A DNA stretch of 64,000 nucleotides from Eubacteriales bacterium (GTDB taxonomy: Bacteria > Bacillota > Clostridia > Oscillospirales > Oscillospiraceae). The notes below the pieces were generated by a model. The model made no database searches. It was not told the DNA's origin and saw only the letters and a list, made by a program, of their open reading frames with translations. Each line of letters starts with the position of its first letter. Position 1 is the first letter of the stretch. Location: the NCBI GenBank assembly GCA_030531505.1, contig JAUNNH010000003.1, positions 1 through 64,000 on the forward strand, in the 5' to 3' direction. A program made the position numbers and the translations under genes. Of the stretch, positions 1 through 64,000 are shown piece by piece.

Positions 1-250
1 CAGGGATCGGGCTTCGCCATGCCGCAGACTACGCAGAGATTGTCCTCGCCGTAGGTCTCGTGCGCGCAGGTCGCGCCGCAGACGGAGCACACGCCGTCCG
101 CCCAAGTGTGGCCCGCCGCACAGGGATCGGGCTTCGCCATGCCGCAGACTACGCAGAGATTGTCCTCGCCGTAGCTGTGTTCGCACACGGCCTTACAGAC
201 CGTGCAGACGCCGTTCGCCCAGGTGTGGCCCGCCGCACAGGGATCGGGCT
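1..250. repeat. Tandem ~117-120 bp coding repeat
   Basis: Units begin at 1, 121 and 238, each opening with cagggatcgggct. The first 54 bases of units 1 and 2 are identical, while the second halves have diverged. They encode the Cys-rich units of the secreted protein on the minus strand. Identity at DNA level points to recent duplication or ongoing recombination. Confidence 0.8.
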
Positions 251-350
251 CCTGGTTCTCGCCCTCGGCAAAGGCCGTCGTGAACAGCGACACGCACAGC
301 GCGAGCACGAGCACAAGCGTCAGGAGTGTCCGTAGCTTCTTGTTTTTCAT
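1..350 (-). CDS. Secreted Cys-rich repeat protein (3' end beyond window)
   Basis: The start codon is at 350, preceded by an AGGAGAGG ribosome binding site. The first ~28 residues form a signal peptide with a Lys-rich n-region, a Leu/Val core and an A-F-A cleavage site. Then come near-identical units of 39-40 residues, each with the pattern C-x3-GHxW, GVCxVC, C-x-H and LCVVCGMAK. The Cys and His spacing suggests small zinc- or disulfide-stabilised knuckles. The units are also near-identical as DNA: the first 54 bases of 1-120 and 121-237 match. The gene runs off the left edge, so the number of repeats and the C-terminal part are unknown. Exported localisation is well supported. I do not recognise a function. 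Confidence 0.8.
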   Translation of the reverse strand, partial: MKNKKLRTLLTLVLVLALCVSLFTTAFAEGENQEPDPCAAGHTWANGVCTVCKAVCEHSYGEDNLCVVCGMAKPDPCAAGHTWADGVCSVCGATCAHETYGEDNLCVVCGMAKPDP

Positions 351-451
351 CGTTGATCCTCTCCTTTGCAGGTGTGTATAGACATCCAAAAATATATGTC
401 ACAAGCCGGGCACTTTGGATAAAGATGGATAGGGTGACATAATTTGTACCA

Positions 452-481
452 AGTATAACATATATATTTGGACTAAGTCAA
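452..481 (-). promoter_or_regulatory. Sigma-A-type promoter of the Cys-repeat gene
   Basis: Reading the minus strand, TTGACT (476-481) is followed after 18 nt by TATACT (452-457), about 100 nt upstream of the start codon at 350. Confidence 0.5.
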
Positions 482-550
482 GGAAATAGACCAGTATTTT
501 TCGACTAGTGTTTTGAAAACCGGACTATGATAAACATGAGGTGATGGCCC

Positions 551-865
551 ATGGAAGACAGTTTTGTCCGGGATCGGATCACACAGCTTCGGATGAAAAA
601 AGGCGTCTCGGAATATCAGATGAGCTATGACCTTGGTCACAGCCGGGGATACCTGTATAATATCTCCTCCGGTAAGGCGCTGCCGCCGATGAAGGAATTC
701 TTTGCGATCTGCGAGTACCTCGGTGTTACGCCGCAGGAGTTCTTTGACGAGGGCAACAAAAGGCCGGAGCTGATTCAGAAGGCGGTTGAAGGGATGCGCG
801 GGCTGGATGACAAGGATATGCTGTTGCTGTTGGAACTGATTCAGCGTCTGCAAAAAACGGAATAA
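551..865 (+). CDS. XRE-family helix-turn-helix regulator
   Basis: A 104-residue protein with an N-terminal Cro/CI-type helix-turn-helix over roughly residues 8-65. The recognition region reads SEYQMSYDLGHSRGYLYNIS and is followed by a conserved P-x-MKEFFAICEYLGV helix. The last ~35 residues are a charged helical tail. The start ATG follows a GAGGTGAT ribosome binding site. The gene stands alone between a secreted-protein gene and the rpsB-tsf operon, both on the opposite strand. It is probably a DNA-binding repressor. Its target is not evident, and I see no clear palindrome next to it. Confidence 0.82.
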   Translation: MEDSFVRDRITQLRMKKGVSEYQMSYDLGHSRGYLYNISSGKALPPMKEFFAICEYLGVTPQEFFDEGNKRPELIQKAVEGMRGLDDKDMLLLLELIQRLQKTE

Positions 866-902
866 AAAAACGGGCCGGTCATCCATATGGATGACCGGCC
901 CG
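864..902 (-). terminator. Rho-independent terminator of tsf
   Basis: Perfect stem GGGCCGGTCATCC / GGATGACCGGCCC (871-902). On the minus strand it is followed by seven T, 30 nt after the tsf stop codon. Confidence 0.9.
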
Positions 903-930
903 CTGTATGCGGGTTGATTCTCGGGAAGGC

Positions 931-1863
931 TTACTTGCCCATGTTCATCTGGGCTGCGACCTCAGCCGCAAAGTCCTCTTCCTTCTTCTCGATGCCCTCG
1001 CCCTTGACGAAGTGCACGGCGTCGACGAACTTCACGCTGCCGCCGAGCTTCTTGGCGGCGTCGGCGATATAGCCCTCGACAGAGCCGGAGAACAGGTCGG
1101 AGCGGACGAAGTCCTGCTGCAGGAGGCAGTTCTCTTTGTAGAAGGCGTTGATCTTACCGGAGGCGATCTTCTCCTTGATGGCCTGGGGCTTCGCAGCCAT
1201 CTTCGGGTCGTTGTTCATCAGCGCGACCTGGACCTCGAGCTCATGGTCGATGTCGGCCTGGGGAACGAGGGCCTTGTCCCAGTACTTGGGATTCATCGCG
1301 GCGATCTGCATGGCGACGTTCTTGCCGATCTCGGTGGCGTCGATGTCGCCCTCGACGGCCAGGTTCACCAGCACGCCGTGGGTGCCGCCGGCGTGGACGT
1401 AGGCCACGTTGGTCGGATTGGCAAAGCGGACGAAGCGGCGGATCTGCAGGTTCTCACCGATGGACATGACCTTCTCGGGCAGGATCTCGGCCACGGTCAG
1501 GTCACGCTCGGGGTACTTGCACTGGAGCAGCGCATCGACATCAGCGGGATTGTCGTTCAGCACGACCTTGCAGATGTCCTTCACGAACTGCTGGAACGCC
1601 TCGCTCTTGGCGCAGAAATCGGTCTCGCAGTTGACTTCCACGACGGCGCCGACGCCGCACTTGGGGCAGACACGGGCATAGGCCATGCCCTCGGCGGCCA
1701 CACGGCCGGCCTTCTTCGCGGCCTTGGCCAGGCCCTTTTCACGCAGCCAGTCGACAGCCTTCTCCATATCGCCGTCGGTCGCCTGGAGCGCCTTCTTGCA
1801 GTCCATCATGCCGACGTTGGTCATTTCACGCAGCGTCTTGACATCCTGAGCGGTAAAAGCCAT
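931..1863 (-). CDS. tsf: Translation elongation factor Ts
   Basis: EF-Ts is the cytosolic guanine-nucleotide exchange factor for EF-Tu. The UBA-like N-terminus carries the family signature as TNVGMMDCKKAL (residues ~16-27), and the core dimerisation region contains VEVNCETDF. At 310 residues the length is normal. An AGGAGGAAT ribosome binding site precedes the start. It follows rpsB by 68 nt, the classic rpsB-tsf order, with a weak hairpin between them that may lower tsf output. Just before VEVNCETDF there is a Cys-x-x-Cys pair (VCPKCGVG), and a further Cys replaces the usual Val after CETDF. I do not expect these in the family, and they may mark a lineage-specific metal or redox site. Confidence 0.97.
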   Translation of the reverse strand: MAFTAQDVKTLREMTNVGMMDCKKALQATDGDMEKAVDWLREKGLAKAAKKAGRVAAEGMAYARVCPKCGVGAVVEVNCETDFCAKSEAFQQFVKDICKVVLNDNPADVDALLQCKYPERDLTVAEILPEKVMSIGENLQIRRFVRFANPTNVAYVHAGGTHGVLVNLAVEGDIDATEIGKNVAMQIAAMNPKYWDKALVPQADIDHELEVQVALMNNDPKMAAKPQAIKEKIASGKINAFYKENCLLQQDFVRSDLFSGSVEGYIADAAKKLGGSVKFVDAVHFVKGEGIEKKEEDFAAEVAAQMNMGK

Positions 1864-1892
1864 TGAATATTCCTCCTAATCTTTTTCCTCAG

Positions 1893-1921
1893 AAAAGGGG
1901 GCGCGGTCAGGCGTCCCCTTT
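1893..1921 (-). terminator. Leaky terminator/attenuator between rpsB and tsf
   Basis: On the minus strand, AAAGGGGACGC and GCGCCCCCTTTT form a hairpin with one mismatch and a short T-run directly after the rpsB stop. It probably reduces rather than blocks readthrough into tsf. Confidence 0.55.
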
Positions 1922-1931
1922 CGGTGTATTC

Positions 1932-2672
1932 TTACTCTTCGACGGTCTCGACGGCCTCGGCCATGACAGCCTCGACGTCCTCGGCGTCGGCGCCCTGACG
2001 GCCTTCCTGCACGGCGTTGGCCATGGTGGAGGCGATCAGACGGATGGCGCGGATAGCGTCGTCGTTGGCGGGGATCACGTAATCGACCTCATCGGGGTCG
2101 CAGTTGGTGTCGACGATGGCGACGATGGGGATGTGCAGCTTGCGGGCTTCGGCGATGGCGTTGTGCTCCTTGCGGGGGTCGACGACGAAGAGCGCGCCGG
2201 GCAGCTTCTTCATGTCCTTCACGCCGCCGAGATACTTCTCGAGCTTCTCCATCTCGCCGAGGTGCTTCATGACTTCCTTCTTCGGCAGCATGTCGAAGGT
2301 GCCGTCCTCCTGCATCTTCTTGAGCTGGGCGAGACGGTCCACGCGGGTGCGCATGGTCTTGAAGTTGGTGAGCATACCGCCGAGCCAGCGGGCGTTCACA
2401 TAGTACATGCCGACGCGGGCGGCTTCCTCGCGCACGGCGTCGGTAGCCTGCTTCTTGGTGCCGACGAAGAGGATGGTGCCATTGTTGGCGGCGAGGCTGC
2501 GCACGAAGTCGTAAGCCTCCTCCAGCTTCTTCACGGTCTTCTGCAGGTCGATGATGTAGATGCCGTTACGCTCGCAGTAGATGTACTCGGCCATCTTGGG
2601 GTTCCAGCGGCGGGTCTGGTGACCGAAGTGGACACCGGCTTCCAGCAGCTGCTTCATGGATACGACAGACAT
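1932..2672 (-). CDS. rpsB: 30S ribosomal protein S2
   Basis: Ribosomal protein S2 of the small subunit (246 residues). It contains the family signatures [14 protein letters not shown] near the N-terminus, [20 protein letters not shown] and [23 protein letters not shown]. The ATG at 2672 is chosen over an upstream in-frame ATG because a GGAGG lies 10 nt before it and the product then begins [19 protein letters not shown], the usual S2 N-terminus. It heads the rpsB-tsf operon, transcribed from the promoter at 2789-2817 through a leader of about 110 nt that could host ribosomal-protein feedback. The C-terminus is Glu/Val rich, as is common in Clostridia. Confidence 0.98.
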
Positions 2673-2788
2673 TGTTGGATTTCCTCCCATTATTTTTTGT
2701 TATTTCCTCTGGGAACCTCATCCCTCCGGCCAAGCCCTGTCGCCGGGCCACCTGGCCGTAAGTCCGCTCCCATGCGAAATGCCTTGAT

Positions 2789-2817
2789 ATAATAGCAGAA
2801 TCATGCCCGTTTTGCAA
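2789..2817 (-). promoter_or_regulatory. rpsB promoter
   Basis: Minus-strand TTGCAA (2812-2817), a 17-nt spacer, then TATTAT (2789-2794). It gives an rpsB leader of about 110 nt with GC-rich inverted segments that could fold, consistent with but not proving autogenous control. Confidence 0.7.
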
Positions 2818-2849
2818 GGGCTTTTTACCATTTTGTTGAAATTATTTTT

Positions 2850-3971
2850 TCACTTTTGTTCGGGCTGACGCCGCTGGCCCCCGAGCGGACCGAAATACCA
2901 GCCGCTGGTCCCCTCGTGCTTGACGAAGTATCCCCGGCTCGTCTCCTCCACGACCCGGACCCGGTCGCCCGCCTTCAGCGGCAGGATATAGTCCGTGCAG
3001 TCGTTGCAGTCGGTGACGGGCGCCTCGGTGAAGAGGTACTTCGTGAGGATGTCCATCACATAGCCGGTGCGGCGGTGGCGGCAGCGGGAAAACTCCTCCC
3101 CGCGCTCCAGGACCTCCACCGTGCTGTCGCCCCAGCGGATATAGTACGAGCTTGCGCTTCCGGCCTGGTCGCGCAGTACGGTCCGCTCCGGGAAGGGATC
3201 GTAGGCCGCAAAGGAGAAATCCTCACTCTCGCGGTCGGGGATGATGAGGGCGTTGAGCTGCCCGTCGTCCTTGAGCACGCAGCCGCCGTCGATGCAGACG
3301 ACGCGTTTGTGCCGGTCGACGATGGGGTTGGCGCAGACGACGTTCTCCCGGTAGAGAACCACCGGGTAGTGTCCGACGATCAGCCACTTGTCAAAGCGCA
3401 TCGGGCGGTCGAGGAAGCGGTCGACGCGGTTGAGCTCATCGCGCGTGTGCGCGCGGAGCGGTTTTCCCGGCGTCATGCCCGCGTGGGCGAAGACAAAGCG
3501 CTCGGTCTCGATAGCGTCCGGCAGGGCGCCGAGCCAGGCGAGCTCCTCCGGGAAGGCCTCATAGAGCTGCCATTTGACGGGCGTGAAATCCCGCACGGCA
3601 AGCGGATCGATCCCGAGCTCAAGGCACATGTCCCAGATCAGGCCGCAGCGTTTGAACTGGACATAGTGCAGGAAGTGCATGTCCTCCCCGTCGCGCCGGC
3701 GGTCGAAGATACGGGCCCAGCCGTCGCAGTTGCCGCATACGGCGTAGACGTTCCCCGCGGCACTCAGGGCCATCACGCGCCGCAGCAGCGCGAGGCTCTG
3801 CGTGCCCTTCTCCAGCAGGTCCCCGTCGAGGATCAGAATATCCTTCCCGGAGAAGCCCAGCTGCGCGAGCAGCCCCTCAAAGTAGGGGAGGTTCCCGTGG
3901 ATGTCCGACATCACCAGGATCCGCCGTCCGGGAGGCAGCGCGAGATACGCGATCCGGGCAAGGTCACTCAT
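2850..3971 (-). CDS. Calcineurin-like metallophosphoesterase with C-terminal SH3-like tail
   Basis: The dimetal phosphoesterase motifs appear in order: SDIHGN (~22-27), LDGDLLEKG (~50), CGNCD (~78, in place of GNHD), FAHAGMTPG (~165) and GHYPVVLY (~200). This order fits the PPP-type serine/threonine phosphatase superfamily. Residues ~300-360 resemble a bacterial SH3-like domain (LKAGDRVRVVEETSRGYFV..GTSGWYFGPL). The substrate is unknown. Its start overlaps the stop of the upstream histidine phosphatase-acetyltransferase gene by 8 nt, so the two are one operon. Cytosolic, with no signal peptide. The acid NHD-to-NCD change in motif III is unusual, because that His normally takes part in catalysis. 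Confidence 0.85.
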   Translation of the reverse strand: MSDLARIAYLALPPGRRILVMSDIHGNLPYFEGLLAQLGFSGKDILILDGDLLEKGTQSLALLRRVMALSAAGNVYAVCGNCDGWARIFDRRRDGEDMHFLHYVQFKRCGLIWDMCLELGIDPLAVRDFTPVKWQLYEAFPEELAWLGALPDAIETERFVFAHAGMTPGKPLRAHTRDELNRVDRFLDRPMRFDKWLIVGHYPVVLYRENVVCANPIVDRHKRVVCIDGGCVLKDDGQLNALIIPDRESEDFSFAAYDPFPERTVLRDQAGSASSYYIRWGDSTVEVLERGEEFSRCRHRRTGYVMDILTKYLFTEAPVTDCNDCTDYILPLKAGDRVRVVEETSRGYFVKHEGTSGWYFGPLGGQRRQPEQK

Positions 3972-5088
3972 CGCGCGCCCTCCTCAGGCTCTTCTCCAGC
4001 AGGAGCAGCCCGTCCGCACCGCCCTCGCGCCCGAGCACGGTGAACCCCTCGCGCTCGTAGAAGGCGCGGGCGGCGGTGTTGGAGGCGGCCACGTTAAGCC
4101 GGAGGCTGCGCCGCCCGAGCTTCTGGTACTTCCGGTAGACCCGGGCCAGCACCTGGATGCCGTAGCCCTGATGGCGGTACTCCGGCTTGAGATAGAGCAG
4201 GCTCAGCCAGCCGTAGCCCGCCCAGCGCCCGCGCCGGGTGTCCATGTCCACCAGGCCGATCGGCTCGTCGCCCACCAGCATGCGCAGCACGCTCTCGGGA
4301 TCGGCGCGGTAGTGCTCCTGCGCGCTGTGCAGATACACCGGGGCGGAGTAGCCCTCGAGGTCCCCGTGGGCGCTGCGCCAGGCGTCGGCGTAGCAGGCGG
4401 TATAAAAGTCCGGCTCCCGCGCGGGATCCAGGCTCTCATGACGCACGTCCCCGTTGCGGCTCCAGGCGGGCTCTGCGAGCGCAGTGAGATGGGAGGCGTC
4501 GTTATAGAAATCCAGCGTAAAGCGCGTTCCGTCCCAGATAAGGCGCGACACGGCGGTGTTGCGGCAGATGGGCAGAGCCTGCACGTCCCGGAGGCTCACG
4601 CCGGTGATGCGGCTCAGCAGGCAGCGGATCGTGACCCCGTGGCTCACCACGGCGACGGTTTTCCCGGCGTTCTGGCGTGCGATGTCCTCCAGCGCGGCAT
4701 AGGCGCGCTCGCCCACCTCGGCGTAGGTCTCCGCCCCCTCGAGACGGAAGCGGTCCGGCTCGTAGACAAAGAGGCGGGCAAGCTCCGGCTCGGCGTGAAA
4801 GACGTTGCCGAAAAACTCCGTCTCCCAGGGGCCGACATTGATCTCCCGCAGGCGGGGGTCGCGGCGGACCGGCAGGCCCCAGTACCGCGCGATGCCGGCG
4901 GCGGTATGGCGGGCGCGATAGAGGTCGCTGGCATACACGGCGTCGACCGGGATGGCGTGAAAGCGCTCGGCCAGCAGCGCGATCTGCTTCTCGCCGAGGG
5001 GCGTCACATCCCCGTCCCAGTGGCCCTGCATGATGCGGTAGCGGTTCCCTTCGGCCTGCGTGTGCCGAATGAGATAAATTTCCGTCAT
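3964..5088 (-). CDS. Histidine phosphatase-GNAT acetyltransferase fusion
   Basis: Residues 1-~190 are a phosphoglycerate-mutase-like histidine phosphatase, with the catalytic RHTQAEGN motif at ~8-15, a SDLYRARHTA loop, and VVSHGVTIRCL containing the second His. Residues ~200-374 are a GNAT N-acetyltransferase with the acetyl-CoA loop PEYRHQGYGIQVL and the AARAFYEREGF strand-helix near the C-terminus. The ATG at 5088 follows GGAGG by 7 nt; upstream in-frame Met codons lack a ribosome binding site. The first gene of a two-gene operon with the metallophosphoesterase. Both moieties keep their key residues. The joint substrate is unknown; two phosphatases in one operon suggest small-molecule or nucleotide metabolism, but this is inference. 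Confidence 0.85.
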   Translation of the reverse strand: MTEIYLIRHTQAEGNRYRIMQGHWDGDVTPLGEKQIALLAERFHAIPVDAVYASDLYRARHTAAGIARYWGLPVRRDPRLREINVGPWETEFFGNVFHAEPELARLFVYEPDRFRLEGAETYAEVGERAYAALEDIARQNAGKTVAVVSHGVTIRCLLSRITGVSLRDVQALPICRNTAVSRLIWDGTRFTLDFYNDASHLTALAEPAWSRNGDVRHESLDPAREPDFYTACYADAWRSAHGDLEGYSAPVYLHSAQEHYRADPESVLRMLVGDEPIGLVDMDTRRGRWAGYGWLSLLYLKPEYRHQGYGIQVLARVYRKYQKLGRRSLRLNVAASNTAARAFYEREGFTVLGREGGADGLLLLEKSLRRARDE

Positions 5089-5105
5089 AAGAAGTCCTCC
5101 AAGCC

Positions 5106-5134
5106 TTGACCGATCCGATCCGATACAGTATAAT
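5106..5134 (+). promoter_or_regulatory. Promoter of formyltransferase-like gene
   Basis: TTGACC (5106-5111), a 17-nt spacer, TATAAT (5129-5134), 64 nt before the start codon at 5198. It faces the minus-strand promoter at 5152-5180. Confidence 0.75.
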
Positions 5135-5151
5135 AATACAATAATGCCTGT

Positions 5152-5180
5152 ATTATAGTCCCAAAGAGCGGGAAAGACAA
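5152..5180 (-). promoter_or_regulatory. Promoter of phosphatase-acetyltransferase operon
   Basis: Minus-strand TTGTCT (5175-5180), a 17-nt spacer, TATAAT (5152-5157). Predicted starts of this promoter (~5145) and of the plus-strand promoter (~5141) nearly coincide, so the two probably compete for RNA polymerase. Confidence 0.6.
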
Positions 5181-5197
5181 GAGGGGGTGGACAGAGC

Positions 5198-5824
5198 ATG
5201 GTCCGTGCGGCGGTACTGGCCTCTGGCGACGGGGGACGGCTCCAGGCGATCCTTGACGCGATGTATTTCAAGGAGATCCCGAACTTCGAGCTCGTGGCCG
5301 TGATCTGCCCGGAGCGCGGCTGCAACGCGATGAAGCGCGCGCTCAACGCCAAGGTCCCCGCTTATGTGGTGGACCCGGAGCTCTTTCCCACTATGACGAG
5401 CCACAGCATGGCCGTCGCGAACAAGCTGCGCGATATGGATATCGAGCTGGTGATCCTCGCGGATTATGAGCTGCCGCTCGGTGTTATCCCCTATCAGTTC
5501 AAAAACCGCATCATCGGGACGTTCCCGGCTCTTTATCCCGCCTTTGAGGATGCGGAGGGGGACATCCAGCGCGCCGTGCTTGAGCGCGGTGTGCGCGTCA
5601 CCGGCGCCACGGCCTACTTTGCCGACGGCGACGGGCGCGTCGGTGGGATCATCCTCCAGAAGGCGGTTGAGGTCCGACCCGGCGACGATCCGGAGACCCT
5701 GGGCCGCCGCGTGATGGAGGAGTGCGAGTGGCCGCTGTTGACCCGCGCTGTCGCCGCCTACTGCGGAGGCGAGCTGCAGGTGCGCGGCAACCGGGTCCGC
5801 TTCCAGACTCCGGTGGAGAACTGA
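5198..5824 (+). CDS. PurN-like formyltransferase-fold protein, catalytic residues replaced
   Basis: The 208-residue chain follows the fold of glycinamide ribonucleotide transformylase (PurN) throughout: AVLASGDGGRLQAILDA at the N-terminus, a central NRIIGTFPALYPAF strand-loop and GGIILQKAVEVRPGDDPETL. Aligned by eye to E. coli PurN, the catalytic Asn106, His108 and Asp144 become Gly, Phe and Val (GTFPALYP for NIHPSLLP; RVGG for LDGG). It is therefore unlikely to transfer a formyl group. It may bind a folate or nucleotide ligand as a sensor or act on another substrate. It is a single gene with its own promoter and terminator, and no purine genes are nearby. Confidence 0.75.
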   Translation: MVRAAVLASGDGGRLQAILDAMYFKEIPNFELVAVICPERGCNAMKRALNAKVPAYVVDPELFPTMTSHSMAVANKLRDMDIELVILADYELPLGVIPYQFKNRIIGTFPALYPAFEDAEGDIQRAVLERGVRVTGATAYFADGDGRVGGIILQKAVEVRPGDDPETLGRRVMEECEWPLLTRAVAAYCGGELQVRGNRVRFQTPVEN

Positions 5825-5836
5825 ACAGAAGCGACA

Positions 5837-5866
5837 AACGCTGCCGATGAATCGGCAGCGTTTTTT
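5837..5866. terminator. Bidirectional terminator
   Basis: Stem AACGCTGCCGA / TCGGCAGCGTT with a 4-nt loop and six T on the plus side. It also lies directly downstream of the converging aspartate kinase gene. Confidence 0.9.
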
Positions 5867-5872
5867 ATTATC

Positions 5873-6832
5873 CTATCTCCAGACGGCCCGGTGCACGGCG
5901 CGCAGCACGGAGAGCTCCGTGCCCGGCCGCACCTGCAGTACGGCGGCATTCTCCGCAGCGACGCAGCCCGTGACACTCTCTGCGGGGAGCAGCTCCTCCC
6001 TGAGCAGCGCCGTCGCCGTCCGCGCGGCCTCACGGCCCACAATGGTCACGCTGTGCGCCGCCTCGTCCCGCGTTACACCCGCGAGGGCGGGCCGTTCGTC
6101 TTCCGCGAGCGCGCGCACCTCGGAGCCGGGCGAGGCAGTAAAGGTCGACAGCAGCCGAATGGGCTGCCTCTCGGAGGCCGCAAGGCGCACCGACTCTGCG
6201 TGCAGCACCTGCGAGCCGGCCTGTGCGAGGGCCAGCATATCCCGGAAATCGATTGCCGGGATCAGCCGGGCCTCTTCCACGAGACGCGGATCGGCGGTGT
6301 AGATGCCGTCTACGTCGGTATAGATCTCGCAGCGGTCGGCCTGCAGTGCCGCGGCGAGCGCCACGGCCGTCGTGTCCGAGCCGCCGCGCCCGAGCGTGCT
6401 GATGTCGCCCGCGGGTGTGATGCCCTGAAAGCCCGCCACGACGGGGATCTCTCCCGCTGCGAGGGAGGCGAGCAGGCGGCGGGGCGCCGCGAGCAGCAGC
6501 CGGGCGTCCCCGTGCTTTTCTTCGGTGATGAGCCCGGCCTGCCAGCCGCTGTAGGAGCGGGCCAGCGCGCCGAGCACCTCGAGCTGGATGGCCATGAGAG
6601 CCGCCGAACGCTGCTCGCCTGTGGCAAGCAGGGCGTCGAGCTCCCGCACGGCGGGACGGGGCGTGATCTCGTGCGCCAGGCGCAGCATCTCGTCGGTGGA
6701 CTCCCCTGCGGCAGAGACCACCGCGAGCACCTCGCAGCCCCGCCGCCGCGCTTCCAGGCAATGCTCCGCTGCGCGGCGCAGACAGCTGAGATCGGCCAGC
6801 GAGCTGCCGCCGAATTTCTGAACGATCCGCAT
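5873..6832 (-). CDS. lysC: Aspartate kinase with shortened regulatory region
   Basis: Phosphorylates L-aspartate, the first step to lysine, threonine, methionine and diaminopimelate. Kinase-domain motifs are all present: KFGGSS (~5), VVSAAGESTDEML, GFQGITPAGDISTLGRGG and IYTDVDGIYTADPR. The ATG at 6832 has an AGGAGG ribosome binding site, and a longer upstream reading lacks one. At 319 residues the protein is ~80 shorter than typical aspartokinases. After the kinase domain only one ACT-sized segment remains (from about AGVTRDEAAHSVTIVG to the end), instead of two ACT domains. Feedback control by lysine or threonine may thus be altered. An amino-acid-kinase paralogue with another role is less likely, given the intact motifs. 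Confidence 0.9.
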   Translation of the reverse strand: MRIVQKFGGSSLADLSCLRRAAEHCLEARRRGCEVLAVVSAAGESTDEMLRLAHEITPRPAVRELDALLATGEQRSAALMAIQLEVLGALARSYSGWQAGLITEEKHGDARLLLAAPRRLLASLAAGEIPVVAGFQGITPAGDISTLGRGGSDTTAVALAAALQADRCEIYTDVDGIYTADPRLVEEARLIPAIDFRDMLALAQAGSQVLHAESVRLAASERQPIRLLSTFTASPGSEVRALAEDERPALAGVTRDEAAHSVTIVGREAARTATALLREELLPAESVTGCVAAENAAVLQVRPGTELSVLRAVHRAVWR

Positions 6833-6954
6833 AGATTTTCCTCCTGCGGCGCCGCGAAAAAAGCGGCGCCGTTCCATTCTATACGGAAAACGCCGCGCGT
6901 GACACGGTATAAAATCTCCTCTTCCCGGCAAAGACAGAGACGGGGGTGAGGACG

Positions 6955-8025
6955 ATGCAGCAGCGGGCACTGCGCTGTTTTTCCTTTTTGCTGTACATGG
7001 GGGTCGCGGTGGGCGTCGTCTGGCTCAGCGTGCGCTTTGTCCTGCCCTGGGGCGCGCCCTTCCTGCTGGCCTTCGCGCTGGCGGCGGGGCTGGAGTACCC
7101 CGTGCGCGCACTGACGCGTCGGGGCTGGCGGCGGGGCGCGGCCTCGGCGCTCTGCAGTCTCGGCGCACTCGCGGTGGTGCTGTTTGTCCTTGTGCGGCTC
7201 GGAGCGCGCTGTCTCACGGCCGTCGCGGACTTTGCCAGGCGCGCGCCGGAACTGGTGCAGAGTCTGGCCGACGGCGCGGCACGGCTGGAGCGCGGCCTCT
7301 TCGCATATATCGACGCGGCGCCCCCGGAGCTCGGGGAACTGCTGCGCACGGCCCTCGACGGGATCGGTGAGACGCTCTGGACGGTCCCGGGCAGGCTCTC
7401 CCAGAGCGCGCTGGATGCGGCGAGCCGTGCCGCGCAGCACAGTCCGGACATGCTGCTCTTCGCCGTCACCTTCTCGCTCGGGACCTATTTTTTCTCCGCG
7501 GCCTTTCCCCGCGTCCTGCGCTTTCTGGAGGCGCAGCTCCCCTCTCAGGAGCGGCGTCGCCTGGCCGGATTCGGCCGGGATCTGCGCGGCAGCTTCGGGG
7601 GCTTCCTCCGGGCGCAGCTGCTGCTCATGCTCCTCACCTTCTTCGAGCTGCTGCTGGCCTTTCTGCTGCTGCGCCTGCGCCACGCGGCGGGCCTTGCCGC
7701 GCTCACCGCGCTCGTGGACGCGCTGCCGGTCTTCGGTACGGGGACGGTGCTGCTGCCCTGGGCGGCCGCGTCGCTCCTGCTGGGCAGAGGCGGCCGCGCA
7801 CTGGGCCTCGCCCTGTGCTGGGCGCTCGTGAATCTCACGCGAAGCGCCGCGCAGGCCAAGCTCCTCGGTGACCAGATCGGGCTGGACCCGCTGGCCTCCC
7901 TGCTTGCCGTCTATGTCGGCTGGCAGCTCGGGCGCGTCTGGGGGATGCTTCTCTGCCCACTGGTGCTCGTCACGCTCTGCCGGCTCAACGAAAAGGGCGT
8001 GCTGCACCTGTGGAAGAGCCTGTGA
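6955..8025 (+). CDS. AI-2E family transporter, YtvI-like sporulation membrane protein
   Basis: About 356 residues with six to eight hydrophobic helices. Two lie at the N-terminus (residues ~5-50 and 55-85), followed by a soluble helical region (~85-150) and then a dense C-terminal set with the family's LVDALPVFGTGTVLLPWA loop. This layout matches UPF0118/AI-2E proteins and in Firmicutes the sporulation protein YtvI. The exact substrate is not established for YtvI. The ATG at 6955 is preferred over GTG at 6946 because GGGGGTG lies 7-9 nt before it. It is divergent from the aspartate kinase gene and located in the cytoplasmic membrane. Confidence 0.8.
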   Translation: MQQRALRCFSFLLYMGVAVGVVWLSVRFVLPWGAPFLLAFALAAGLEYPVRALTRRGWRRGAASALCSLGALAVVLFVLVRLGARCLTAVADFARRAPELVQSLADGAARLERGLFAYIDAAPPELGELLRTALDGIGETLWTVPGRLSQSALDAASRAAQHSPDMLLFAVTFSLGTYFFSAAFPRVLRFLEAQLPSQERRRLAGFGRDLRGSFGGFLRAQLLLMLLTFFELLLAFLLLRLRHAAGLAALTALVDALPVFGTGTVLLPWAAASLLLGRGGRALGLALCWALVNLTRSAAQAKLLGDQIGLDPLASLLAVYVGWQLGRVWGMLLCPLVLVTLCRLNEKGVLHLWKSL

Positions 8026-8127
8026 CGGGGTTTCGTTGCGATTGCAATCCGGAGGAAAGAATGGTACGATAAATAAAGAGGGGACAACGCCGTTCCGGCG
8101 CGGATCCCCCAAGAAGGGATGGATGAT

Positions 8128-9474
8128 ATGAAGGCCCTTGCGATCGTGCTGTTCGGGACGAGCAGCAGGCTCGGTATCGCGCTCATGATACTGTATCTTG
8201 TCGGCCTGTGGCCGCTGCTGAAAAAGTCCGGGATCCCGGGCTGGTGGGCGCTGATCCCCTGCGCCAGGGAATATCAGCTGGCCCGCTGTGCCGGCCGTGA
8301 GCCGGAGGGGCGCGTGACCAGCGTGTGCGAATTTGCGGTGATCCTGGTTGGGCTCCTGTCGCGGACCGTCTCTGCGCGCATCGCAAACCCCGAGGATGCG
8401 AGCGGTGCGGTGTTGTCCCTTCTGATCCTGAACTTGGTGCTCCGCCTGACCATGCTGGTCTACAGTATCCGCGTGTACAGCGGTCTGATCGAGATCTATG
8501 GGCGCCGGCGCCGCTGGATGTGGCTGTGGATCCTGTGCCAGGCTCTCCCGGCGATGATCTGGGGCTATTCGAAGAAGTATCAGCCCTCGTGGCAGGTCGA
8601 GGAGATGCGCCGTGAGCTCGCGGCCATCGTCAGCAGCGGCTCTGCGGAGGTCCTGCAGGAGGGACTCACGGTGAACCTGCGTGAGCGGAGCGTGCGGGAG
8701 TTCTTCCAGAAGAAGGTCCTGCTGCGGGACGTGCACCTGAGCATCCCGCTCGGGCGCATGGTGCTGCTGCTGGGCGGCTCTGGCGCGGGCAAGACGGTGT
8801 TCCTCAACGCCGTAAGCGGCTATGAAAAGGCGGACGCCAGCGTGATGCTGGGCGGCGAGGACCTGTATCGGCACTACAAGAAGATGCAGTACCAGGTGGG
8901 CTATGCGCCGCAGTTCGACACCATGCGCGGCAAGGATACCATCTACAATACACTGCTGGACGCGGCGAGCCTGCGCCTGCCGCTGGATACATACGCCTCG
9001 GAGCGGAAAGCCCGCGTGGACGAGGTGCTGGACATCTTCGGGCTGACGCCCTCGCGCACGCATCTGGTGGAGAAGCTCTCCGGCGGTCAGCGCAAGCGTG
9101 TGTCGATCGCGATGGAATTCGTCAGCAATCCCTCGCTGTTCTTCCTGGACGAGCCGGACTCCGGCCTGGACGGCATCATGGCGCGGGAGCTCATGACCCA
9201 ACTGCGGCGCATTGCCGATCGGGGGAAGATCGTCATCGTGATCACCCACACCCCGGACCGTGTGATCGATCTTTTCGACGATGTGATCGTGCTGGCCAAG
9301 GACAGGGACCGCGTGGGGCGCCTCGCGTACTGCGGGAGCGTCCAGGGTGCCAGGGACTTTTTCGGGAAAAAGAGCATGGAGGAGATCGTCAAGTGCATCA
9401 ATCCCGAGAGCGTCGGCGGCGAGGGCCGGGCGGACGCGTTTATTGAGAAGTTTGCGGAGGTGCGGCATGGCTGA
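8128..9474 (+). CDS. ABCG-like ATPase with N-terminal membrane domain
   Basis: Residues ~1-150 hold about four transmembrane helices, including a KKSGIPGWWALIPCAREYQL segment like that seen in small DUF5684-type membrane proteins. Residues ~185-445 are an ABC ATPase with Walker A GGSGAGKT, signature LSGGQRKRVSIAMEF, Walker B LFFLDEPDSGLDG and an H-loop ITHTPDR. The SGGQRKRVSIAMEF form resembles the ABCG (WHITE/PDR) subfamily. The ATG at 8128 is chosen because AGAAGGG lies 9 nt before it. The stop overlaps the start of the following permease gene, so the two make one transporter. Fusion of a DUF5684-like membrane domain to the ATPase is unusual. The substrate is unknown. Confidence 0.85.
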   Translation: MKALAIVLFGTSSRLGIALMILYLVGLWPLLKKSGIPGWWALIPCAREYQLARCAGREPEGRVTSVCEFAVILVGLLSRTVSARIANPEDASGAVLSLLILNLVLRLTMLVYSIRVYSGLIEIYGRRRRWMWLWILCQALPAMIWGYSKKYQPSWQVEEMRRELAAIVSSGSAEVLQEGLTVNLRERSVREFFQKKVLLRDVHLSIPLGRMVLLLGGSGAGKTVFLNAVSGYEKADASVMLGGEDLYRHYKKMQYQVGYAPQFDTMRGKDTIYNTLLDAASLRLPLDTYASERKARVDEVLDIFGLTPSRTHLVEKLSGGQRKRVSIAMEFVSNPSLFFLDEPDSGLDGIMARELMTQLRRIADRGKIVIVITHTPDRVIDLFDDVIVLAKDRDRVGRLAYCGSVQGARDFFGKKSMEEIVKCINPESVGGEGRADAFIEKFAEVRHG

Positions 9475-10708
9475 GATGACTGTGAACGAAGCCGGACGGC
9501 GGCCGAGACGCTTCCGGCACCGCAGCCGGGGATCGCAGGTGTCGATCTATCTGGGCAAATTCCTGCGGATGTTCGTGTATCAGAACGAGTGGAAGGTACT
9601 GCCCATGGCGGCGGTCATCGCGGGCCTCGTCGCGATGGTGATCCGCTTCATGCTCTTCCAGAGCATGGAAGGAACGATGATGGGCACCCTGGCCCTGACC
9701 TGCGTCGGCATCTGGAACGGCTGCTTCAACTCCATCCAGGTAGTCTGCCGGGAGCGCGATGTCGTCAAGCGCGAACACCGCTCCGGCATGCACATCTCAG
9801 CCTATGTCATGGCGCACCTGATCTACCAGGGGATGCTCTGCCTGCTCCAGACCGGGCTGACCATGTTCATCTGCCTGAAGGTCGGCGTTGCCTTCCCCCG
9901 GCAGGGGATGTTCAGCTCCTCGATGATCGTGGACATCGGCATCACGCTCTTCCTCGTCACCTATGCCTCAGATGTCCTCGCCCTGTGGATCTCCAGCCTG
10001 GCCCACAACACGACGGCTGCCATGACCGTCATGCCCTTCGTGCTGATCTTTCAGCTCGTCTTCTCCGGCGGCATGCTGACGCTGCCGGAGTGGAGCGAAC
10101 CCCTCTCGGAGCTCACGATCTCCCGCTACGGGATCATGGCCCTGTCGGCGCAGGCGGACTACAATAACAGCCCACTGGCTTCGGTCTGGAACGCGGTCGT
10201 GGGTATGCGGGACCGGGAGATCAGCGGAAGCTTCACCGTCGGGGAGGCAGCGAAGCTGCTGGAAGACGGGGAAAACCCAACCGTTCGTGAGCTGCGGGAC
10301 ATGGAGTTCACGCGGACTATGACGGTGCGGGAATTTGCCCGGCTGGCGGAGGAGCAGGGTGTGATCGGCGCGTCGGAGCTGCTGGAGCCATTTGGGGACA
10401 GAGAAGTGACAGCCACGTTCACGCTCGGCGAGGCGGCGGATTATCTGCTTACCGAGCCCGAGGCGGAGAGCCTGCGCGAGACGGAGGTCCCGTACAAGAT
10501 GACAGTCGGACAGATCATCGACCTGGTCGGCTGGGAAAAGACCCGGACCGTGCTGCAGGATACGATGGCGGAAAACAGCTTCGTCGAGGAATACGTGCAG
10601 TCTCGCGGGAACATCGGGTTCTGCTGGCTGGTGCTCCTCTTCTACACGGGGGTCTACGCCGCGCTTGCGACGATTACCCTGGAGTTTATTGACAAGGACA
10701 AGCGCTGA
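9467..10708 (+). CDS. ABC-2 type permease with internally repeated extracytoplasmic loop
   Basis: The membrane partner of the upstream ABCG-like ATPase; the start overlaps its stop by 8 nt and follows GCGGAGGTG. Six hydrophobic segments are visible: five between residues ~40 and ~215, and one at the C-terminus (~385-405). Between the fifth and sixth lies a ~170-residue soluble loop. It contains four related 11-12 residue motifs: SFTVGEAAKLLE, TMTVREFARLAE, TFTLGEAADYLL and KMTVGQIIDLVG. This suggests an extracytoplasmic domain built by duplication, possibly for substrate capture or peptidoglycan contact. Transport direction and substrate are unknown; ABCG-type proteins are usually exporters. 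Confidence 0.82.
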   Translation: MAEMTVNEAGRRPRRFRHRSRGSQVSIYLGKFLRMFVYQNEWKVLPMAAVIAGLVAMVIRFMLFQSMEGTMMGTLALTCVGIWNGCFNSIQVVCRERDVVKREHRSGMHISAYVMAHLIYQGMLCLLQTGLTMFICLKVGVAFPRQGMFSSSMIVDIGITLFLVTYASDVLALWISSLAHNTTAAMTVMPFVLIFQLVFSGGMLTLPEWSEPLSELTISRYGIMALSAQADYNNSPLASVWNAVVGMRDREISGSFTVGEAAKLLEDGENPTVRELRDMEFTRTMTVREFARLAEEQGVIGASELLEPFGDREVTATFTLGEAADYLLTEPEAESLRETEVPYKMTVGQIIDLVGWEKTRTVLQDTMAENSFVEEYVQSRGNIGFCWLVLLFYTGVYAALATITLEFIDKDKR

Positions 10709-10721
10709 AACAAGGACAAAG

Positions 10722-10758
10722 GCAAGCCCGCCCTCCCGAAACAGGAGGGCGGGCTTGC
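10722..10758. terminator. Strong hairpin between converging genes
   Basis: Perfect 15-bp stem GCAAGCCCGCCCTCC / GGAGGGCGGGCTTGC with a 7-nt loop. It lies between the permease stop and the converging YitT gene. It lacks a long T-run on either side. Confidence 0.7.
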
Positions 10759-10776
10759 TGCGTTGCCAGCCTTATT

Positions 10777-11646
10777 TCATTCGTCCAGCTTGAAGCCCTC
10801 ACCGTGGACTTCAGTGGAGTTTACGACGAAGGTGAAGGCCCGTGGGTCTGTCTCGCGGATCAGGCGCAGGGTCTGAGCCAGCGCCCGCTGGCGCGTGACC
10901 GTGACGACCATCTGCTTTTCACCGCCGGTGTAGCCGCCCTGCGCCGGAATGAGCGTACTTCCGCGCTCCGTGTTCCGGTTCAGCGCCCGGCATACCTCCT
11001 CGCCCCGCTCGGTGACCGTATAGATCACCTTGGCATAGTCGACGCCCTGTGCGAGCGCGTCGATCACCTTCGAGGAGACCCAGATCGTGATGGCGGAATA
11101 GAGCGCGACCTCGATGTCCCGGAAGACGCACACCGCAAAGGCGACCACCGCCGAGTCCACGAAGAGCAGCAGGGTCCCGGAGGGGATATTCGGGAACAGG
11201 CGCTTGAGCAGCAGTGCCGCAAGATCGGTGCCGCCGGTACTGATGCCGCGCAGGAAGAGGATCCCGACGCCCAGCCCGGTCAGCACGCCGCCGAACACAG
11301 CGGCAAGCAGGGGGTTGTTGGTGTAGCCGGGGAGCAGGCTGTCGAAGAAGTCAATGAAAAAGGACAGCAGCACCGTGGCGATCAGCGTCATCGCGAGCGG
11401 GTGCGGTCCCTGCAGCCGCCAGGCCGCCAGCAGCAGCGGGATGTTCAGCAGCAGCGTCCAGACGCCGACGCGGATGGGCGAGACGGCAGCCAGCGCCGTC
11501 GCCATGCCGGAGACGCCTCCGGGCGCGATGTCGTTCGGGATGGTAAATACGGCGACGGCCAGACCGACGAGCATGCTGCCGAATAATGAGAACAGCACAT
11601 CCCGGATCAGCCCGGGCCAGCCACCGTTCCCCACAATCTGTTTCAT
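10777..11646 (-). CDS. YitT family membrane protein
   Basis: 289 residues. The N-terminal ~200 form five to six transmembrane helices, with the family's NDIAPGGVSGMATAL and FLRGISTGGTDLAALLL motifs. The C-terminal ~85 residues are a soluble DUF2179-like domain (VDYAKVIYTVTERGEEVCRALN..TLIPAQG). YitT proteins are widespread in Firmicutes and mostly of unknown function; some are linked to transport. The start has AAAGGAG 9 nt upstream. It converges on the ABC transporter and is followed by a strong hairpin. Monocistronic. Confidence 0.9.
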   Translation of the reverse strand: MKQIVGNGGWPGLIRDVLFSLFGSMLVGLAVAVFTIPNDIAPGGVSGMATALAAVSPIRVGVWTLLLNIPLLLAAWRLQGPHPLAMTLIATVLLSFFIDFFDSLLPGYTNNPLLAAVFGGVLTGLGVGILFLRGISTGGTDLAALLLKRLFPNIPSGTLLLFVDSAVVAFAVCVFRDIEVALYSAITIWVSSKVIDALAQGVDYAKVIYTVTERGEEVCRALNRNTERGSTLIPAQGGYTGGEKQMVVTVTRQRALAQTLRLIRETDPRAFTFVVNSTEVHGEGFKLDE

Positions 11647-11735
11647 AGCATATGGACTCCTTTGTGTATTGCCCGGCTATCGTATCACAAAAAAAGCGCG
11701 TCGTCCACGGCAATGCGGTAGCGAAGCAAAGCACG

Positions 11736-12257
11736 TCAGCCCCAGAGCAGGCGGCAGACCCAGGCCGCCGACAGAAAACAGGCGAGGTCCGCGCAGAGCG
11801 CGGCGGGGATTGCCCAGCGGCTGTCCTTCACGCCGGCTGCCGAGAGATAGACGGCCGCGACATAGAAGGTCGTCTCGCTCGAGCCGAGCATCACGGCAGC
11901 GGTGCGGCCTGTCAGGGAGTCAGGCCCGCAGCGCGCGATGAGCTCCGCCGCCGCGGCGAGGGCGGCGGAGCCCGAGAAAGGCCGCAGCAGCAGAAGAAGC
12001 CCTGTCTCCGGCGGGATGCCGAGGCGCTGCAGCAGCGGCGAGAGCCAGCGCTCAAAAAGCGAAAGAAGCGGGGAGGCCCGCAGCAGCGCGAGCGCCGGGA
12101 AAAGGACCAGCAGGGCGGGGAAGATGTCCAGCATGACGCGCAGCCCCTTGCGCGCGCCTTCCGTCAGCGCCCGGTAGCCGTCCACATCCCGCCGCAGGGC
12201 GAGGACGAGGCCCAGCGCGAGCAGCAGCGGCGCCGTCAGCGCGAGCAGGGCGTTCAC
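11736..12257 (-). CDS. spmB: Spore maturation protein B
   Basis: A 173-residue integral membrane protein with a Gate/nucleoside-recognition type domain. It contains RPFSGSAALAAAAELIARCGPDS and LGSSETTFYVAAVYLSAAGVK, hallmarks of SpmB. The GTG at 12257 overlaps the spmA stop (GTGA). There is no strong ribosome binding site of its own, so translation is probably coupled to spmA. SpmA/SpmB act in dehydration of the forespore core in Bacillus. The length is close to the ~178 residues usual for the family. Confidence 0.9.
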   Translation of the reverse strand: MNALLALTAPLLLALGLVLALRRDVDGYRALTEGARKGLRVMLDIFPALLVLFPALALLRASPLLSLFERWLSPLLQRLGIPPETGLLLLLRPFSGSAALAAAAELIARCGPDSLTGRTAAVMLGSSETTFYVAAVYLSAAGVKDSRWAIPAALCADLACFLSAAWVCRLLWG

Positions 12258-12826
12258 GGCCAGACGCGGCGCAGCAGTGCCGCGCTCCCGAGCCCTGCGG
12301 TCAGGGAGCAGAGCGTGCTGAACCAGACCGCGGGCAGGATATCGAAGGGCGCGGCGGCCCCGGCCGCGGCGCGCAGCGAGGCGATCGAAGCGGGCAGGAT
12401 CTGGAGAGAGGCGGTGTTGAGCACCACCAGCAGGCACAGCTCATCCCGCGCCGGAGTACCCAGCCGGGCCAGCCCCTGCGCGGCGCGGATCCCGGCAGGG
12501 GTAGCGGCGTTGCCCAGACCCAGGAGATTCGCACTGAGGTTCTCCGTCAGCGCGGCCAGGGTTTCCTCTTCCCGCGCGGCATGGGGGAACAGCCGCTGCA
12601 GCAGCGGCCGGAGCAGCCGCGCGAGCTGTCCGGCAAGGCCGCAGCGCTCCAGCAGCTCCAACACACTGCTCCACAGGCATACCCCTCCGCAGAGCTCCAG
12701 ACTGAAGCGGACAGCCTCGCCGGTGCCCGCCAGCATGGCCGCGCCGGCTGCCGGCGCCTGACCTGCCGCCAGCGCTGTCCAGGCGGAGAGCAGATAGAGA
12801 GCGAGCAGCAGAACGGTTATAGCCAC
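12254..12826 (-). CDS. spmA: Spore maturation protein A
   Basis: 190 residues, strongly hydrophobic, with the Gate-domain signature LGLGNAATPAGIRAAQGLARLG and DELCLLVVLNTASLQILPASIASLR, typical of SpmA. The GTG at 12826 is selected because GGGAGGAGG lies 9 nt upstream; an upstream ATG reading frame has no ribosome binding site. It is directly followed by spmB. Expressed during sporulation in relatives. No sigma-E-type promoter was recognised with confidence in the short upstream gap. Confidence 0.9.
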   Translation of the reverse strand: MAITVLLLALYLLSAWTALAAGQAPAAGAAMLAGTGEAVRFSLELCGGVCLWSSVLELLERCGLAGQLARLLRPLLQRLFPHAAREEETLAALTENLSANLLGLGNAATPAGIRAAQGLARLGTPARDELCLLVVLNTASLQILPASIASLRAAAGAAAPFDILPAVWFSTLCSLTAGLGSAALLRRVWP

Positions 12827-12890
12827 GGGCGATTGCCTCCTCCCATGAAGACGGAACAAAGGTTTTTTATGCTCCTTAAGAAAAATTCTA

Positions 12891-12918
12891 TTGACCGCTC
12901 TGCCAATTATGATATAAT
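12891..12918 (+). promoter_or_regulatory. Promoter of AbrB-type regulator
   Basis: TTGACC (12891-12896), a 16-nt spacer, TATAAT (12913-12918), about 75 nt upstream of the start codon at 12994. Confidence 0.75.
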
Positions 12919-12993
12919 ATTTAATATCACGTGAGAACACACGCGGCCGTCCGCGAGATACGAGCCGCGGGGAAGATAGAGAGGAGAAAGAGA

Positions 12994-13239
12994 ATGAAAT
13001 CGACTGGCATCGTCCGCAAGGTAGATGAACTGGGGAGAATCGTCCTGCCCATTGAGCTGCGCCGTACGCTGGATATTGCGGAAAAAGACGCGCTTGAGAT
13101 ATATGTTGAAGGGGACAGGATCATCCTGCACAAGGACCGCGATACCTGCATTTTCTGCGATGGGACCCGGGACCTGTGTGATTTCAAGGGTCGGTTTATC
13201 TGCGCTGACTGCCTGGCGAAGCTGAAGAGCGACTTCTGA
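12994..13239 (+). CDS. AbrB/SpoVT-type transition regulator with zinc-ribbon tail
   Basis: 81 residues. Residues 1-~48 are a swapped-hairpin AbrB DNA-binding domain (MKSTGIVRKVDELGRIVLPI..RRTLDIAEKDALEIYVEGDRIIL). The C-terminal ~30 residues hold two Cys-x-x-Cys pairs (CIFC and CADC), which should form a small zinc ribbon. This combination is common in clostridial AbrB homologues that control the move into stationary phase and sporulation. The ATG at 12994 follows GAGGAGA. It has its own promoter and is divergent from spmA. Confidence 0.9.
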   Translation: MKSTGIVRKVDELGRIVLPIELRRTLDIAEKDALEIYVEGDRIILHKDRDTCIFCDGTRDLCDFKGRFICADCLAKLKSDF

Positions 13240-13256
13240 AAGGTTAACACTGTGAA

Positions 13257-13289
13257 AAACGTGGCTGCGAGAACTTCGCAGCCACGTTT
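13257..13289. terminator. Bidirectional terminator
   Basis: Stem AAACGTGGCTGCGA / TCGCAGCCACGTTT with a short loop, between the AbrB-type gene and the converging methyltransferase gene; T-rich on both outgoing strands. Confidence 0.85.
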
Positions 13290-13301
13290 GTTGTATATGT
13301 G

Positions 13302-14018
13302 TCAAATGCGGTGGTAGATCCGGCGGAGCTCGGCGCTCTCCCCGCCGTCCGGCCCCGTGAGGAGCAGCGGCGCCTCGATCCGCAGTCCCGGCCGTCCGCC
13401 GCGGCGCCCCTCAACGAGCACCAGGCTCGGCGCGCTGTCCGCGCTTGTTGAGACCAGACGCAGCCGTTTCGGCTCGAGCGCATGCGCCGTCATCGTGACG
13501 AACAGCTCGCTCAGCCGCTCCGGCCGGTGGACAAGGCAGAAGCGCCCGCCGCTCGGCAGGAGCCAGGCCGCGGCCTGGCAGAGCTCCTCCAGCGAGCAGC
13601 TCGTCTCGCTCCGGGCGGCGGCCCGGGCGGGGTCAGGTGGAAGAGCACCGCTGCCGACAGGGAAGTAGGGCGGATTGGCCACGACGAGATCGAAGCTCCC
13701 GGCCGGGAAGAGCTGCCGATGGGCGCGGATATCGCCGGTGACGATGCGGGAGCGGCCGGTCAGGCCGTTTTGCTCCAGATTCGCCCGGGCGAGCGAAGCC
13801 GCACGCTCGTCCAGCTCAAGCCCGGTCATATCCAGCTGCGTTTCTCGCGCGAGCAGCAGGAGGGCGACGGCACCGGAGGCGCAGCCGAGATCAATGCCCC
13901 GCCGCGCGGGGCGGGTCGGGACGAAGGCGGCAAGCAGCACGCTGTCGGTGCTCAGGCGCTGGTTCTCGGCCTGGGCGAAGACCGGCCCGCCCGGCCAGAG
14001 TTCATGAAAGTCCGGCAT
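13302..14018 (-). CDS. tRNA1(Val) (adenine37-N6)-methyltransferase-like protein
   Basis: 238 residues with a class I SAM-dependent methyltransferase fold. Motif I is GIDLGCASGAVALLLLAR (~40-55), the acidic loop is GLELDERAA, and the catalytic motif is VVANPPYFP (~115). NPPY is typical of N6-adenine methyltransferases. N-terminal context (RLSTDSVLLAAF) is the usual start of the YfiC/TrmN6 group. The ATG at 14018 has AGGAGG upstream. It follows the ferredoxin gene on the same strand, with a terminator between them. Assignment to tRNA1 rather than another RNA substrate is by family resemblance only. Confidence 0.85.
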   Translation of the reverse strand: MPDFHELWPGGPVFAQAENQRLSTDSVLLAAFVPTRPARRGIDLGCASGAVALLLLARETQLDMTGLELDERAASLARANLEQNGLTGRSRIVTGDIRAHRQLFPAGSFDLVVANPPYFPVGSGALPPDPARAAARSETSCSLEELCQAAAWLLPSGGRFCLVHRPERLSELFVTMTAHALEPKRLRLVSTSADSAPSLVLVEGRRGGRPGLRIEAPLLLTGPDGGESAELRRIYHRI

Positions 14019-14047
14019 CACTGACCTCCTTCGGCAAAAAAGGGGCA

Positions 14048-14078
14048 TAAAAAACGGGCGAGTTCCCTCGCCCGTTTT
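14048..14078 (-). terminator. Terminator after ferredoxin gene
   Basis: Stem AAAACGGGCGAG / CTCGCCCGTTTT with a 4-nt loop. T-run on the outgoing minus strand. Confidence 0.85.
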
Positions 14079-14087
14079 CTCTGTGGA

Positions 14088-14258
14088 TCACGCGAGGCTG
14101 ATAGCCTCGGCGGGACACTGCGCCGCGCAGGCGCCGCATTCCAGGCACTTCTCCGGATCGATCTCATAGTGCAGCTCGCCCATGTCGATCGCCTCGGCAG
14201 GACACTGAGCAGCGCAGGAGCCGCAGGACAGGCACTCGTCGCTGATAACGTAAGCCAT
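14088..14258 (-). CDS. 2[4Fe-4S] ferredoxin
   Basis: A 56-residue clostridial-type ferredoxin. Two cluster motifs are complete: CLSCGSCAAQCP (~9-20) and CLECGACAAQCP (~39-50), each C-x2-C-x2-C-x3-C-P. It is a low-potential cytosolic electron carrier for anaerobic oxidoreductases such as pyruvate:ferredoxin oxidoreductase or hydrogenase. The ATG at 14258 follows AGGAGGTAAC. Monocistronic, with promoter 14312-14339 and its own terminator. This supports an anaerobic lifestyle. Confidence 0.97.
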   Translation of the reverse strand: MAYVISDECLSCGSCAAQCPAEAIDMGELHYEIDPEKCLECGACAAQCPAEAISLA

Positions 14259-14311
14259 GATGTTACCTCCTATGAAAAATGAATGACAGGCACAACGCCC
14301 ATTTCGCCCCC

Positions 14312-14339
14312 ATTGTAACACACATTGTCCAAAAATCAA
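14312..14339 (-). promoter_or_regulatory. Ferredoxin promoter
   Basis: Minus-strand TTGATT (14334-14339), a 16-nt spacer, TACAAT (14312-14317), ~55 nt before the start codon. Confidence 0.55.
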
Positions 14340-14490
14340 TTGAAAAATTTATGAACGGCTTTTCGGCCGCTGAAAAGCTGTCCATACTCTTTTCTGCGAT
14401 CGGATGTTTTTTTCGCCGGGGCGCGCTTTCGCCGCATTCGGCGGGGCGCAGGCGGCATAATAGATGCCGACGTCCGACAGGAGGGTAGCG

Positions 14491-16749
<2,259 letters not shown>

Positions 16750-16801
16750 GGGAGCCGCCGCCGGCCGGAAAAGAAAGTTAGCGGCATCAATCGTTTTTTG
16801 C

Positions 16802-16830
16802 TTGACATAACAAATTGAAAAAGGTAAAAT
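16802..16830 (+). promoter_or_regulatory. rny promoter
   Basis: TTGACA (16802-16807), a 17-nt spacer, TAAAAT (16825-16830). It gives a ~135-nt leader before rny with no recognised riboswitch. Confidence 0.85.
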
Positions 16831-16972
16831 AGATCGAATATTATTATGGGGGTATCTGGGGAATGCCTCCGTTGATAATTTCTTTTTCAACTTTGACAGG
16901 CTCTCCGCCTGTTTACAATTGAAACAGTAACCACCGCGAAATTCTGAAAGAATGGAGGTGTGTTTACTTACG

Positions 16973-18514
16973 ATGCCATTGTTTTTAGCGATCATTCTTA
17001 TCGTCGTCTGCGCGGCGATCGGTGTATTTGCCGGCTACATGTATCGAAAAAAAGTAGCCGAGCATGAGATCAGCAGCGCCGAGGAAGAGGCGACGCGGAT
17101 CATAAACGAATCGATTAAAACGGCCGAGAGCAAGAAACGGGAAGCTCTCGTGGAGGCAAAGGAAGAAATACACAAAGCCCGCTCCGAGTATGAGCGGGAG
17201 GAAAAGGCGCGCCGCGCCGAAGTCCAGAAGCAGGAACGCCGCCTGCAGCAGAAGGAAGAATCCCTTGACCGCAAGACCGACGCCATCGAGAAGAAGAGCG
17301 AGACGCTCTCCAACAAGATCGCGGCTGTCGAGGCCCAGCAGCAGGAGATCGTCCTGATCAAGAAGAGCCAGCTGGAGATGCTCGAGAAGATCTCCGGCTT
17401 CACCGTGGAAGAGGCCAAGGCCCACATCATCGCGAATGTGCGCGACGATGTCACCCACGAGATGGCTGTCAAGATCAAGGAGATCGAAGCCCAGTTCAAG
17501 GACGAGGCGGACGAGCGGGCGCGCGAGATCATCGCCACCGCCATCCAGCGCTGCGCCGCCGACCACACCAGCGAGATCACCGTCTCCGTCGTCCCCCTCC
17601 CCAACGACGAGATGAAGGGCCGCATCATCGGCCGCGAGGGCCGCAACATCCGCAGCATCGAGACGCTGACGGGCTGCGACCTCATCATTGACGACACCCC
17701 CGAGGCCATCACGGTCTCCAGCTTCGATCCCGTCCGCCGCGAGGTGGCGAGGCTCGCGCTGGAGAAGCTTATCCAGGACGGCCGCATCCACCCCGCCCGC
17801 ATCGAGGAGATGGTGGCGAAGGCCCAGAAAGAGGTCAACGCGACCATCAAGGCCGAGGGCGAGCGCGCCGTGTTCGAGACGAACATCCACGGCCTGAACC
17901 CCGAGCTCATCAAGCTCCTGGGCCGCATGCGCTACCGCACGAGCTACGGCCAGAACGTGCTGAACCACTCCATCGAGGTCGCGCATATCGCGGGCCTCAT
18001 GGCCGCCGAGCTCGGCGTCGACGTGGCCACCGCCAAGCGCGCGGGCCTGCTGCACGATATCGGCAAGGCCGTCGACCATGAGGTCGAGGGCAGCCACGTG
18101 ACCATCGGCGTCGACATCGCCCGCAAGTACAAGGAGTCCGAGGCTGTTGTCCACGCCATCGAGGCACACCACAACGACGTGGAGCCGCACACGATCGTCG
18201 CCTGCCTAGTCCAGGCGGCCGATGCGATCTCTGCCTCCCGCCCCGGCGCCCGCCGCGAGAACATCGAAAACTACGTCAAGCGCCTTGAAAAGCTGGAGGA
18301 GGTCTCCCGCAGCTTCCCCGGCATCGCGAGCTCTTACGCGATCCAGGCCGGACGCGAGATCCGCATCATGGTCAAGCCCGAGGAGGTCAGCGAGGATCAG
18401 ATGGTCCTGCTGGCGCGGGACATCGCGAAGAAGATCGAGGACGAGCTGACCTATCCCGGTCAGATCAAGGTCCATCTCCTGCGCGAGACCAAAGCGGTCG
18501 ACTACGCCAAGTAA
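16973..18514 (+). CDS. rny: Ribonuclease Y
   Basis: Membrane-anchored endoribonuclease of RNA decay. The parts appear in order: one N-terminal transmembrane helix (~3-24), a long charged coiled coil (~30-150), a KH domain with [13 protein letters not shown] (~215-228), and an HD domain with the [10 protein letters not shown] motif (~365). 513 residues is the usual length (~520). The ATG at 16973 gives the typical hydrophobic N-terminus, but the spacing from GGAGG is long (14 nt). An ATG at 16952 overlaps that ribosome binding site and is rejected. It ends in a strong terminator and is monocistronic. Confidence 0.97.
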
Positions 18515-18519
18515 AAGCG

Positions 18520-18552
18520 ATCTCCCGGAGGGAAACCTCCGGGAGATTTTCT
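18520..18552 (+). terminator. rny terminator
   Basis: Stem ATCTCCCGGAGG / CCTCCGGGAGAT with a GAAA tetraloop followed by TTTCTT. Confidence 0.92.
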
Positions 18553-18605
18553 TGCAAAAGCCGTCCTACTCCGGTATGATGGGAAAAACATGAAAGGAGC
18601 ACACG

Positions 18606-19169
18606 ATGGATGCCCGAGAACTGCTGAATGCGCTGCATGTGGCCGAGCGCCTGAAGGATGCGACGCGCCACTGCTACACCTCCGGCGGCCGGCACGAGAG
18701 CGTGGCCGAGCACAGCTGGCGCCTCGCCCTGATGGCCTTTTTCCTGCGGGATGAATTCCCGGAGGCGGATATGGACCGAGTCGTGCGCATGTGCCTGATC
18801 CACGATCTGGGTGAGGCCTTCACCGGCGATATCCCGACCTTTGAAAAAACGGAGGCGGACGAGCAGCGGGAGGAAACGCTGCTGGATGCCTGGGTCGCCT
18901 CGCTCCCCTCCCCGTACCGGGAGGAGATGGCGGCGCTCTACCGCGAGATGGCTGAGCGCCGGACGCCCGAGGCGCGGATCTACAAGGCGCTCGACGGTCT
19001 CGAGGCGCTGATCCAGCACAACGAATCCGCCCTGAGCACCTGGTCGGAGAACGAGTATGCGCTGAACCTGCACTACGCCGACGACCGGGTCGGCTTTTCC
19101 CCCTGCCTGAGCGCGCTGCGCGAGGCGATCCGGGAGGACACGATCGAAAAGATCCGCCGCGGCGAGTGA
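18606..19169 (+). CDS. HD-domain phosphohydrolase (YfbR-like)
   Basis: 187 residues of the HD superfamily. The metal-binding residues are visible in VAEHSWRLALMAF (~34-46) and CLIHDLGEAFTGDIP (~62-76), with a later Asp in YKALDGLEALIQH (~128). The order and the length match YfbR-type 5'-deoxynucleotidases, which remove phosphate from deoxynucleoside monophosphates. The ribosome binding site AAAGGAG lies 8 nt before the ATG. It is 34 nt upstream of the FUSC gene and could be cotranscribed with it. The exact substrate is inferred from family resemblance. Confidence 0.85.
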   Translation: MDARELLNALHVAERLKDATRHCYTSGGRHESVAEHSWRLALMAFFLRDEFPEADMDRVVRMCLIHDLGEAFTGDIPTFEKTEADEQREETLLDAWVASLPSPYREEMAALYREMAERRTPEARIYKALDGLEALIQHNESALSTWSENEYALNLHYADDRVGFSPCLSALREAIREDTIEKIRRGE

Positions 19170-19203
19170 GCCCGGCGCGCAAACCACAACAAGGAGCCCA
19201 TCC

Positions 19204-20511
19204 ATGAACCAACGCTCCCCTGAGAGACACTGGCCGCATATCGGTCAGCGCATCGTAAAAACGACCATCGCGGTCTTCATCTGCCTGCTGATCTACTGGC
19301 TGCGCGGCTACCGCGGGGCGGATATGCCGACCGAGGCCGCCATCACGGCCATCATCTGCATGCAGCCATACGTGCAGCGCTCGCGGGACTTCGCGCTCAA
19401 CCGCCTGACAGGCACGCTGATCGGCGCGGCCTGGGGCCTGCTGCTCCTGCTTCTGCTGCTGGCTTTCCCGGCCCTGGGTGAGAACGTGCTCAGCCGCTAC
19501 GCGCTGATGGCGCTCGGCGTGATGATGTCCCTCTACACCGCCGTCCTGCTGCGAAAGCCTGACTGCTCGAGCCTCGCGGCGATCGTGTTCATCTGCGTCG
19601 TGATCGCTTTCCCCGAGATCGATCAGCCGCTGCAGCGGGCTTTTATCCGCATCACCGGCGTGCTGCTCGGGACGCTGGTGGCGATCGCGGTCAACGTCGC
19701 CCGGCTCCCGCGGGACAAGGTCCGCGACCGGGTGTTCTTCGTCCGCACGAAGGACCTGGTGCCGGACCGCTTCTCCCACCTGCCCGCCGCGGCGATGTTC
19801 CGGCTGAACTACCTCTATAACGACGGGGCGAAGATCTGCCTCATGAGCGAGCACGCGCCGGCCTTTTTCACGCTGCAGATGAACGAGGCCATGCTGAGTG
19901 TACCGCTGATCGTCATGGACGGCGCGGCGATCTACGACGGCAATGAGAACCGCTACCTCCACGCCGAGACGATCCCGCCCACCGCCAGCGCGTGGCTCCG
20001 GGCCGAGCTGGACTCGCTGGAGCTGAGCTACTTCATCTACACCATCCACCACGACAAGACCTGCATCTTCCACCGGGGCGAGATGAACGCACAGGAGAAG
20101 ATCCTGTGCGAGCGCCTGCGCCGCTCCCCCTACCGCAGCTATCTGGAGGGCGAGATCTACGAGGCGGAGGAGATCGTCTACTTCAAGCTCGTCGGCGAGG
20201 AGGCCCGGCTCACCGCCCTGGAGGCGCGGCTGCGCCCGGTGCTCGCGGAGCACGATCTGCGCGCGGCGGTGCGCCCCCAGACGATCGGCAGGGGCCTGAC
20301 GGGGTTCTATATCTATTCGGCCCGGGCCACTATGGCGCAGGCCGAGGAGACGCTGATGGCGCTGCTGAACCGGGACGACCCCAGCCTCAAGCCGATGGAG
20401 ATCTTCTCTCGCGCGCCCTACCGCAGCGAGCACGACGCGATGCACCTGCTGCACCGCCTCGGCAACGCCTATGAGCCGGTCAAGTTTCTCCCCCGACGGG
20501 AGGAGCCCTGA
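19204..20511 (+). CDS. FUSC/aromatic-acid-exporter membrane domain fused to a degenerate HAD-like domain
   Basis: Residues ~15-175 form six hydrophobic helices, with the GADMPTEAAITAIICMQPYVQRS and NRLTGTLIGAAWG motifs of FUSC/DUF939 proteins. The C-terminal ~260 residues read like a Cof-type HAD phosphatase: a strand VFFVRTKDLVPDRF where the nucleophile loop should be, AKICLMSEHAP, then PLIVMDGAAIYDGNENRYL, matching the Cof 'NGA-x-IYD' segment. The catalytic Asp-x-Asp of HAD motif I is absent (Val-Arg-Thr-Lys instead), so this tail is probably a non-catalytic sensor or binding domain. The start follows AAGGAG. Located in the cytoplasmic membrane with the tail probably inside the cell. Confidence 0.75.
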   Translation: MNQRSPERHWPHIGQRIVKTTIAVFICLLIYWLRGYRGADMPTEAAITAIICMQPYVQRSRDFALNRLTGTLIGAAWGLLLLLLLLAFPALGENVLSRYALMALGVMMSLYTAVLLRKPDCSSLAAIVFICVVIAFPEIDQPLQRAFIRITGVLLGTLVAIAVNVARLPRDKVRDRVFFVRTKDLVPDRFSHLPAAAMFRLNYLYNDGAKICLMSEHAPAFFTLQMNEAMLSVPLIVMDGAAIYDGNENRYLHAETIPPTASAWLRAELDSLELSYFIYTIHHDKTCIFHRGEMNAQEKILCERLRRSPYRSYLEGEIYEAEEIVYFKLVGEEARLTALEARLRPVLAEHDLRAAVRPQTIGRGLTGFYIYSARATMAQAEETLMALLNRDDPSLKPMEIFSRAPYRSEHDAMHLLHRLGNAYEPVKFLPRREEP

Positions 20512-20540
20512 CCCGGCACCGCAGAAAAGGAGAGAACGCT

Positions 20541-20648
20541 ATGGATATGGAAACTCTGGGCTACTTCCTCTTTATGGAGGAGCAGGAGTGCAAACAGCGG
20601 GAACAACAGGAGCAGCAGGAAGAGACCGACGAAGACGGGGAAGCATAA
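20541..20648 (+). CDS. Small Glu/Gln-rich protein, 35 residues
   Basis: A short reading frame with a strong AAGGAGAG ribosome binding site 7 nt before ATG and a terminator immediately after its stop. It encodes a brief hydrophobic start (TLGYFLFM) followed by a very acidic Glu/Gln-rich tail. It begins 29 nt after the FUSC gene and is probably cotranscribed with it. No family is recognised. The good start signal and tight placement before a terminator argue that it is translated. Confidence 0.6.
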   Translation: MDMETLGYFLFMEEQECKQREQQEQQEETDEDGEA

Positions 20649-20675
20649 AAAGGGAGGGGCGAAGACCCCTCCCTT
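20649..20675. terminator. Terminator after the FUSC operon
   Basis: Stem AAAGGGAGGGG / CCCCTCCCTTT, loop CGAAGA. Confidence 0.85.
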
Positions 20676-20720
20676 TATCGATATGGAGAAAAGCGCGGCG
20701 GCATCCCGCAGGAACGTCCT

Positions 20721-20930
20721 TTACTTCTTCTCCGCACGGGCGAAGAGCGCGTCGACGATCAGGCTGATGACGAAGAAGATGGCAGCGTAGATCAGAAAGC
20801 GCGTCGTGAGCTGGAACCACAGCGGCCGCACCGCGCCCTCTGCCACGATGCTCCCGTCGAACCAGGCGATGATGAGCATGACGATGCTGAAGGCCACCGC
20901 CTCCGCAAGGTTCCTGCCGATCCGTTTCAT
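20721..20930 (-). CDS. Small two-helix membrane protein
   Basis: 69 residues with two predicted transmembrane helices (about 12-30 and 45-63). The ends are positively charged (MKRIGRN at the start, ARAEKK at the end), so both probably face the cytoplasm. The ATG at 20930 follows AGGAGGCGGGTG. Monocistronic, sharing the upstream gap with the AT-rich module to its right. I do not recognise the family. Confidence 0.7.
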   Translation of the reverse strand: MKRIGRNLAEAVAFSIVMLIIAWFDGSIVAEGAVRPLWFQLTTRFLIYAAIFFVISLIVDALFARAEKK

Positions 20931-21023
20931 GCACCCGCCTCCTGTGTTTCGTTCTTTTCTGTATCGTAGCACGGAAAAACGAGAAAGGCAATGGGGGAAA
21001 CACACCAATTACACGGACAAAAA

Positions 21024-21254
21024 TCATTCCAGACTAAAGATGTCGTCATAACGCACATTAAGAATGTGTTTAATTAGAATAATCTCATCCGGGTACAAAT
21101 GTCTCTGCCCAACTTCGATTTTCGCCACAGCACTTCTTGTGATGTCGCAACCATTGATTTGAAGACGGGCTGATAATTGTTCCTGCGTCAATCCTGCCTT
21201 TTCACGCAAAAGTCTTATATTCTGACCGATCCGTTTCTCAACCAATTCATTCAT
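21024..21254 (-). CDS. XRE-family repressor
   Basis: A 76-residue stand-alone helix-turn-helix protein (IGQNIRLLREKAGLTQEQLS..ITRSAVAKIEVGQRHLYPDE). It fills almost exactly one Cro/CI domain. It is divergent from the membrane-protein gene at 21372. A perfect 15-bp inverted repeat sits over that gene's transcription start, so this is the likely repressor of the module. Clearly AT-richer than its neighbours, suggesting acquisition together with its partner. Confidence 0.85.
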   Translation of the reverse strand: MNELVEKRIGQNIRLLREKAGLTQEQLSARLQINGCDITRSAVAKIEVGQRHLYPDEIILIKHILNVRYDDIFSLE

Positions 21255-21284
21255 GTGTTTTGCACCCGTTTAAGAACAAATAAC

Positions 21285-21313
21285 TTGACTTCATTTTAAG
21301 CAGGTGATAAGAT
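21285..21313 (+). promoter_or_regulatory. Promoter of the AT-rich module
   Basis: TTGACT (21285-21290), a 17-nt spacer, TAAGAT (21308-21313). Confidence 0.75.
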
Positions 21314-21344
21314 TTACTTGCACCTATACAGGTGCAAGTAAATC
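21311..21344. promoter_or_regulatory. Perfect palindromic operator
   Basis: GATTTACTTGCACCT and AGGTGCAAGTAAATC are exact inverted copies separated by 4 nt. They overlap the -10 element and the expected +1 of the promoter for the gene at 21372. It is a textbook position for repression, most likely by the adjacent XRE protein. Confidence 0.8.
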
Positions 21345-21371
21345 TTTGAATGGAATCGTGAGGCGAAGAGA

Positions 21372-22049
21372 ATGAATGTGAATCAATCTACGAACAGGAA
21401 TGAACTGCTCTCTCTTTTCAAGACGATCAAACATGTCTGCAATCGCTGTGAGCCTTTATATAATGAATACTCTTCTTTGGAACAAATGGCAGAAGAGGAG
21501 AAAGGGAAATGCGCTCAGATTTGGGTTATTCGCAACATCTTAGCGGGGGTATCTGCTTTGTTGCTAATCCTTGCTCTTACCAACAGGCATCTATTTATTT
21601 GGACTGTACTGTCTGCTTTGGTAACAGTTGGGCTTTCTATAGTGGTTACTAATATGAAAAAGAAAGCTGCGGGTGTTTTGCACGATATCAGATCAAAACA
21701 GGACAGCTTGTTGGATAAGATTGATGATATTTATTCCTCCAGCGGAGTAGATGAGTATTATCCGCAGAAGTATCTCTATTCTGAAGCAGTTGACTACTGC
21801 CAAGATGTTGTTGACAATATGCGAGCGGAGTCTGTAAAGGAAGCTCTTAACCTTTATGAGGACGAATTGTACAAGGCACGAATGGAAGCTATGCAACATT
21901 CGTCTTTGAAGGCACAGCGTGAAGTAGCGGAGTCGTTAAAGACGCTTGAAACGGAATCAAGGAAAACGAGAAAAGCTGCTCAATTCGCAGCGGTTGCAAG
22001 CGGAGTCTCTGCATATTATACTCAAAAAATCAAAAAGAATTTGCAATAA
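21372..22049 (+). CDS. Two-TM membrane protein of unknown function
   Basis: 225 residues. An N-terminal soluble helix (~1-50), two adjacent transmembrane helices (~55-72 and 76-92, with a short turn), and a long C-terminal region rich in charged helices (~100-225). This layout resembles two-TM effector proteins such as the SLATT group, but I see no decisive motif. Base composition is AT-rich, unlike the flanking genes. The promoter carries a perfect palindrome and the divergent neighbour is an XRE repressor. The pair therefore looks like an acquired, tightly repressed module. Confidence 0.7.
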   Translation: MNVNQSTNRNELLSLFKTIKHVCNRCEPLYNEYSSLEQMAEEEKGKCAQIWVIRNILAGVSALLLILALTNRHLFIWTVLSALVTVGLSIVVTNMKKKAAGVLHDIRSKQDSLLDKIDDIYSSSGVDEYYPQKYLYSEAVDYCQDVVDNMRAESVKEALNLYEDELYKARMEAMQHSSLKAQREVAESLKTLETESRKTRKAAQFAAVASGVSAYYTQKIKKNLQ

Positions 22050-22056
22050 AGAAAAC

Positions 22057-22164
22057 CGGATTGCCGCGTCCGTGTACGCACTGGCCCGCCATGACAGATC
22101 GGGGCTGCTTGCTTAAGTCCTGTCATTGCGAACCAGTGACCGACGTCACGGGTGTGGCAATCCG
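22057..22164. repeat. Nested palindromic intergenic element
   Basis: The outer ends CGGATTGCC (22057-22065) and GGCAATCCG (22156-22164) are exact inverted copies. An inner pair (CACTGG..ATGACAG at ~22079-22097 and CTGTCAT..CCAGTG at ~22120-22138) is also inverted. The layout resembles the GTCATTGCGA..GGTGTGGCAATCCG palindromes scattered in gut Clostridia, a MITE- or REP-like element. Confidence 0.65.
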
Positions 22165-22178
22165 TTCTCTTATCAAAG

Positions 22179-22227
22179 ACAAACTCGCAGTCCATCGGGC
22201 GGGTACCCCGATGAATTGCGAGTTTGT
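22179..22227. repeat. Long hairpin downstream of spo0A
   Basis: ACAAACTCGCA and TGCGAGTTTGT are exact inverted copies enclosing a further CATCGGG/CCCGATG stem. It lies 33 nt past the spo0A stop and may act as its terminator, although the T-run is poor. It is possibly a second dispersed palindromic repeat. Confidence 0.65.
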
Positions 22228-22259
22228 TGCTGTGATAGCGGACAAACGCAGCTTACCGT

Positions 22260-23054
22260 TTACTTGCTCTGTTTCCGCTTGAGGGTCAAATTATCCGCGA
22301 TCATCGCGATGAACTCCGAATTGGTGGGCTTGCCCTTGATATTCGACACCGTGTAGCCGAAATACTTCTGCAGCACCTCGATGTCGCCGCGGTCCCAGGC
22401 GACCTCGATCGCGTGGCGGATGGCGCGTTCAACGCGCGAGGGCGTGGTGTCGAACTTGCGGGCGACCTCGGGATAGAGCACCTTGGTGACGGCGTTGATC
22501 ATCTCCATGTCGTTGATGGTCAGGATGATCGCCTCGCGCAGATACTGATAGCCCTTGATGTGGGCCGGGACGCCGATCTCGTGGATGACGTCGGTCACCA
22601 TGCTCTCCAGGTCCGGGCCGCTGACCGCGCGGCTCCAGAGCGCGCCGCAGTCGATATCCTCCCGGGCCGGATCGACGCTGCCGAGGCCCAGGCTCTGCCG
22701 GATGTGGGCGAGCACGACGGCGGATTCGCAGGGCTTGGGCACGAAATAGTCCGCGCCGAGGCTGGCACAGTCCATGACCACCTTGCTGTTGACAAAGGCG
22801 GAGAGCACGATCACGTGGCTCGCGCTCCCGTCCCGGCGCAGCCGCCGCAGCAGGCTGATCCCGTCCAGCCGCGCCAGCAGCAGGTCCAACAGCACCACGT
22901 CGGGCTCCTGCCGCTGGATCAGCTCCAGCGCCTCCACGCCGTCGCCGGTCGCGCCGATCACCTCCATGTCGCGTTCGCGGTCCAGCAGATCGGTCATCAT
23001 CTTGCAGAAATCTGGGTTCGGGTCGGCCAACAGAATGCGGATTTTAGTTTCCAT
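22260..23054 (-). CDS. spo0A: Sporulation master regulator Spo0A
   Basis: Response regulator that, when phosphorylated, turns on sporulation genes. Receiver domain (~4-125): acidic pocket ADPNPDF, phosphoacceptor Asp in [13 protein letters not shown], Thr/Ser switch VIVLSAF and Lys in FVPKP. The C-terminal Spo0A DNA-binding domain (~150-264) contains [20 protein letters not shown] and [21 protein letters not shown], which are diagnostic. The ATG at 23054 gives [16 protein letters not shown] and the usual length of 264. The upstream region has three exact TGTCGAA boxes, one inside the promoter spacer, so autoregulation is likely. Confidence 0.98.
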
Positions 23055-23194
23055 AATTTTTCCTCCCGTGTATGCGATGTCAGAGCGATTCCAAACAAAT
23101 CGGAGCGCATTCACCGTAATCTCGCAATTAATCTATCATACTGCGAACGCGGATAAGGTAAAAGTTCGTCGAAACCCAAGCTGGATTTGTTGAC

Positions 23195-23223
23195 ATAATA
23201 TGATACCGTTCGACAGAATGCAA
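23195..23223 (-). promoter_or_regulatory. spo0A promoter with 0A box in the spacer
   Basis: Minus-strand TTGCAT (23218-23223), a 17-nt spacer, TATTAT (23195-23200). A TGTCGAA box (minus strand, 23209-23215) lies between the two elements, where bound Spo0A would affect polymerase. Confidence 0.7.
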
Positions 23224-23274
23224 GCCCCCCTCCCAGAAAAAGACAGATTAATTTGCCGTTATCCGGGGGAATGC

Positions 23275-23309
23275 TGTCGAATTGACAATTTATGGGATAT
23301 CTTGTCGAA
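23275..23309 (+). promoter_or_regulatory. Two upstream 0A boxes
   Basis: Exact TGTCGAA at 23275-23281 and 23303-23309, 60-90 nt upstream of the spo0A promoter. Confidence 0.65.
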
Positions 23310-23333
23310 AAAACAGACGGCATCTGCCGTCTG
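23308..23333 (-). terminator. Terminator of the barnase-like gene
   Basis: Stem CAGACGGC / GCCGTCTG with a 4-nt loop, followed on the minus strand by GTTTTTTC. Confidence 0.85.
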
Positions 23334-23380
23334 CTTTTGCTTTTCTCTTCGGTTTGCCCGGACGGAGAGAGGGATCGGAT

Positions 23381-24244
23381 TTATGGGCGGAGGGGGTCGG
23401 GACTCTCCGCCAGGAGTTCAAAGCTCTCGTAGTGGTCGCCGGTGTAGTAGATCAGCCCGTCGCTGGAGAAGAGGATCCGCTCCGCGCCGCGCGAGCGCTT
23501 CCCGAGGGTGTTGATGTCGCACTCGGTCCAGGTCCGGCCCTTGGCTTTGGGGAGCTTTCCCTCGTAGTTGCCGAAGCGGTCCCCGCCGATGCACATGCCG
23601 GGGGCATAGGGCTCAAGCGAGCCGCCGGGCCAGCCGAGCTTCTCCGCCTCGCGCTTGGTGATGAAGTTTGCCGGCAGATGCCCGTACTGCAGCAGGTAAG
23701 CGCAGACGTCCTCCTTCGTGGTGTAGCTGCCGTCCTCGTCGAGCGCAGCTTCCTCCGCCCCCGTCTCGGCCGAGGCCAGGAACACGAAGCTCTTGTAGCG
23801 GTCGCCGGTGTAGTAGATCAGCCCGTCGTTGGAGAAGACCAGGCGCTCATCCCCGCGGGAGCTTTTCCCGAGGGTGTTGATGTCACACTCGGTCCAGGTC
23901 CGGCCCTCCGCCTTGGGCAGCAGCCCCTCGCGGTTGCCGAAGCTGTCGCCGCCGAGGCACATGCCGGGGGCGTAAGGCTCGAGCGAGCCGCTGGACCAGC
24001 CGAGGGCCTTGGCCTCTTTTTTGGTGATGAAGTTATCGGGCAGCCGGCCGTATGCCAGCAGGTAGGCGCAGACGTCCTCCGCCGTGGTATAGCTGCCGTC
24101 CTCGTCCAGGACCGGCCAGGTCGGCTGGGTCTGGACCGCACTCTGCGGCGCGGCCGCGGAGGCGCAGCCGGCAAAGCTCAGCAGCATGACCGCCGCCAGC
24201 AGGAGAGCCCACAGCCGGACGTATCGCTTTGCAGATCGATTCAC
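23381..24244 (-). CDS. Secreted protein with two barnase-like ribonuclease domains
   Basis: 287 residues. The N-terminal hydrophobic segment ending LLSFAGC is a signal peptide with a plausible lipobox. Two domains of ~105 residues follow (about 50-155 and 170-280). Each copies barnase in order: YTTxEDVCAYLL, LPxNFITKxEA, GGDxFGNxEGxLP, GRTWTECDINTLG, RGxER and DGLIYYTGDxYxSF. Barnase's catalytic Glu73 and Arg87 are present in both. His102 is present in domain 2 (TGDHYESF) but is Arg in domain 1 (TGDRYKSF), so domain 1 is probably inactive. The GTG at 24244 has a GGCGGAAG ribosome binding site. No barstar-like inhibitor gene was recognised nearby; export would make one less necessary. Confidence 0.85.
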   Translation of the reverse strand: MNRSAKRYVRLWALLLAAVMLLSFAGCASAAAPQSAVQTQPTWPVLDEDGSYTTAEDVCAYLLAYGRLPDNFITKKEAKALGWSSGSLEPYAPGMCLGGDSFGNREGLLPKAEGRTWTECDINTLGKSSRGDERLVFSNDGLIYYTGDRYKSFVFLASAETGAEEAALDEDGSYTTKEDVCAYLLQYGHLPANFITKREAEKLGWPGGSLEPYAPGMCIGGDRFGNYEGKLPKAKGRTWTECDINTLGKRSRGAERILFSSDGLIYYTGDHYESFELLAESPDPLRP

Positions 24245-24291
24245 GGATCTTCCGCCTTTCATCGGGTACTGCTCATCAGTTTACCACAGCT

Positions 24292-24298
24292 TGTCGAA
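24292..24298 (+). promoter_or_regulatory. 0A box upstream of the barnase-like gene
   Basis: Exact TGTCGAA about 50 nt upstream of the GTG at 24244, adjoining the terminator of the ABC operon. It may link the secreted nuclease to Spo0A. A single 7-mer can occur by chance. Confidence 0.4.
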
Positions 24299-24335
24299 AA
24301 AGAAAAGACCGGCGGCGTCGATTCCGTCGCCGGTC
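24299..24335 (-). terminator. Terminator of the GntR-ABC operon
   Basis: Stem GACCGGCGACG / CGCCGCCGGTC (one G-T pair), followed on the minus strand by TTTTCTTT. Confidence 0.85.
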
Positions 24336-24354
24336 GGGGTTACGGGTTCGTTTT

Positions 24355-24975
24355 TTACAGCTCGCGGGTCTCATAGAGCCGCTGAGAGAGCAGCCAGGAG
24401 GCCGCGAAAACCAGGACCGAGGCCGCCAGAACCAGTGCGGCGCCCCAGCGGGTGATGGCGCTGCTCACGCCGAAGATCTGCTTGGAAAAGATCATCCCCG
24501 CCGCGACGAGTGCGCCGATGAAGAAATAGTAGACCAGACGGCCCTTCTCCACGCCCCAGCGGAGCGTGATCGGCAGCATGATCGCCGGAGCGAGCAGACC
24601 GAAGCAGGGCAGCACGGCGGCGAGCTGGCCGAGATCCGCCGCCCGGCCGCGCGGCAGCAGCACGACGGCCTGCACCAGCAACGTCAGGGCGTACAGGACC
24701 AGGAAGCTCAGCAGGCTCATCAGAAAGCGCTCGTTCACGATCTGCCTGCGGGAGAGCGGCAGCGCATCGCAGTAGCGGTTCCAGCCGAAGCGCTCGTCGT
24801 AGGACAGGAGCGTCACCGGCAGCACGCCGCCCAGCAGCACCGGGTAGATCACGATAAAGAAATTCTCCTCCGCGGGTACGAAGGCCGACATGGCCAGAAA
24901 GACCGCGCTGATCAGCAGCAGCATCCGCCCGTAGGCCCAGATCATATAGAGATCTTTTTTCAGCAGCCCTTTCAT
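24355..24975 (-). CDS. ABC-2 type permease
   Basis: 206 residues with six hydrophobic helices. The start is MKGLLKKDLYMIW, and a conserved cytoplasmic loop DERFGWNRYCDALPLSRRQIV is typical of ABC2_membrane-type permeases in YtrA-type operons. Its ATG overlaps the ATPase stop by 4 nt (ATGA), so the complex is made from one message with the ATPase and the GntR regulator. The exported substrate is unknown; relatives respond to cell-wall-active compounds. Confidence 0.85.
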   Translation of the reverse strand: MKGLLKKDLYMIWAYGRMLLLISAVFLAMSAFVPAEENFFIVIYPVLLGGVLPVTLLSYDERFGWNRYCDALPLSRRQIVNERFLMSLLSFLVLYALTLLVQAVVLLPRGRAADLGQLAAVLPCFGLLAPAIMLPITLRWGVEKGRLVYYFFIGALVAAGMIFSKQIFGVSSAITRWGAALVLAASVLVFAASWLLSQRLYETREL

Positions 24976-25817
24976 GCTTTCTCCTCTCCTTTCACCATCA
25001 CCACAAACAGGTCCTCCAAACTCACCGGCTCCGCCGAGATCCCGGCCGGGAGAGCCTCACGGCGCACGATGGCCGACACACCGTAGGGCGTGGCGCGGCT
25101 GCCGACAACGGCCGCGGGATCGAGCGCGGCGAAGTCCGCCTTCGCGAGCTGGACCAGGCCGTATTCCTCGCGCAGCGCGTCCTTTTCCTCGCACAGGAGC
25201 AGCCGCCCCTTGTGCAGGAAAGCGATGTAGTCGCAGAGCTTTTCCAGGTCGCTCACGATATGGGAGGAGATCAGCACCGCGTGCTCCTCGTCCCGCGTGA
25301 ACTCCGAGAAAATGCCCACCACCTCGTCCCGCACCACCGGGTCGAGGCCGGAGGTCGGCTCGTCCAGCACCAGCAGCTTCGGGTGGTGACTCAGCGCCGC
25401 GGCGATGGCGAGCTTCATCTTCATGCCGCGGGAGAAATCCTGGTACTTTTTATCTGTCGGCACCGCGAGCTGCCGCAGATAACCCGCGTAGGCCGCGGCG
25501 TCCCAGTTCCGATAGATCCCGGCCAGGACTTTCCCGAGCTGCACGGCCGTGAGGCAGGCGGGGAAGCCGGGCTCGTCGAGCACGACGCCGATGTCCTCCC
25601 GCACGGGGACAAAGCTTTTCCCGTTGTCCTGCCCCAGCACCCGGATCGTCCCCGCGTCCGGGCGCAGCATGCCGAGTATGGCTTTGATGGTCGTGGTCTT
25701 GCCCGCGCCGTTCTCACCGACGAGCCCCAGAATGCAGCCCTGCGGCAGCGTCAGATCCAGCTTCAGGTCAAAGCCGGCGTAGTGTTTTTCCAGGCCCTGA
25801 ATCTCTATGGCGTTCAT
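24972..25817 (-). CDS. ABC transporter ATP-binding protein (YtrB/BcrA-like)
   Basis: 281 residues with Walker A GENGAGKTTTIKAI (~37), a Q-loop in DNGKSFVPVREDIGVVLDE, the degenerate signature FSRGMKMKLAIAAALSH, Walker B LLVLDEPTSGLD and an H-loop LISSHIVSDLE. The C-terminal ~70 residues form the usual small regulatory extension. Second gene of a three-gene operon, overlapping both neighbours. It energises the permease encoded downstream. Confidence 0.92.
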   Translation of the reverse strand: MNAIEIQGLEKHYAGFDLKLDLTLPQGCILGLVGENGAGKTTTIKAILGMLRPDAGTIRVLGQDNGKSFVPVREDIGVVLDEPGFPACLTAVQLGKVLAGIYRNWDAAAYAGYLRQLAVPTDKKYQDFSRGMKMKLAIAAALSHHPKLLVLDEPTSGLDPVVRDEVVGIFSEFTRDEEHAVLISSHIVSDLEKLCDYIAFLHKGRLLLCEEKDALREEYGLVQLAKADFAALDPAAVVGSRATPYGVSAIVRREALPAGISAEPVSLEDLFVVMVKGEEKA

Positions 25818-26191
25818 GCCTCATCCTCCTCCATGATCTCCAGCATCTCCCGCAGCTCCGCGCGTGTCAGACCGCAGCGCGCGGCGAGCCGCCGGATCTC
25901 GCTCAGATGCTCTTCGATGCGCCGCAGGTCCTCTTCCCGCAGCAGCTCCGTGTTTTTCTCGGCCACAAAGCAGCCCTTCCCGGCCACCGTGTAGAGAAAG
26001 CCCTCCTGCTCCAGCTCCTCGTAGGCCCGCTTCGTCGTGATGACGCTGATACGCAGGTCCTTGGCGAGACTGCGGATCGAGGGGAGCGCCTCGTCCGCGC
26101 CGAGCGCGCCCGTCAGGATCTGCTCGCGGATCTGTTCCACGATCTGCTCGTAGATCGGCTGGCCGCTCTTGTTGTCAATCAGGATCGTCAT
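25814..26191 (-). CDS. GntR-family repressor, YtrA type
   Basis: 125 residues. A winged helix-turn-helix (about 5-70: QPIYEQIVEQIREQILTG, LPSIRSLAKDLRISVITTKRAYEELEQEGFLYTV) plus a short helical C-terminus, the hallmark of the YtrA subfamily with no large effector domain. It is the first gene of the ABC operon. The ATG at 26191 has GAGGTG 5 nt upstream. A 9-bp inverted repeat overlaps its own -10 element and fits negative autoregulation. Confidence 0.92.
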   Translation of the reverse strand: MTILIDNKSGQPIYEQIVEQIREQILTGALGADEALPSIRSLAKDLRISVITTKRAYEELEQEGFLYTVAGKGCFVAEKNTELLREEDLRRIEEHLSEIRRLAARCGLTRAELREMLEIMEEDEA

Positions 26192-26207
26192 GTGCACACC
26201 TCACTCA

Positions 26208-26249
26208 ACTGTGTATCTAAAATATACACAGTATATACAGGATTGTCAA
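26208..26249 (-). promoter_or_regulatory. Promoter and operator of the GntR-ABC operon
   Basis: Minus-strand TTGACA (26244-26249), a 17-nt spacer, TATATT (26221-26226). ACTGTGTAT / ATACACAGT (26208-26232) is a perfect inverted repeat with a 7-nt gap covering the -10, in keeping with YtrA-type sites built on GTGTA/TACAC half-sites. Confidence 0.82.
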
Positions 26250-26292
26250 GAGGGTTCTGAAAAAAGTTTTTCCCGCGTTTTCAAGCTTTTTC

Positions 26293-26320
26293 TTGACATG
26301 TCGAAAAAAACTGATATACT
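26293..26320 (+). promoter_or_regulatory. Promoter of the SAM-controlled operon, with 0A box
   Basis: TTGACA (26293-26298), a 16-nt spacer, TATACT (26315-26320). The spacer begins with an exact TGTCGAA box (26299-26305). Confidence 0.75.
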
Positions 26321-26340
26321 TGCACCGTAACAATTGAACA

Positions 26341-26432
26341 CCTTATCAAGAGTGGTGGAGGGAACGGCCCTGTGAAGCCCGGCAACCTGTGATTACAAGG
26401 TGCCAAATCCGGCGGTGAGACGAAAGATGAGG
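26341..26432 (+). promoter_or_regulatory. SAM-I (S-box) riboswitch
   Basis: The aptamer shows the conserved SAM-I pieces in order: CTTATCAAGAG, GGAGGGA..GGCCCTGTGAAGCCCGGCAACC, GGTGCCAAATCC and GATGAGG. P1 is formed by CCTTATC with GATGAGG. A terminator follows at 26445. Binding of SAM should stop transcription of the ECF transporter genes. Confidence 0.97.
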
Positions 26433-26444
26433 CTTGTTTTTCTG

Positions 26445-26471
26445 CGTCCTGCTGTCGGCAGGGCGTTTTTT
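26445..26471 (+). terminator. Riboswitch expression-platform terminator
   Basis: Stem CGTCCTGC / GCAGGGCG with a 5-nt loop and six T, directly after the SAM-I aptamer. Confidence 0.85.
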
Positions 26472-26515
26472 CTTGCCTCTCTGCCAAGGGGTGCTTTTTG
26501 AAAGGAGTTTTCAAG

Positions 26516-27067
26516 ATGAAAAAATCCCCCGTGACCACCATCGTTGCCATCGGCATCGGTGCGGCGCTGTTCTTTGTGCTGGGCCGCTTCGTGGCGATCC
26601 CGAGCCCCGTGCCCAACACCAACATCTCCCTGCAGTACGGCCTGCTGGCCTTCATGGCCGCTCTCTACGGTCCCATCGCCGGCTGCCTCATCGGCCTGAT
26701 CGGTCATGCGCTGATCGACTTCAGCTTCGGCTGGGGCATCTGGTGGAGCTGGGTCATCGCCTCGGCCTGCTTCGGCGCGCTCATCGGTCTTGTGTCCCGC
26801 AAGCTCGCGCTGGCCGACGGCCTCTTCCCGAAGAAGGACGCCGTGCGCTTCAACGTCTATCAGATCGTCGCCCACATTCTGGCCTGGGGCCTGATCGCTC
26901 CGGTGCTGGACATCGTGATCTATGCCGAGCCGGCGAACAAGGTCTTCCTGCAGGGCCTGGCGGGCGGCATCGCGAACATCGTCACCACCGCCATTGTCGG
27001 CACGCTTCTGTGCATGGCATACGCTGCCGCGAAGCCCAAGAAGGGTTCACTGAAGGAAGAAAAGTAA
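26516..27067 (+). CDS. ECF transporter S component (SAM-riboswitch regulated)
   Basis: 183 residues with about five to six transmembrane helices, the size and shape of an energy-coupling-factor substrate-binding subunit (FMAALYGPIAGCLIGLIGHALIDFSFGWG is the typical glycine-rich core). The ATG at 26516 follows AAAGGAG. The SAM-I riboswitch upstream and metK downstream indicate that the ligand is methionine or a related compound, as predicted for Mts-type ECF systems. This rests on context, not on binding residues. A hairpin separates it from the ATPase gene. Confidence 0.88.
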   Translation: MKKSPVTTIVAIGIGAALFFVLGRFVAIPSPVPNTNISLQYGLLAFMAALYGPIAGCLIGLIGHALIDFSFGWGIWWSWVIASACFGALIGLVSRKLALADGLFPKKDAVRFNVYQIVAHILAWGLIAPVLDIVIYAEPANKVFLQGLAGGIANIVTTAIVGTLLCMAYAAAKPKKGSLKEEK

Positions 27068-27075
27068 ACAGATCT

Positions 27076-27108
27076 GCGGGGCTGTGAGAGAGTCACAGCC
27101 CCGCTTTT
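27076..27108 (+). terminator. Internal terminator/stabiliser after the S-component gene
   Basis: Perfect 12-bp stem GCGGGGCTGTGA / TCACAGCCCCGC with a T-run. It probably makes the S component more abundant than the downstream A and T subunits. Confidence 0.85.
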
Positions 27109-27122
27109 GAGAGAAACATGAC

Positions 27123-28835
27123 ATGACCGAACCGATCCTGCAATTCAATCATTTTGGCTTTCAGTATAACGCACAGGCAGAGCCTACGCTTTATGACATC
27201 AATCTCACGGTGCGAAAGGGCGAAAAGCTGCTGATCGCCGGGCCGTCCGGCTGCGGCAAGTCCACGCTGGCCCACTGCATCAACGGGCTCATCCCCTTTT
27301 CCTATCGCGGCGAGAGCACGGGACAGCTCACGATCAAGGGGCGGGAGACGAAGGATCTCGGCATCTTTGAGATCTCCCGCACGGTGGGCACGGTGCTCCA
27401 GGACCCGGACGGGCAGTTCATCGGCCTGACCGTCGCGGAGGACATTGCCTTCGCACTGGAGAACGACTGCGTCGGGGAGCCGGAGCTGCACGAGCGCGTG
27501 CTGCGCGCAGCGAAGCTCGTGAATGTTCAGGACCATCTGGACCACGCGCCGCATGAGCTCTCCGGCGGACAGAAGCAGCGCGTATCGCTCGCGGGCGTGA
27601 TGGTGGACGATGTGGAACTGCTGCTCTTCGACGAGCCGCTGGCCAATCTCGATCCCGCCACCGGCAAGCAGGCGATGGAGCTGATCGATGAGATCCAGCA
27701 AAAGACCGGCGCGGCTGTCATCATCATCGAACACCGCCTGGAGGATGTGCTCCACTGCGACGTCGATCGGATCGTGCTGATGGGCGGGGGAAGGATCCTC
27801 GCGGATCGGACGCCGGATCAGCTGCTGAGCGGGGATTGGCTGCGTGAAAACGGCATCCGCGAGCCGCTCTACCTTACAGCGCTCCGCTACGCAGGCGTGA
27901 CGATCACGCCGGCGATGTGCCCGCGCAGCATCCGAAGCCTTCGGCTGAGCGAGGAGGACAAGGAAAAGGTGCGCGCCTGGTTTCGTGCCGTGCCCGAGCC
28001 CGAGGCGCCCGCCGAGCGTCCCTTACAGCTCGAGGCGGAGGAGATCGGCTTTACCTATCCCGGCCGCGACAGACAGACCCTGCACGGCGTCAGCGCGTCT
28101 ATCCGCGCGGGGGAGCGCGTCGCTATCGTCGGCACGAACGGCGCCGGCAAGTCCACCTTCGCCAAGCTCCTCTGCGGTTTTGAGACGCAGCAGAGCGGCG
28201 TCTTCCGCTTTGAGGGCGAGGATCTCGCGGCGCTCTCGATCAAGGAGCGCGCCGATCGGATCGGCTACGTCATGCAAAACCCGAACCAGATGATCTCCAA
28301 AGTGATGATCTTCGACGAGGTGGCGCTCGGGCTGCGCACGCGCGGTGTGGCGGAGGACGAGGTCCGGGAGCGCGTCGAGGAGACGCTGAAGATCTGCGGG
28401 CTCTGGCCGTTTCGGAGCTGGCCGGTCTCGGCGCTGAGCTTCGGACAGAAAAAGCGGGTCACGATCGCCTCGATCCTGGTGCTGCGGCCGCGGCTCATTT
28501 TGCTCGACGAGCCCACTGCGGGACAGGACTACCGGCATTACACCGAGATCATGGAGTTCCTTGCCGCGCTCAACGCGCGCGGCATCACCACCGTCATGAT
28601 CACCCATGATATGCACCTCATGCTCGAATACGCCGAGCGGGCCCTGGTCTTCTCGCACGGGCAGATCATTGCGGACGCGGACTGCGCCGCGGTGCTGACC
28701 GATCCCGCGATCATCGAAGAGGCGAGCCTCAAGGAGACCTCGCTCTACGCGCTGGCCGCGCGCTGCGGACTCGCGGACGGGCGTGCCTTCGTCCGGCGAT
28801 TCATCAGCTGGGAACGGGAGGTGGGCCGCGGATGA
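27123..28835 (+). CDS. ECF transporter fused double ATPase (A-A')
   Basis: 570 residues containing two complete ABC ATPase domains. Domain 1 (~5-240): Walker A GPSGCGKSTL, signature LSGGQKQRVSLAG, Walker B LLLFDEPLANLD. Domain 2 (~300-530): Walker A GTNGAGKSTF, signature LSFGQKKRVTIAS, Walker B LILLDEPTAGQD. This is the fused form of EcfA and EcfA'. It powers uptake with the T and S subunits. The ATG at 27123 has only a weak ribosome binding site. The stop overlaps the T-subunit start (ATGA). Confidence 0.95.
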   Translation: MTEPILQFNHFGFQYNAQAEPTLYDINLTVRKGEKLLIAGPSGCGKSTLAHCINGLIPFSYRGESTGQLTIKGRETKDLGIFEISRTVGTVLQDPDGQFIGLTVAEDIAFALENDCVGEPELHERVLRAAKLVNVQDHLDHAPHELSGGQKQRVSLAGVMVDDVELLLFDEPLANLDPATGKQAMELIDEIQQKTGAAVIIIEHRLEDVLHCDVDRIVLMGGGRILADRTPDQLLSGDWLRENGIREPLYLTALRYAGVTITPAMCPRSIRSLRLSEEDKEKVRAWFRAVPEPEAPAERPLQLEAEEIGFTYPGRDRQTLHGVSASIRAGERVAIVGTNGAGKSTFAKLLCGFETQQSGVFRFEGEDLAALSIKERADRIGYVMQNPNQMISKVMIFDEVALGLRTRGVAEDEVRERVEETLKICGLWPFRSWPVSALSFGQKKRVTIASILVLRPRLILLDEPTAGQDYRHYTEIMEFLAALNARGITTVMITHDMHLMLEYAERALVFSHGQIIADADCAAVLTDPAIIEEASLKETSLYALAARCGLADGRAFVRRFISWEREVGRG

Positions 28836-29659
28836 CCAATATCTTTAATTATATCGACCGCCCCTCGCCCATCCATCAGCTCACCGGTGCGACCAAGCTG
28901 GTCTGCCTGCTGCTGTGGAGCTTCGCGGCCATGGCCACCTACGACACGCGCCTTCTGGTCGTCCTGGCGCTGTTGAGCGTCCTGCTGTTTCGCCTCTCGC
29001 GCATCGGGCTGAAGGACGTGTCCTTCATGCTGGGCTTTACGGCGGTGTTTATGGTCCTCAATAACGTCCTCGTCTTCCTTTTCGCGCCGCAGCACGGCGT
29101 GGCGCTCTATGGCAGCAGCCATGAGCTCCTGCACCTGGGCGGACGCTATATCGTTACGAAGGAGCAGCTCTTCTACCATTTGAATCTGGTCCTCAAATAC
29201 CTCGCCACGATCCCCATCGTGCTGCTCTTTGTGTGCACCACGAACCCAAGCGAATTTGCCGCCTCCCTGAACCGGATCGGCGTCAAGTATACCATCGCCT
29301 ACTCGGTGGCGCTGGCGCTGCGCTATATCCCCGATATCCAGCGCGAGTACCACGAGATCTCCCAGGCGCAGCAGGCCCGCGGCATCGAGATGAGCAAGAA
29401 GGAGAATCTGGTCAGGCGTCTGAAAAGCGCTTCGGCCATCCTGATCCCGCTGATCCTCTCCAGCATGGACCGGATCGAGACCATCTCCAACGCCATGGAG
29501 CTGCGCGGCTTTGGCAAGAACCGGAAGCGCAGCTGGTACATGGGCCGCCGCTTTACCCGCCGGGATATCCTCTCCATGCTCGGCTGTCTGCTGCTGCTGG
29601 CCGCCGCCATCATTCTGAATATCCGCAACGGAGGCCGTTTCTGGAATCCGTTTATCTGA
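28832..29659 (+). CDS. ECF transporter T component
   Basis: 275 residues with N-terminal hydrophobic helices and the coupling-helix motifs in the C-terminal half: [13 protein letters not shown] and [16 protein letters not shown], variants of the A-R-G signatures that contact the ATPases. It anchors the S component to the fused ATPase. The start overlaps the A-A' stop by 4 nt. The metK gene follows after only 16 nt, so the T subunit and metK are likely cotranscribed. Confidence 0.95.
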
Positions 29660-29675
29660 AACAAAGGAGCACATT

Positions 29676-30824
29676 ATGCATACATTTTTTACTTCCGAGT
29701 CCGTTACCGAAGGCCATCCCGACAAGATCTGCGACCAGATCTCCGACGCGGTGCTCGACGCCATCCTGGCCGAGGACCCCAACGGCCGCGTGGCCTGTGA
29801 GACCACAGCGTCGACCGGCCTCGTCCATATCATGGGTGAGATCAGCACCAACTGCTATGTCGACATCCAGAAGATCGCGCGCGGCGTCATCCGCGATATC
29901 GGCTACGACCGCGCCAAGTACGGCTTCGACTGCGACACCTGCGGCATCATCGTGAACATCGACGAGCAGTCCGGCGACATCGCGCTCGGCACCAACGACG
30001 AGGTCGGCGGCGCCGGCGACCAGGGCATGATGTTCGGCTACGCCTGCGACGAGACGCCGGAGCTCATGCCGCTCGCGATCTCGCTGAGCCATAAGCTCGC
30101 CAAGCGCCTCACGGCGGTGCGCAAGGAGGGCCTGGCCGACTACCTGCGTCCCGACGGCAAGACCCAGGTCACCGTCGAGTACGACGAGCAGCACCGCCCC
30201 GTGCGCATCGACACCGTCGTCCTCTCCACGCAGCACGCGCCGGAGGCGACGCTCGAGCAGATCCGCCGCGACATGCTGGAGCTCGTCATCAAGCCCACGA
30301 TCCCCGCGGAGCTCCTCGATGAGAACACCAAGTACTACATCAACCCCACCGGCCGCTTCGTCATCGGCGGCCCGCAGGGTGACTCGGGCCTGACCGGCCG
30401 CAAGATCATCGTCGACACCTACGGCGGCTCCGCACCGCACGGCGGCGGCGCCTTCTCCGGCAAGGACCCGACCAAGGTGGACCGCTCCGCGGCCTACGCC
30501 GCGCGCTGGGCCGCGAAGAACGTCGTGGCCGCGGGTCTCGCGAAGCGCTGCCAGATCGAGCTGGCCTACGCGATCGGCGTGGCCAAGCCCGTCTCCGTGC
30601 TGGTGGAGACCTTCGGGACCGGCACCGTCTCCGAGGAGACGCTCTCCCGCGCCGTGCAGGAGGTCTTCGACTTTACCCCCGCCGCCATCATCCGCGAGCT
30701 GGGGCTGCGCCGCCCAATCTACCGCGCGCTTGCCGCATACGGCCACATGGGCCGCGAGGATCTGGGCGTCCGCTGGGAGGACACCGACAAGGTCGAGGCG
30801 CTGCGCGCCGCGGCTGGGGTCTGA
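29676..30824 (+). CDS. metK: S-adenosylmethionine synthetase
   Basis: Makes SAM from methionine and ATP. Signatures: [20 protein letters not shown] at the N-terminus (ATP and metal site), [20 protein letters not shown] (methionine-binding loop) and [22 protein letters not shown]. 382 residues is normal for bacterial MetK (380-400). The ribosome binding site AAAGGAG lies 7 nt before ATG. Its position at the end of a SAM-riboswitch operon couples SAM synthesis with import of a methionine-related substrate. Confidence 0.98.
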
Positions 30825-30836
30825 GCCCCAAAAGGC

Positions 30837-30880
30837 AAAAACGAACACCCGACGGATTGCTCCGCCGGGTGTTCGTTTTT
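30837..30880. terminator. Bidirectional terminator after metK
   Basis: Stem AAAAACGAACACCCGACGGA / TCCGCCGGGTGTTCGTTTTT with one mismatch and a TTGC loop. It also serves the converging lipoprotein gene. Confidence 0.92.
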
Positions 30881-30896
30881 ATCAGCCGGGATGGCT

Positions 30897-31550
30897 TTAC
30901 GCCGCAAGCTTTTCCGCGTCGTAGGCCTCGAAGAGATCCAGCATACTCTGCGCGTGCGCCTCATCCAAGGAGAAGGCCGTCACGGTCGCCATGTAGTTGC
31001 CGGACTTGACCATCACCATGCGCTCATAGATCGTCACGCCGTTGAACTCACCGGTGACCAGGCAGCCGGTGTGCTCCGCACCGCCGAACGTAATCGTCTC
31101 CTTCTCCACGCTCACGTTGCTGACGCCCATCTGCTTGAGTGCCTCCTCGAGCTGGGGAGCCGCCGCCTTGTAATAGGCATCCTCGCTCATGGCGAGACCG
31201 TAGAGGAAGCCAAGGTCCTCGAGCTGGATGTTGAGGTTGGCGCCGCTGTTGTCGAGCGCGAGCACATACAGATCGCAGACGACGCCGCTGCTGCGTAGCT
31301 GCTCGGCCAGGTCGGCGTTCGGCATGTTGTCGGCGACATAGCCCATGGCCTCGATGGTCTCCTCGTTGCTCAGGACGTACCAGTCGTCGCCGAACTGTGC
31401 CATGATGCCCAGAAATTCACTCGCGTAGACATTGTCCTCTTTGACGCCGAGGATGTCGGAGGCGTCCGGCTCGGTCTCGGCGGCCAGCGCACCGCCGCAT
31501 GCGGACAGGACCAGGACCAGGACAAGCAGGAAACTCAGGATCTTTTTCAT
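30897..31550 (-). CDS. Putative exported lipoprotein
   Basis: 217 residues. A signal peptide MKKILSFLLVLVLVLSACGG with lipobox LSAC at ~16-19 predicts a lipid-anchored surface protein. The rest is a ~190-residue globular domain with a YVLSNEETIEAM start, a LEEALKQMGVSNVSV region and a C-terminal AYDAEKLAA. I do not recognise a named family. The ATG at 31550 follows GGAGAAG. Monocistronic. Confidence 0.8.
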   Translation of the reverse strand: MKKILSFLLVLVLVLSACGGALAAETEPDASDILGVKEDNVYASEFLGIMAQFGDDWYVLSNEETIEAMGYVADNMPNADLAEQLRSSGVVCDLYVLALDNSGANLNIQLEDLGFLYGLAMSEDAYYKAAAPQLEEALKQMGVSNVSVEKETITFGGAEHTGCLVTGEFNGVTIYERMVMVKSGNYMATVTAFSLDEAHAQSMLDLFEAYDAEKLAA

Positions 31551-31639
31551 TTTTTCTTCTCCTCTCATTGCAGATAGTGGAAAACCCTGTGGTCAGCATA
31601 TCAAAGAGGCCGGACGGTGTCAAGCCGCGGGCGCTTCCT

Positions 31640-32690
31640 TCACACGATCCGGCGGCCGAGGACCGGGATCTTCCGCAGCAGCCAGGCAAGACCCAGGCTC
31701 AGCAGATACACAAGCGGCGTATAGAGGACCCAGACCGGCATCCCGTTCACCCAGCGGGTGAAATGCCCGGAGCGGATCAGGGATTCGAAGACCATGACGT
31801 GTGCCATGTAGACACCGAGGCCGAGCCGCCCGCAGCCGCCCAGCAGCGCGGCGAGGCGCGGGGAGAAGCGGATGCGCGAGACGCGCTTGAGGAAAAACAG
31901 ATACAGCGCCGCCGATTCGATCACGACGTTGGGCTTGCGGTAGAGCTGGAAGAAGCCCTGCCCCTCCCCCTCCGGCGCCTGCAGCCAGAGCCCCGCGAGG
32001 CTGGTAAACAGCAGGCAGAGGAGCCCCGCGAGATAGATCGCCCGCTCGGCGCGCGGGGAGATATCCGCCTGATACCGGTACAGGAAGAAGCCAAGCAGGA
32101 AATACCCGCTGTAGCCGAGCACCAGATGCAGATGCGCGTAGTCGAGCGCGTTCGCGATGCTCCAGCCGAGGCCGGGGAGATAGCGCCCGTATTCGACGAG
32201 GAAGTCCATCACGAAAAACAGGATCAGGAAATAGACGCTCGTGCGTTTGTCCTCCGCGATGCGCCGCATCACCGGTGCGATGAGGTAGAGCCCCGCGAGC
32301 AGGAAGAAATACCACATGTGGTAGTAGCCCGTGAGGCACAGGGAGACAAAGCCGCGCAGATCATAGTGCGCGCCGGCGGTCGCCATGTCGAAGAGCAGAT
32401 AGGCCGGGGACCAGAACGCGAAGGCGATCAGCAGCCGCAGGAGGTATTTGCCGAAGAGCTTTCGCAGCGGCAGCGGCCGCACCGGATCGAGCAGGAAGCG
32501 GCCCGATACCATCACGAAGCAGGGGACGCACCAGGTGACGCAGGCGGGGAGAATGTGGTGCAGCGCCAGGGCGAGAGCGCTCCCACCCGCGGGTGGGGCC
32601 GTCGGGGCGATGTGCATCACGATCACGCCCAGCGCCGCGAGGATGCGCAGCAGATCGAGCCAGACCTCCTGCCGGGCTTTCAACACCGGC

Positions 32691-32698
<8 letters not shown>
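31640..32698 (-). CDS. Acyltransferase 3 family membrane protein
   Basis: 352 residues with about ten transmembrane helices. The N-terminal signature [18 protein letters not shown] contains the catalytic-site His of acyltransferase-3 (OafA-like) proteins, which transfer acyl groups onto cell-surface sugars. Later [17 protein letters not shown] is also typical. Its start overlaps the lepA stop by 8 nt, so it is the last gene of the XRE-lepA-acyltransferase operon. The acceptor substrate is unknown. Confidence 0.88.
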
Positions 32699-34488
<1,790 letters not shown>

Positions 34489-34496
<8 letters not shown>

Positions 34497-34806
34497 GGCC
34501 GATCCCTCCCATCTTTTCCAGCGCGCGCTCGCCGCGCTCGGCCAGCGCACGCAGACTCTCCAGAAAATCCCGCGCCGTCTCCGGCTCCAGGGCCGCGGGG
34601 CTCTCACTCCGGCAGAGCAGATAGTCCGCCGAGACCCCATAGTAATCACACACGCGGCAGACGAAGGCCAGCCCCGGTTCCCGCGCGCCATTCTCGTAGT
34701 GGCTCAGCAGCGCCTGGCTGATGCCCAGATCCGCCGCCACCTGCCGCTGGCTGACGCCGCGCGTCCGGCGCAGCTCCGCCAGTGTCTCATGAAAGTTTCT
34801 TCCCAT
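34489..34806 (-). CDS. XRE-family regulator
   Basis: 105 residues. Helix-turn-helix at ~7-60 ([32 protein letters not shown]) and a C-terminal helix ending [11 protein letters not shown]. First gene of the lepA operon; its stop overlaps the lepA start by 8 nt. The start at 34806 is the best-placed ATG but its ribosome binding site (AGGATGG) is imperfect. Co-occurrence with lepA suggests that this operon's level is set by this repressor. Confidence 0.85.
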
Positions 34807-34892
34807 AAAAAAACGCCATCCTGCAAACATTATAACAAATTGTATTATATCGGATGGAAAGCGCTTTGTAAACAGAAAAAACGATCCCGATA

Positions 34893-34921
34893 TTGAAAAA
34901 AGGCAAAGAGAGTGGTAAAGT
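34893..34921 (+). promoter_or_regulatory. pta promoter
   Basis: TTGAAA (34893-34898), a 17-nt spacer, TAAAGT (34916-34921). Confidence 0.6.
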
Positions 34922-34961
34922 ATATATGTTGAGCAAAAATACAATCGGGAGGTTACATTCC

Positions 34962-35966
34962 ATGTTTGAAAACTTAGTTGAGATCCTGAAAGCCAATCCC
35001 CGCAAGATCGTCTATACCGAGGGTACCGATGCGCGTATCCTCGAGTCCGCTGCCCGCCTGAAGAAGGACGGCTTCCTTACCCCCGTGCTCGTCGGCAACG
35101 TCGAGGCCGTGAAGGCCGCCGCCGAGAAGGGCGGCTTCGATATCGAGGGCCTTGAGATCCTCGATCCCGCCACCTATGAGCGCATGGACGAGATGGTCGA
35201 GACCATGGTCGAGCTCCGCAAGGGCAAGATGACCGCGGAGGAGTGCCGCGCCGCGCTCTCCAAGGGCAACTATTTCGGCACCATGCTCGTGAAGATGGGC
35301 GTGGCCGATGCGCTGCTGGGCGGCGCTACCTATTCCACCGCGGACACCGTGCGTCCCGCGCTGCAGCTCGTGAAGACCCGCAAGGGTGCCAACCTCGTCT
35401 CCTCCTGCTTCATCATGGTCCCGAGCGACGGGCGTGAGATGCTCGCCATGGGCGACTGCGCCATTAACATCTCCTATGAGGACAAGCTGGACAAGGACGG
35501 CAACGTGAAGCTTTCCGCCGCCCAGCAGCTCGCCGAGGTCGCCGTGGAGACCGCCAAGACCGCCAAGGTCTTCGGCATCGACCCGAAGGTCGCCATGCTC
35601 TCCTACTCCACCAAGGGCTCCGGCAAGGGCGCAAACGTCGACCTCGTCCGCAACGCCACTGCCATCGCCAAGGAGATGGCGCCGGAGTTTGCCATTGACG
35701 GCGAGATGCAGTTCGACGCGGCTGTCTCCCCGGTCGTCGGCCAGCTCAAGTTCCCGGGCAGCAAGGTCGCGGGCTATGCCAACACCTTCATCTTCCCCGA
35801 GATCCAGTCCGGCAACATCGGCTATAAGATCGCCCAGCGTCTGGGCGGCTACGCGGCCTTCGGCCCCATCCTGCAGGGCCTGAACGCCCCCATCAACGAC
35901 CTCAGCCGCGGCTGCGACGCCGAAGAGGTCTATCAGATGTCCATCATCACGGCGGCTCTCGCGTAA
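34962..35966 (+). CDS. pta: Phosphate acetyltransferase
   Basis: Converts acetyl-CoA and phosphate to acetyl phosphate, for ATP formation via acetate kinase. 334 residues, the normal size of a short Pta. Motifs: PRKIVYTEGTDARILESAARL at the N-terminus, KMGVADALLGGATYSTADTVRPALQ, YSTKGSGKGANVD and the C-terminal FPEIQSGNIGYKIAQRLGG..GPILQGLNAPINDLSRG. The last motif is diagnostic for Pta/Ptb. The ATG at 34962 follows GGGAGG. Acetate kinase is not in this window. Confidence 0.95.
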   Translation: MFENLVEILKANPRKIVYTEGTDARILESAARLKKDGFLTPVLVGNVEAVKAAAEKGGFDIEGLEILDPATYERMDEMVETMVELRKGKMTAEECRAALSKGNYFGTMLVKMGVADALLGGATYSTADTVRPALQLVKTRKGANLVSSCFIMVPSDGREMLAMGDCAINISYEDKLDKDGNVKLSAAQQLAEVAVETAKTAKVFGIDPKVAMLSYSTKGSGKGANVDLVRNATAIAKEMAPEFAIDGEMQFDAAVSPVVGQLKFPGSKVAGYANTFIFPEIQSGNIGYKIAQRLGGYAAFGPILQGLNAPINDLSRGCDAEEVYQMSIITAALA

Positions 35967-35988
35967 AGCGGCGCGCTGCCGACACGAC

Positions 35989-36019
35989 AAGCGGGTGCCT
36001 TCCGGCACCCGCTTGTTCT
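35989..36019 (+). terminator. pta terminator
   Basis: Stem AAGCGGGTGCC / GGCACCCGCTT with a TTCC loop, followed by GTTCT. Confidence 0.8.
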
Positions 36020-36034
36020 AAAAGGAGAGTCTCT

Positions 36035-36481
36035 ATGGAACGGGAAGACTATATGCGCCTCGCGCTGGATTTGGCGCGAGAGGCGGCGGCAAACGGCGAG
36101 GTGCCGGTCGGCTGCGTGATCGCGGGGCCGGACGGAGCGGTGATCGGCCGCGGCCGCAACCGCCGCGAGGAGACGGGAGATGCCACCGCCCACGCCGAGA
36201 TCGAGGCGATCCGCGAGGCCTGCGCCGCGCGCGGCAACTGGCGGCTGGACGACTGCACGCTCTATGTGACGCTCGAGCCCTGCCCCATGTGCACGGGAGC
36301 GATCATCAACGCTCGCGTCCCGACGCTCGTCTTCGGCGCGCGTGAGGAGCTCAGCGGGTCCTGCGGCAGCGTGATCGACCTGTTTCAGGAGCGCTACGGC
36401 CACCGCCCGGCGGTCTACGCCGGCGTGCTGAGGGAGGCCTGTGCCGCGCTCCTGCGGGACTTCTTCCGGGAGAGACGGTAG
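36035..36481 (+). CDS. tadA: tRNA-specific adenosine deaminase
   Basis: Deaminates adenosine-34 of tRNA-Arg(ACG) to inosine. 148 residues of the cytidine-deaminase fold, with zinc ligands in TAHAEIEAIREA (HAE, ~53-55) and LEPCPMCTGAI (PCxxC, ~83-87). The MRLALDLAREAAANGEVPVGCVI start is typical. The ATG follows AAAGGAGAG. It is bounded by hairpins and stands alone on the plus strand. Confidence 0.95.
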   Translation: MEREDYMRLALDLAREAAANGEVPVGCVIAGPDGAVIGRGRNRREETGDATAHAEIEAIREACAARGNWRLDDCTLYVTLEPCPMCTGAIINARVPTLVFGAREELSGSCGSVIDLFQERYGHRPAVYAGVLREACAALLRDFFRERR

Positions 36482-36494
36482 ACAACAGAGAACA

Positions 36495-36532
36495 AACAGC
36501 CGGGAGCGTTTGAACGCTCCCGGCTGTTCCTA
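36495..36532. terminator. Bidirectional terminator
   Basis: Perfect 16-bp stem AACAGCCGGGAGCGTT / AACGCTCCCGGCTGTT, 2-nt loop, between tadA and the converging GNAT gene. Confidence 0.9.
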
Positions 36533-36534
36533 TA

Positions 36535-37311
36535 TCAGTCAAAGGCCAGGTTCCAGACTGTGCCCGGGGGAAAGGGCCGGTCGGCGGCGAGGAAGGGCGT
36601 CCCCTCGTCCGCGCAGCTGAGCAGCCGCGCCTTTTCACAGCCCAGATGGGCGGCGACGGCGGCGGCGATCTGCTCCGGCTCCGGTCCGAGAGCCTCACGC
36701 ACCAGCGCATATCCGTCCTCTGACCCGGCAGCAGCGATGCCATCCCCCACGGCGTAGAGGTCCCCGCCGAAGCAGCGGCAGTTTTCGGCCTCGTAGCTCA
36801 TGGCCGCCGCGCCGCAGCGCAGATGCGGCCGCGCGCCGAGGAGCGCGTCGCGCCGCTCTTCGTAAGCCTCCGGCGGGATCGGCCGCACGGGGAGCGAGGG
36901 AGACGCCGGGATCTCCCGGCACTGCCGGTACAGTGCGGGCTGCACGCCGAGGATGCGCGCATACCAGCCGAAGAGCGAGGGCTCGGCCGGGGCGGTGCAG
37001 CGATAGCGGGCGCCGCGCCGCACCCCCTCCTCGAAGCAGGCCCGGCTGAGATCGGCCCCGAGACCGCGGCCGCGTGCCTCCGGGCGCACCGCCACCGCAT
37101 AGAGATAGCCGCACTTCTCCCCGGCAAGCTCCAGCGCGTCGATCCAATAGGCCGCGCCGAGGACCTCCCCCGCCTCCACGGCCGCGAAGCCGCAGCCGTA
37201 TGCCGGGAGCTGCTCCAGGAAACGCGCCGGGAGCTCCGGCGGGTCGCCGAAGACCTCATGCCAGAGCGTAATGAGCCCGGCGGGCTCGACCTGAAAAACG
37301 CTCTCAATCAT
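36535..37311 (-). CDS. GNAT-family N-acetyltransferase
   Basis: 258 residues. The N-terminal half is a GNAT domain with the acetyl-CoA loop AVRPEARGRGLGADLSRACF (~72-92) and an AEPSLFGWYARILG segment. The C-terminal ~110 residues form a second, poorly conserved unit. Last gene of the cca-UDG-DUF2156-GNAT operon; its start overlaps the DUF2156 stop by 8 nt. The two neighbouring acyltransferase-like genes may act on related substrates. No substrate is deduced. Confidence 0.85.
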   Translation of the reverse strand: MIESVFQVEPAGLITLWHEVFGDPPELPARFLEQLPAYGCGFAAVEAGEVLGAAYWIDALELAGEKCGYLYAVAVRPEARGRGLGADLSRACFEEGVRRGARYRCTAPAEPSLFGWYARILGVQPALYRQCREIPASPSLPVRPIPPEAYEERRDALLGARPHLRCGAAAMSYEAENCRCFGGDLYAVGDGIAAAGSEDGYALVREALGPEPEQIAAAVAAHLGCEKARLLSCADEGTPFLAADRPFPPGTVWNLAFD

Positions 37312-38206
37312 CGTTCCACCTGGCCAGGTATTTCTCCACCATCCCTACGGGCTTATAGGACAGCTTGGACTGGCGCAGCGGCTCGAGCCCCATGTCGTCC
37401 TCACGGTTCATATAGCGGAGCGTGGGATGCTTTTCCATCAGCATGCGTGTGAGTTCCCGGCAGACCATCGGATAGGCCCCGTTGAGATCGATCTGCGCCT
37501 TTTCGAAATGCACGTCAAAGGTGTCGGCGCTGCACATCTCCCCGAGGGAGAAGCCGACGATCTTCCCGTTGGCGAAGAGGACGCCGCCCTCCAGCCCCAG
37601 CCACTCATAAGCGGCGAAGGCGCGGATGATCGCGTCGTGCTCGTAGGCCACGCTCGGGTCGAGGCGCTCGCTGTTCTGCTCGCTCCAGACGTCGAGCATG
37701 TCGAGGCAGCCCGGGATCAGGTCGTAGCTCAGAGGCCGGAACTCCCAGTCGTTCTCTGCCTCAAAGCGGTTACAGTGGTTCTTCTTCCCGTGCAGGGACT
37801 TGCCGGAATAGCTCGCGAGCTTTTCAGCAAGATAGAGATAATCCCAGTTGTCCTGTTCCGGGGTGTAGGTAAAGCGACCGGGGTACTCCGCGTCCAGGTG
37901 CAGCCGATGCGCGGGCGTGATGCCGCGGATGACGAGCGGATAGCCGCGCTCGGCGGCAAAGGCGCGCAGCGCCTCGATCGCCGGGCGCAGCGGACCCGAG
38001 CCGATGGGGAAGACGAAAGCCGGATGCCCGTCGTAGCGGAGCTTGGTCAGCATGCGGTCCCCGCAGCGGGCGATCAGCTGGCGATAGTGCTTGTCCCAGA
38101 TATAGATATTGCCGAAGTTGTAGTCCGCGCTGGGACTGTCCTCCGCGAAGACGATCTCGTCCACCCAGGGCTTGTCGCAAAGCGTAACGGTCTTAAAGGG
38201 TATCAT
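37304..38206 (-). CDS. DUF2156-type (phosphatidylglycerol lysyltransferase-like) protein
   Basis: 300 residues. It shows the GNAT-like duplicated fold of DUF2156 proteins: FAEDSPSADYNFGNIYIW near the start, KNHCNRFEAENDWEFRPL in the middle, and a C-terminal YMNREDDMGLEPLRQSKLSYKPV that is conserved in the family. Related proteins transfer amino-acyl groups to lipids or peptides. No membrane region is present, unlike MprF. The start overlaps the UDG stop by 14 nt. The ribosome binding site is weak, so translation is probably coupled. Confidence 0.85.
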   Translation of the reverse strand: MIPFKTVTLCDKPWVDEIVFAEDSPSADYNFGNIYIWDKHYRQLIARCGDRMLTKLRYDGHPAFVFPIGSGPLRPAIEALRAFAAERGYPLVIRGITPAHRLHLDAEYPGRFTYTPEQDNWDYLYLAEKLASYSGKSLHGKKNHCNRFEAENDWEFRPLSYDLIPGCLDMLDVWSEQNSERLDPSVAYEHDAIIRAFAAYEWLGLEGGVLFANGKIVGFSLGEMCSADTFDVHFEKAQIDLNGAYPMVCRELTRMLMEKHPTLRYMNREDDMGLEPLRQSKLSYKPVGMVEKYLARWNDD

Positions 38207-38780
38207 AGCGTATCTCGGTGTTCGGGCAGCCTGCCCGGATCTCCTTTCTCAGTTCACGCAGGTCCATAAAAGCCTCCGGCCGCTTCGAGGGGTCCCGCAG
38301 CAGTGCGGAGGGATGGTAGGTGGCCATGATGCGCCGGCCGTCGCGCTCGAACCACTGCCCGTGCTCACGCATGATGCGGAAGCCCGGGTCGATGAGCGCC
38401 ATGGCGGCGATGCGCCCGAGGCAGACGATGAGCTTCGGCTGCAGCAGCGCGATCTGCCGGTCGAGCCAAGTGCGGCAGGCGGCCTGCTCGTCGGGCTGCG
38501 GGTCACGGTTGTGCGGCGGGCGGCATTTGACGACGTTGGCAATATAAATACGGCTGCGGTCCAGCCCGATCATGGCGAGCATGTCATCCAGCAGCTTCCC
38601 GGCCGGACCGACAAAGGGTTCGCCCTGTTTGTCCTCCTGCTCGCCGGGACCCTCCCCGACAAAGAGGACCTCCGCCCTCTCGCTGCCCACGCCGAAGACC
38701 AGATTCGTGCGTGTTTCAGCGAGGGGACAGCCACGGCAGCCGGCGCAGTCCATTTTCAGCGCTTCCCAGGTGTCGCTCAT
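38193..38780 (-). CDS. Uracil-DNA glycosylase, family 4
   Basis: 195 residues. Removes uracil from DNA. Motif 1 is VGEGPGEQEDKQGEPFVGPAGKLLD, and motif 2 near the C-terminus is ATYHPSALLR. The [4Fe-4S] ligands of family 4 are visible: CAGCRGCPL at the N-terminus (C-x2-C) and CRP..CRTW later. The ATG overlaps the cca stop (ATGA). The operon context with the tRNA end-maturation gene cca is common in Clostridia. Confidence 0.92.
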   Translation of the reverse strand: MSDTWEALKMDCAGCRGCPLAETRTNLVFGVGSERAEVLFVGEGPGEQEDKQGEPFVGPAGKLLDDMLAMIGLDRSRIYIANVVKCRPPHNRDPQPDEQAACRTWLDRQIALLQPKLIVCLGRIAAMALIDPGFRIMREHGQWFERDGRRIMATYHPSALLRDPSKRPEAFMDLRELRKEIRAGCPNTEIRYDTL

Positions 38781-39970
38781 TCCTCGCTCCCCCCTCCGGC
38801 CAGACTCAGCAGCAGCTCACGGCGGTTGTTCTCCGGGTACTCCATCACATATTCCAGCAGGAATTCCAGCATCTCTCCGAGATCCCGGCCCCGGAGACCC
38901 AGACTCAGCAGATCGTCCCCGGTGATCGCGAGATGCTTGAGGGAGAAACACTCCCCGCTGCGCAGCACCGCGCGCAGCGCCCTCGCGCTCTGCCCGCCCC
39001 AGAGAGCGTCGCTCACGGCGGCGGCGCAGCTCACGCCGGGCACATCCCAGGCATGCAGGGCTTTCTTCCAGCCGAGCGGCGTCTCCGGCAGCGGCGCGCG
39101 CAGCAGCTCCTCCGCGGCGGCGCAGCAGCGGATGCTGCGTGTGTCGAGGCGCAGGGCCCGCAGAAATTCCTCCACCGAGGCGATGCAGCCCAGACGCCGG
39201 AGCAGCACGGCCAGCCCCGCCCAGCGATAGAGCGGGCGGCGCGGCAGCCGGTGCAGACGGCGCCAGATCGCACCCCCGGCGGGCCGGTCCAGCAGATAGG
39301 CGTCCAGCAGCCCCATCTCCATCAGGGGATGCACGGTCTCCGGCGCGTCGGTGAGCAGCATCTTTTCGAGTTCCTCGCGTACCCGCTCCGCTGCGAGTGA
39401 GGCGGCCAGCGGCGCCTTCTCCTGAATGGCGAGCAGGGTGTTGATCTCGATCGTGAAGCCGAGCTTTGCGGAGAAGCGCAGGGCGCGCAGCATCCGCAGC
39501 GCGTCCTCTTCAAAGCGCAGCGCGGGCTCCCCCACGCAGCGGATCCGCTTTTCCCGGATATCGGCCACGCCGCCGAAGGGATCGGCCAGCAGGCCATCCG
39601 CTGCGAGGGCGATGGCGTTCATGGTGAAGTCGCGCCGGCTCAGGTCCTCCGTGAGCTCCCCGACAAAGGCGACCCGGTCCGGGTGCCGGTGGTCGGCGTA
39701 GGCGCTCTCCGTGCGGAAGGTGGTCACCTCCACCTGATGCGAGCCGAGCACGACCGTGACGGTTCCGTGCTGGATCCCCGTGGGGCGAGAGCCCGGAAAC
39801 AGCGCCAGCACCTGCTCCGGCCGCGCGGCCGTGCAGATATCCCAGTCATGCGGCCGCTTCTCCAGCAGCATATCCCGCACACAGCCGCCCACGAGGTAGG
39901 CCGGAAAGCCATGCCCCTGCAGCGTGAACAGGATCTGCCGGACATATTTGGGCGGGGTAATGGCCGCCAT
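38777..39970 (-). CDS. cca: CCA tRNA nucleotidyltransferase
   Basis: Adds the 3' CCA to tRNAs (or builds part of it). The polymerase-beta-like head has VGGCVRDMLLEKRPHDWDI with the catalytic Asp pair, then RRDFTMNAIALAADGLLADPFGG and RCVGEPALRFEEDALRMLRALRF. The latter two are diagnostic for class II enzymes. The C-terminal ~200 residues are the neck/tail region. 397 residues. First gene of a four-gene overlapping operon. Confidence 0.95.
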   Translation of the reverse strand: MAAITPPKYVRQILFTLQGHGFPAYLVGGCVRDMLLEKRPHDWDICTAARPEQVLALFPGSRPTGIQHGTVTVVLGSHQVEVTTFRTESAYADHRHPDRVAFVGELTEDLSRRDFTMNAIALAADGLLADPFGGVADIREKRIRCVGEPALRFEEDALRMLRALRFSAKLGFTIEINTLLAIQEKAPLAASLAAERVREELEKMLLTDAPETVHPLMEMGLLDAYLLDRPAGGAIWRRLHRLPRRPLYRWAGLAVLLRRLGCIASVEEFLRALRLDTRSIRCCAAAEELLRAPLPETPLGWKKALHAWDVPGVSCAAAVSDALWGGQSARALRAVLRSGECFSLKHLAITGDDLLSLGLRGRDLGEMLEFLLEYVMEYPENNRRELLLSLAGGGSEE

Positions 39971-40028
39971 AACACCGATCCTCTCTTCTCATCATAGAAT
40001 AGGAGGCCCGCTTCCAGGGAGAAATCCC

Positions 40029-40057
40029 TTGCAATCAATGCCTACCTATAGTATAAT
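40029..40057 (+). promoter_or_regulatory. murC promoter
   Basis: TTGCAA (40029-40034), a 17-nt spacer, TATAAT (40052-40057), about 95 nt before murC. Confidence 0.85.
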
Positions 40058-40152
40058 CTGCTTTGAGTTTTCCCTTATTTTGTATTGTATCATCTCTCCT
40101 CTGCGAGTTCAAGTAGAATTACCGACGGGTAAAAATCCGAGGAGCTGTTAAT

Positions 40153-41520
40153 ATGACAGATTTTTCCAACTATCTCTCCCCCGGCCGCAAGGGCCACCTG
40201 GTCGGGATCGGCGGTGTGTCCATGTCCTCGCTGGCCGAGGTGCTGGCCGGCATGGGACTCACGATCACCGGATCTGATATGAACGAGGGCCCGAATGTCC
40301 TCTCCCTGCGGGAGAAGGGCATAGAGGTCCGTATCGGCCACCGGGCGGAGAACATCGATGCGGACACGGATTTCCTGGTCCGCACCGCCGCCGTGCACGA
40401 CGACAACCCCGAGATCATATGGGCCCATACGCATGATATCCCCGTCTTTGAGCGTACGCAGGCCTGGGGCGCCATCAGCCGGGATTACGCCAACGCCCTC
40501 TGTATCTCCGGCACCCATGGCAAGACCACGACCACCTCGATGTGCACGCACATCCTGATGGCCGCCGACCGCGACCCGACCGTCATGATCGGCGGGACCC
40601 TCCCGCTGCTGCACGCGGGGCACCGCGTCGGCCACGGCAACACCATCGTCATGGAGGCCTGCGAGTACTATAACTCCTTCCTCTCCTTCCACCCGACGGT
40701 GGCGGTGATTTTGAATATCGAGGCCGATCATCTGGACTTCTTCAAGGATCTGGCAGATGTGGAGCACTCCTTCCGCGCTTTTGCCGAGCGCGTACCGGAG
40801 GACGGATTCGTGGTCGCGAACCGCGACGATGAAAACACCATGGCGACCCTCGCAGGGCTCGACCGCAAGCTGATCACCTTCGGCCTCACGCCCGAGGCGG
40901 ACGTCTACGCCGAGAACCTCTGCTTCCTCGGCGCGAACACGACTTTCGACGTCATGTACCGGGGCAAGCTCTTCACCGACGTGACGCTGCATGTTCCCGG
41001 ACTGCACAATGTGAAAAACGCCCTGGCGGCCACCGCCGCTTCGATCTGCCTCGGCATCCGGCCCAACGCCGTGAAGTACGGCCTGGCCGGCTTCAACGGG
41101 GCGGGCCGCCGCTTCGAGTTCAAGGGGAAGTTCAACGGCGCGGACGTCTACGACGACTACGCCCACCATCCCGGCGAGCTGAAAGCGCTGCTCGATGCGG
41201 TGGAAAGGCTCAATTATCAGCGGACCGTGCTTGTCTTCCAGCCGCATACTTACAGCCGCACCGCGGCGCTCTTCGACGATTTCGTGGAGCAGCTCCGGCG
41301 CGCCGATGTGCTGCTGCTGGCGGAGATCTTCGCCGCCCGCGAGCAGAATACCATCGGCATCTCCTCGGCCGCGCTGGCCGAGCGCGTGGAGGGTGCGAGC
41401 TTTCTGCCGTCCTTCCAGGAGCTGGAGAACGCGCTGCGCGCCATGGCCCGGCCGGGGGATATCATCCTGACCGTCGGCGCCGGCGACGTCTATAAGATCG
41501 GCGAGAGTCTGGTCAAGTAA
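40153..41520 (+). CDS. murC: UDP-N-acetylmuramate-L-alanine ligase
   Basis: Adds L-alanine to UDP-MurNAc in peptidoglycan synthesis in the cytoplasm. The N-terminal Rossmann motif is GIGGVSMSSLAEVL, the ATP loop is SGTHGKTTTTSM (~115-125), the metal/substrate motif is EACEYYNSF, and the C-terminal domain contains YDDYAHHPGELKALL. 455 residues is normal. The ribosome binding site GAGGAG precedes the ATG. Monocistronic with its own promoter. Confidence 0.97.
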   Translation: MTDFSNYLSPGRKGHLVGIGGVSMSSLAEVLAGMGLTITGSDMNEGPNVLSLREKGIEVRIGHRAENIDADTDFLVRTAAVHDDNPEIIWAHTHDIPVFERTQAWGAISRDYANALCISGTHGKTTTTSMCTHILMAADRDPTVMIGGTLPLLHAGHRVGHGNTIVMEACEYYNSFLSFHPTVAVILNIEADHLDFFKDLADVEHSFRAFAERVPEDGFVVANRDDENTMATLAGLDRKLITFGLTPEADVYAENLCFLGANTTFDVMYRGKLFTDVTLHVPGLHNVKNALAATAASICLGIRPNAVKYGLAGFNGAGRRFEFKGKFNGADVYDDYAHHPGELKALLDAVERLNYQRTVLVFQPHTYSRTAALFDDFVEQLRRADVLLLAEIFAAREQNTIGISSAALAERVEGASFLPSFQELENALRAMARPGDIILTVGAGDVYKIGESLVK

Positions 41521-41524
41521 AGGC

Positions 41525-41557
41525 ACAGGGGGCCGGGATCTTTCCCGGCTCCCCTGT
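41525..41557. terminator. Bidirectional terminator of murC and the LexA-like gene
   Basis: Stem ACAGGGGGCCGGGA / TCCCGGCTCCCCTGT with one bulge and a TCTT loop. It touches the stop codon of the converging gene. Confidence 0.8.
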
Positions 41558-42255
41558 CAGGCTGTCAGCACCTTGCCCAGCACGCGCAGCGGCAGGGCGT
41601 CGGATATGAGGATGTCGTCATAGCGCGGGTTGAGAGAGTGGAGTGCGACGCGCCCGTCGCGCGCCACGAGCTGCTTGAGATAGGCATTTCCGTCGTAGAG
41701 GAAGATGCCGAATTCCCCGGTCATGAGACTGCGCTGCTGCCGTACCCAGACAGTCTGCCCGCTGTGAAAGCGCGGCTCCATGCTGTCGCCGGACACGCGC
41801 ACCCCGAAGTTGGAGCCCTCGGGCACCTCGGCGCCGACCTCCACCATCTCGTAATCCTCCCCGTCGAGGAATTGCCCGGTGCCGGCGGAGACGGCCAGGG
41901 AATACAGCGGCAGCCGCCGCAGCGGCACCACCTCCTGTACCGGAGACCGCAGAGCAAAACGCCCGCTCTCCCGCAGCAGCTGGATATACTCCTGGGCCAG
42001 GCGCCGCCCTTCGGGATTGAGACCGGAGAGGAGCCCCGCGCGCCCGCCGGAGAACTCGCCCCGGACATCCGCGATTTCCAGCACCTCGCAGAGCGTCAGA
42101 AATTGCCGGGCATTCGGCTGTGTCATATCCTTTTCCCACTTGCTGACCGCCTGATTGCTCACCTCGCAGCCAAGCTCCGTGAGCCGCTGGGCCAGTTCAA
42201 CCTGGCTCAGCCCGCATGCCCTGCGGCGTGCGGCGAGAACTTCTCCGATCCGCAT
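41557..42255 (-). CDS. HTH-S24 (LexA/CI-like) repressor
   Basis: 232 residues. N-terminal XRE helix-turn-helix (LAARRRACGLSQVELAQRLT..SNQAVSKWEKD). The C-terminal S24 peptidase domain has the catalytic Ser in VSGDSMEPRF (~138) and Lys in NAYLKQLVA (~180). The Ser/Lys pair predicts self-cleavage under DNA-damage or other RecA-type stimuli. It has an N-terminus different from LexA proper. The ATG at 42255 follows GAGGAGGG. An 8-bp inverted repeat around its own -10 suggests autoregulation. Confidence 0.88.
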   Translation of the reverse strand: MRIGEVLAARRRACGLSQVELAQRLTELGCEVSNQAVSKWEKDMTQPNARQFLTLCEVLEIADVRGEFSGGRAGLLSGLNPEGRRLAQEYIQLLRESGRFALRSPVQEVVPLRRLPLYSLAVSAGTGQFLDGEDYEMVEVGAEVPEGSNFGVRVSGDSMEPRFHSGQTVWVRQQRSLMTGEFGIFLYDGNAYLKQLVARDGRVALHSLNPRYDDILISDALPLRVLGKVLTA

Positions 42256-42281
42256 TCGGATTCCCTCCTCAAAATCTCTTA

Positions 42282-42318
42282 ATAAGAAAATTATAAACCA
42301 TTTCTTATCTGAATACAA
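42282..42318 (-). promoter_or_regulatory. Promoter/operator of the S24 repressor
   Basis: Minus-strand TTGTAT (42313-42318), a 17-nt spacer, TATAAT (42290-42295). ATAAGAAA (42282-42289) and TTTCTTAT (42301-42308) are exact inverted copies that flank the -10. Confidence 0.7.
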
Positions 42319-42442
42319 GAGCTTTTTAGGCAATTGTATCGCTTTGCCAAAATATCGCGCAGATTTTGACCTTTGGGCTGGTAATCCACGGGGGTTTTGT
42401 TGTATAATTATGTGAACGAAAGGAAGGGAAGTGGACGCCTCC

Positions 42443-43117
42443 ATGAAACATATCTCCCATACCAGACAGACGCGTTCCCGTATTTTTGCCGCCGCCGTGG
42501 CGCTGATGCTGCTCGCCGGCATCGCGTGCCCTGCCGCAAGTGCGAGCGCGGACAGCCTTCTGTCCACCTATAAGGATGAGATCGCAGACGCGATCGTGAC
42601 GGTCCGGGAAAACCTGGGAAGCCTGGAAGAGGACCTGGCGGCGATCCAGCAGGAGGTCGCGGCCCGTGAAGCGGCAAAGCAGGCAGCCTCCGGCGAGCCC
42701 GCGAAGTCCGGAGAAGCGGGTGAATCCGGCGAGGAAAGCAGTCCTGCGAATCAGCAGGAAGGCCTGGTGGACGTCAACGTCTCCGATATCCACGACATTG
42801 AGTCGTCGGTGGATGTCAAGCACGATATCACCGTCGACAACGATTTCCTCAACGATAACTCGATCGAGCATGACTGGGCCGTGAATGTGGACAATTCCCG
42901 CTTCAACAACAACACGATCATCCGCATTCGCGAGACGACCCCGACCCGCACGCCGGTGACGCCCTCCAATCCCAGTACGACCACGACTGCGCCGAAGACG
43001 GGTGATCTGAACAACATTGTTGTCTGGATCGTGATCATTGCCGTGAGCGCACTGGCGATCGCGGCCATCGCGTATCTGCTGCTTCGCAAGAAGGGCAAGA
43101 AGAGTAAGAGAAAATAA
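42443..43117 (+). CDS. Sortase-type cell-wall anchored protein
   Basis: About 224 residues. Signal peptide (~1-36, ending ASASA). Coiled-coil-like Glu/Ala region (~45-100), then a DVNVSDIHDIESSVDVKHD segment and a Thr/Pro linker. The C-terminus has the sorting signal APKTGD (an LPxTG variant), a 20-residue hydrophobic helix and a KKGKKSKRK tail, so it should be attached to peptidoglycan by a sortase. The start is uncertain: ATG 42443 or GTG 42431 (nearer to AAGGAAGGG). No adhesin domain is recognised. Confidence 0.8.
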   Translation: MKHISHTRQTRSRIFAAAVALMLLAGIACPAASASADSLLSTYKDEIADAIVTVRENLGSLEEDLAAIQQEVAAREAAKQAASGEPAKSGEAGESGEESSPANQQEGLVDVNVSDIHDIESSVDVKHDITVDNDFLNDNSIEHDWAVNVDNSRFNNNTIIRIRETTPTRTPVTPSNPSTTTTAPKTGDLNNIVVWIVIIAVSALAIAAIAYLLLRKKGKKSKRK

Positions 43118-43138
43118 CGGAAAGTAAACGAACCGCAG

Positions 43139-43170
43139 ACGGAGAGAGGAAATCCTCTCTCCGTCTTTCT
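43139..43170 (+). terminator. Terminator of the surface-protein gene
   Basis: Stem ACGGAGAGAGGA / TCCTCTCTCCGT with an AA loop, followed by CTTTCT. Confidence 0.85.
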
Positions 43171-43176
43171 CACATG

Positions 43177-43206
43177 AAAAGGCCCGCCTCCCGGAGGCGG
43201 GCCTTT
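43177..43206 (-). terminator. Terminator of clcA
   Basis: Stem AAAGGCCCGCCTCC / GGAGGCGGGCCTTT. The outgoing minus strand ends in TTTT. Confidence 0.85.
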
Positions 43207-43221
43207 CTGTCTGCGCAAGCT

Positions 43222-44475
43222 TTATTTCGCGTGAATGTTGATGAACTCGGCCTTGAGTTTCGAGTACATGATCTTCTGGCTCGAATACAGGCCGAAGTAT
43301 CCGGAGAGCATGTAGGAGATGCCGCAGGCAAGCGCAAAATACACGAGCTCGGTCGAGCCGAAGAGCTCCACGCTCAGCAGGATCGAGGCGAGCGGGCAGT
43401 TGACCGCGCCGCAGAACACAGCTACCAGACCGATCGCCGCGGCAAAGCCCGCGGGGATGCCGAGCAGGGAACCGAGGAAACAGCCGAAGGTCGCGCCGAC
43501 GAAGAAGCAGGGGACCACCTCGCCGCCTTTATAGCCGGTGCCGAGGGTCAGCGCGGTGAAGAGGAGCTTCCAGAAAAACGCGTCGGGCCGCGCGACGCCC
43601 TCCTCAATGGCGCGCGTAATGACGTCCATGCCCGCGCCGTTATAATCGTTCGTGCCGAGCAGCAGCGTCAGCGCCACGATCGCGCAGCCGCCCGCGATCA
43701 CACGGACAAAGTCGTTGGGGATTTTCCGGGAGAGCAGATGTTCCGTGCCGTGCATGACGAGGCAGAACAGGATGCTCACGACAGCGCAGCCCAGGGCGAG
43801 GACGGCGACCTTGAGGACCATCACCGCATGGACCGGATAGACCGTCACCAGAAAGCGCGTGGGAGCGATGCCGAAAAAGACGGAGATCTGCAGAGCAAGG
43901 AGGGAGGCCACCAGGCAGGGGACCAGAGCGGAGTAGTAAAGGATGCCGACGGAGATGACCTCGAGCGCAAAGACCGTTGCGGTGAGGGGCGTGCCGAAGA
44001 GAGCGGCGAAGACCGCGCTCATGCCCGAGAGCGTCGCGATGCGCATGTCCTTGTCATCGAGACGGAAGAGCCGGCCGACGTAATTCCCGAGACCGCCGCC
44101 GATCTGGAGCGCCGCGCCCTCACGCCCGGCGCTGCCGCCGAAAAGATGCGTGATGACCGTCGCGAGATAGATGGTCGGGACGAGCGTGAGCGGGACCCGA
44201 TCCCCGAAATGGATGGAGTCGATGATGGTGTTGGTATTCTTGTTTTCGGTCCGGAACAGGTGATAGACGAGACCGATCAGGCAGCCTGCCGCGGGCAGCA
44301 GGAAGAGCAGCCAGGTGTGCTCTGCACGAAAGGATGCCGCCCAGCTTACGCTCAGATGAAAGGCGGATCCCACCAGCCCGCCGGCAATCCCCGTAACGAG
44401 CGCGATCAGCACCCACTTGCCGAAGCTGCGCAGATAATGCAGGATCTCTTTTGATTCTCGTTCGACCGTACTCAC
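43222..44475 (-). CDS. ClC-family chloride channel/antiporter
   Basis: 417 residues with many transmembrane helices. The ClC selectivity motif appears as GGSAGREGAALQIGGGLGNYVGRLFRL (GREGA in place of the common GREGP), with GTGYKGGEVVPCFFVGATFGC (GxFxP region as GGEVVP) and FCGAVNCPLASILLSVELFG. It moves chloride or similar anions in exchange for protons. GTG at 44475 is chosen because GGAGG lies 8 nt upstream; a longer reading from 44514 lacks a ribosome binding site. No CBS domain is present. Confidence 0.9.
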   Translation of the reverse strand: MSTVERESKEILHYLRSFGKWVLIALVTGIAGGLVGSAFHLSVSWAASFRAEHTWLLFLLPAAGCLIGLVYHLFRTENKNTNTIIDSIHFGDRVPLTLVPTIYLATVITHLFGGSAGREGAALQIGGGLGNYVGRLFRLDDKDMRIATLSGMSAVFAALFGTPLTATVFALEVISVGILYYSALVPCLVASLLALQISVFFGIAPTRFLVTVYPVHAVMVLKVAVLALGCAVVSILFCLVMHGTEHLLSRKIPNDFVRVIAGGCAIVALTLLLGTNDYNGAGMDVITRAIEEGVARPDAFFWKLLFTALTLGTGYKGGEVVPCFFVGATFGCFLGSLLGIPAGFAAAIGLVAVFCGAVNCPLASILLSVELFGSTELVYFALACGISYMLSGYFGLYSSQKIMYSKLKAEFINIHAK

Positions 44476-44636
44476 CGTCAAAGCCTCCAAAAAACCAAGC
44501 AAAGTTTTATGCACAACGCACAGTATAATACGGCGTCGCCCAAATTTCCACCCCTATTTACATAGAAAGCAGAGAAGATTTTCCTCTTCCTCCTGTCGGA
44601 TTTGGCTAATGGGAACGGAAGATCCTCCGTTCCCGT

Positions 44637-44665
44637 TTGACACATCAGGCTGTGCGGCATATAAT
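44637..44665 (+). promoter_or_regulatory. luxS promoter
   Basis: Consensus TTGACA (44637-44642), a 17-nt spacer, TATAAT (44660-44665). A GGGAACGGA / TCCGTTCCC hairpin (44611-44635) lies directly upstream of the -35. Confidence 0.9.
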
Positions 44666-44717
44666 GGCAATATCCTGGCGAAAAGCTTTTTGATACAGCG
44701 AAAGGAGACGATGGGAC

Positions 44718-45236
44718 TTGATACCGAGCTTTTCCGTTGACCACAGAGCCATTGTTCCCGGCATCTTTACCAGCCGGGTGGATGAGGTCGGCAGCGGTAT
44801 GGTCACGACCTATGATATACGCCTGACAAGGCCGAACAGGGAACCGGCGGTCGATGTGGGAGCGATGCACTCGCTTGAGCACATCATTGCCACCTTCCTG
44901 CGGAACGATCCCGATTGGAAGGACGAGATCATCTACTGGGGACCGATGGGCTGCCTGACCGGCTTTTACCTCATTCTCAAGGGCAATCGTGCTCCCCGGG
45001 AGATCTATGCGCTGATCCTCGCGGCATTCAGAGCGGTGGAGGATGCGCAGAGCGTTCCCGGCACCGCCCCGGAGAATTGCGGCCATTACCTCATGCACAA
45101 CCTGGGGATGGCAAAATGGTATGCGGCCAGATTTGCCGACTACCTTTCTGCAAACGCCGAGAATCCCGCGATCTTCGAGTATCCGAAAACAGAACGCCTT
45201 GTTACGGAGGATGGACAAGCGTTCTTCGATTCGTAA
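44718..45236 (+). CDS. luxS: S-ribosylhomocysteine lyase
   Basis: Splits S-ribosylhomocysteine into homocysteine and DPD, the AI-2 precursor, in recycling of the product of SAM methyl transfer. Iron-binding HxxEH is visible as MHSLEHIIATFLRN (~53-66), with the third ligand Cys in ENCGHYLMHNLGMAKWYA (~125). 172 residues is normal. The start is TTG 44718, 10 nt after AAAGGAG; the ATG at 44711 is out of frame. It fits functionally with metK and the ECF system. Confidence 0.95.
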   Translation: MIPSFSVDHRAIVPGIFTSRVDEVGSGMVTTYDIRLTRPNREPAVDVGAMHSLEHIIATFLRNDPDWKDEIIYWGPMGCLTGFYLILKGNRAPREIYALILAAFRAVEDAQSVPGTAPENCGHYLMHNLGMAKWYAARFADYLSANAENPAIFEYPKTERLVTEDGQAFFDS

Positions 45237-45284
45237 AGCATTCCCGTAATGCAAATTTAAACAGCATTTTATCTGCCGCACGCG

Positions 45285-45327
45285 AAAGATATCCGAACCG
45301 CGAAAGAGGTTCGGATATCTTTTTTTC
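45285..45327 (+). terminator. luxS terminator
   Basis: Perfect stem AAAGATATCCGAACC / GGTTCGGATATCTTT with an 8-nt loop, then a run of T. Confidence 0.93.
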
Positions 45328-45436
45328 GCTGCTGTTTCCGACGCCGATGACGAGGATTCCGGTTTCTCCGCATAACAAAAACCCTCCTGCAAATACTATC
45401 CGAGAAAACAGATAGAAATTCAGGAGGATCTTGCAT

Positions 45437-45613
45437 ATGAAAGCAACCGGAATCGTGCGGCGGATCGACGACCTGGGCCGGGTCGTGATCCCCAAGGAGA
45501 TCCGCCGCACCATGCGTATCCGCGAGGGTGACCCGTCACAGACGACATTGGAAACTTGGCAGAAATTCAGCTTTTCTATGTTGGATTTGGCCAAAAGGAT
45601 GGGTTGGGAATAG
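45437..45613 (+). pseudogene. Truncated SpoVT/AbrB-type gene
   Basis: AGGAGG and ATG at 45437 start MKATGIVRRIDDLGRVVIPK, and the match to SpoVT continues through IRRTMRIREGD. It then breaks at codon ~33. The remaining ~25 residues (PSQTTLETWQKF...) do not resemble the dimerisation or GAF domain of SpoVT (~180 residues). Another open frame runs through this junction: 45541-45687 encodes 48 residues starting DDIGNLAEIQLFYVGFGQ, perhaps the tail of a lost island gene. Together with the sharp base-composition change, this looks like the left edge of an inserted island. Confidence 0.7.
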
Positions 45614-45661
45614 TACATATTGACGGAAAACGGCTGTTTTACTGTGCATATTCGAGAGGGA

Positions 45662-46117
45662 TCAACGGCCCATGTGCTCCTCAATAAACCGATCGTACTG
45701 CCACTCCGGGCCATCAAACAGGATCTGAAGAAGCGCCTGCTGTAAATCGGATTTCTTCATTTTGGAGACATAGTCAATGACTGCGTTCTCCTCTTCTTCC
45801 CGCTCACGTTCTGCTGCCTCTTCGGCCTCGATGACCTCGTCGTGGTAATTCTCTGCCTCATCCGGGAATGCAGCAAAGTATAATGCGACCATGTGCTTGC
45901 AGACGATTCTTTTTCCTGCGGCATGTGGGCAGGTGCACTGAGATGTACGGGGGTGCTCCAGATTGATTCTGACTTGATAGACCATGCCATTGCTGCCGGA
46001 GACCCTTCCCTCAAATTGATCGTCGTCTGTCTGCTGACAAGTTTTTACATTGCCGCGTTCATAATACTCATACCCGCGCCATTGAGAAGCATAGCTGGCA
46101 AGATGAATGAGCGCCAT
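45662..46117 (-). CDS. SWIM zinc-finger protein
   Basis: 151 residues. Central SWIM motif C-x-C-P..C-x-H: QCTCPHAAGKRIVCKHMVAL (~60-79). The first ~55 residues resemble the usual SWIM-upstream YEYYERGNV..VSGSNGMVYQVRI fold. The C-terminus is Glu-rich, then helical. SWIM domains bind nucleic acid or proteins. It is alone at the left end of the island. Role in defence is not demonstrated. Confident on the domain only. Confidence 0.82.
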   Translation of the reverse strand: MALIHLASYASQWRGYEYYERGNVKTCQQTDDDQFEGRVSGSNGMVYQVRINLEHPRTSQCTCPHAAGKRIVCKHMVALYFAAFPDEAENYHDEVIEAEEAAEREREEEENAVIDYVSKMKKSDLQQALLQILFDGPEWQYDRFIEEHMGR

Positions 46118-46217
46118 ACGAACCCTCCTATCCGAAGCATTGTTCAGCGTAGCAAAATCAGTATACCATCTTGTACACAGTATGGCGATAAGTATTTTCG
46201 GAGTCTAATGGTATAGC

Positions 46218-46259
46218 TTGACATTTCGTTGTAAAAACTATATATTATTTACAACGAAA
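46218..46259 (+). promoter_or_regulatory. Promoter and inverted-repeat operator of the AbiE pair
   Basis: TTGACA (46218-46223), a 17-nt spacer, TATATT (46241-46246). TTTCGTTGTAAA (46224-46235) and TTTACAACGAAA (46248-46259) are exact inverted copies that begin right after the -35 and right after the -10. The arrangement matches autorepression known for AbiEi. Confidence 0.88.
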
Positions 46260-46271
46260 CGAGGTGGTTTC

Positions 46272-46892
46272 ATGGCACGCCCTGATATTCTGAACCAGGT
46301 CAAAGTTCGAATTGGAAATGCTTCCCCCGGAGATATCTTCATTCCGGCGGATTTCTCTGATCTGGCGGAAGCGCGGAAAATCACCATGTGCCTGAGCCGG
46401 CTACATGAGGATGGGACACTGGAAAAAGTAAAACGCGGCGTCTATATGAAGCCGCGCTACAGTCAGTTGTTGAATCGGTCTGTTCCCCCGAGGGAGGACG
46501 CCGTGGCGAAAGCGATCGCAAGAAACTATGGATGGACTATCGTCCCCTGCGGCGATACGGCGCTGAACATGCTGGGGCTTTCGACTCAGATCCCGGCGGT
46601 CTGGCTCTATGTGAGCGATGGCCCGTACAAGACCTACGAGACAGACGGAGTTAAGTTTCAATTCAAGCACACCGACCGGAAAAACGAGCTCATCGGCGTG
46701 TCAGGGACGACCGCCTTGATCATTCAGGCACTTCGTGCGTTGGGAAAGGAACGCATTGATTCGCAGACCATTTCTTTTCTGTCCAGCAGATTGGATGCGA
46801 AAGAAAAACGGCAGATCCTGCAGGAGAGTCGCTATGTTACTGCGTGGATCTATGAAGCAATCAAGGAGATTTGCGGAGGTTCAGAAGCATGA
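46272..46892 (+). CDS. AbiEi-type antitoxin (DUF6088)
   Basis: 206 residues. Winged helix-turn-helix at the N-terminus (PGDIFIPADFSDLAEARKITMCLSRL..GTLEKVKRGVYMKP) and the larger AbiEi C-terminal part. It is the antitoxin/repressor of a type IV toxin-antitoxin pair and sits directly upstream of the AbiEii gene with a 4-nt overlap. ATG at 46272 follows GAGGTGG. Promoter palindromes agree with AbiEi autorepression. Lower GC than core genes. Confidence 0.88.
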   Translation: MARPDILNQVKVRIGNASPGDIFIPADFSDLAEARKITMCLSRLHEDGTLEKVKRGVYMKPRYSQLLNRSVPPREDAVAKAIARNYGWTIVPCGDTALNMLGLSTQIPAVWLYVSDGPYKTYETDGVKFQFKHTDRKNELIGVSGTTALIIQALRALGKERIDSQTISFLSSRLDAKEKRQILQESRYVTAWIYEAIKEICGGSEA

Positions 46893-47884
46893 GACGAGTT
46901 GCCAATTTGAGTGGCACCGAGCGCGAGGAGTTGTTCCTGGTCACAGCCAGAGAAAGGGCTCTGCCGGAGGCTGTGATCGAAAAGGACTTCTGGGTCTGCT
47001 GGACGTTGGATTACCTGTTTCATGATTCGCCATGGAAGGAATACCTGGCCTTTAAGGGCGGCACCAGTCTGTCCAAGTGCTTTGATCTGATCCACCGCTT
47101 TTCCGAGGACATTGACCTAATCCTTGACTGGCGGCTGGTGGGCTGTGGGAAGGACGAGCCTTGGGCTGAGCGCAGTAAGAATCAGCAGGACAAGTATAAC
47201 AAAGCGGTCAACGCCCGGACGGAAGTCTTTCTCGCGGAAGAGTTTGCTCCCAAGTTGGAGGAGAATTTCCGCTCGCTGCTGAATGACAATTTTCAGATCT
47301 GCATTGACCCAGCCGATCCGCAGACGGTTTGCTTTGCCTACCCGCGTCTGTTTTCGGAGGGCGCCATTCTCCCGATTATCCGGCTGGAGATCGGTGCACT
47401 GGCCGCCTGGACGCCGACACAGAAGGCCACGATTACGCCCTTTGCCGCCGAGCAGTATCCACAGGTGTTTGAGCAGTCCAGCACCACGCTTCGCACAGTG
47501 TCTCCGGAGCGCACCTTCTGGGAAAAGGTCACGATCCTTCACAAGGAGGCCTTTCGCACCAACGGCAAGATCCCGCCCCGTTACTCCCGGCATTATTATG
47601 ATCTGTGGTGCATGGCGCAGAGCCCGGTGAAGGACGCTGCTTTTCAAGATCTGGATTTGCTGCGGCAGGTGGTTGCCTTCAAAGATCGCTTCTATCCAGC
47701 CGGCTCTGCCCACTACGAACTGGCTAAGCCTGGCACCATGCGGCTTATGCCGCCAGAGGATTGCCTCCCCGCCCTGAAAGGGGACTATGAGCACATGAAG
47801 AACATGATCTTCGGCAAGAAGCCGGAGTTTGAAGAAGTTCTCAATACTATCGGCAAGATCAGCGCAGAAATCAACCGTCTCTAA
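46889..47884 (+). CDS. AbiEii/AbiGii-type nucleotidyltransferase toxin
   Basis: 331 residues of the nucleotidyltransferase toxin family. Core motif GGTSLSKCFDLIHRFSEDIDLIL (~58-80) carries the G-S and D-x-D pattern. PPRYSRHYYDLWCM (~230) is the conserved C-terminal motif. AbiEii-type toxins modify tRNA or other RNA with nucleotides, causing growth arrest after phage infection. ATG 46889 overlaps the antitoxin stop, with GCGGAGGT upstream. The following helicase gene is 42 nt away and may be cotranscribed. Confidence 0.9.
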   Translation: MRRVANLSGTEREELFLVTARERALPEAVIEKDFWVCWTLDYLFHDSPWKEYLAFKGGTSLSKCFDLIHRFSEDIDLILDWRLVGCGKDEPWAERSKNQQDKYNKAVNARTEVFLAEEFAPKLEENFRSLLNDNFQICIDPADPQTVCFAYPRLFSEGAILPIIRLEIGALAAWTPTQKATITPFAAEQYPQVFEQSSTTLRTVSPERTFWEKVTILHKEAFRTNGKIPPRYSRHYYDLWCMAQSPVKDAAFQDLDLLRQVVAFKDRFYPAGSAHYELAKPGTMRLMPPEDCLPALKGDYEHMKNMIFGKKPEFEEVLNTIGKISAEINRL

Positions 47885-47926
47885 GTGGGCCCATGCTAAT
47901 CTCGACGATCGGTGGTGATAGAATCA

Positions 47927-50359
47927 ATGGCCTTTCAGGATGCGGCAGTTGAAAGCGCACAGTTATATTATAAATATTTGGAAGAGAATGGCGGCGGCCT
48001 GATTACATATCGGGTGACCCAAATTACTCCGGACAAGAATTCTTTCAAGAAAAACGAATACTGGCTTCAATTGGATCAAAAGCCAAAAAATACTGACAGT
48101 TTGATGATTCGGATCCAAAACTTTGTGTACAGCAACGAGCAGATCAAACCAGTCGTTTATAACAGCCATAACCGGATACTCAAGGTGAGTTTAAATGACA
48201 GTACAAAAGGGGTTTTCGACCGGTGTCATCCGGAAGATGTTATCGTTTTTTCTGATCTGAAGTTTCTGGTACGGCGGGTGGAGGCATGGTATAAGCGCTT
48301 TGGCGGTCGCATTGCGCTGCCTGGCGGCACCGAAAAGATGGAAGCTGCTGACTGCAGCATGCTCTCAAAGGAGCCATCTGCGGATCAGACACGCGCCATA
48401 CAAAAATCCCTGTCCGAACCGTTCACCTATGTATGGGGAGCCCCCGGAACCGGTAAAACACAGTTCGTCCTGGCAAGAGCCGTGCTCTCCTATATTCAGG
48501 CGGGAAAGAAGATCCTCGTTACAGCACCGACAAACAACGCTGTCGAGCAAACACTGTATGGTATTCTCCCCGTTTTGGAAGAGGCCGGATTAGACTATAA
48601 CAAGCTTGTGATCCGCCTTGGAACTGCCAATACTGATTTCCTGGCCAAATATCCCGGGGTATGCGAAGATACCGGGTACAGTAAGGCTATCTCTGAAATC
48701 ATGGATTCTCTTTCCACTTTACAGCTCTCCATGGAAGAAACTACAAAAGCAGAACAATTGTATCAGGAGTATATTGCTTTTCAGCGCCGGAAAGCTTCTT
48801 TCGTTGATGTTGTAGAGTCGTTAAGACCGCTGATATCTCATGTTTCAGAGGCCGGTTCCCGTTTTTCAGATGCTCAATCATCTGTAGATGAGATTCTTCC
48901 TGTTATTGCAGATAATGAGGCTGCACAAAAAGAATGCAGAAGCAGTTTTGAGTTTTACAATCGACAGGCGCAGGATCTGCTGAAAAGGCTTCATAATCCT
49001 ATCTATGCCGTCCTTTCCTGGTTCAACAAAGAGGAAGAACAGAAAAAGATCGATACGGCATTGGAAAAAGCCCGCTACTATGAGGAAAAGCTTGCTCGAT
49101 TGCAATCGGAGCTCGACAGGCTGAATGAGGAAGCAGATCACCGTCAGACAATCCTTACAGAGGCCAGATCTGCCTTTGAAAAGCTGGCGCTTGATGCATA
49201 TCAGATAACGGAGTCCTATGAAGAATTATCCACTGCAGCAAAGACGATTCGCCCGGAAGACACAGCAGCTTCTCTCCAAAAGCTTACGGCAGCTTGTGAA
49301 AAAGGACTGAGTTCGTTTGATTCGGAAAGCCGGAAGTATGCGTCTGTGAGCGGTCGTGACAGCGCTTCTTTTGAAGCGGAACGAAACCAGATTCATCAGC
49401 AGATCCAATTGCTTGAGCAGAGGAAGGCAGAGTTGGAACAGGCAGATCCCAGCAAGCGGATGGAAGAATGCCTTGTCATTGCTTGTACAATCGATCTTTG
49501 CCTGAACAGGCTCCCAGTTTCAAAAGAAAACCACTTCGCCCATGTCTTTCTTGATGAAGCCGGCTATAGCTCTCTTATTAAAGCGGTAACGTTGACTGCC
49601 TATGGAAACAAAGTCACATTTTTGGGCGATCACATGCAGCTTCCTCCCGTTTGTGAAGCAGATGATCAGGAGATGAAAAGCGACAATTATCGCCTTCTTG
49701 CTCTCTGGGCCCAGTCAGCGTTATTCACAGAAGCTGTTTTCTTCGATTCACCCGAAAAACTGTGCAAGGATTATTTGAATAAGGCACCGATTCCGTTCCG
49801 AATGATGAAAAAGTATAATCTGGTCAATTCCTATCGCTTCGGAGAAGCGCTGGCCCGAGTTTTGGCTGACGATGTATACGACCGCAGCTTCCGGGGAAAT
49901 GACGGGAAAAACACGCGGATTTATTATGTCGATGCGCCAAAACGTCCAGAGCAAAAGAAACGCGTCAGCCAGGCGGAATGTGATGCCATCGAGGAACTGC
50001 TGCGCAATTATCGAGGCCTGCGCGAATCTTCCGGTATAATCGCGCCATACAGGAACCAAGTCGAGCTTCTCAAACAGATGGCAAGGCGGAACCGCTTCCC
50101 GTTTGATAGTGTTGTTACCGTACACCAGTCCCAGGGAAGAGAGTGGGACAATGTTTTCCTAAGCGTTACAGATACCACCGATAAATTCTTTACAAACTCT
50201 CTGAGTTCCGTAAGCGACGGAAAAAAAGTGATCAACACCGCAGTGAGCCGAGCAAAGAAGAATCTTATAATCGTTTGTGATTATAAGTACTGGATTGCTC
50301 AGAAAAGCCAGCTGATCGGGAAACTGCTGGCCGTAGCACAACGCTTGGATGCAGAATAA
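47927..50359 (+). CDS. SF1 (UPF1/DNA2-type) helicase with coiled-coil insertion
   Basis: 810 residues. Helicase motifs in order: I GAPGTGKTQF (~170), Ib/Ic VTAPTNNAVEQ, II VFLDEAGYSS (~540), III GDHMQLPPV (~565), V VHQSQGREWDNV (~730), VI NTAVSRAKKN (~770). Between motifs Ia and II is a ~250-residue coiled coil (~270-525) typical of some COG1112 proteins. Residues 1-150 form an extra N-terminal domain of unknown type. It lies 42 nt after the AbiEii gene. Start ATG 47927 is chosen; GTG at 47912 is an alternative. COG1112-like helicases occur in several anti-phage systems. Confidence 0.88.
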   Translation: MAFQDAAVESAQLYYKYLEENGGGLITYRVTQITPDKNSFKKNEYWLQLDQKPKNTDSLMIRIQNFVYSNEQIKPVVYNSHNRILKVSLNDSTKGVFDRCHPEDVIVFSDLKFLVRRVEAWYKRFGGRIALPGGTEKMEAADCSMLSKEPSADQTRAIQKSLSEPFTYVWGAPGTGKTQFVLARAVLSYIQAGKKILVTAPTNNAVEQTLYGILPVLEEAGLDYNKLVIRLGTANTDFLAKYPGVCEDTGYSKAISEIMDSLSTLQLSMEETTKAEQLYQEYIAFQRRKASFVDVVESLRPLISHVSEAGSRFSDAQSSVDEILPVIADNEAAQKECRSSFEFYNRQAQDLLKRLHNPIYAVLSWFNKEEEQKKIDTALEKARYYEEKLARLQSELDRLNEEADHRQTILTEARSAFEKLALDAYQITESYEELSTAAKTIRPEDTAASLQKLTAACEKGLSSFDSESRKYASVSGRDSASFEAERNQIHQQIQLLEQRKAELEQADPSKRMEECLVIACTIDLCLNRLPVSKENHFAHVFLDEAGYSSLIKAVTLTAYGNKVTFLGDHMQLPPVCEADDQEMKSDNYRLLALWAQSALFTEAVFFDSPEKLCKDYLNKAPIPFRMMKKYNLVNSYRFGEALARVLADDVYDRSFRGNDGKNTRIYYVDAPKRPEQKKRVSQAECDAIEELLRNYRGLRESSGIIAPYRNQVELLKQMARRNRFPFDSVVTVHQSQGREWDNVFLSVTDTTDKFFTNSLSSVSDGKKVINTAVSRAKKNLIIVCDYKYWIAQKSQLIGKLLAVAQRLDAE

Positions 50360-50630
50360 AAAACATTCCCCAAAAGCGACACGGTTGTTTCGGCTGTGTG
50401 TGATAGAATAAGCAAAACTAATGACTTTCCCTTCTCGCGAAAAACGGGTAGAGGCGGTGTCTGGCCACGTCCTCCTACGGTTCGTACGCTCTTCTGCATG
50501 CGGCGTATCGGCCACTCGTGGTCTCTGGTTCCTCTACGCGACAGGCAACTCTACCTATGTCTAACTGTCATTCAGCTGAGACCATAGTGTACCTTCACCA
50601 CCGAGTTGTCGCCCATGCACGGCGCGTCAG
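50360..50630. other. Noncoding gap between convergent helicase genes
   Basis: No supported gene. TGGTCTC (~50518) and GAGACCA (~50578) are inverted copies ~50 nt apart and could close a structured RNA. Nothing else was identified. Confidence 0.4.
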
Positions 50631-50666
50631 AAAACCCACCCTGCTGAAATTGGCAGGGTGGGTTTT
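50631..50666. terminator. Bidirectional terminator between the two helicase operons
   Basis: Perfect stem AAAACCCACCCTGC / GCAGGGTGGGTTTT with an 8-nt loop. Confidence 0.88.
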
Positions 50667-50688
50667 CATTCAACAACAGGTGCTAAAG

Positions 50689-53600
50689 CTAAGGTTCACT
50701 TTGATTCATTTCATGTTCAATCTTTCGTACTGCATATGGTTTAGCATATTTAAGATACGCATCACTTACATAAATCGTCTTGCCATCGCAGGGTTCAACC
50801 CACATGGCAGGATAAACAACAATTTTCTTCTCCCCTTTTGTATTTTTTGAAGATATATCGTTATCTGATGCATAAATCGGGCAATTCGATTCTTCTAAAA
50901 TGCGACTAAGAGGAAAAAGCATTTCCTTCTGGCGATAAATGGGAATAGGAGGGGCAACAACTCCATCTCGCCCCCACTTCAGAAGTTGTAACGCAGCAAA
51001 ACGGTCGAGTAAACCATGTACATATTGGTTTCTGTAATGCTTCAGGCACTTATGACAGGCATTTTCACAGTCACAGCTTTTTAGGATGTCCTCAACACCA
51101 ATCAACAGGGTTTGAATCTCTTCCGCCACTCGAACTGAATAACCTGCGCCGCTGGAAAGACTATCATATAGGTATACATCCAGGAAAACACCTGAAGCAT
51201 TGCTCCTCAAACGATAGCCGGTGACGAGCTCTGTAAATTCGATATCTAGCTCTTTACTTGCTGTAAGACGCAATGCCTCAGCGAAGGATTGAGCCGCGCG
51301 ACTTAACCAGGGATTATCCTTTCGATGTGTATCAATAACACGATCATCCAAGGCGAACTCAAGAACAAGCATATCAGTAACAAAATCATAGCCTAAGTTG
51401 ATGTTGATCGCGTTGCTATGTTTACATGGGCCTCTTAGATACTTACTCCTATAAGGGCGACGGATATTCTCCAACGCAGAGCCATCATCCCCTGGAAAAG
51501 CGGCGCCGCAGTCTTTGCAAACCATAAAACCGTGGTCCTCGCTGCCTTTATTCATCATAATGATCCGCTGGTTTTTCCGAGATGCAATACGAACATGCTT
51601 CCATCCGGGCACCGATTGCATTTCCTCTGCATCGGGGAGTGTGGAATACAGCGGTTGCTGCACTGCCGTATACTCTTCCGAAAGCTGAACTTCAGGAATT
51701 GCCTCCCCGTCTCTTGGTGCAAATCCCCAAGGGCGAAGCATTTGACGTGAATACGTCAGTTTCACATTACCACAGAAGGGGCAGACATCAACGTGATCTT
51801 CATCTAACCCAAACCATCCACACTCCGTACAGGTTTGTATGTCTTTCAGATAGTTACGATCATCAACAAATGCGCGAGCTGGTGATGCAGCACGACCGCT
51901 TCTGCGCTCACTGCCCGGGTAGTAAAAGCCACCTATCTGATAAGTACGCTTATCAACAACGATCGCACGCCCTGGGGCATATTCCCCAATTGCGACATCG
52001 AGCCCCCTCTCTACCTGATAATCCAGCTTCCCCTCGTTGTTTGATATATATGTGCTTACAACATTTTTGGGGAATGAATAGGTTGGAATTATGCCCTCCT
52101 CATATAGGGAATCCAATAGGGATTTGGCATCCTCGGCAATACTACCACTGTCCATGACACCATAGAGTTCAGGATGTGTATCACGTTTCTGCTTAAGCTG
52201 CTTCAGAGCAAGGATCAGTTCTTCTTTCCACAAAACGACATCAAAATCGTCAGTAGTATTCGGAATAAGAACACTACTCTTTATTGATTTAATCTCTTCA
52301 ATGAATTTGAAGAATCCCGCGAGACGGTCATCAAGAAATACTGCAGCAGGAATCCTATCCATGCTATCAGAACACCTCTTTAGGTACTCCTGAAGCAGAA
52401 CCATACTCAAGTGTCTCTGAATCAGTTTTTCACTTTCAATATCGATCCACGGTTTCCTTGGGTCACCACGAAACATAGGAACAGGATCTGTAAAATACAA
52501 TGTGTCATGTGGCCCGTCCTCGCAGAATGTCACGATGGTAGAGAGACTTGAACCTCGTCTACCTGCACGGCCAGCTCTTTGCTGATAGTTTTCACGCATC
52601 GGCGGAATATTACGCAGGCCGACAGCAACCAAGGAACCAATATCTATACCGACTTCCATGGTTGTAGTGCTGCTCAAGATGTCTACTGGAGTTTCATCTT
52701 TCTGGATTAAATCCTGGAAGCGCAGTTCGTACTCCTCTGTTTTAGACCACAAATTATCCCTCTGATCCTTGTGAGACAGCTGTGCCGTATGTTCTTCTGT
52801 GTCAATAACGCGAATTCTATCCCCCAGCAGTGCTTCCTCAATTGGCCTTCTCCAGAAATCTAGAGAATTGAATTCATCTGCTGTCATGATGTGAATCTTG
52901 TCTGATCCACAGCTTGGGCATCTCCCATGGAAGAGAAACGGAGTCAATTCGGAGCATTGATCACAACGATACCATGCATGCGAAGGATCAAACCGTGGCT
53001 TGATTCGCGACAAATCCACATAGAGCTTTCCGTTATCAGGCTGAGCAGTATCCAAAAAAACAGAGCGCAAGACATCTTTCCAGATGTCCATTTCCTGGGA
53101 TCGGTCATTCCAGCCGCAGATGTCTTTCATATTTTTGGAAAAGGACCAGTTCCTGTCCAGCCCATAACCACTATAGTTTGCTCGAACATCTTGGCGTACC
53201 AGGTCAGAAATAGTCTGACCCAAGGCGACCGCGGAATCCATGATGTTAATAATCCAGGCATTGAAAAACGAGAGGCATTCTTCTTCCGATACCTCGACAC
53301 CTCGTTCTTCAAGCATATCAACAGCATCAAGCAAGGCACTGTCTGTCGGTTCAATCCAAGAAACGGCGGAGTCGATTAATGTATTGTACCCTCCGCAGAA
53401 CAACCGAAGCAGATGCTTTTGCATTTGGATAGGAGCATTTGCTATTCCAAACCGCGGCTCGTATTCCCGGCCCCTTCTCTTGCTTCTCTCATAACTTCCA
53501 AGGGCTGTCTGACAGTCTTCTGCAAACTTTCTTCTTTCCGGTTCATGGAATATTTTAACATGGTTGATAGCCGCAGCAAGGCAAAAATAATCATACAGAT

Positions 53601-55956
53601 CATTCATGGACCGTTCTTTGGTAGACCGTTCCATATTTTGAATAGCAAGGGCAAATAGCTGCCGTGCTGCCGTGTCGTCAGACGCTTCGGACATATCCCG
53701 TGCCAGCCTTGCCGCTCGCTGCCGACTGTCTGAGAACAAAAGCACCTTCCTCCCCTCGTTAGGAAGAGTGTCGGATTTGTCAGTTTTTCCGGCGACCGGT
53801 GGCTGTGACAGAAACTGGGATTTTATCAGGTTAAAAAACGACTGATTTCCTCTCGTGCTGAATGAGCTGAGCTGTGATTTGGAAAGCTGGTGCAAACAGT
53901 GCGGACACGTTGGAAAAGTCAGAGTCTGAGGACGGCCTTTAGCGGAATAATTACAATAGTATAATTTCCTAATCCCTGGCTTTCCGGCTTTTGAATCATC
54001 GTGAAAATCGATAAATCCGCTGTTGATATCCAAATAGCACGGACGAATGGGGTTTTTGCCTTGCTTTTTTTCCAGACGAAACTCACTTGATGGAATGAAA
54101 AGATGGATTTCTTTCATTTGACGATCCATTAGCTGGCCGGGATAATGCCAGAGGTAAATACGATTACGCTCGGCAAGATCATCTTCCAAGATATATCCCT
54201 TATAATATAATGCGCCGCATCTTCGATCATTATATAATTCATATACGACACTATGACAATGCGGGCAAGTCATGTGCCCATCAGCCAGGAACACCTCACC
54301 CAGGGTTAAGCTCCCATCTGTATGTGAGTGCAGACATTCTGCGTTCGCGCAGGCATATACGCCCTTGATTCCTCGAAAAAGCATGTGCATACGAGCGGGG
54401 AAAAGCACAGCGTTCTTTCTGCTTTTTGCTAATGGGGCAATGGCTAGGAGCACCCCCACAGCGAAAAGCGCATTATCAGGCAGCTGATCCGGGAATATTC
54501 TGGCAGCTAATTCTGAGAGAGAAACGGCTGCTCCTCGGCACTCGTTAATAAGGACATGAAACGGACGATATTCAATCAGCTTGTTGTACATCCATTCATA
54601 TGCACTTGTTAAATCTGCGAATGGCGCCGCAGATCCATCTACTCCTTTCCAAAATTCATTTAGCGCCTGCAGGCATGTGGCTTCATTTTCAAAGCAATCC
54701 GGGTCAGAATGAAGAATCTTGTCAAAAGGTATATCGTACACAAGCCTGCCGCTGACATCTTCCCGCTCGCCTGATAAATAGCAGAATTTGGTGCTATCGT
54801 CTGAAGCAGTGAGCTCCAACGCAAACTTCTTAACAGCTGCTTTGTCTTCCTGGTTCTTGTTAGGCATACTGGCAGTTGTCAGAATGAACTGCACTTGATC
54901 CCGTGTTATTTTAAGTTTATGAAAAAGCCTACGGATTAAAAGCGCGACCTCGCCCCCGGAAGACCCGCGATACATATGTGCTTCATCAATAATGAATAAC
55001 AGCTTGTTCTGCTTATCTGCATTAAGCCATGCCTTCGTCTGCTCCCATACTTTCGCTTCTTGTGGTCTTAAAAGCATATATTCGAGCATGGAATAGTTTG
55101 TAATAAGAATATCGGGGCAAAACTGCTGAATCTCATATCGCGTAATCAATTCCGCATCATCATCGTTTGGAATATGCTGACCCGAATGAAGGCGCTCCAA
55201 GAAGCTCCCCATATCCGTTTTTGCTGGGATTTTCCCTTCTTCTAAGAGTTTATTGTAATATTTTTTCTCTTGATCGTCTTGGGGCGAGGTCATCCGTTTC
55301 AGCGTTCGTTCCAGTTTGTGATCTTCGGAACTTCTAGGTTCAATGCCAGGGTAGGGTGTGCGTCCCGTATACATCCCGAATTGAGGCCTGCGGACATCAC
55401 CACCGCAGGTTTCTCTGAAAATGCAAATGAACTCATTTTGGGGGTCTCCAATCAGTCTCCGTAAGCGGCTGACTTGATCAGAAACGAGGGCATTCATGGG
55501 ATACATGATGATGGATCTGACGCCTCTGCTCTCCCATGTGTCAGGGTGATCGTGTGCTTCGGATGTTAGTTTTGCAAGGAGTGGCCACATAAAGCATTCC
55601 GTTTTACCAGAACCCGTGCCAGTAGAAACGAACAGGTCTGAGCCCTCGTATGCGCGTTCCAAAGCTGTAATCTGATGATTAAACGGAGCAGGGAACACCC
55701 CCAGCCCAGCGTCAGATAGTTTGATAAAGTACGATTTAAGCCAATCGGGAATCTGGGCAGCCCTTATTCCATCTTGTGTTGTCTTATAAGCTGGCGCAGA
55801 CTCAATATAGGGCTTTTTATACAGCAACCCTTCCTTATCGAGGTTTTCTTTAATTGCACCAAGCAGGAGCGGGGATTTTCCAAAATACTGCGACTTGATA
55901 TAGTCTTCAAGCTCATTTCTTAGCTTGAAGTGAATAGAGTTCGCACCACTCGACAT
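50689..55956 (-). CDS. Large DEAH-box helicase with DUF1998-like C-terminus (DruE/DrmA-like)
   Basis: 1755 residues. SF2 motifs: I STGTGSGKTE (~111-120), Ia MYPMNALVSDQ, II FIIDEAHMYRGS (~321-332), III LTTASMPN, V STTTMEVGIDIG (~1100), VI YQQRAGRAGRRGS (~1122). Several Cys-x-x-Cys pairs occur in the middle (CDQCSEL..CPSCGS; CTECGW..CPFCGN). The C-terminal DUF1998-type cluster CDCENACHKCLKHYRNQ..GLLDRFAAL (~1625) follows SLSSGAGYSV. This plan is shared by DruE of Druantia, DrmA/DrmB-type DISARM proteins and MrfA. It is the last gene of the four-gene operon, with GGAGG before its ATG. The translocation substrate is probably DNA, by family. Confidence 0.9.
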   Translation of the reverse strand: MSSGANSIHFKLRNELEDYIKSQYFGKSPLLLGAIKENLDKEGLLYKKPYIESAPAYKTTQDGIRAAQIPDWLKSYFIKLSDAGLGVFPAPFNHQITALERAYEGSDLFVSTGTGSGKTECFMWPLLAKLTSEAHDHPDTWESRGVRSIIMYPMNALVSDQVSRLRRLIGDPQNEFICIFRETCGGDVRRPQFGMYTGRTPYPGIEPRSSEDHKLERTLKRMTSPQDDQEKKYYNKLLEEGKIPAKTDMGSFLERLHSGQHIPNDDDAELITRYEIQQFCPDILITNYSMLEYMLLRPQEAKVWEQTKAWLNADKQNKLLFIIDEAHMYRGSSGGEVALLIRRLFHKLKITRDQVQFILTTASMPNKNQEDKAAVKKFALELTASDDSTKFCYLSGEREDVSGRLVYDIPFDKILHSDPDCFENEATCLQALNEFWKGVDGSAAPFADLTSAYEWMYNKLIEYRPFHVLINECRGAAVSLSELAARIFPDQLPDNALFAVGVLLAIAPLAKSRKNAVLFPARMHMLFRGIKGVYACANAECLHSHTDGSLTLGEVFLADGHMTCPHCHSVVYELYNDRRCGALYYKGYILEDDLAERNRIYLWHYPGQLMDRQMKEIHLFIPSSEFRLEKKQGKNPIRPCYLDINSGFIDFHDDSKAGKPGIRKLYYCNYSAKGRPQTLTFPTCPHCLHQLSKSQLSSFSTRGNQSFFNLIKSQFLSQPPVAGKTDKSDTLPNEGRKVLLFSDSRQRAARLARDMSEASDDTAARQLFALAIQNMERSTKERSMNDLYDYFCLAAAINHVKIFHEPERRKFAEDCQTALGSYERSKRRGREYEPRFGIANAPIQMQKHLLRLFCGGYNTLIDSAVSWIEPTDSALLDAVDMLEERGVEVSEEECLSFFNAWIINIMDSAVALGQTISDLVRQDVRANYSGYGLDRNWSFSKNMKDICGWNDRSQEMDIWKDVLRSVFLDTAQPDNGKLYVDLSRIKPRFDPSHAWYRCDQCSELTPFLFHGRCPSCGSDKIHIMTADEFNSLDFWRRPIEEALLGDRIRVIDTEEHTAQLSHKDQRDNLWSKTEEYELRFQDLIQKDETPVDILSSTTTMEVGIDIGSLVAVGLRNIPPMRENYQQRAGRAGRRGSSLSTIVTFCEDGPHDTLYFTDPVPMFRGDPRKPWIDIESEKLIQRHLSMVLLQEYLKRCSDSMDRIPAAVFLDDRLAGFFKFIEEIKSIKSSVLIPNTTDDFDVVLWKEELILALKQLKQKRDTHPELYGVMDSGSIAEDAKSLLDSLYEEGIIPTYSFPKNVVSTYISNNEGKLDYQVERGLDVAIGEYAPGRAIVVDKRTYQIGGFYYPGSERRSGRAASPARAFVDDRNYLKDIQTCTECGWFGLDEDHVDVCPFCGNVKLTYSRQMLRPWGFAPRDGEAIPEVQLSEEYTAVQQPLYSTLPDAEEMQSVPGWKHVRIASRKNQRIIMMNKGSEDHGFMVCKDCGAAFPGDDGSALENIRRPYRSKYLRGPCKHSNAININLGYDFVTDMLVLEFALDDRVIDTHRKDNPWLSRAAQSFAEALRLTASKELDIEFTELVTGYRLRSNASGVFLDVYLYDSLSSGAGYSVRVAEEIQTLLIGVEDILKSCDCENACHKCLKHYRNQYVHGLLDRFAALQLLKWGRDGVVAPPIPIYRQKEMLFPLSRILEESNCPIYASDNDISSKNTKGEKKIVVYPAMWVEPCDGKTIYVSDAYLKYAKPYAVRKIEHEMNQSEP

Positions 55957-55958
55957 GT

Positions 55959-56969
55959 TTATTCCTCCACAAATTGATAACCTGTCGTTTCAAAAGTGCT
56001 TTTAATATCTTCAAATACGCTCGTGCTCATAATCCTTCTGAAATCATTAGGATAATCTATGTAAGCATTTGGCCAACTGTATAGACGAATAAGATTTAAC
56101 TCTTCTGGGGGATAAAGGTAAGCGATGTGAAGATAAACAACATCTCCATCAATGCTGTATGTGGACGGAGGAAGCGTTTTCTGCGTATAGAGGCAAGCAT
56201 TGGACAGACGCCTATAATCATACTCTGTTGTCATCCATGCTGGGAGTTGAGAAACAAGCATTCTTTCCTTTACTGCCCGATACAAATAATATGTAGTTGC
56301 TCCCGGAACCACACGTCTTGCAAGTGATACGGTGTCATCCAGATCCGGCGTATCTTTCCAGTATCCATAGCCAAAGGGTGGTTTGAGTCGTAGATACTGG
56401 AAGGCTGTCACACCTGAATACTCAGACCAATGAGCTTGCGAAACTATCCCTTTCCATGTGTCAAAAAATGGCTGTTTTTGTAATAGAAACATTTCCGAGA
56501 GACTTACTCTTTTGTTTTCAGCCTCTTGTTGCACAGGGTAGTAACATCCTAAGCCGCTAACATACCGCTTCTCACTGATCGTATTTCCCCTAAGATATAT
56601 ATTATTAATTCCAACTCCTACTTTACGCTGCGGTGCAACAAGTCGGTTGGGCTGGTGATAAACCGTCCCGGATTCTTTAAATACTCGGAAAATCTCGCTG
56701 CTTTGCTGCTCGTATTCAAGTGAAAATGCGGAGATCATTTCGGGGTAAATGTCAAGGAGAGATTCAAGCGTGCTCTCGATGCGCCGTTTGAAATGCGTGA
56801 TACTGGCTGGTTGAAGATCCTCTTGTATATCCCATAGAGATGAATAGCCTGTCTGACCAAGAAAACTATATATGACCCTGGACATCCATGAGGATTCACT
56901 CTCCTGAATGCCTCTTTTTATGTAAAACTCTTTGCTGATTGAATCAAGCAAGCTAAAATAATCTGTCAT
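55959..56969 (-). CDS. Unknown protein of the DUF1998-helicase operon (336 aa)
   Basis: No recognised domain. A helical N-terminal third (~1-90, with SSWMSRVIYSFLGQTGYSSLWD) is followed by a mixed region rich in aromatic residues (FGYGYWKDTPDLDDTVSLAR, RRVVPGATTYYLY, AYIDYPNDFRRIM). No signal peptide or membrane helix. Its start overlaps the 889-residue gene's stop (ATGA), and its stop is 2 nt before the helicase start. It must be produced in step with both. In length it is close to DruD-type proteins, but I cannot claim homology from sequence reading. Confidence 0.8.
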   Translation of the reverse strand: MTDYFSLLDSISKEFYIKRGIQESESSWMSRVIYSFLGQTGYSSLWDIQEDLQPASITHFKRRIESTLESLLDIYPEMISAFSLEYEQQSSEIFRVFKESGTVYHQPNRLVAPQRKVGVGINNIYLRGNTISEKRYVSGLGCYYPVQQEAENKRVSLSEMFLLQKQPFFDTWKGIVSQAHWSEYSGVTAFQYLRLKPPFGYGYWKDTPDLDDTVSLARRVVPGATTYYLYRAVKERMLVSQLPAWMTTEYDYRRLSNACLYTQKTLPPSTYSIDGDVVYLHIAYLYPPEELNLIRLYSWPNAYIDYPNDFRRIMSTSVFEDIKSTFETTGYQFVEE

Positions 56970-59635
56970 TGAGACTCTCCCACAAGTTGCTCAACCGGAT
57001 AATCATTCTTATACTTTTCTAACACGTCAGTTTTATCGAGGAAAAGCGCAAGAGGCTCAAGCACAAAGATGTAATCGTTATCAATCTTTTTATCTGGAAT
57101 CAATTGGTGATAATCAGTGAGGATGCGCTGTATCGTGTTTTTCGCGATGAGACTCAATTTCATCTCCTGAAGAAGCTTGGAATAGCACTCTCTGACATCA
57201 ATATCGGTTTTCGGCACGAATGCCTTAAAAGGTTCTGCCATACGCCCTCCCAAATAGTTCATGGTGGGCGCAGAATCAACGAGCTTATCTGTAAACATTG
57301 GGAAACAATAGTTGATCAAACTGTTCGGTTCAATTGCGAGATCCTCGGCAAAGGGATGAACCAATATGTAGTATCTATTTCTGTTAGAAAGCAATTTAAG
57401 AACGCTTGGGTACCAATCGTGCTCAAACGGGTTCTCAACAATAACGACTTCTGTGTCTGAATTGCTGCATTTTCTGAGGTCATTTTCATTGTAATCCCCG
57501 CCACAATGAAGTGTGGCCGGAGTACATCCAAATAGCGCGAGCGAAAACGCGTTTGCTATTTCGTTGCCGTTAGGGCCAGCCATAAGAATCGGCATTTTAT
57601 TCAAATAGGCAGCGTACAGAAAGCCTGATAAAGCGACTATTTTGTCGGCGGCCACTCCGGCTTCCGGAAGCTCTGCTTGAAGGTTGAGTAATAACTCCCT
57701 CCAATCGTTGCTGACCTCCAGGTCATCTGCGTTGCAATATTCTCCATTGCTAAAACATGGGAAAGCCAAAGAAGTGGTTGCCTCATATGGATTCTGAGCT
57801 GGCAAAGAATGAACAAAAGCATTTTCTGCAATAAAACTCGCCGCGTTTTTCCTGGCTTGTTCTATCTTGGCGTTCACTTGTTCTTCAACATCGGCGGCGA
57901 GCTTTTGTTTGGATTGGATTTGCTTTTGCAGAGCATCTATCTGACCCTCAAGAGCTGCAAATTCCTTCGTTTTCCTTTCCACAAGGGCTTGCTGTTTAGT
58001 GCATTCTTCTTCAATATCTACTAATTTTTGCTCAGCTGCATTGAGCAACTCTTGATTATTATCTTCCCACTCTTGGCGCAGTTGTCTTTGGCATTCTTTA
58101 AGTAAACCTTCATTGTTTCTGATGATTTGCACCATTATATCGTTTTCAGGTGTTCTTCCAGCTAAAATGCTGTCCGCCTGATTAACGAACAAGGCTATAT
58201 ACTGTTTTGCGTCTTCAAGGCTACAATCACATTCAGACGAAATATCGTCCATTAGGGTTTCAACTTCTATTTCAGACAAGAAATTTCTTACTTGCCGCAC
58301 CTCAGAAGTAGAAAAGCCTTTTTGCTTTAGGACAGATTTTGTAATTCGACGAAGAATAACATCTCTTGTAACTTCAACAGGGTTTTTCACTTTTATTATT
58401 CTTGAAGGAAGACCTGTACTTAAATAGCGGAAGAATACTTTACTGTCGATCCGTACCATGTCATTTTCTGTAAAGGTAAACTCAGCAAGAGATAATATGT
58501 TTTGGCTCAGATAGAATCCGCCATCATATTCGTTTAAATATTCCGAACTGCATAGCAGCCCCTCATATTCAGCACCGTTAAAAAAGGCAAGTAATAGCTT
58601 TTGCGGAACAATTGGTACAGACACTCCTTCTTTTAACCTGTCCACCAAATCATAAACGTTGCTGCAATCGTCCCTTATTATGATTTCAATCGGAACAAAA
58701 GATGAATTATACGAAGTTAGTATTCTTTCTTTCTGAGGATCAAGCTCATTGCTGGTTACTGTCCAGTCCCAAATCCCATAGGTTCCTTCTTGCTTTGGCC
58801 CATCTTTTTGATAAAGCCGAGTCCTGGAAGGAGTTTCATTTAAAAAGACACTACTAATTTCACCATCTATTGTAATATCGGCGCATCTGTCAAGGCGATC
58901 ACGTCCGCGATCATCATAATATTTTCTACACAACGAGACAACTGTGTATCCTGGGGCGGGAGAGTAGTCAGTTTTACTGATTGCATACTTTGCCAAGCTC
59001 CTATAACCATCCAATTCATCCTGCATTTCTGTGAGTTGAATATTATTTTGCTCAACTTTTTGGTCAATGGAAGCCTTAGCCTCTAACAGTTCACTATACT
59101 CTTTTTGCAATGCAGAAAGCTTTTCATCACTTTCTAATATTTTCGCTTTAGCCTCCGCTTCAATCCGATCTGCTTCCTCCTCAGCCGTTTTTGCCGCTTC
59201 CTCCGCTTGCTCGAGTCTTGCCCTCAGTTCAATCGCATATTGCGTCATAAGTATGTATTCTTCTGGATACTGCTCTCCGGACAGGAGGAAGAATAGTTTA
59301 ATCTGATTGGAAAAAACGCTCTTTGATAGAGTTTCGGTTATAGCATCTGTAAGGGCTTTGCCTTCGCCTACAAGCGCGTTTATATGGTCATGGATTTCAT
59401 CAAGCCACTTTTGGACGCCAACATTAATAAAATCACAAACAAACCCTTCGTCCCGGTTTTTAATTACGAAAGAGAAGGTTTCCTCTTCAGACGCCTTTTT
59501 TAAGTTATAGCCGAGTTTTATTTTATTTAATTTCTCAGGGTTTTTGCGGAAGAAGTCCTTAAAGTTTCGCGCAGATATTATTCTACACAGTGATAAAAGA
59601 TCATCATTGCTGAGGTCGACAACATAGTTTTTCAT
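56966..59635 (-). CDS. 889-residue coiled-coil protein with degenerate P-loop-like domain
   Basis: Four parts are visible: an N-terminal helical domain (~1-135), a first coiled coil (~140-215), a central globular region (~220-520) and a second coiled coil (~540-640). The C-terminal ~240 residues look like a AAA/P-loop fold. After KMPILMAGPNGNEIANAFSL (~675-695) come ALFGCTPATLHCGGDYNENDL and TEVVIVENPF, the expected places of Walker A, sensor and Walker B. The Walker A lysine is absent (GPNGNEIA), so ATP hydrolysis is unlikely. The start has AAGGAGAT. Second gene of the operon. The fold assignment is inference. Confidence 0.8.
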   Translation of the reverse strand: MKNYVVDLSNDDLLSLCRIISARNFKDFFRKNPEKLNKIKLGYNLKKASEEETFSFVIKNRDEGFVCDFINVGVQKWLDEIHDHINALVGEGKALTDAITETLSKSVFSNQIKLFFLLSGEQYPEEYILMTQYAIELRARLEQAEEAAKTAEEEADRIEAEAKAKILESDEKLSALQKEYSELLEAKASIDQKVEQNNIQLTEMQDELDGYRSLAKYAISKTDYSPAPGYTVVSLCRKYYDDRGRDRLDRCADITIDGEISSVFLNETPSRTRLYQKDGPKQEGTYGIWDWTVTSNELDPQKERILTSYNSSFVPIEIIIRDDCSNVYDLVDRLKEGVSVPIVPQKLLLAFFNGAEYEGLLCSSEYLNEYDGGFYLSQNILSLAEFTFTENDMVRIDSKVFFRYLSTGLPSRIIKVKNPVEVTRDVILRRITKSVLKQKGFSTSEVRQVRNFLSEIEVETLMDDISSECDCSLEDAKQYIALFVNQADSILAGRTPENDIMVQIIRNNEGLLKECQRQLRQEWEDNNQELLNAAEQKLVDIEEECTKQQALVERKTKEFAALEGQIDALQKQIQSKQKLAADVEEQVNAKIEQARKNAASFIAENAFVHSLPAQNPYEATTSLAFPCFSNGEYCNADDLEVSNDWRELLLNLQAELPEAGVAADKIVALSGFLYAAYLNKMPILMAGPNGNEIANAFSLALFGCTPATLHCGGDYNENDLRKCSNSDTEVVIVENPFEHDWYPSVLKLLSNRNRYYILVHPFAEDLAIEPNSLINYCFPMFTDKLVDSAPTMNYLGGRMAEPFKAFVPKTDIDVRECYSKLLQEMKLSLIAKNTIQRILTDYHQLIPDKKIDNDYIFVLEPLALFLDKTDVLEKYKNDYPVEQLVGESQ

Positions 59636-59647
59636 AATGGATCTCCT

Positions 59648-61189
59648 TCATTCTTTCTTTGCGGAGAGTTGACTTATTAAATACTTCATCGCTTTTCTAG
59701 GCGCAGTCCCTCTCCTGATCGCCTGATAAAGCCACTGTTTTGTTTGAGGATATTTCTCCAGTTGAGCAGCAAGCGAACCATAACGATGAGGGACGTGCAT
59801 TTCGTTTCCATGAAATGATGTTAGAACCGAGACAAAACGTGCATCTTCTGTAGAAAGAGCGGTTTCTGCAGCTTTGGTAAAGGATGCAGACCAGATTATA
59901 TCTAAGCCAACAAGAATCTCGATCTCCGTTCCAAAATCGATGCTATCGATCGAGCAAATGATCTGTGAAGAAATACTACGTCGGTCACTTACTGCACCGT
60001 TTTTTCGGATGATGGCTTTTCCGTCATATGGGACTAAAACCTTTATTATTTCCTTTGACGGTAAGCTGCTATTTGTTCCGGGCATAATAGTGTTCCCGTT
60101 AATATCCTGAACTTGGATTTCTAACGCCTCGCCAACTTGATCCAGCGACTCCCTCCAATAATACAAATACTGCAAAACGTTTGCTCGCCCTGATGAAATC
60201 AACTGCTGTCTTCCATTGCAAGGAACTTTTGAGATTTGTCCGTATTTTGAGCAGGCGAGAGATCTGACAGACGCGTACGGAAAAGTGGAGATTCTTTTTT
60301 CCCGCTGTCCATATGAATGAATAACAAGAAAATCGTCAGGATGTTTTATCACATAGGGTGTTTTTATATGTAAAGGCCAAATGGGATTTACTTGAAGAGG
60401 GAAATCTGTCAGCCGGTAGTGGAGCGATAAGAAAAACTTTGCAGCCTCAATGTCTAACTCCGTTGCTTCGACTAAATAAAGGTTCCAAGTAACCCCACCC
60501 GAGCAAACTTTATTCTGTAGGGAAAACAATATACTGGGGCTAGATTCAGATAATTGACTTGTAGTTAACAGATAGTATTTTCGCCGTACAAGTACATCAG
60601 AATCCGTAGTCAACATTTTCCCAGTCTGTGAGTCGAACAGACTTCCTTCTTCACTAATTCCTTTTACTGTTTTCGGCCAATATGTTGTCAATTGTTGTGG
60701 TGAAATGACCATATATTTTTCGGAAGGGATGTTACCAACTGGAAGATATGTAATAGCATCATCTTTAAAATAATCATCAAAAGAATATGTATAGCTTATT
60801 TTGTCAGAAATCCTGATTGTTACAACTTGTGCCTTACCACTTCGTAGAATGTCCTGTGGCACATAAAGGAAGCCAAGTTCCAGATGAAATATATCTCCTT
60901 GACATACCAGTTTAATTGGCAACTCATGCTCACCTTTATTAATCGGTGTATACCACGAACCAAATGTTCTCTCTGGACAGCTTTTATTATCCTCATATGA
61001 GCTGTGTTTAAAGTGTCTTACTTGCTTATTACCTCCTGTTAGAGACACATATTGTTGGCATAGTTCACACATAAAAATGCCACTGTGTGCAGAAACGGTT
61101 CCACCCGGATAAAGCTTAGCAGCTTCTTCCGCTGAAACTCGAATCCAGCCATGTTCAGACCACATGCAAACATGATTTAAAGCTGCCAC
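59648..61189 (-). CDS. CoiA-like zinc-binding protein, first gene of the helicase operon
   Basis: About 513 residues. The N-terminal ~85 contain a CoiA-like zinc site: FMCELCQQYVSL..QVRHFKHSSYEDNKSCPER (C-x2-C, H-x2-H, C). The rest is a long mostly beta region without recognised motifs, ending in a helical YPQTKQWLYQAIRRGTAPRKAM. GTG 61189 has GGGGTGA 5 nt upstream; TTG 61204 is an alternative. 12 nt separate its stop from the 889-residue gene. CoiA-like domains are linked to DNA processing, in line with a defence or nucleic acid sensing role. Confidence 0.72.
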   Translation of the reverse strand: MAALNHVCMWSEHGWIRVSAEEAAKLYPGGTVSAHSGIFMCELCQQYVSLTGGNKQVRHFKHSSYEDNKSCPERTFGSWYTPINKGEHELPIKLVCQGDIFHLELGFLYVPQDILRSGKAQVVTIRISDKISYTYSFDDYFKDDAITYLPVGNIPSEKYMVISPQQLTTYWPKTVKGISEEGSLFDSQTGKMLTTDSDVLVRRKYYLLTTSQLSESSPSILFSLQNKVCSGGVTWNLYLVEATELDIEAAKFFLSLHYRLTDFPLQVNPIWPLHIKTPYVIKHPDDFLVIHSYGQREKRISTFPYASVRSLACSKYGQISKVPCNGRQQLISSGRANVLQYLYYWRESLDQVGEALEIQVQDINGNTIMPGTNSSLPSKEIIKVLVPYDGKAIIRKNGAVSDRRSISSQIICSIDSIDFGTEIEILVGLDIIWSASFTKAAETALSTEDARFVSVLTSFHGNEMHVPHRYGSLAAQLEKYPQTKQWLYQAIRRGTAPRKAMKYLISQLSAKKE

Positions 61190-61256
61190 ATTTTCACCCC
61201 ACAAGCACTTCTGTCAAAAGCTAATGCTATCGTAATATTTCTGGCTTTTTGTGTAA

Positions 61257-61283
61257 ATTATACCATGGTTTTCTCGATATTAA
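61257..61283 (-). promoter_or_regulatory. Possible promoter of the four-gene operon
   Basis: Minus-strand TATAAT (61257-61262), preceded by TGG, with a poor TTAATA -35 at 15-nt spacing. About 65 nt upstream of the start codon. Confidence 0.4.
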
Positions 61284-61289
61284 CAGACC

Positions 61290-61915
61290 AAGTCGTTGTT
61301 TTTAGCAGATTGATGGCTTTTTGTGACAGCAGCTCTTGTAATCCGATCTTACATCGAAAAATCCTAATGGCGCACTTCTATACGGGTCAGCTTCGGCTGG
61401 CCCGTTTGCTTATTCTTGGGGGCTGATTAACACTTTTCCTTTTGATTGGGAAATCAAAACCGTGACCGCCGGAGGCAGGAACCGCGGCGGGAGACGCAGA
61501 GTGATTCGAGGGATTGGGGAGCGAAATCCCCAACAAGTGCCGGAGGGCACAAATTCATTTTTGGCAGACGATACGAAACTTGCTCTTAGCAAGTTTTGAT
61601 CTCGGAACGAACAGGCAAAAACGAATAAGTGTGGCACAAGGCGAATCTTGCTCTCAAATTGTTTGCAGCCATAATCCATTTTCTTTTTGAAAAAGCTCGC
61701 CTTAGTCTGTATGTTTTTTGAAAAAATACACTCTCAATGTCATAAAAGCGCCTTGCCAGCTGCCTCGGATAATAGAGGCAGCTTTTTTCTTTGGCGAGCG
61801 GAGAAAATGTTTTTTCAGAGGGTTGTAAAAACGCCTTTCTCTCTGCCTAGCAAGTGAAGGGGTATTTTGTATATGGAAAAGAAAAACTTGGAAAACTATA
61901 TGGAGAGGTGAGCAA
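61290..61915. other. Noncoding stretch with mobile-element-like sequence
   Basis: No gene with a convincing start. A hairpin ACGGGTCAGC / GCTGGCCCGT lies near 61381-61404. 61440-61570 is GC-rich and contains repeated GGAG/CGGAGG segments; it resembles noncoding stretches I associate with clostridial conjugative elements. I see no integrase, attachment site or tRNA. Confidence 0.4.
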
Positions 61916-62170
61916 GTGGAAATTGACGTCAAAGACAAGGAAAAACGTGTGAACATCTGGCTCACCCGTGCGGAGAGCCAGGACCCCGCAGTGCTGGAGT
62001 CCCTGAAGCCGATCTATCAGGAGTACAAGACCAAAAAGTATCTGGTGGCGGTGTTCTCGTCCGGCACCGAGGACTTGAAAAGCCTGACCTGTGATCTGCT
62101 GCGCTACAACCGCGTCCGGCTGCGCGAGCCGGAAAAGCAAAAGGAAAAGGCGCACGATTACGCCAGATAA
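61916..62170 (+). CDS. Small conserved protein typical of Firmicutes conjugative elements
   Basis: 84 residues beginning (GTG start, GGAGAGGTG upstream) EIDVKDKEKRVNIWLTRAE and containing YKTKKYLVAVFSSGTEDL and LLRYNRVRL. This small cytosolic protein, of unknown role, recurs on Tn1549/CTn-type elements in gut Clostridia, as I remember it. It is a marker of a conjugative-element remnant at the right end of the island. A terminator follows 7 nt later. Confidence 0.7.
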   Translation: MEIDVKDKEKRVNIWLTRAESQDPAVLESLKPIYQEYKTKKYLVAVFSSGTEDLKSLTCDLLRYNRVRLREPEKQKEKAHDYAR

Positions 62171-62176
62171 AACGTG

Positions 62177-62206
62177 GAGGCTCCGCCGAAAAGCGGAGCC
62201 TCTTCG
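62177..62206 (+). terminator. Terminator of the small conjugative-element gene
   Basis: Perfect stem GAGGCTCCGC / GCGGAGCCTC, loop CGAAAA, followed by TTCG. Confidence 0.85.
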
Positions 62207-62227
62207 TTGGTTTATGAGGTTTATTGC

Positions 62228-62734
62228 TCAAAAGCTGTCCATTTCAAAGAAATATCCAAGTGTATGGACAAACTTACCGTGATCAAACAACTGTTTTATC
62301 TTTGGCTTCTTCATCCAAGCCGTTTGAGCGACCTCTGCTGTTGTGGCTGTTCGAAGATCAACCTGTCCGTCATACTCAAACAACCAGACATCAACAATAT
62401 CATAAAATCTGACGCCATCCACAACGCGGCCGACCACAGAATGGATCAGCTTCCCGTCTTTGGGAGACAGTCTCACACCTACTTCCTCCTCTGTCTCGCG
62501 GAGCGCTGCGGTGATGCTGTCCTCACCCTTCAACGCAGAGCCGCCGACGCATTCCCATAGGAGCGGATGTATCGGTCGATCTGCGCTGCGCTGTGAGATC
62601 AGATACTCACCATTCCTGTTTTTGATCCAGACATGGACAACGAGGTGATAATACCCCTGAGGGATCTCTTCTCCCCGTATGTGCTCACGTCCTGTCAATT
62701 CCCGCCGTTCGTTGTATAAATCCCAAACTTCCAC
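62228..62734 (-). CDS. Nudix hydrolase
   Basis: 168 residues. Nudix box: GGSALKGEDSITAALRETEEEVG (~63-85), with the REx2EE core intact. It hydrolyses a nucleoside diphosphate linked to another group. The WDLYNERRELTGREHIRGEEIPQG start resembles IPP-isomerase-like Nudix proteins (YfcD type). GTG 62734 follows GAGGAG. Moderately AT-rich. It may be core or the last island gene. 26 nt separate it from the radical SAM gene, so an operon is possible. Confidence 0.9.
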   Translation of the reverse strand: MEVWDLYNERRELTGREHIRGEEIPQGYYHLVVHVWIKNRNGEYLISQRSADRPIHPLLWECVGGSALKGEDSITAALRETEEEVGVRLSPKDGKLIHSVVGRVVDGVRFYDIVDVWLFEYDGQVDLRTATTAEVAQTAWMKKPKIKQLFDHGKFVHTLGYFFEMDSF

Positions 62735-62760
62735 AAGTATACTCCTCGTTCAGCCACAAT

Positions 62761-63693
62761 CTATTCTCCTCCCGCAGAGACCTCGTTCCAGTGCTTTCCC
62801 TGCATCACACCGTCCCGCTCAAAGGCACGGTTGATCGCGTTGAGGACCTGCTTCTTGTCCGCGCTCCAGAGCGGCGCGATCAGCTCACGCTTGGCGCCGT
62901 CCCCGGTCAGCCGGTGGATCACCAAGTCGGCCGGGATGGCCTCGACGCAGCTTTCCAACACGCGGATATACTCTTCCAGGGTCAGAACAGAAAACTGTCC
63001 CTTTCGGTAATCCTCCGCCAGATCCGTCCCCTCCAGCACATGCAAAAGTTGGAATTTGATCCCTTCCGCGCCACTTTGCCCGATGGTTCTGGCCGTTTCT
63101 GCCATCATTTCCGGCGTCTCGCCCGGCAGGCCGAGGATCATGTGGACGATCACCTCGATTCCCGCCTCGTGCAGCCGACGCACAGCGTCGTCAAAGACCG
63201 TCAGGGGATAGCCGCGGCGGATGTAGCGAGCGATGGCCTCGTGCACGGTCTGCAGGCCGAGCTCCACCCAGACCGGCTTGACGGCGGTAAGCTCCCTGAG
63301 CAGAGCGACGACTTCCTCCGGCAGGCAATCGGGCCGGGTGCCGATCGACAGAGCGACGACGTCCGGATGCGAAAGCGTCTCCGTGTACAGCGCGCGCAGT
63401 CTTTCCAGCGGTGCATAGGTTCCGGTATAACTCTGATAATAGGCGATGTATTTCTTCCCGCCCTTGTCTGCGACCAGCGTTTTCGCCTGTTCGATCGCGG
63501 CATGGACGTCCTTCCCAACCGGCACCGTGAAGGCGCCGCTCCCGCCGGCGCAGAAGGTGCAGCCGCGCGTATCGAGCGTCCCGTCCCGCGTGGGGCAGGT
63601 GAAGCCGCCGTCCAGGGCGAGCTTGTACACCTTTTCTCCGAAGCGCTGGCGCAGATAAGCGTTCAAGCTTCGATAACGAATCGTATCCGTCAT
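62761..63693 (-). CDS. TIGR01212 family radical SAM protein
   Basis: 310 residues. N-terminal RYRSLNAYLRQRFGEKVYKL and FTCPTRDGTLDTRGCTFC carry the cluster Cys residues with the C-x2-C pair. The LPEEVVALLRELT..VWVELGLQTVHEAIARYIRRGY and VHMILGLPGETPEMM motifs belong to this Elp3-like subgroup (YtqA). Reaction not established with certainty for the subgroup. The start ATG has no ribosome binding site but overlaps the stop of an open frame upstream (ATGA), which suggests coupled translation. Confidence 0.92.
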   Translation of the reverse strand: MTDTIRYRSLNAYLRQRFGEKVYKLALDGGFTCPTRDGTLDTRGCTFCAGGSGAFTVPVGKDVHAAIEQAKTLVADKGGKKYIAYYQSYTGTYAPLERLRALYTETLSHPDVVALSIGTRPDCLPEEVVALLRELTAVKPVWVELGLQTVHEAIARYIRRGYPLTVFDDAVRRLHEAGIEVIVHMILGLPGETPEMMAETARTIGQSGAEGIKFQLLHVLEGTDLAEDYRKGQFSVLTLEEYIRVLESCVEAIPADLVIHRLTGDGAKRELIAPLWSADKKQVLNAINRAFERDGVMQGKHWNEVSAGGE

Positions 63694-63842
63694 GGCGTGA
63701 AGTCAAAACGGAAGATATCGCCGTTCTCCCTGAAGCCGGCGAAATTCTGTCGGGTCAAATCCTGCGCGTTCCAGTTCATATTCATGTTCAAAACCCACGG
63801 CGTTTCACCTCTCGCTTCTTTCTGCCGGGCTGTGTGTCTCTC

Positions 63843-64000
63843 CTACCAGCTCATTGACAGCATGACCTTATACCGATTGTTGGAGACCTGGACCTGCCTC
63901 ACTTTTCCGAACAGTCCCTGCTTCGGCATCGTGCTGATGTCTTCGACCATGTTGACACGGGCGCTTCGCATGTCCTGAGCCCGAAATTCCTCCCGGATGT
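63843..64000 (-). CDS. C-terminal part of an unknown protein (5' end beyond window)
   Basis: From the right edge, a minus-strand frame encodes ~52 residues ending VSNNRYKVMLSMSW, then TAG (63843-63845). The same frame stays open past this TAG for 50 more codons to a TGA at 63690-63692 that overlaps the radical SAM start. The part after TAG has strongly GC-rich third positions, as in real genes here. So the gene may continue after the amber codon, as a broken or recoded gene. No family is recognised. Confidence 0.5.
   Translation of the reverse strand, partial: IREEFRAQDMRSARVNMVEDISTMPKQGLFGKVRQVQVSNNRYKVMLSMSW

Follow-up and report, generated by a model that had tools for sequence, protein, structure and literature searches.

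A probable Druantia type I-lineage operon, druB-druC-druD-druE, from a clade in which DruA was not found

What is the four-gene helicase operon that occupies the minus strand near one end of the window (by which we mean the whole 64,000-nucleotide stretch that was analysed)? We argue that it is quite likely an operon for defence against phages, druB-druC-druD-druE, from the Druantia type I lineage, that it was probably acquired horizontally, and that its clade is one in which our searches turned up no DruA. That the genes are druB, druC, druD and druE is, going by sequence, close to certain, because PADLOC DruE1 and DruD1 are matched directly and profile-profile comparisons tie the other two proteins to DruB and DruC. 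The absence of DruA marks the whole clade in the loci examined, and for that reason we treat the operon as a distinct variant of Druantia type I.

Four genes and their families

The four genes, coding for proteins of 513 (or 518), 889, 336 and 1755 residues, are intact, with every reading frame open (Table 1), and in the order B-C-D-E they are spaced by 12 nt, a 4-nt overlap and 2 nt. Among relatives, the median gaps of the same pairs are -4, -4 and -1 nt (78, 82 and 86 pairs), as measured from the outermost possible start codons. For druB, the GTG start (513 residues) is the one consistent with relatives whose proteins start close to the same HVC(M/V)W segment. Between 50300 and 61700, promoter-like matches did not rise above those in shuffled sequence (14 vs 20.9), and terminator-like matches numbered 14 vs 9.3.

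Table 1. Genes and sequence features of the operon, in window positions
Feature	Position	Strand	Description
druB-like gene	59648..61189	-	513 aa, GTG start; CoiA-like zinc finger at N terminus
druB-like gene, alternative TTG start	59648-61204	-	518 aa
DruB zinc motif C41, C44, F60, H62, C71 (513-aa numbering)	60977..61069	-	invariant in 46/46 rows of A3
druC-like gene	56966..59635	-	889 aa; coiled coils; C-terminal NTPase-like stretch without Walker A lysine
DruC degenerate P-loop-like GPNGNE	57560..57577	-	Walker lysine in none of 44 rows
druD gene	55959..56969	-	336 aa; PADLOC DruD1 match
druE gene	50689..55956	-	1755 aa; SF2 DEAH helicase, MrfA-type zinc domain
DruE motif I, TGTGSGKTE (Walker A), residues 112-120	55597..55623	-	9/9 positions invariant, 9 rows of A1
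DruE motif II, DEAH, residues 324-327	54976..54987	-	invariant, 9 rows of A1
DruE motif VI, QRAGRAGRR, residues 1126-1134	52555..52581	-	7/9 positions invariant in A1
DruE MZB zinc cysteines C1628, C1630, C1634, C1637	51046..51075	-	at least 90% identical, 83 rows

DruE, the component common to all Druantia types according to the part of PMC13192584 available to us, matches PADLOC DruE1 at 1728.6 bits over residues 2-1751, that is, over its full length; the next-best DruE type in PADLOC reaches 626 bits. Its Pfam matches are DEAD, Helicase_C and MZB (3e-10). We take MZB to be the former DUF1998. The DruE of locus L027 is 82% identical to it. An inactivated Vsr domain is predicted at the end of type I DruE in the portion of PMC12458937 at hand; within residues 1660-1755 of the window's protein a single position, a proline, is at least 90% conserved across 83 rows.

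DruD is matched directly as well, by PADLOC DruD1 (8.4e-9, residues 7-330), the profile (PDLC00008) that 38 of 40 DruD family members also match. For the remaining two proteins the direct comparison with PADLOC yields E values of only 0.041 (DruB) and 4.7 (DruC), and the DruB-like protein matches CoiA_N (0.0022) and DUF7830 (5.8e-5) under the Pfam cut-off. The families themselves say more. By hhalign, DruB is tied to the DruB of the DruA-bearing side of the tree at 97.9% (5.8e-13, 246 columns), DruD to canonical DruD at 95.7% (8.8e-9) and DruC to canonical DruC at 94.9% (4.1e-8), the last being the weakest of the four assignments and partly coiled coil; these same-family comparisons of 95-98% stand against six cross-family controls, built from the same rows, that all gave 0.4% or less. 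Iterated family HMMs seeded with the window's DruB, DruC and DruD each reach their P. putida namesakes, and because these HMMs also supplied the rows of both hhalign sets, the two lines of evidence are not fully independent. The PADLOC models DruB1, DruC1 and DruD1 match some of the aligned clade proteins with best E values of 7.1e-266, 0 and 2.2e-166. The alignments hold 44 of 70 (C), 46 of 65 (B) and 40 of 71 (D) available rows from named loci, the window being counted in each numerator, and one set of conservation counts leaves out L038 and L043.

Among 1439 called ORFs, the B, C and D HMMs match 83, 83 and 89, off the expected position in the rearranged L043 and in L025 (whose contig ends before DruE) and, for DruB, also in L092 and L101, where A and B follow E. 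The same three profiles match nothing in the IMG/VR loci L131, L132 and L135, where DruA is present and DruE scores 535-596 bits, so such a DruE is not always accompanied by B, C and D. A viral-contig search using DruD alone confirmed nothing, and searches of solved structures with the DruB, DruC and DruD profiles returned coiled-coil or chance-level matches, or none.

DruC deserves a closer look. It gives coiled-coil-type matches, and its P-loop-like segment reads AGPNGNE, with the Walker lysine missing; the pattern G....GK[ST] occurs in one of 83 family members, at another place. The match to canonical DruC owes something to coiled coil: taken alone, the C-terminal part gives 51.7% (1.5e-4, 55 columns), and the middle part, compared with the canonical N terminus, gives nothing (0.41%). 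Two of 44 family members weakly match DruG2 (best 9.3e-4), which we take for coiled coil. The idea that the DruC end is an inactivated McrB/CnuB-like GTPase, as in CoCoNuTs, found no support in profile-versus-structure searches, which bear on it indirectly.

A first-pass annotation of this DNA had described four tightly packed minus-strand genes with the spacings given above, among them a CoiA-like zinc protein, an 889-residue coiled-coil protein with a broken P-loop and a 1755-residue DEAH-DUF1998 helicase; the ORF calls, the invariant cysteines and histidine of the zinc motif, the lysine-less segment and the Pfam matches bear out each of these descriptions.

DruA and the DruE tree

The accessible part of PMC13316683 gives Druantia type I as "five genes called DruABCDE", DruA among them, and because DruA is counted in, the window's operon, which has a type I-branch DruE together with DruD, DruB and DruC, falls outside the formal definition. 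DruA (DUF4338, PF14236) is absent both at the locus, as the first-pass annotation had noted, and in the recovered genome. Its profile found no match in ten genomes (G000 included; four less than 90% complete), with a positive control of 3/3; as the window's genome is 73.9% complete, DruA could still sit elsewhere in it. Nor is DruA fused into B, C or D (hhalign 0.19% or less), and the N-terminal extension of DruC is not DruA-like.

Is this one operon that has lost a gene, or a lineage that lives without it? We collected 94 loci: 550 relatives were confirmed and ranked by how closely they resemble the window, the best 80 of these were kept, and 14 others were added (the set behind every clade count given below as best 80 of 550 plus 14). 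Three plasmid loci, L004-L006, were picked by hand, two of them having seeded the DruA profile; with these set aside, DruA occurs in 8 of 91 loci, a share that is not a census, given the ranking of the best 80 of 550 by likeness. Since metagenome-assembled genomes supply many of the loci, the names of organisms may be in error. The DruE tree has 83 rows. Of these, 68 form a clade without DruA (best 80 of 550 plus 14), to which the window belongs; on the other side, DruA is present in 11 of 15 rows and missing from the locus in 4 of 15. The window remains inside the 83-row group, with a support of 100, when two type III rows and a Nostoc row are placed outside. The tree is a quick one (LG+G4, SH-aLRT support only) with long branches and uneven composition; it leaves out types II and IV, rows under 1600 residues, and L038 and L048, which duplicate L021 and L016.

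Six-frame searches found DruA in 0 of the 68 clade rows, 39 of which have at least 2.5 kb on both sides (best 80 of 550 plus 14). The four other genes stay together: 61 of 68 rows hold B, C, D and E, and in the remaining 7 no more than 532 nt separate the contig end from the first visible dru gene; wherever 1.5 kb or more is available upstream (53 rows), the four genes are all present, in 52 of these rows in the order B-C-D-E on one strand, the exception being L043 (same best 80 of 550 plus 14). The first-pass annotation had named recurrence of the gene order as a check, and the order does recur widely. By DruE score, the IMG/VR loci L128 and L129 belong to the DruA-less group, and DruA is absent there too. 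The clade's hosts are Bacillota and other, mostly gut, bacteria, and its proteins are partly covered by PADLOC DruB1, DruC1 and DruD1.

Relation to known systems and competing explanations

Canonical type I, as represented by P. putida plasmid pKF715A (L004), shares with the window the B-C-D-E order, the four families, a full-length DruE1 and a DruC without Walker A; the window differs in having no DruA, a DruE about 32% identical and a DruC of 889 rather than 625 residues. The 68-row clade (best 80 of 550 plus 14) has the same four genes and likewise no DruA, with a D12 or C5 methyltransferase alongside in some of its operons, in contrast to the window. Type III (druH-druE) shares a DruE homologue, but DruH stands in place of B, C and D, and its DruE ends in PLD nuclease domains, according to the portion of PMC12458937 at hand. 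PADLOC gave no match to DruH, the type III partner, in the three companion proteins, nor to DruM, DruF, DruG or DruL, the partners in types II and IV.

DISARM is marked by a DrmMI/MII methyltransferase, the PLD nuclease DrmC and a split DrmA/DrmB. Like DISARM and ARMADA, the window has a YprA-family helicase, and some of its relatives have a methyltransferase neighbour; yet the operon encodes no BrxHII-like helicase, PglX-like methylase or PLD nuclease, and the best DrmA match (36.3 bits) covers the helicase core only. PADLOC and Pfam found neither a DISARM methyltransferase nor a PLD nuclease among the four proteins, in agreement with the first-pass annotation. That annotation had also seen the plan of Druantia and DISARM in the operon: Druantia stands, by descent and not by plan alone, and DISARM does not. 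Its further reading, a defence-type helicase operon, is borne out as a Druantia type I-like druB-C-D-E; its suggestion of an undescribed system, which clear matches of all four proteins to a named one were to overturn, gives way, for such matches were largely found (DruE and DruD directly, DruB and DruC through family profiles, DruC least firmly).

Might the DruA-less branch instead practise modification-linked restriction, a methyltransferase marking self and B-C-D-E attacking unmarked DNA, with the window's operon borrowing a methyltransferase or having lost its own? BREX and DISARM are thought to work by marking self DNA and attacking unmarked DNA, and the neighbours of some relatives are suggestive (all counts from the best 80 of 550 plus 14). 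In one subclade, 12 of 16 rows have a D12-type adenine methyltransferase of 279-320 residues directly 3' of druE on the same strand, with gaps of -3 to 54 nt, and in another, 7 of 10 rows carry, before druB, a C5 methyltransferase (6 loci), an Eco47II-type endonuclease (6 loci) or both; Pfam confirmed all that were run (4 of 12, 2 of 6 and 2 of 6). A C5 methyltransferase also precedes druB in L128 and L129. In the window's own 31-row subclade, however, there is no D12 match, and the sole C5-profile matches are short ORFs before druB (L030, L031, L047) that align to profile positions 1-73, which belong to the HTH part rather than to the methylase. No methyltransferase adjoins the window's operon, its (incomplete) genome has no PF02086 or PF00145 match, the other four D12-subclade rows (L078, L079, L081, L083) lack the gene with 9.8 kb downstream in view, and the C5 and Eco47II pair may be a type II restriction unit in its own right. 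We therefore consider this explanation unlikely for the operon.

A decaying canonical type I system, inactive after a recent loss of druA, would fit the absence of DruA at the locus and in the recovered genome, and the four rows on the DruA side that also lack it. We think it very unlikely, given the uniform absence in the 68 rows (best 80 of 550 plus 14) and in the two IMG/VR loci, and given four open genes whose amino acids are conserved against L027 (dN 0.28, 0.29, 0.25 and 0.11) at saturated synonymous sites.

The helicase family includes repair enzymes (PMC12458937, as far as available), so the operon could serve host DNA repair, like MrfA/YprA, rather than defence. This is more improbable still. 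The DruE profile scores 476.8 bits with 9tu7 and 430.7 with 9wae (two large helicases in the PDB) but 94.5 with YprA, the window's protein matches DruE1 as strongly as noted, and the setting and distribution of the operon also count against repair. G+C in 2-kb steps is 0.52-0.70 over 1-44000 and 0.40-0.47 over 50001-62000; AbiEi/AbiEii and an SF1 helicase adjoin the operon, just as the earlier annotation had them; and the operon occurs in 2 of 61 same-genus genomes, the window's own and G713 (which is probably one genome with L027). In a search for an empty site of the island, strong matches to both tested flanking genes occurred in a single same-genus genome (G687), on different contigs, so that no boundaries of the island are drawn from it. 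We do not count the SF1 helicase as a fifth gene, since among the 94 loci (best 80 of 550 plus 14) it lies near DruE only in L027 and the window.

Finally, a new and unrelated multi-gene system merely using a DruE-like helicase is scarcely credible: beyond the zinc finger of B, B and C have no match below 1e-3 in PADLOC, Pfam, NCBIfam or PHROGs, but family profiles with clean cross-controls link B, C and D to their canonical counterparts, which some clade members match almost perfectly in PADLOC.

A proposed mechanism and its meaning

How might a type I-lineage druBCDE work? The literature, as far as its text was available to us, yielded no mechanism for type I Druantia. For type III, the accessible part of PMC13192584 describes DNA-bound structures in which a single strand enters the helicase core, and a DruE that acts as a helicase-nuclease engaging replication intermediates containing single-stranded DNA. 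We infer an anti-phage function for the operon, and with it complex formation, a substrate, a sensor and a mode of DNA damage, in a scheme that we hold with middling confidence. DruE would load where replicating or broken phage DNA is single-stranded and travel along it, powered by ATP hydrolysis; DruB (with its zinc finger), DruC (with its coiled coil and NTPase-like stretch) and DruD would do the sensing and scaffolding that time its action. As we recognise no active nuclease among the four proteins, the damage might come from unwinding, from a replication block or from a host nuclease.

A clade that retains B, C, D and E and shows DruA in none of its 68 rows (best 80 of 550 plus 14) suggests a core to which DruA does not belong. 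We go further only tentatively, to a type I Druantia in which B-C-D-E is a core sufficient in itself and the side modules can be exchanged: DruA outside the DruA-less clade, an adenine methyltransferase in one subclade within it, a C5 methyltransferase with an Eco47II-type nuclease in a second, and none in the window's subclade. Annotation rules that demand A, B and C may overlook such operons, because the window's DruB and DruC have no significant PADLOC match. If the core-and-modules picture is true, DruA-less Druantia would count as a separate type, and those of its members that carry methyltransferases would link Druantia to modification-based systems such as BREX and DISARM. The DruA-less clade offers a four-gene minimal system, and if the neighbouring methyltransferases do mark self DNA, the way in which Druantia tells phage from host becomes a question that can be tested.

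The operon and its four proteins

Four open genes lie head to tail on the minus strand, spaced by 12 nt, a 4-nt overlap and 2 nt, which is the operon that the first-pass annotation had described; relatives, which begin close to a shared HVC(M/V)W segment, favor the GTG at 61189 as the start of the first. G+C is 0.40-0.47 over 50001-62000, as against 0.52-0.70 over 1-44000 (2-kb steps). Downstream, on the opposite strand, are the neighbors already named in that annotation, AbiEi and AbiEii (both by strong PADLOC matches) and an SF1 helicase. This helicase holds the same place in L027, a locus of Ruminococcaceae bacterium RUG13650 (62% identity over 808 residues), and it was found next to druE at no further locus among the 94 that we compared. 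L027 is also the closest relative among the matches listed in the named set (DruE 82%).

Was this four-gene plan, likened at first to Druantia and DISARM, an undescribed system? We argue that it was not: judged by sequence, the operon is a distinct form of Druantia type I. The 1755-residue protein matches PADLOC DruE1 over its entire length (1728.6 bits; the runner-up DruE type reaches 626 bits), and the 336-residue protein matches DruD1 over its entire length (8.4e-9); 38 of 40 members of its family have a match to the DruD1 model PDLC00008. Direct PADLOC searches left the 513-residue protein (DruB1, E 0.041) and the 889-residue protein (DruC1, E 4.7) below significance, and because neither had a significant match to its counterpart, relatives were gathered. 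The comparison set comprises 94 loci, including the best 80 out of 550 relatives confirmed in the named-genome scan; a second set holds 16 loci from IMG/VR contigs. Within the class, 9 of 391 genomes have a DruE1 match at 1e-180, the window's genome being counted among the 9.

Iterated HMMs, with one seed per window protein and run over the 1439 called ORFs of the 94 loci, reached DruB, DruC and DruD of a P. putida plasmid operon whose first gene is annotated "Druantia protein DruA." As a second method on the same HMM-recruited rows, hhalign of 22 rows from the window's group against 9 (B), 7 (C) and 9 (D) rows from DruA-bearing loci gave 97.9% and 5.8e-13 for DruB, 94.9% and 4.1e-8 for DruC, and 95.7% and 8.8e-9 for DruD; the six cross-family pairings gave 0.04-0.40%. 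DruC is the weakest of these family matches (51.7% for its C-terminal part alone; 0.41% for its middle part against the canonical DruC N-terminus). DruE and DruD were thus matched directly, and DruB and DruC through family profiles only.

A clade without DruA

The absence of DruA, suspected from the window alone, extends across the whole clade examined. The DruA profile PF14236, which matched 3/3 positive-control records, found nothing in ten genomes with such operons, the window's included (four of the ten are less than 90% complete). Six-frame searches found DruA at 11 of the 94 loci (with the best 80 of 550 among them), or 8 of 91 without three plasmid loci that we had picked ourselves. A tree of DruE, built from 83 rows and 1640 columns, places every one of the 11 DruA-bearing rows within one side of 15 rows, and the clade of 68 rows that includes the window has none in six frames (split support 100). 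The split persisted after rooting on two type III DruE: the 68-row side then had support 100 and the 15-row side 94. Four rows of the smaller side (L085, L090, L093 and L100) had no DruA match in the locus.

Of the 68 clade rows, 39 have 2.5 kb or more of flanking sequence on each side and 53 have 1.5 kb or more upstream; in these 53 (from a set including the best 80 of 550 relatives) B, C, D and E are always present, in that order on one strand in 52. In the remaining row, L043, E is followed by D, C and B, which are encoded on the opposite strand; at L032 and L056, a gene within the operon is split. By source-genome labels, many of them of metagenome assemblies, the clade has members in Bacillota, Bacteroidota, Pseudomonadota, Planctomycetota, Thermodesulfobacteriota and Mycoplasmatota. 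In IMG/VR, the two loci with DruE above 1400 bits, L128 and L129, have B, C, D and E together with a C5 methylase, and no DruA; among six with DruE at 500-630 bits, four have DruA, three of these without a match to the B, C or D profiles and the fourth with D alone, weakly matched. The earlier interpretation stands in part: DruA is missing and the gene order recurs, in a Druantia type I variant and not in a new system.

Two other arrangements may be recorded here. L092 and L101 are rearranged, with A and B after E, and a Nostoc plasmid (L124) has a two-gene unit of a 1912-residue DruE-like helicase and a 361-residue protein that matched none of the A-D profiles.

Methyltransferase and endonuclease neighbors

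Directly after druE, 12 of the 94 loci (best 80 of 550 included) have a D12-type adenine methyltransferase gene at a gap of -3 to 54 nt; the 12 methyltransferases form one cluster. All 12 lie inside one DruA-less subclade of 16 rows, and the gene was not found in the remaining four, with 9.8 kb downstream in view. Seven loci, all within one 10-row subclade, have a C5 methyltransferase (six loci) and/or an Eco47II-type endonuclease (six loci) before druB; at L086, a more distant C5 gene follows druE by 1.85 kb. Pfam, run on representatives only (four D12, two C5 and two Eco47II), returned PF02086, PF00145 and PF09553, respectively.

The C5 profile also matches ORFs of 85-92 residues before druB at L030, L031, L047, L057, L072, L074 and L077. 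These align with its first 64-73 positions, and because the protein of L050 has a Cro/C1-type HTH there, they are perhaps small regulators of the operon. Near the window's operon we found no D12, C5 or Eco47II gene and no such ORF, and neither methyltransferase family had a match in its source genome (2.24 Mb, completeness 73.9%).

Features of the window's locus and of the loci compared with it
Feature	Location	Strand	Remark
Four-gene operon	window 61189-50689	minus	
AbiEi/AbiEii pair	window 46218-47884	opposite to operon	PADLOC 6.8e-60 and 9.5e-108
SF1 helicase	window 47912-50359	opposite to operon	downstream of druE; counterpart at L027 13592-16027
D12-type methyltransferase after druE	L022, L071, L072, L074-L077, L080, L082, L094, L102, L104	same as druE	
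C5 methyltransferase and/or Eco47II-type endonuclease before druB	L050, L052-L057		
C5 gene before druB	L128, L129 (IMG/VR)		only the C5 gene was sought; found

Some clade members match the PADLOC DruB1, DruC1 and DruD1 models almost perfectly, so the PADLOC authors probably count some such operons as type I already, and we make no claim to have discovered the clade. What we did not find described is that the clade lacks DruA and that it has methyltransferase neighbors: titles and abstract starts in the open-licence PMC literature gave no description of DruA-less Druantia or of Druantia with D12 or Eco47II partners.

A helicase and its possible sensors

DruE retains motifs I, II and VI and four zinc cysteines. 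For type I DruE, PMC12458937 predicts an inactivated Vsr domain at its end, and in the window's protein, over residues 1660-1755 no acidic or histidine position is conserved in at least 90% of the 83 rows. DruB keeps its zinc motif and few other conserved residues. The broken P-loop first noticed in the coiled-coil protein, DruC, holds up: none of the 44 rows examined has a Walker A at that place, and the sole pattern match among 83 DruC members sits elsewhere in the protein. Thus, no active nuclease is recognizable from the four sequences.

Our analogy is with Druantia type III, where DruE, according to PMC13192584, engages ssDNA-containing phage replication intermediates. By that analogy, we propose that DruB, DruC and DruD would serve as sensors for DruE and would gate it.
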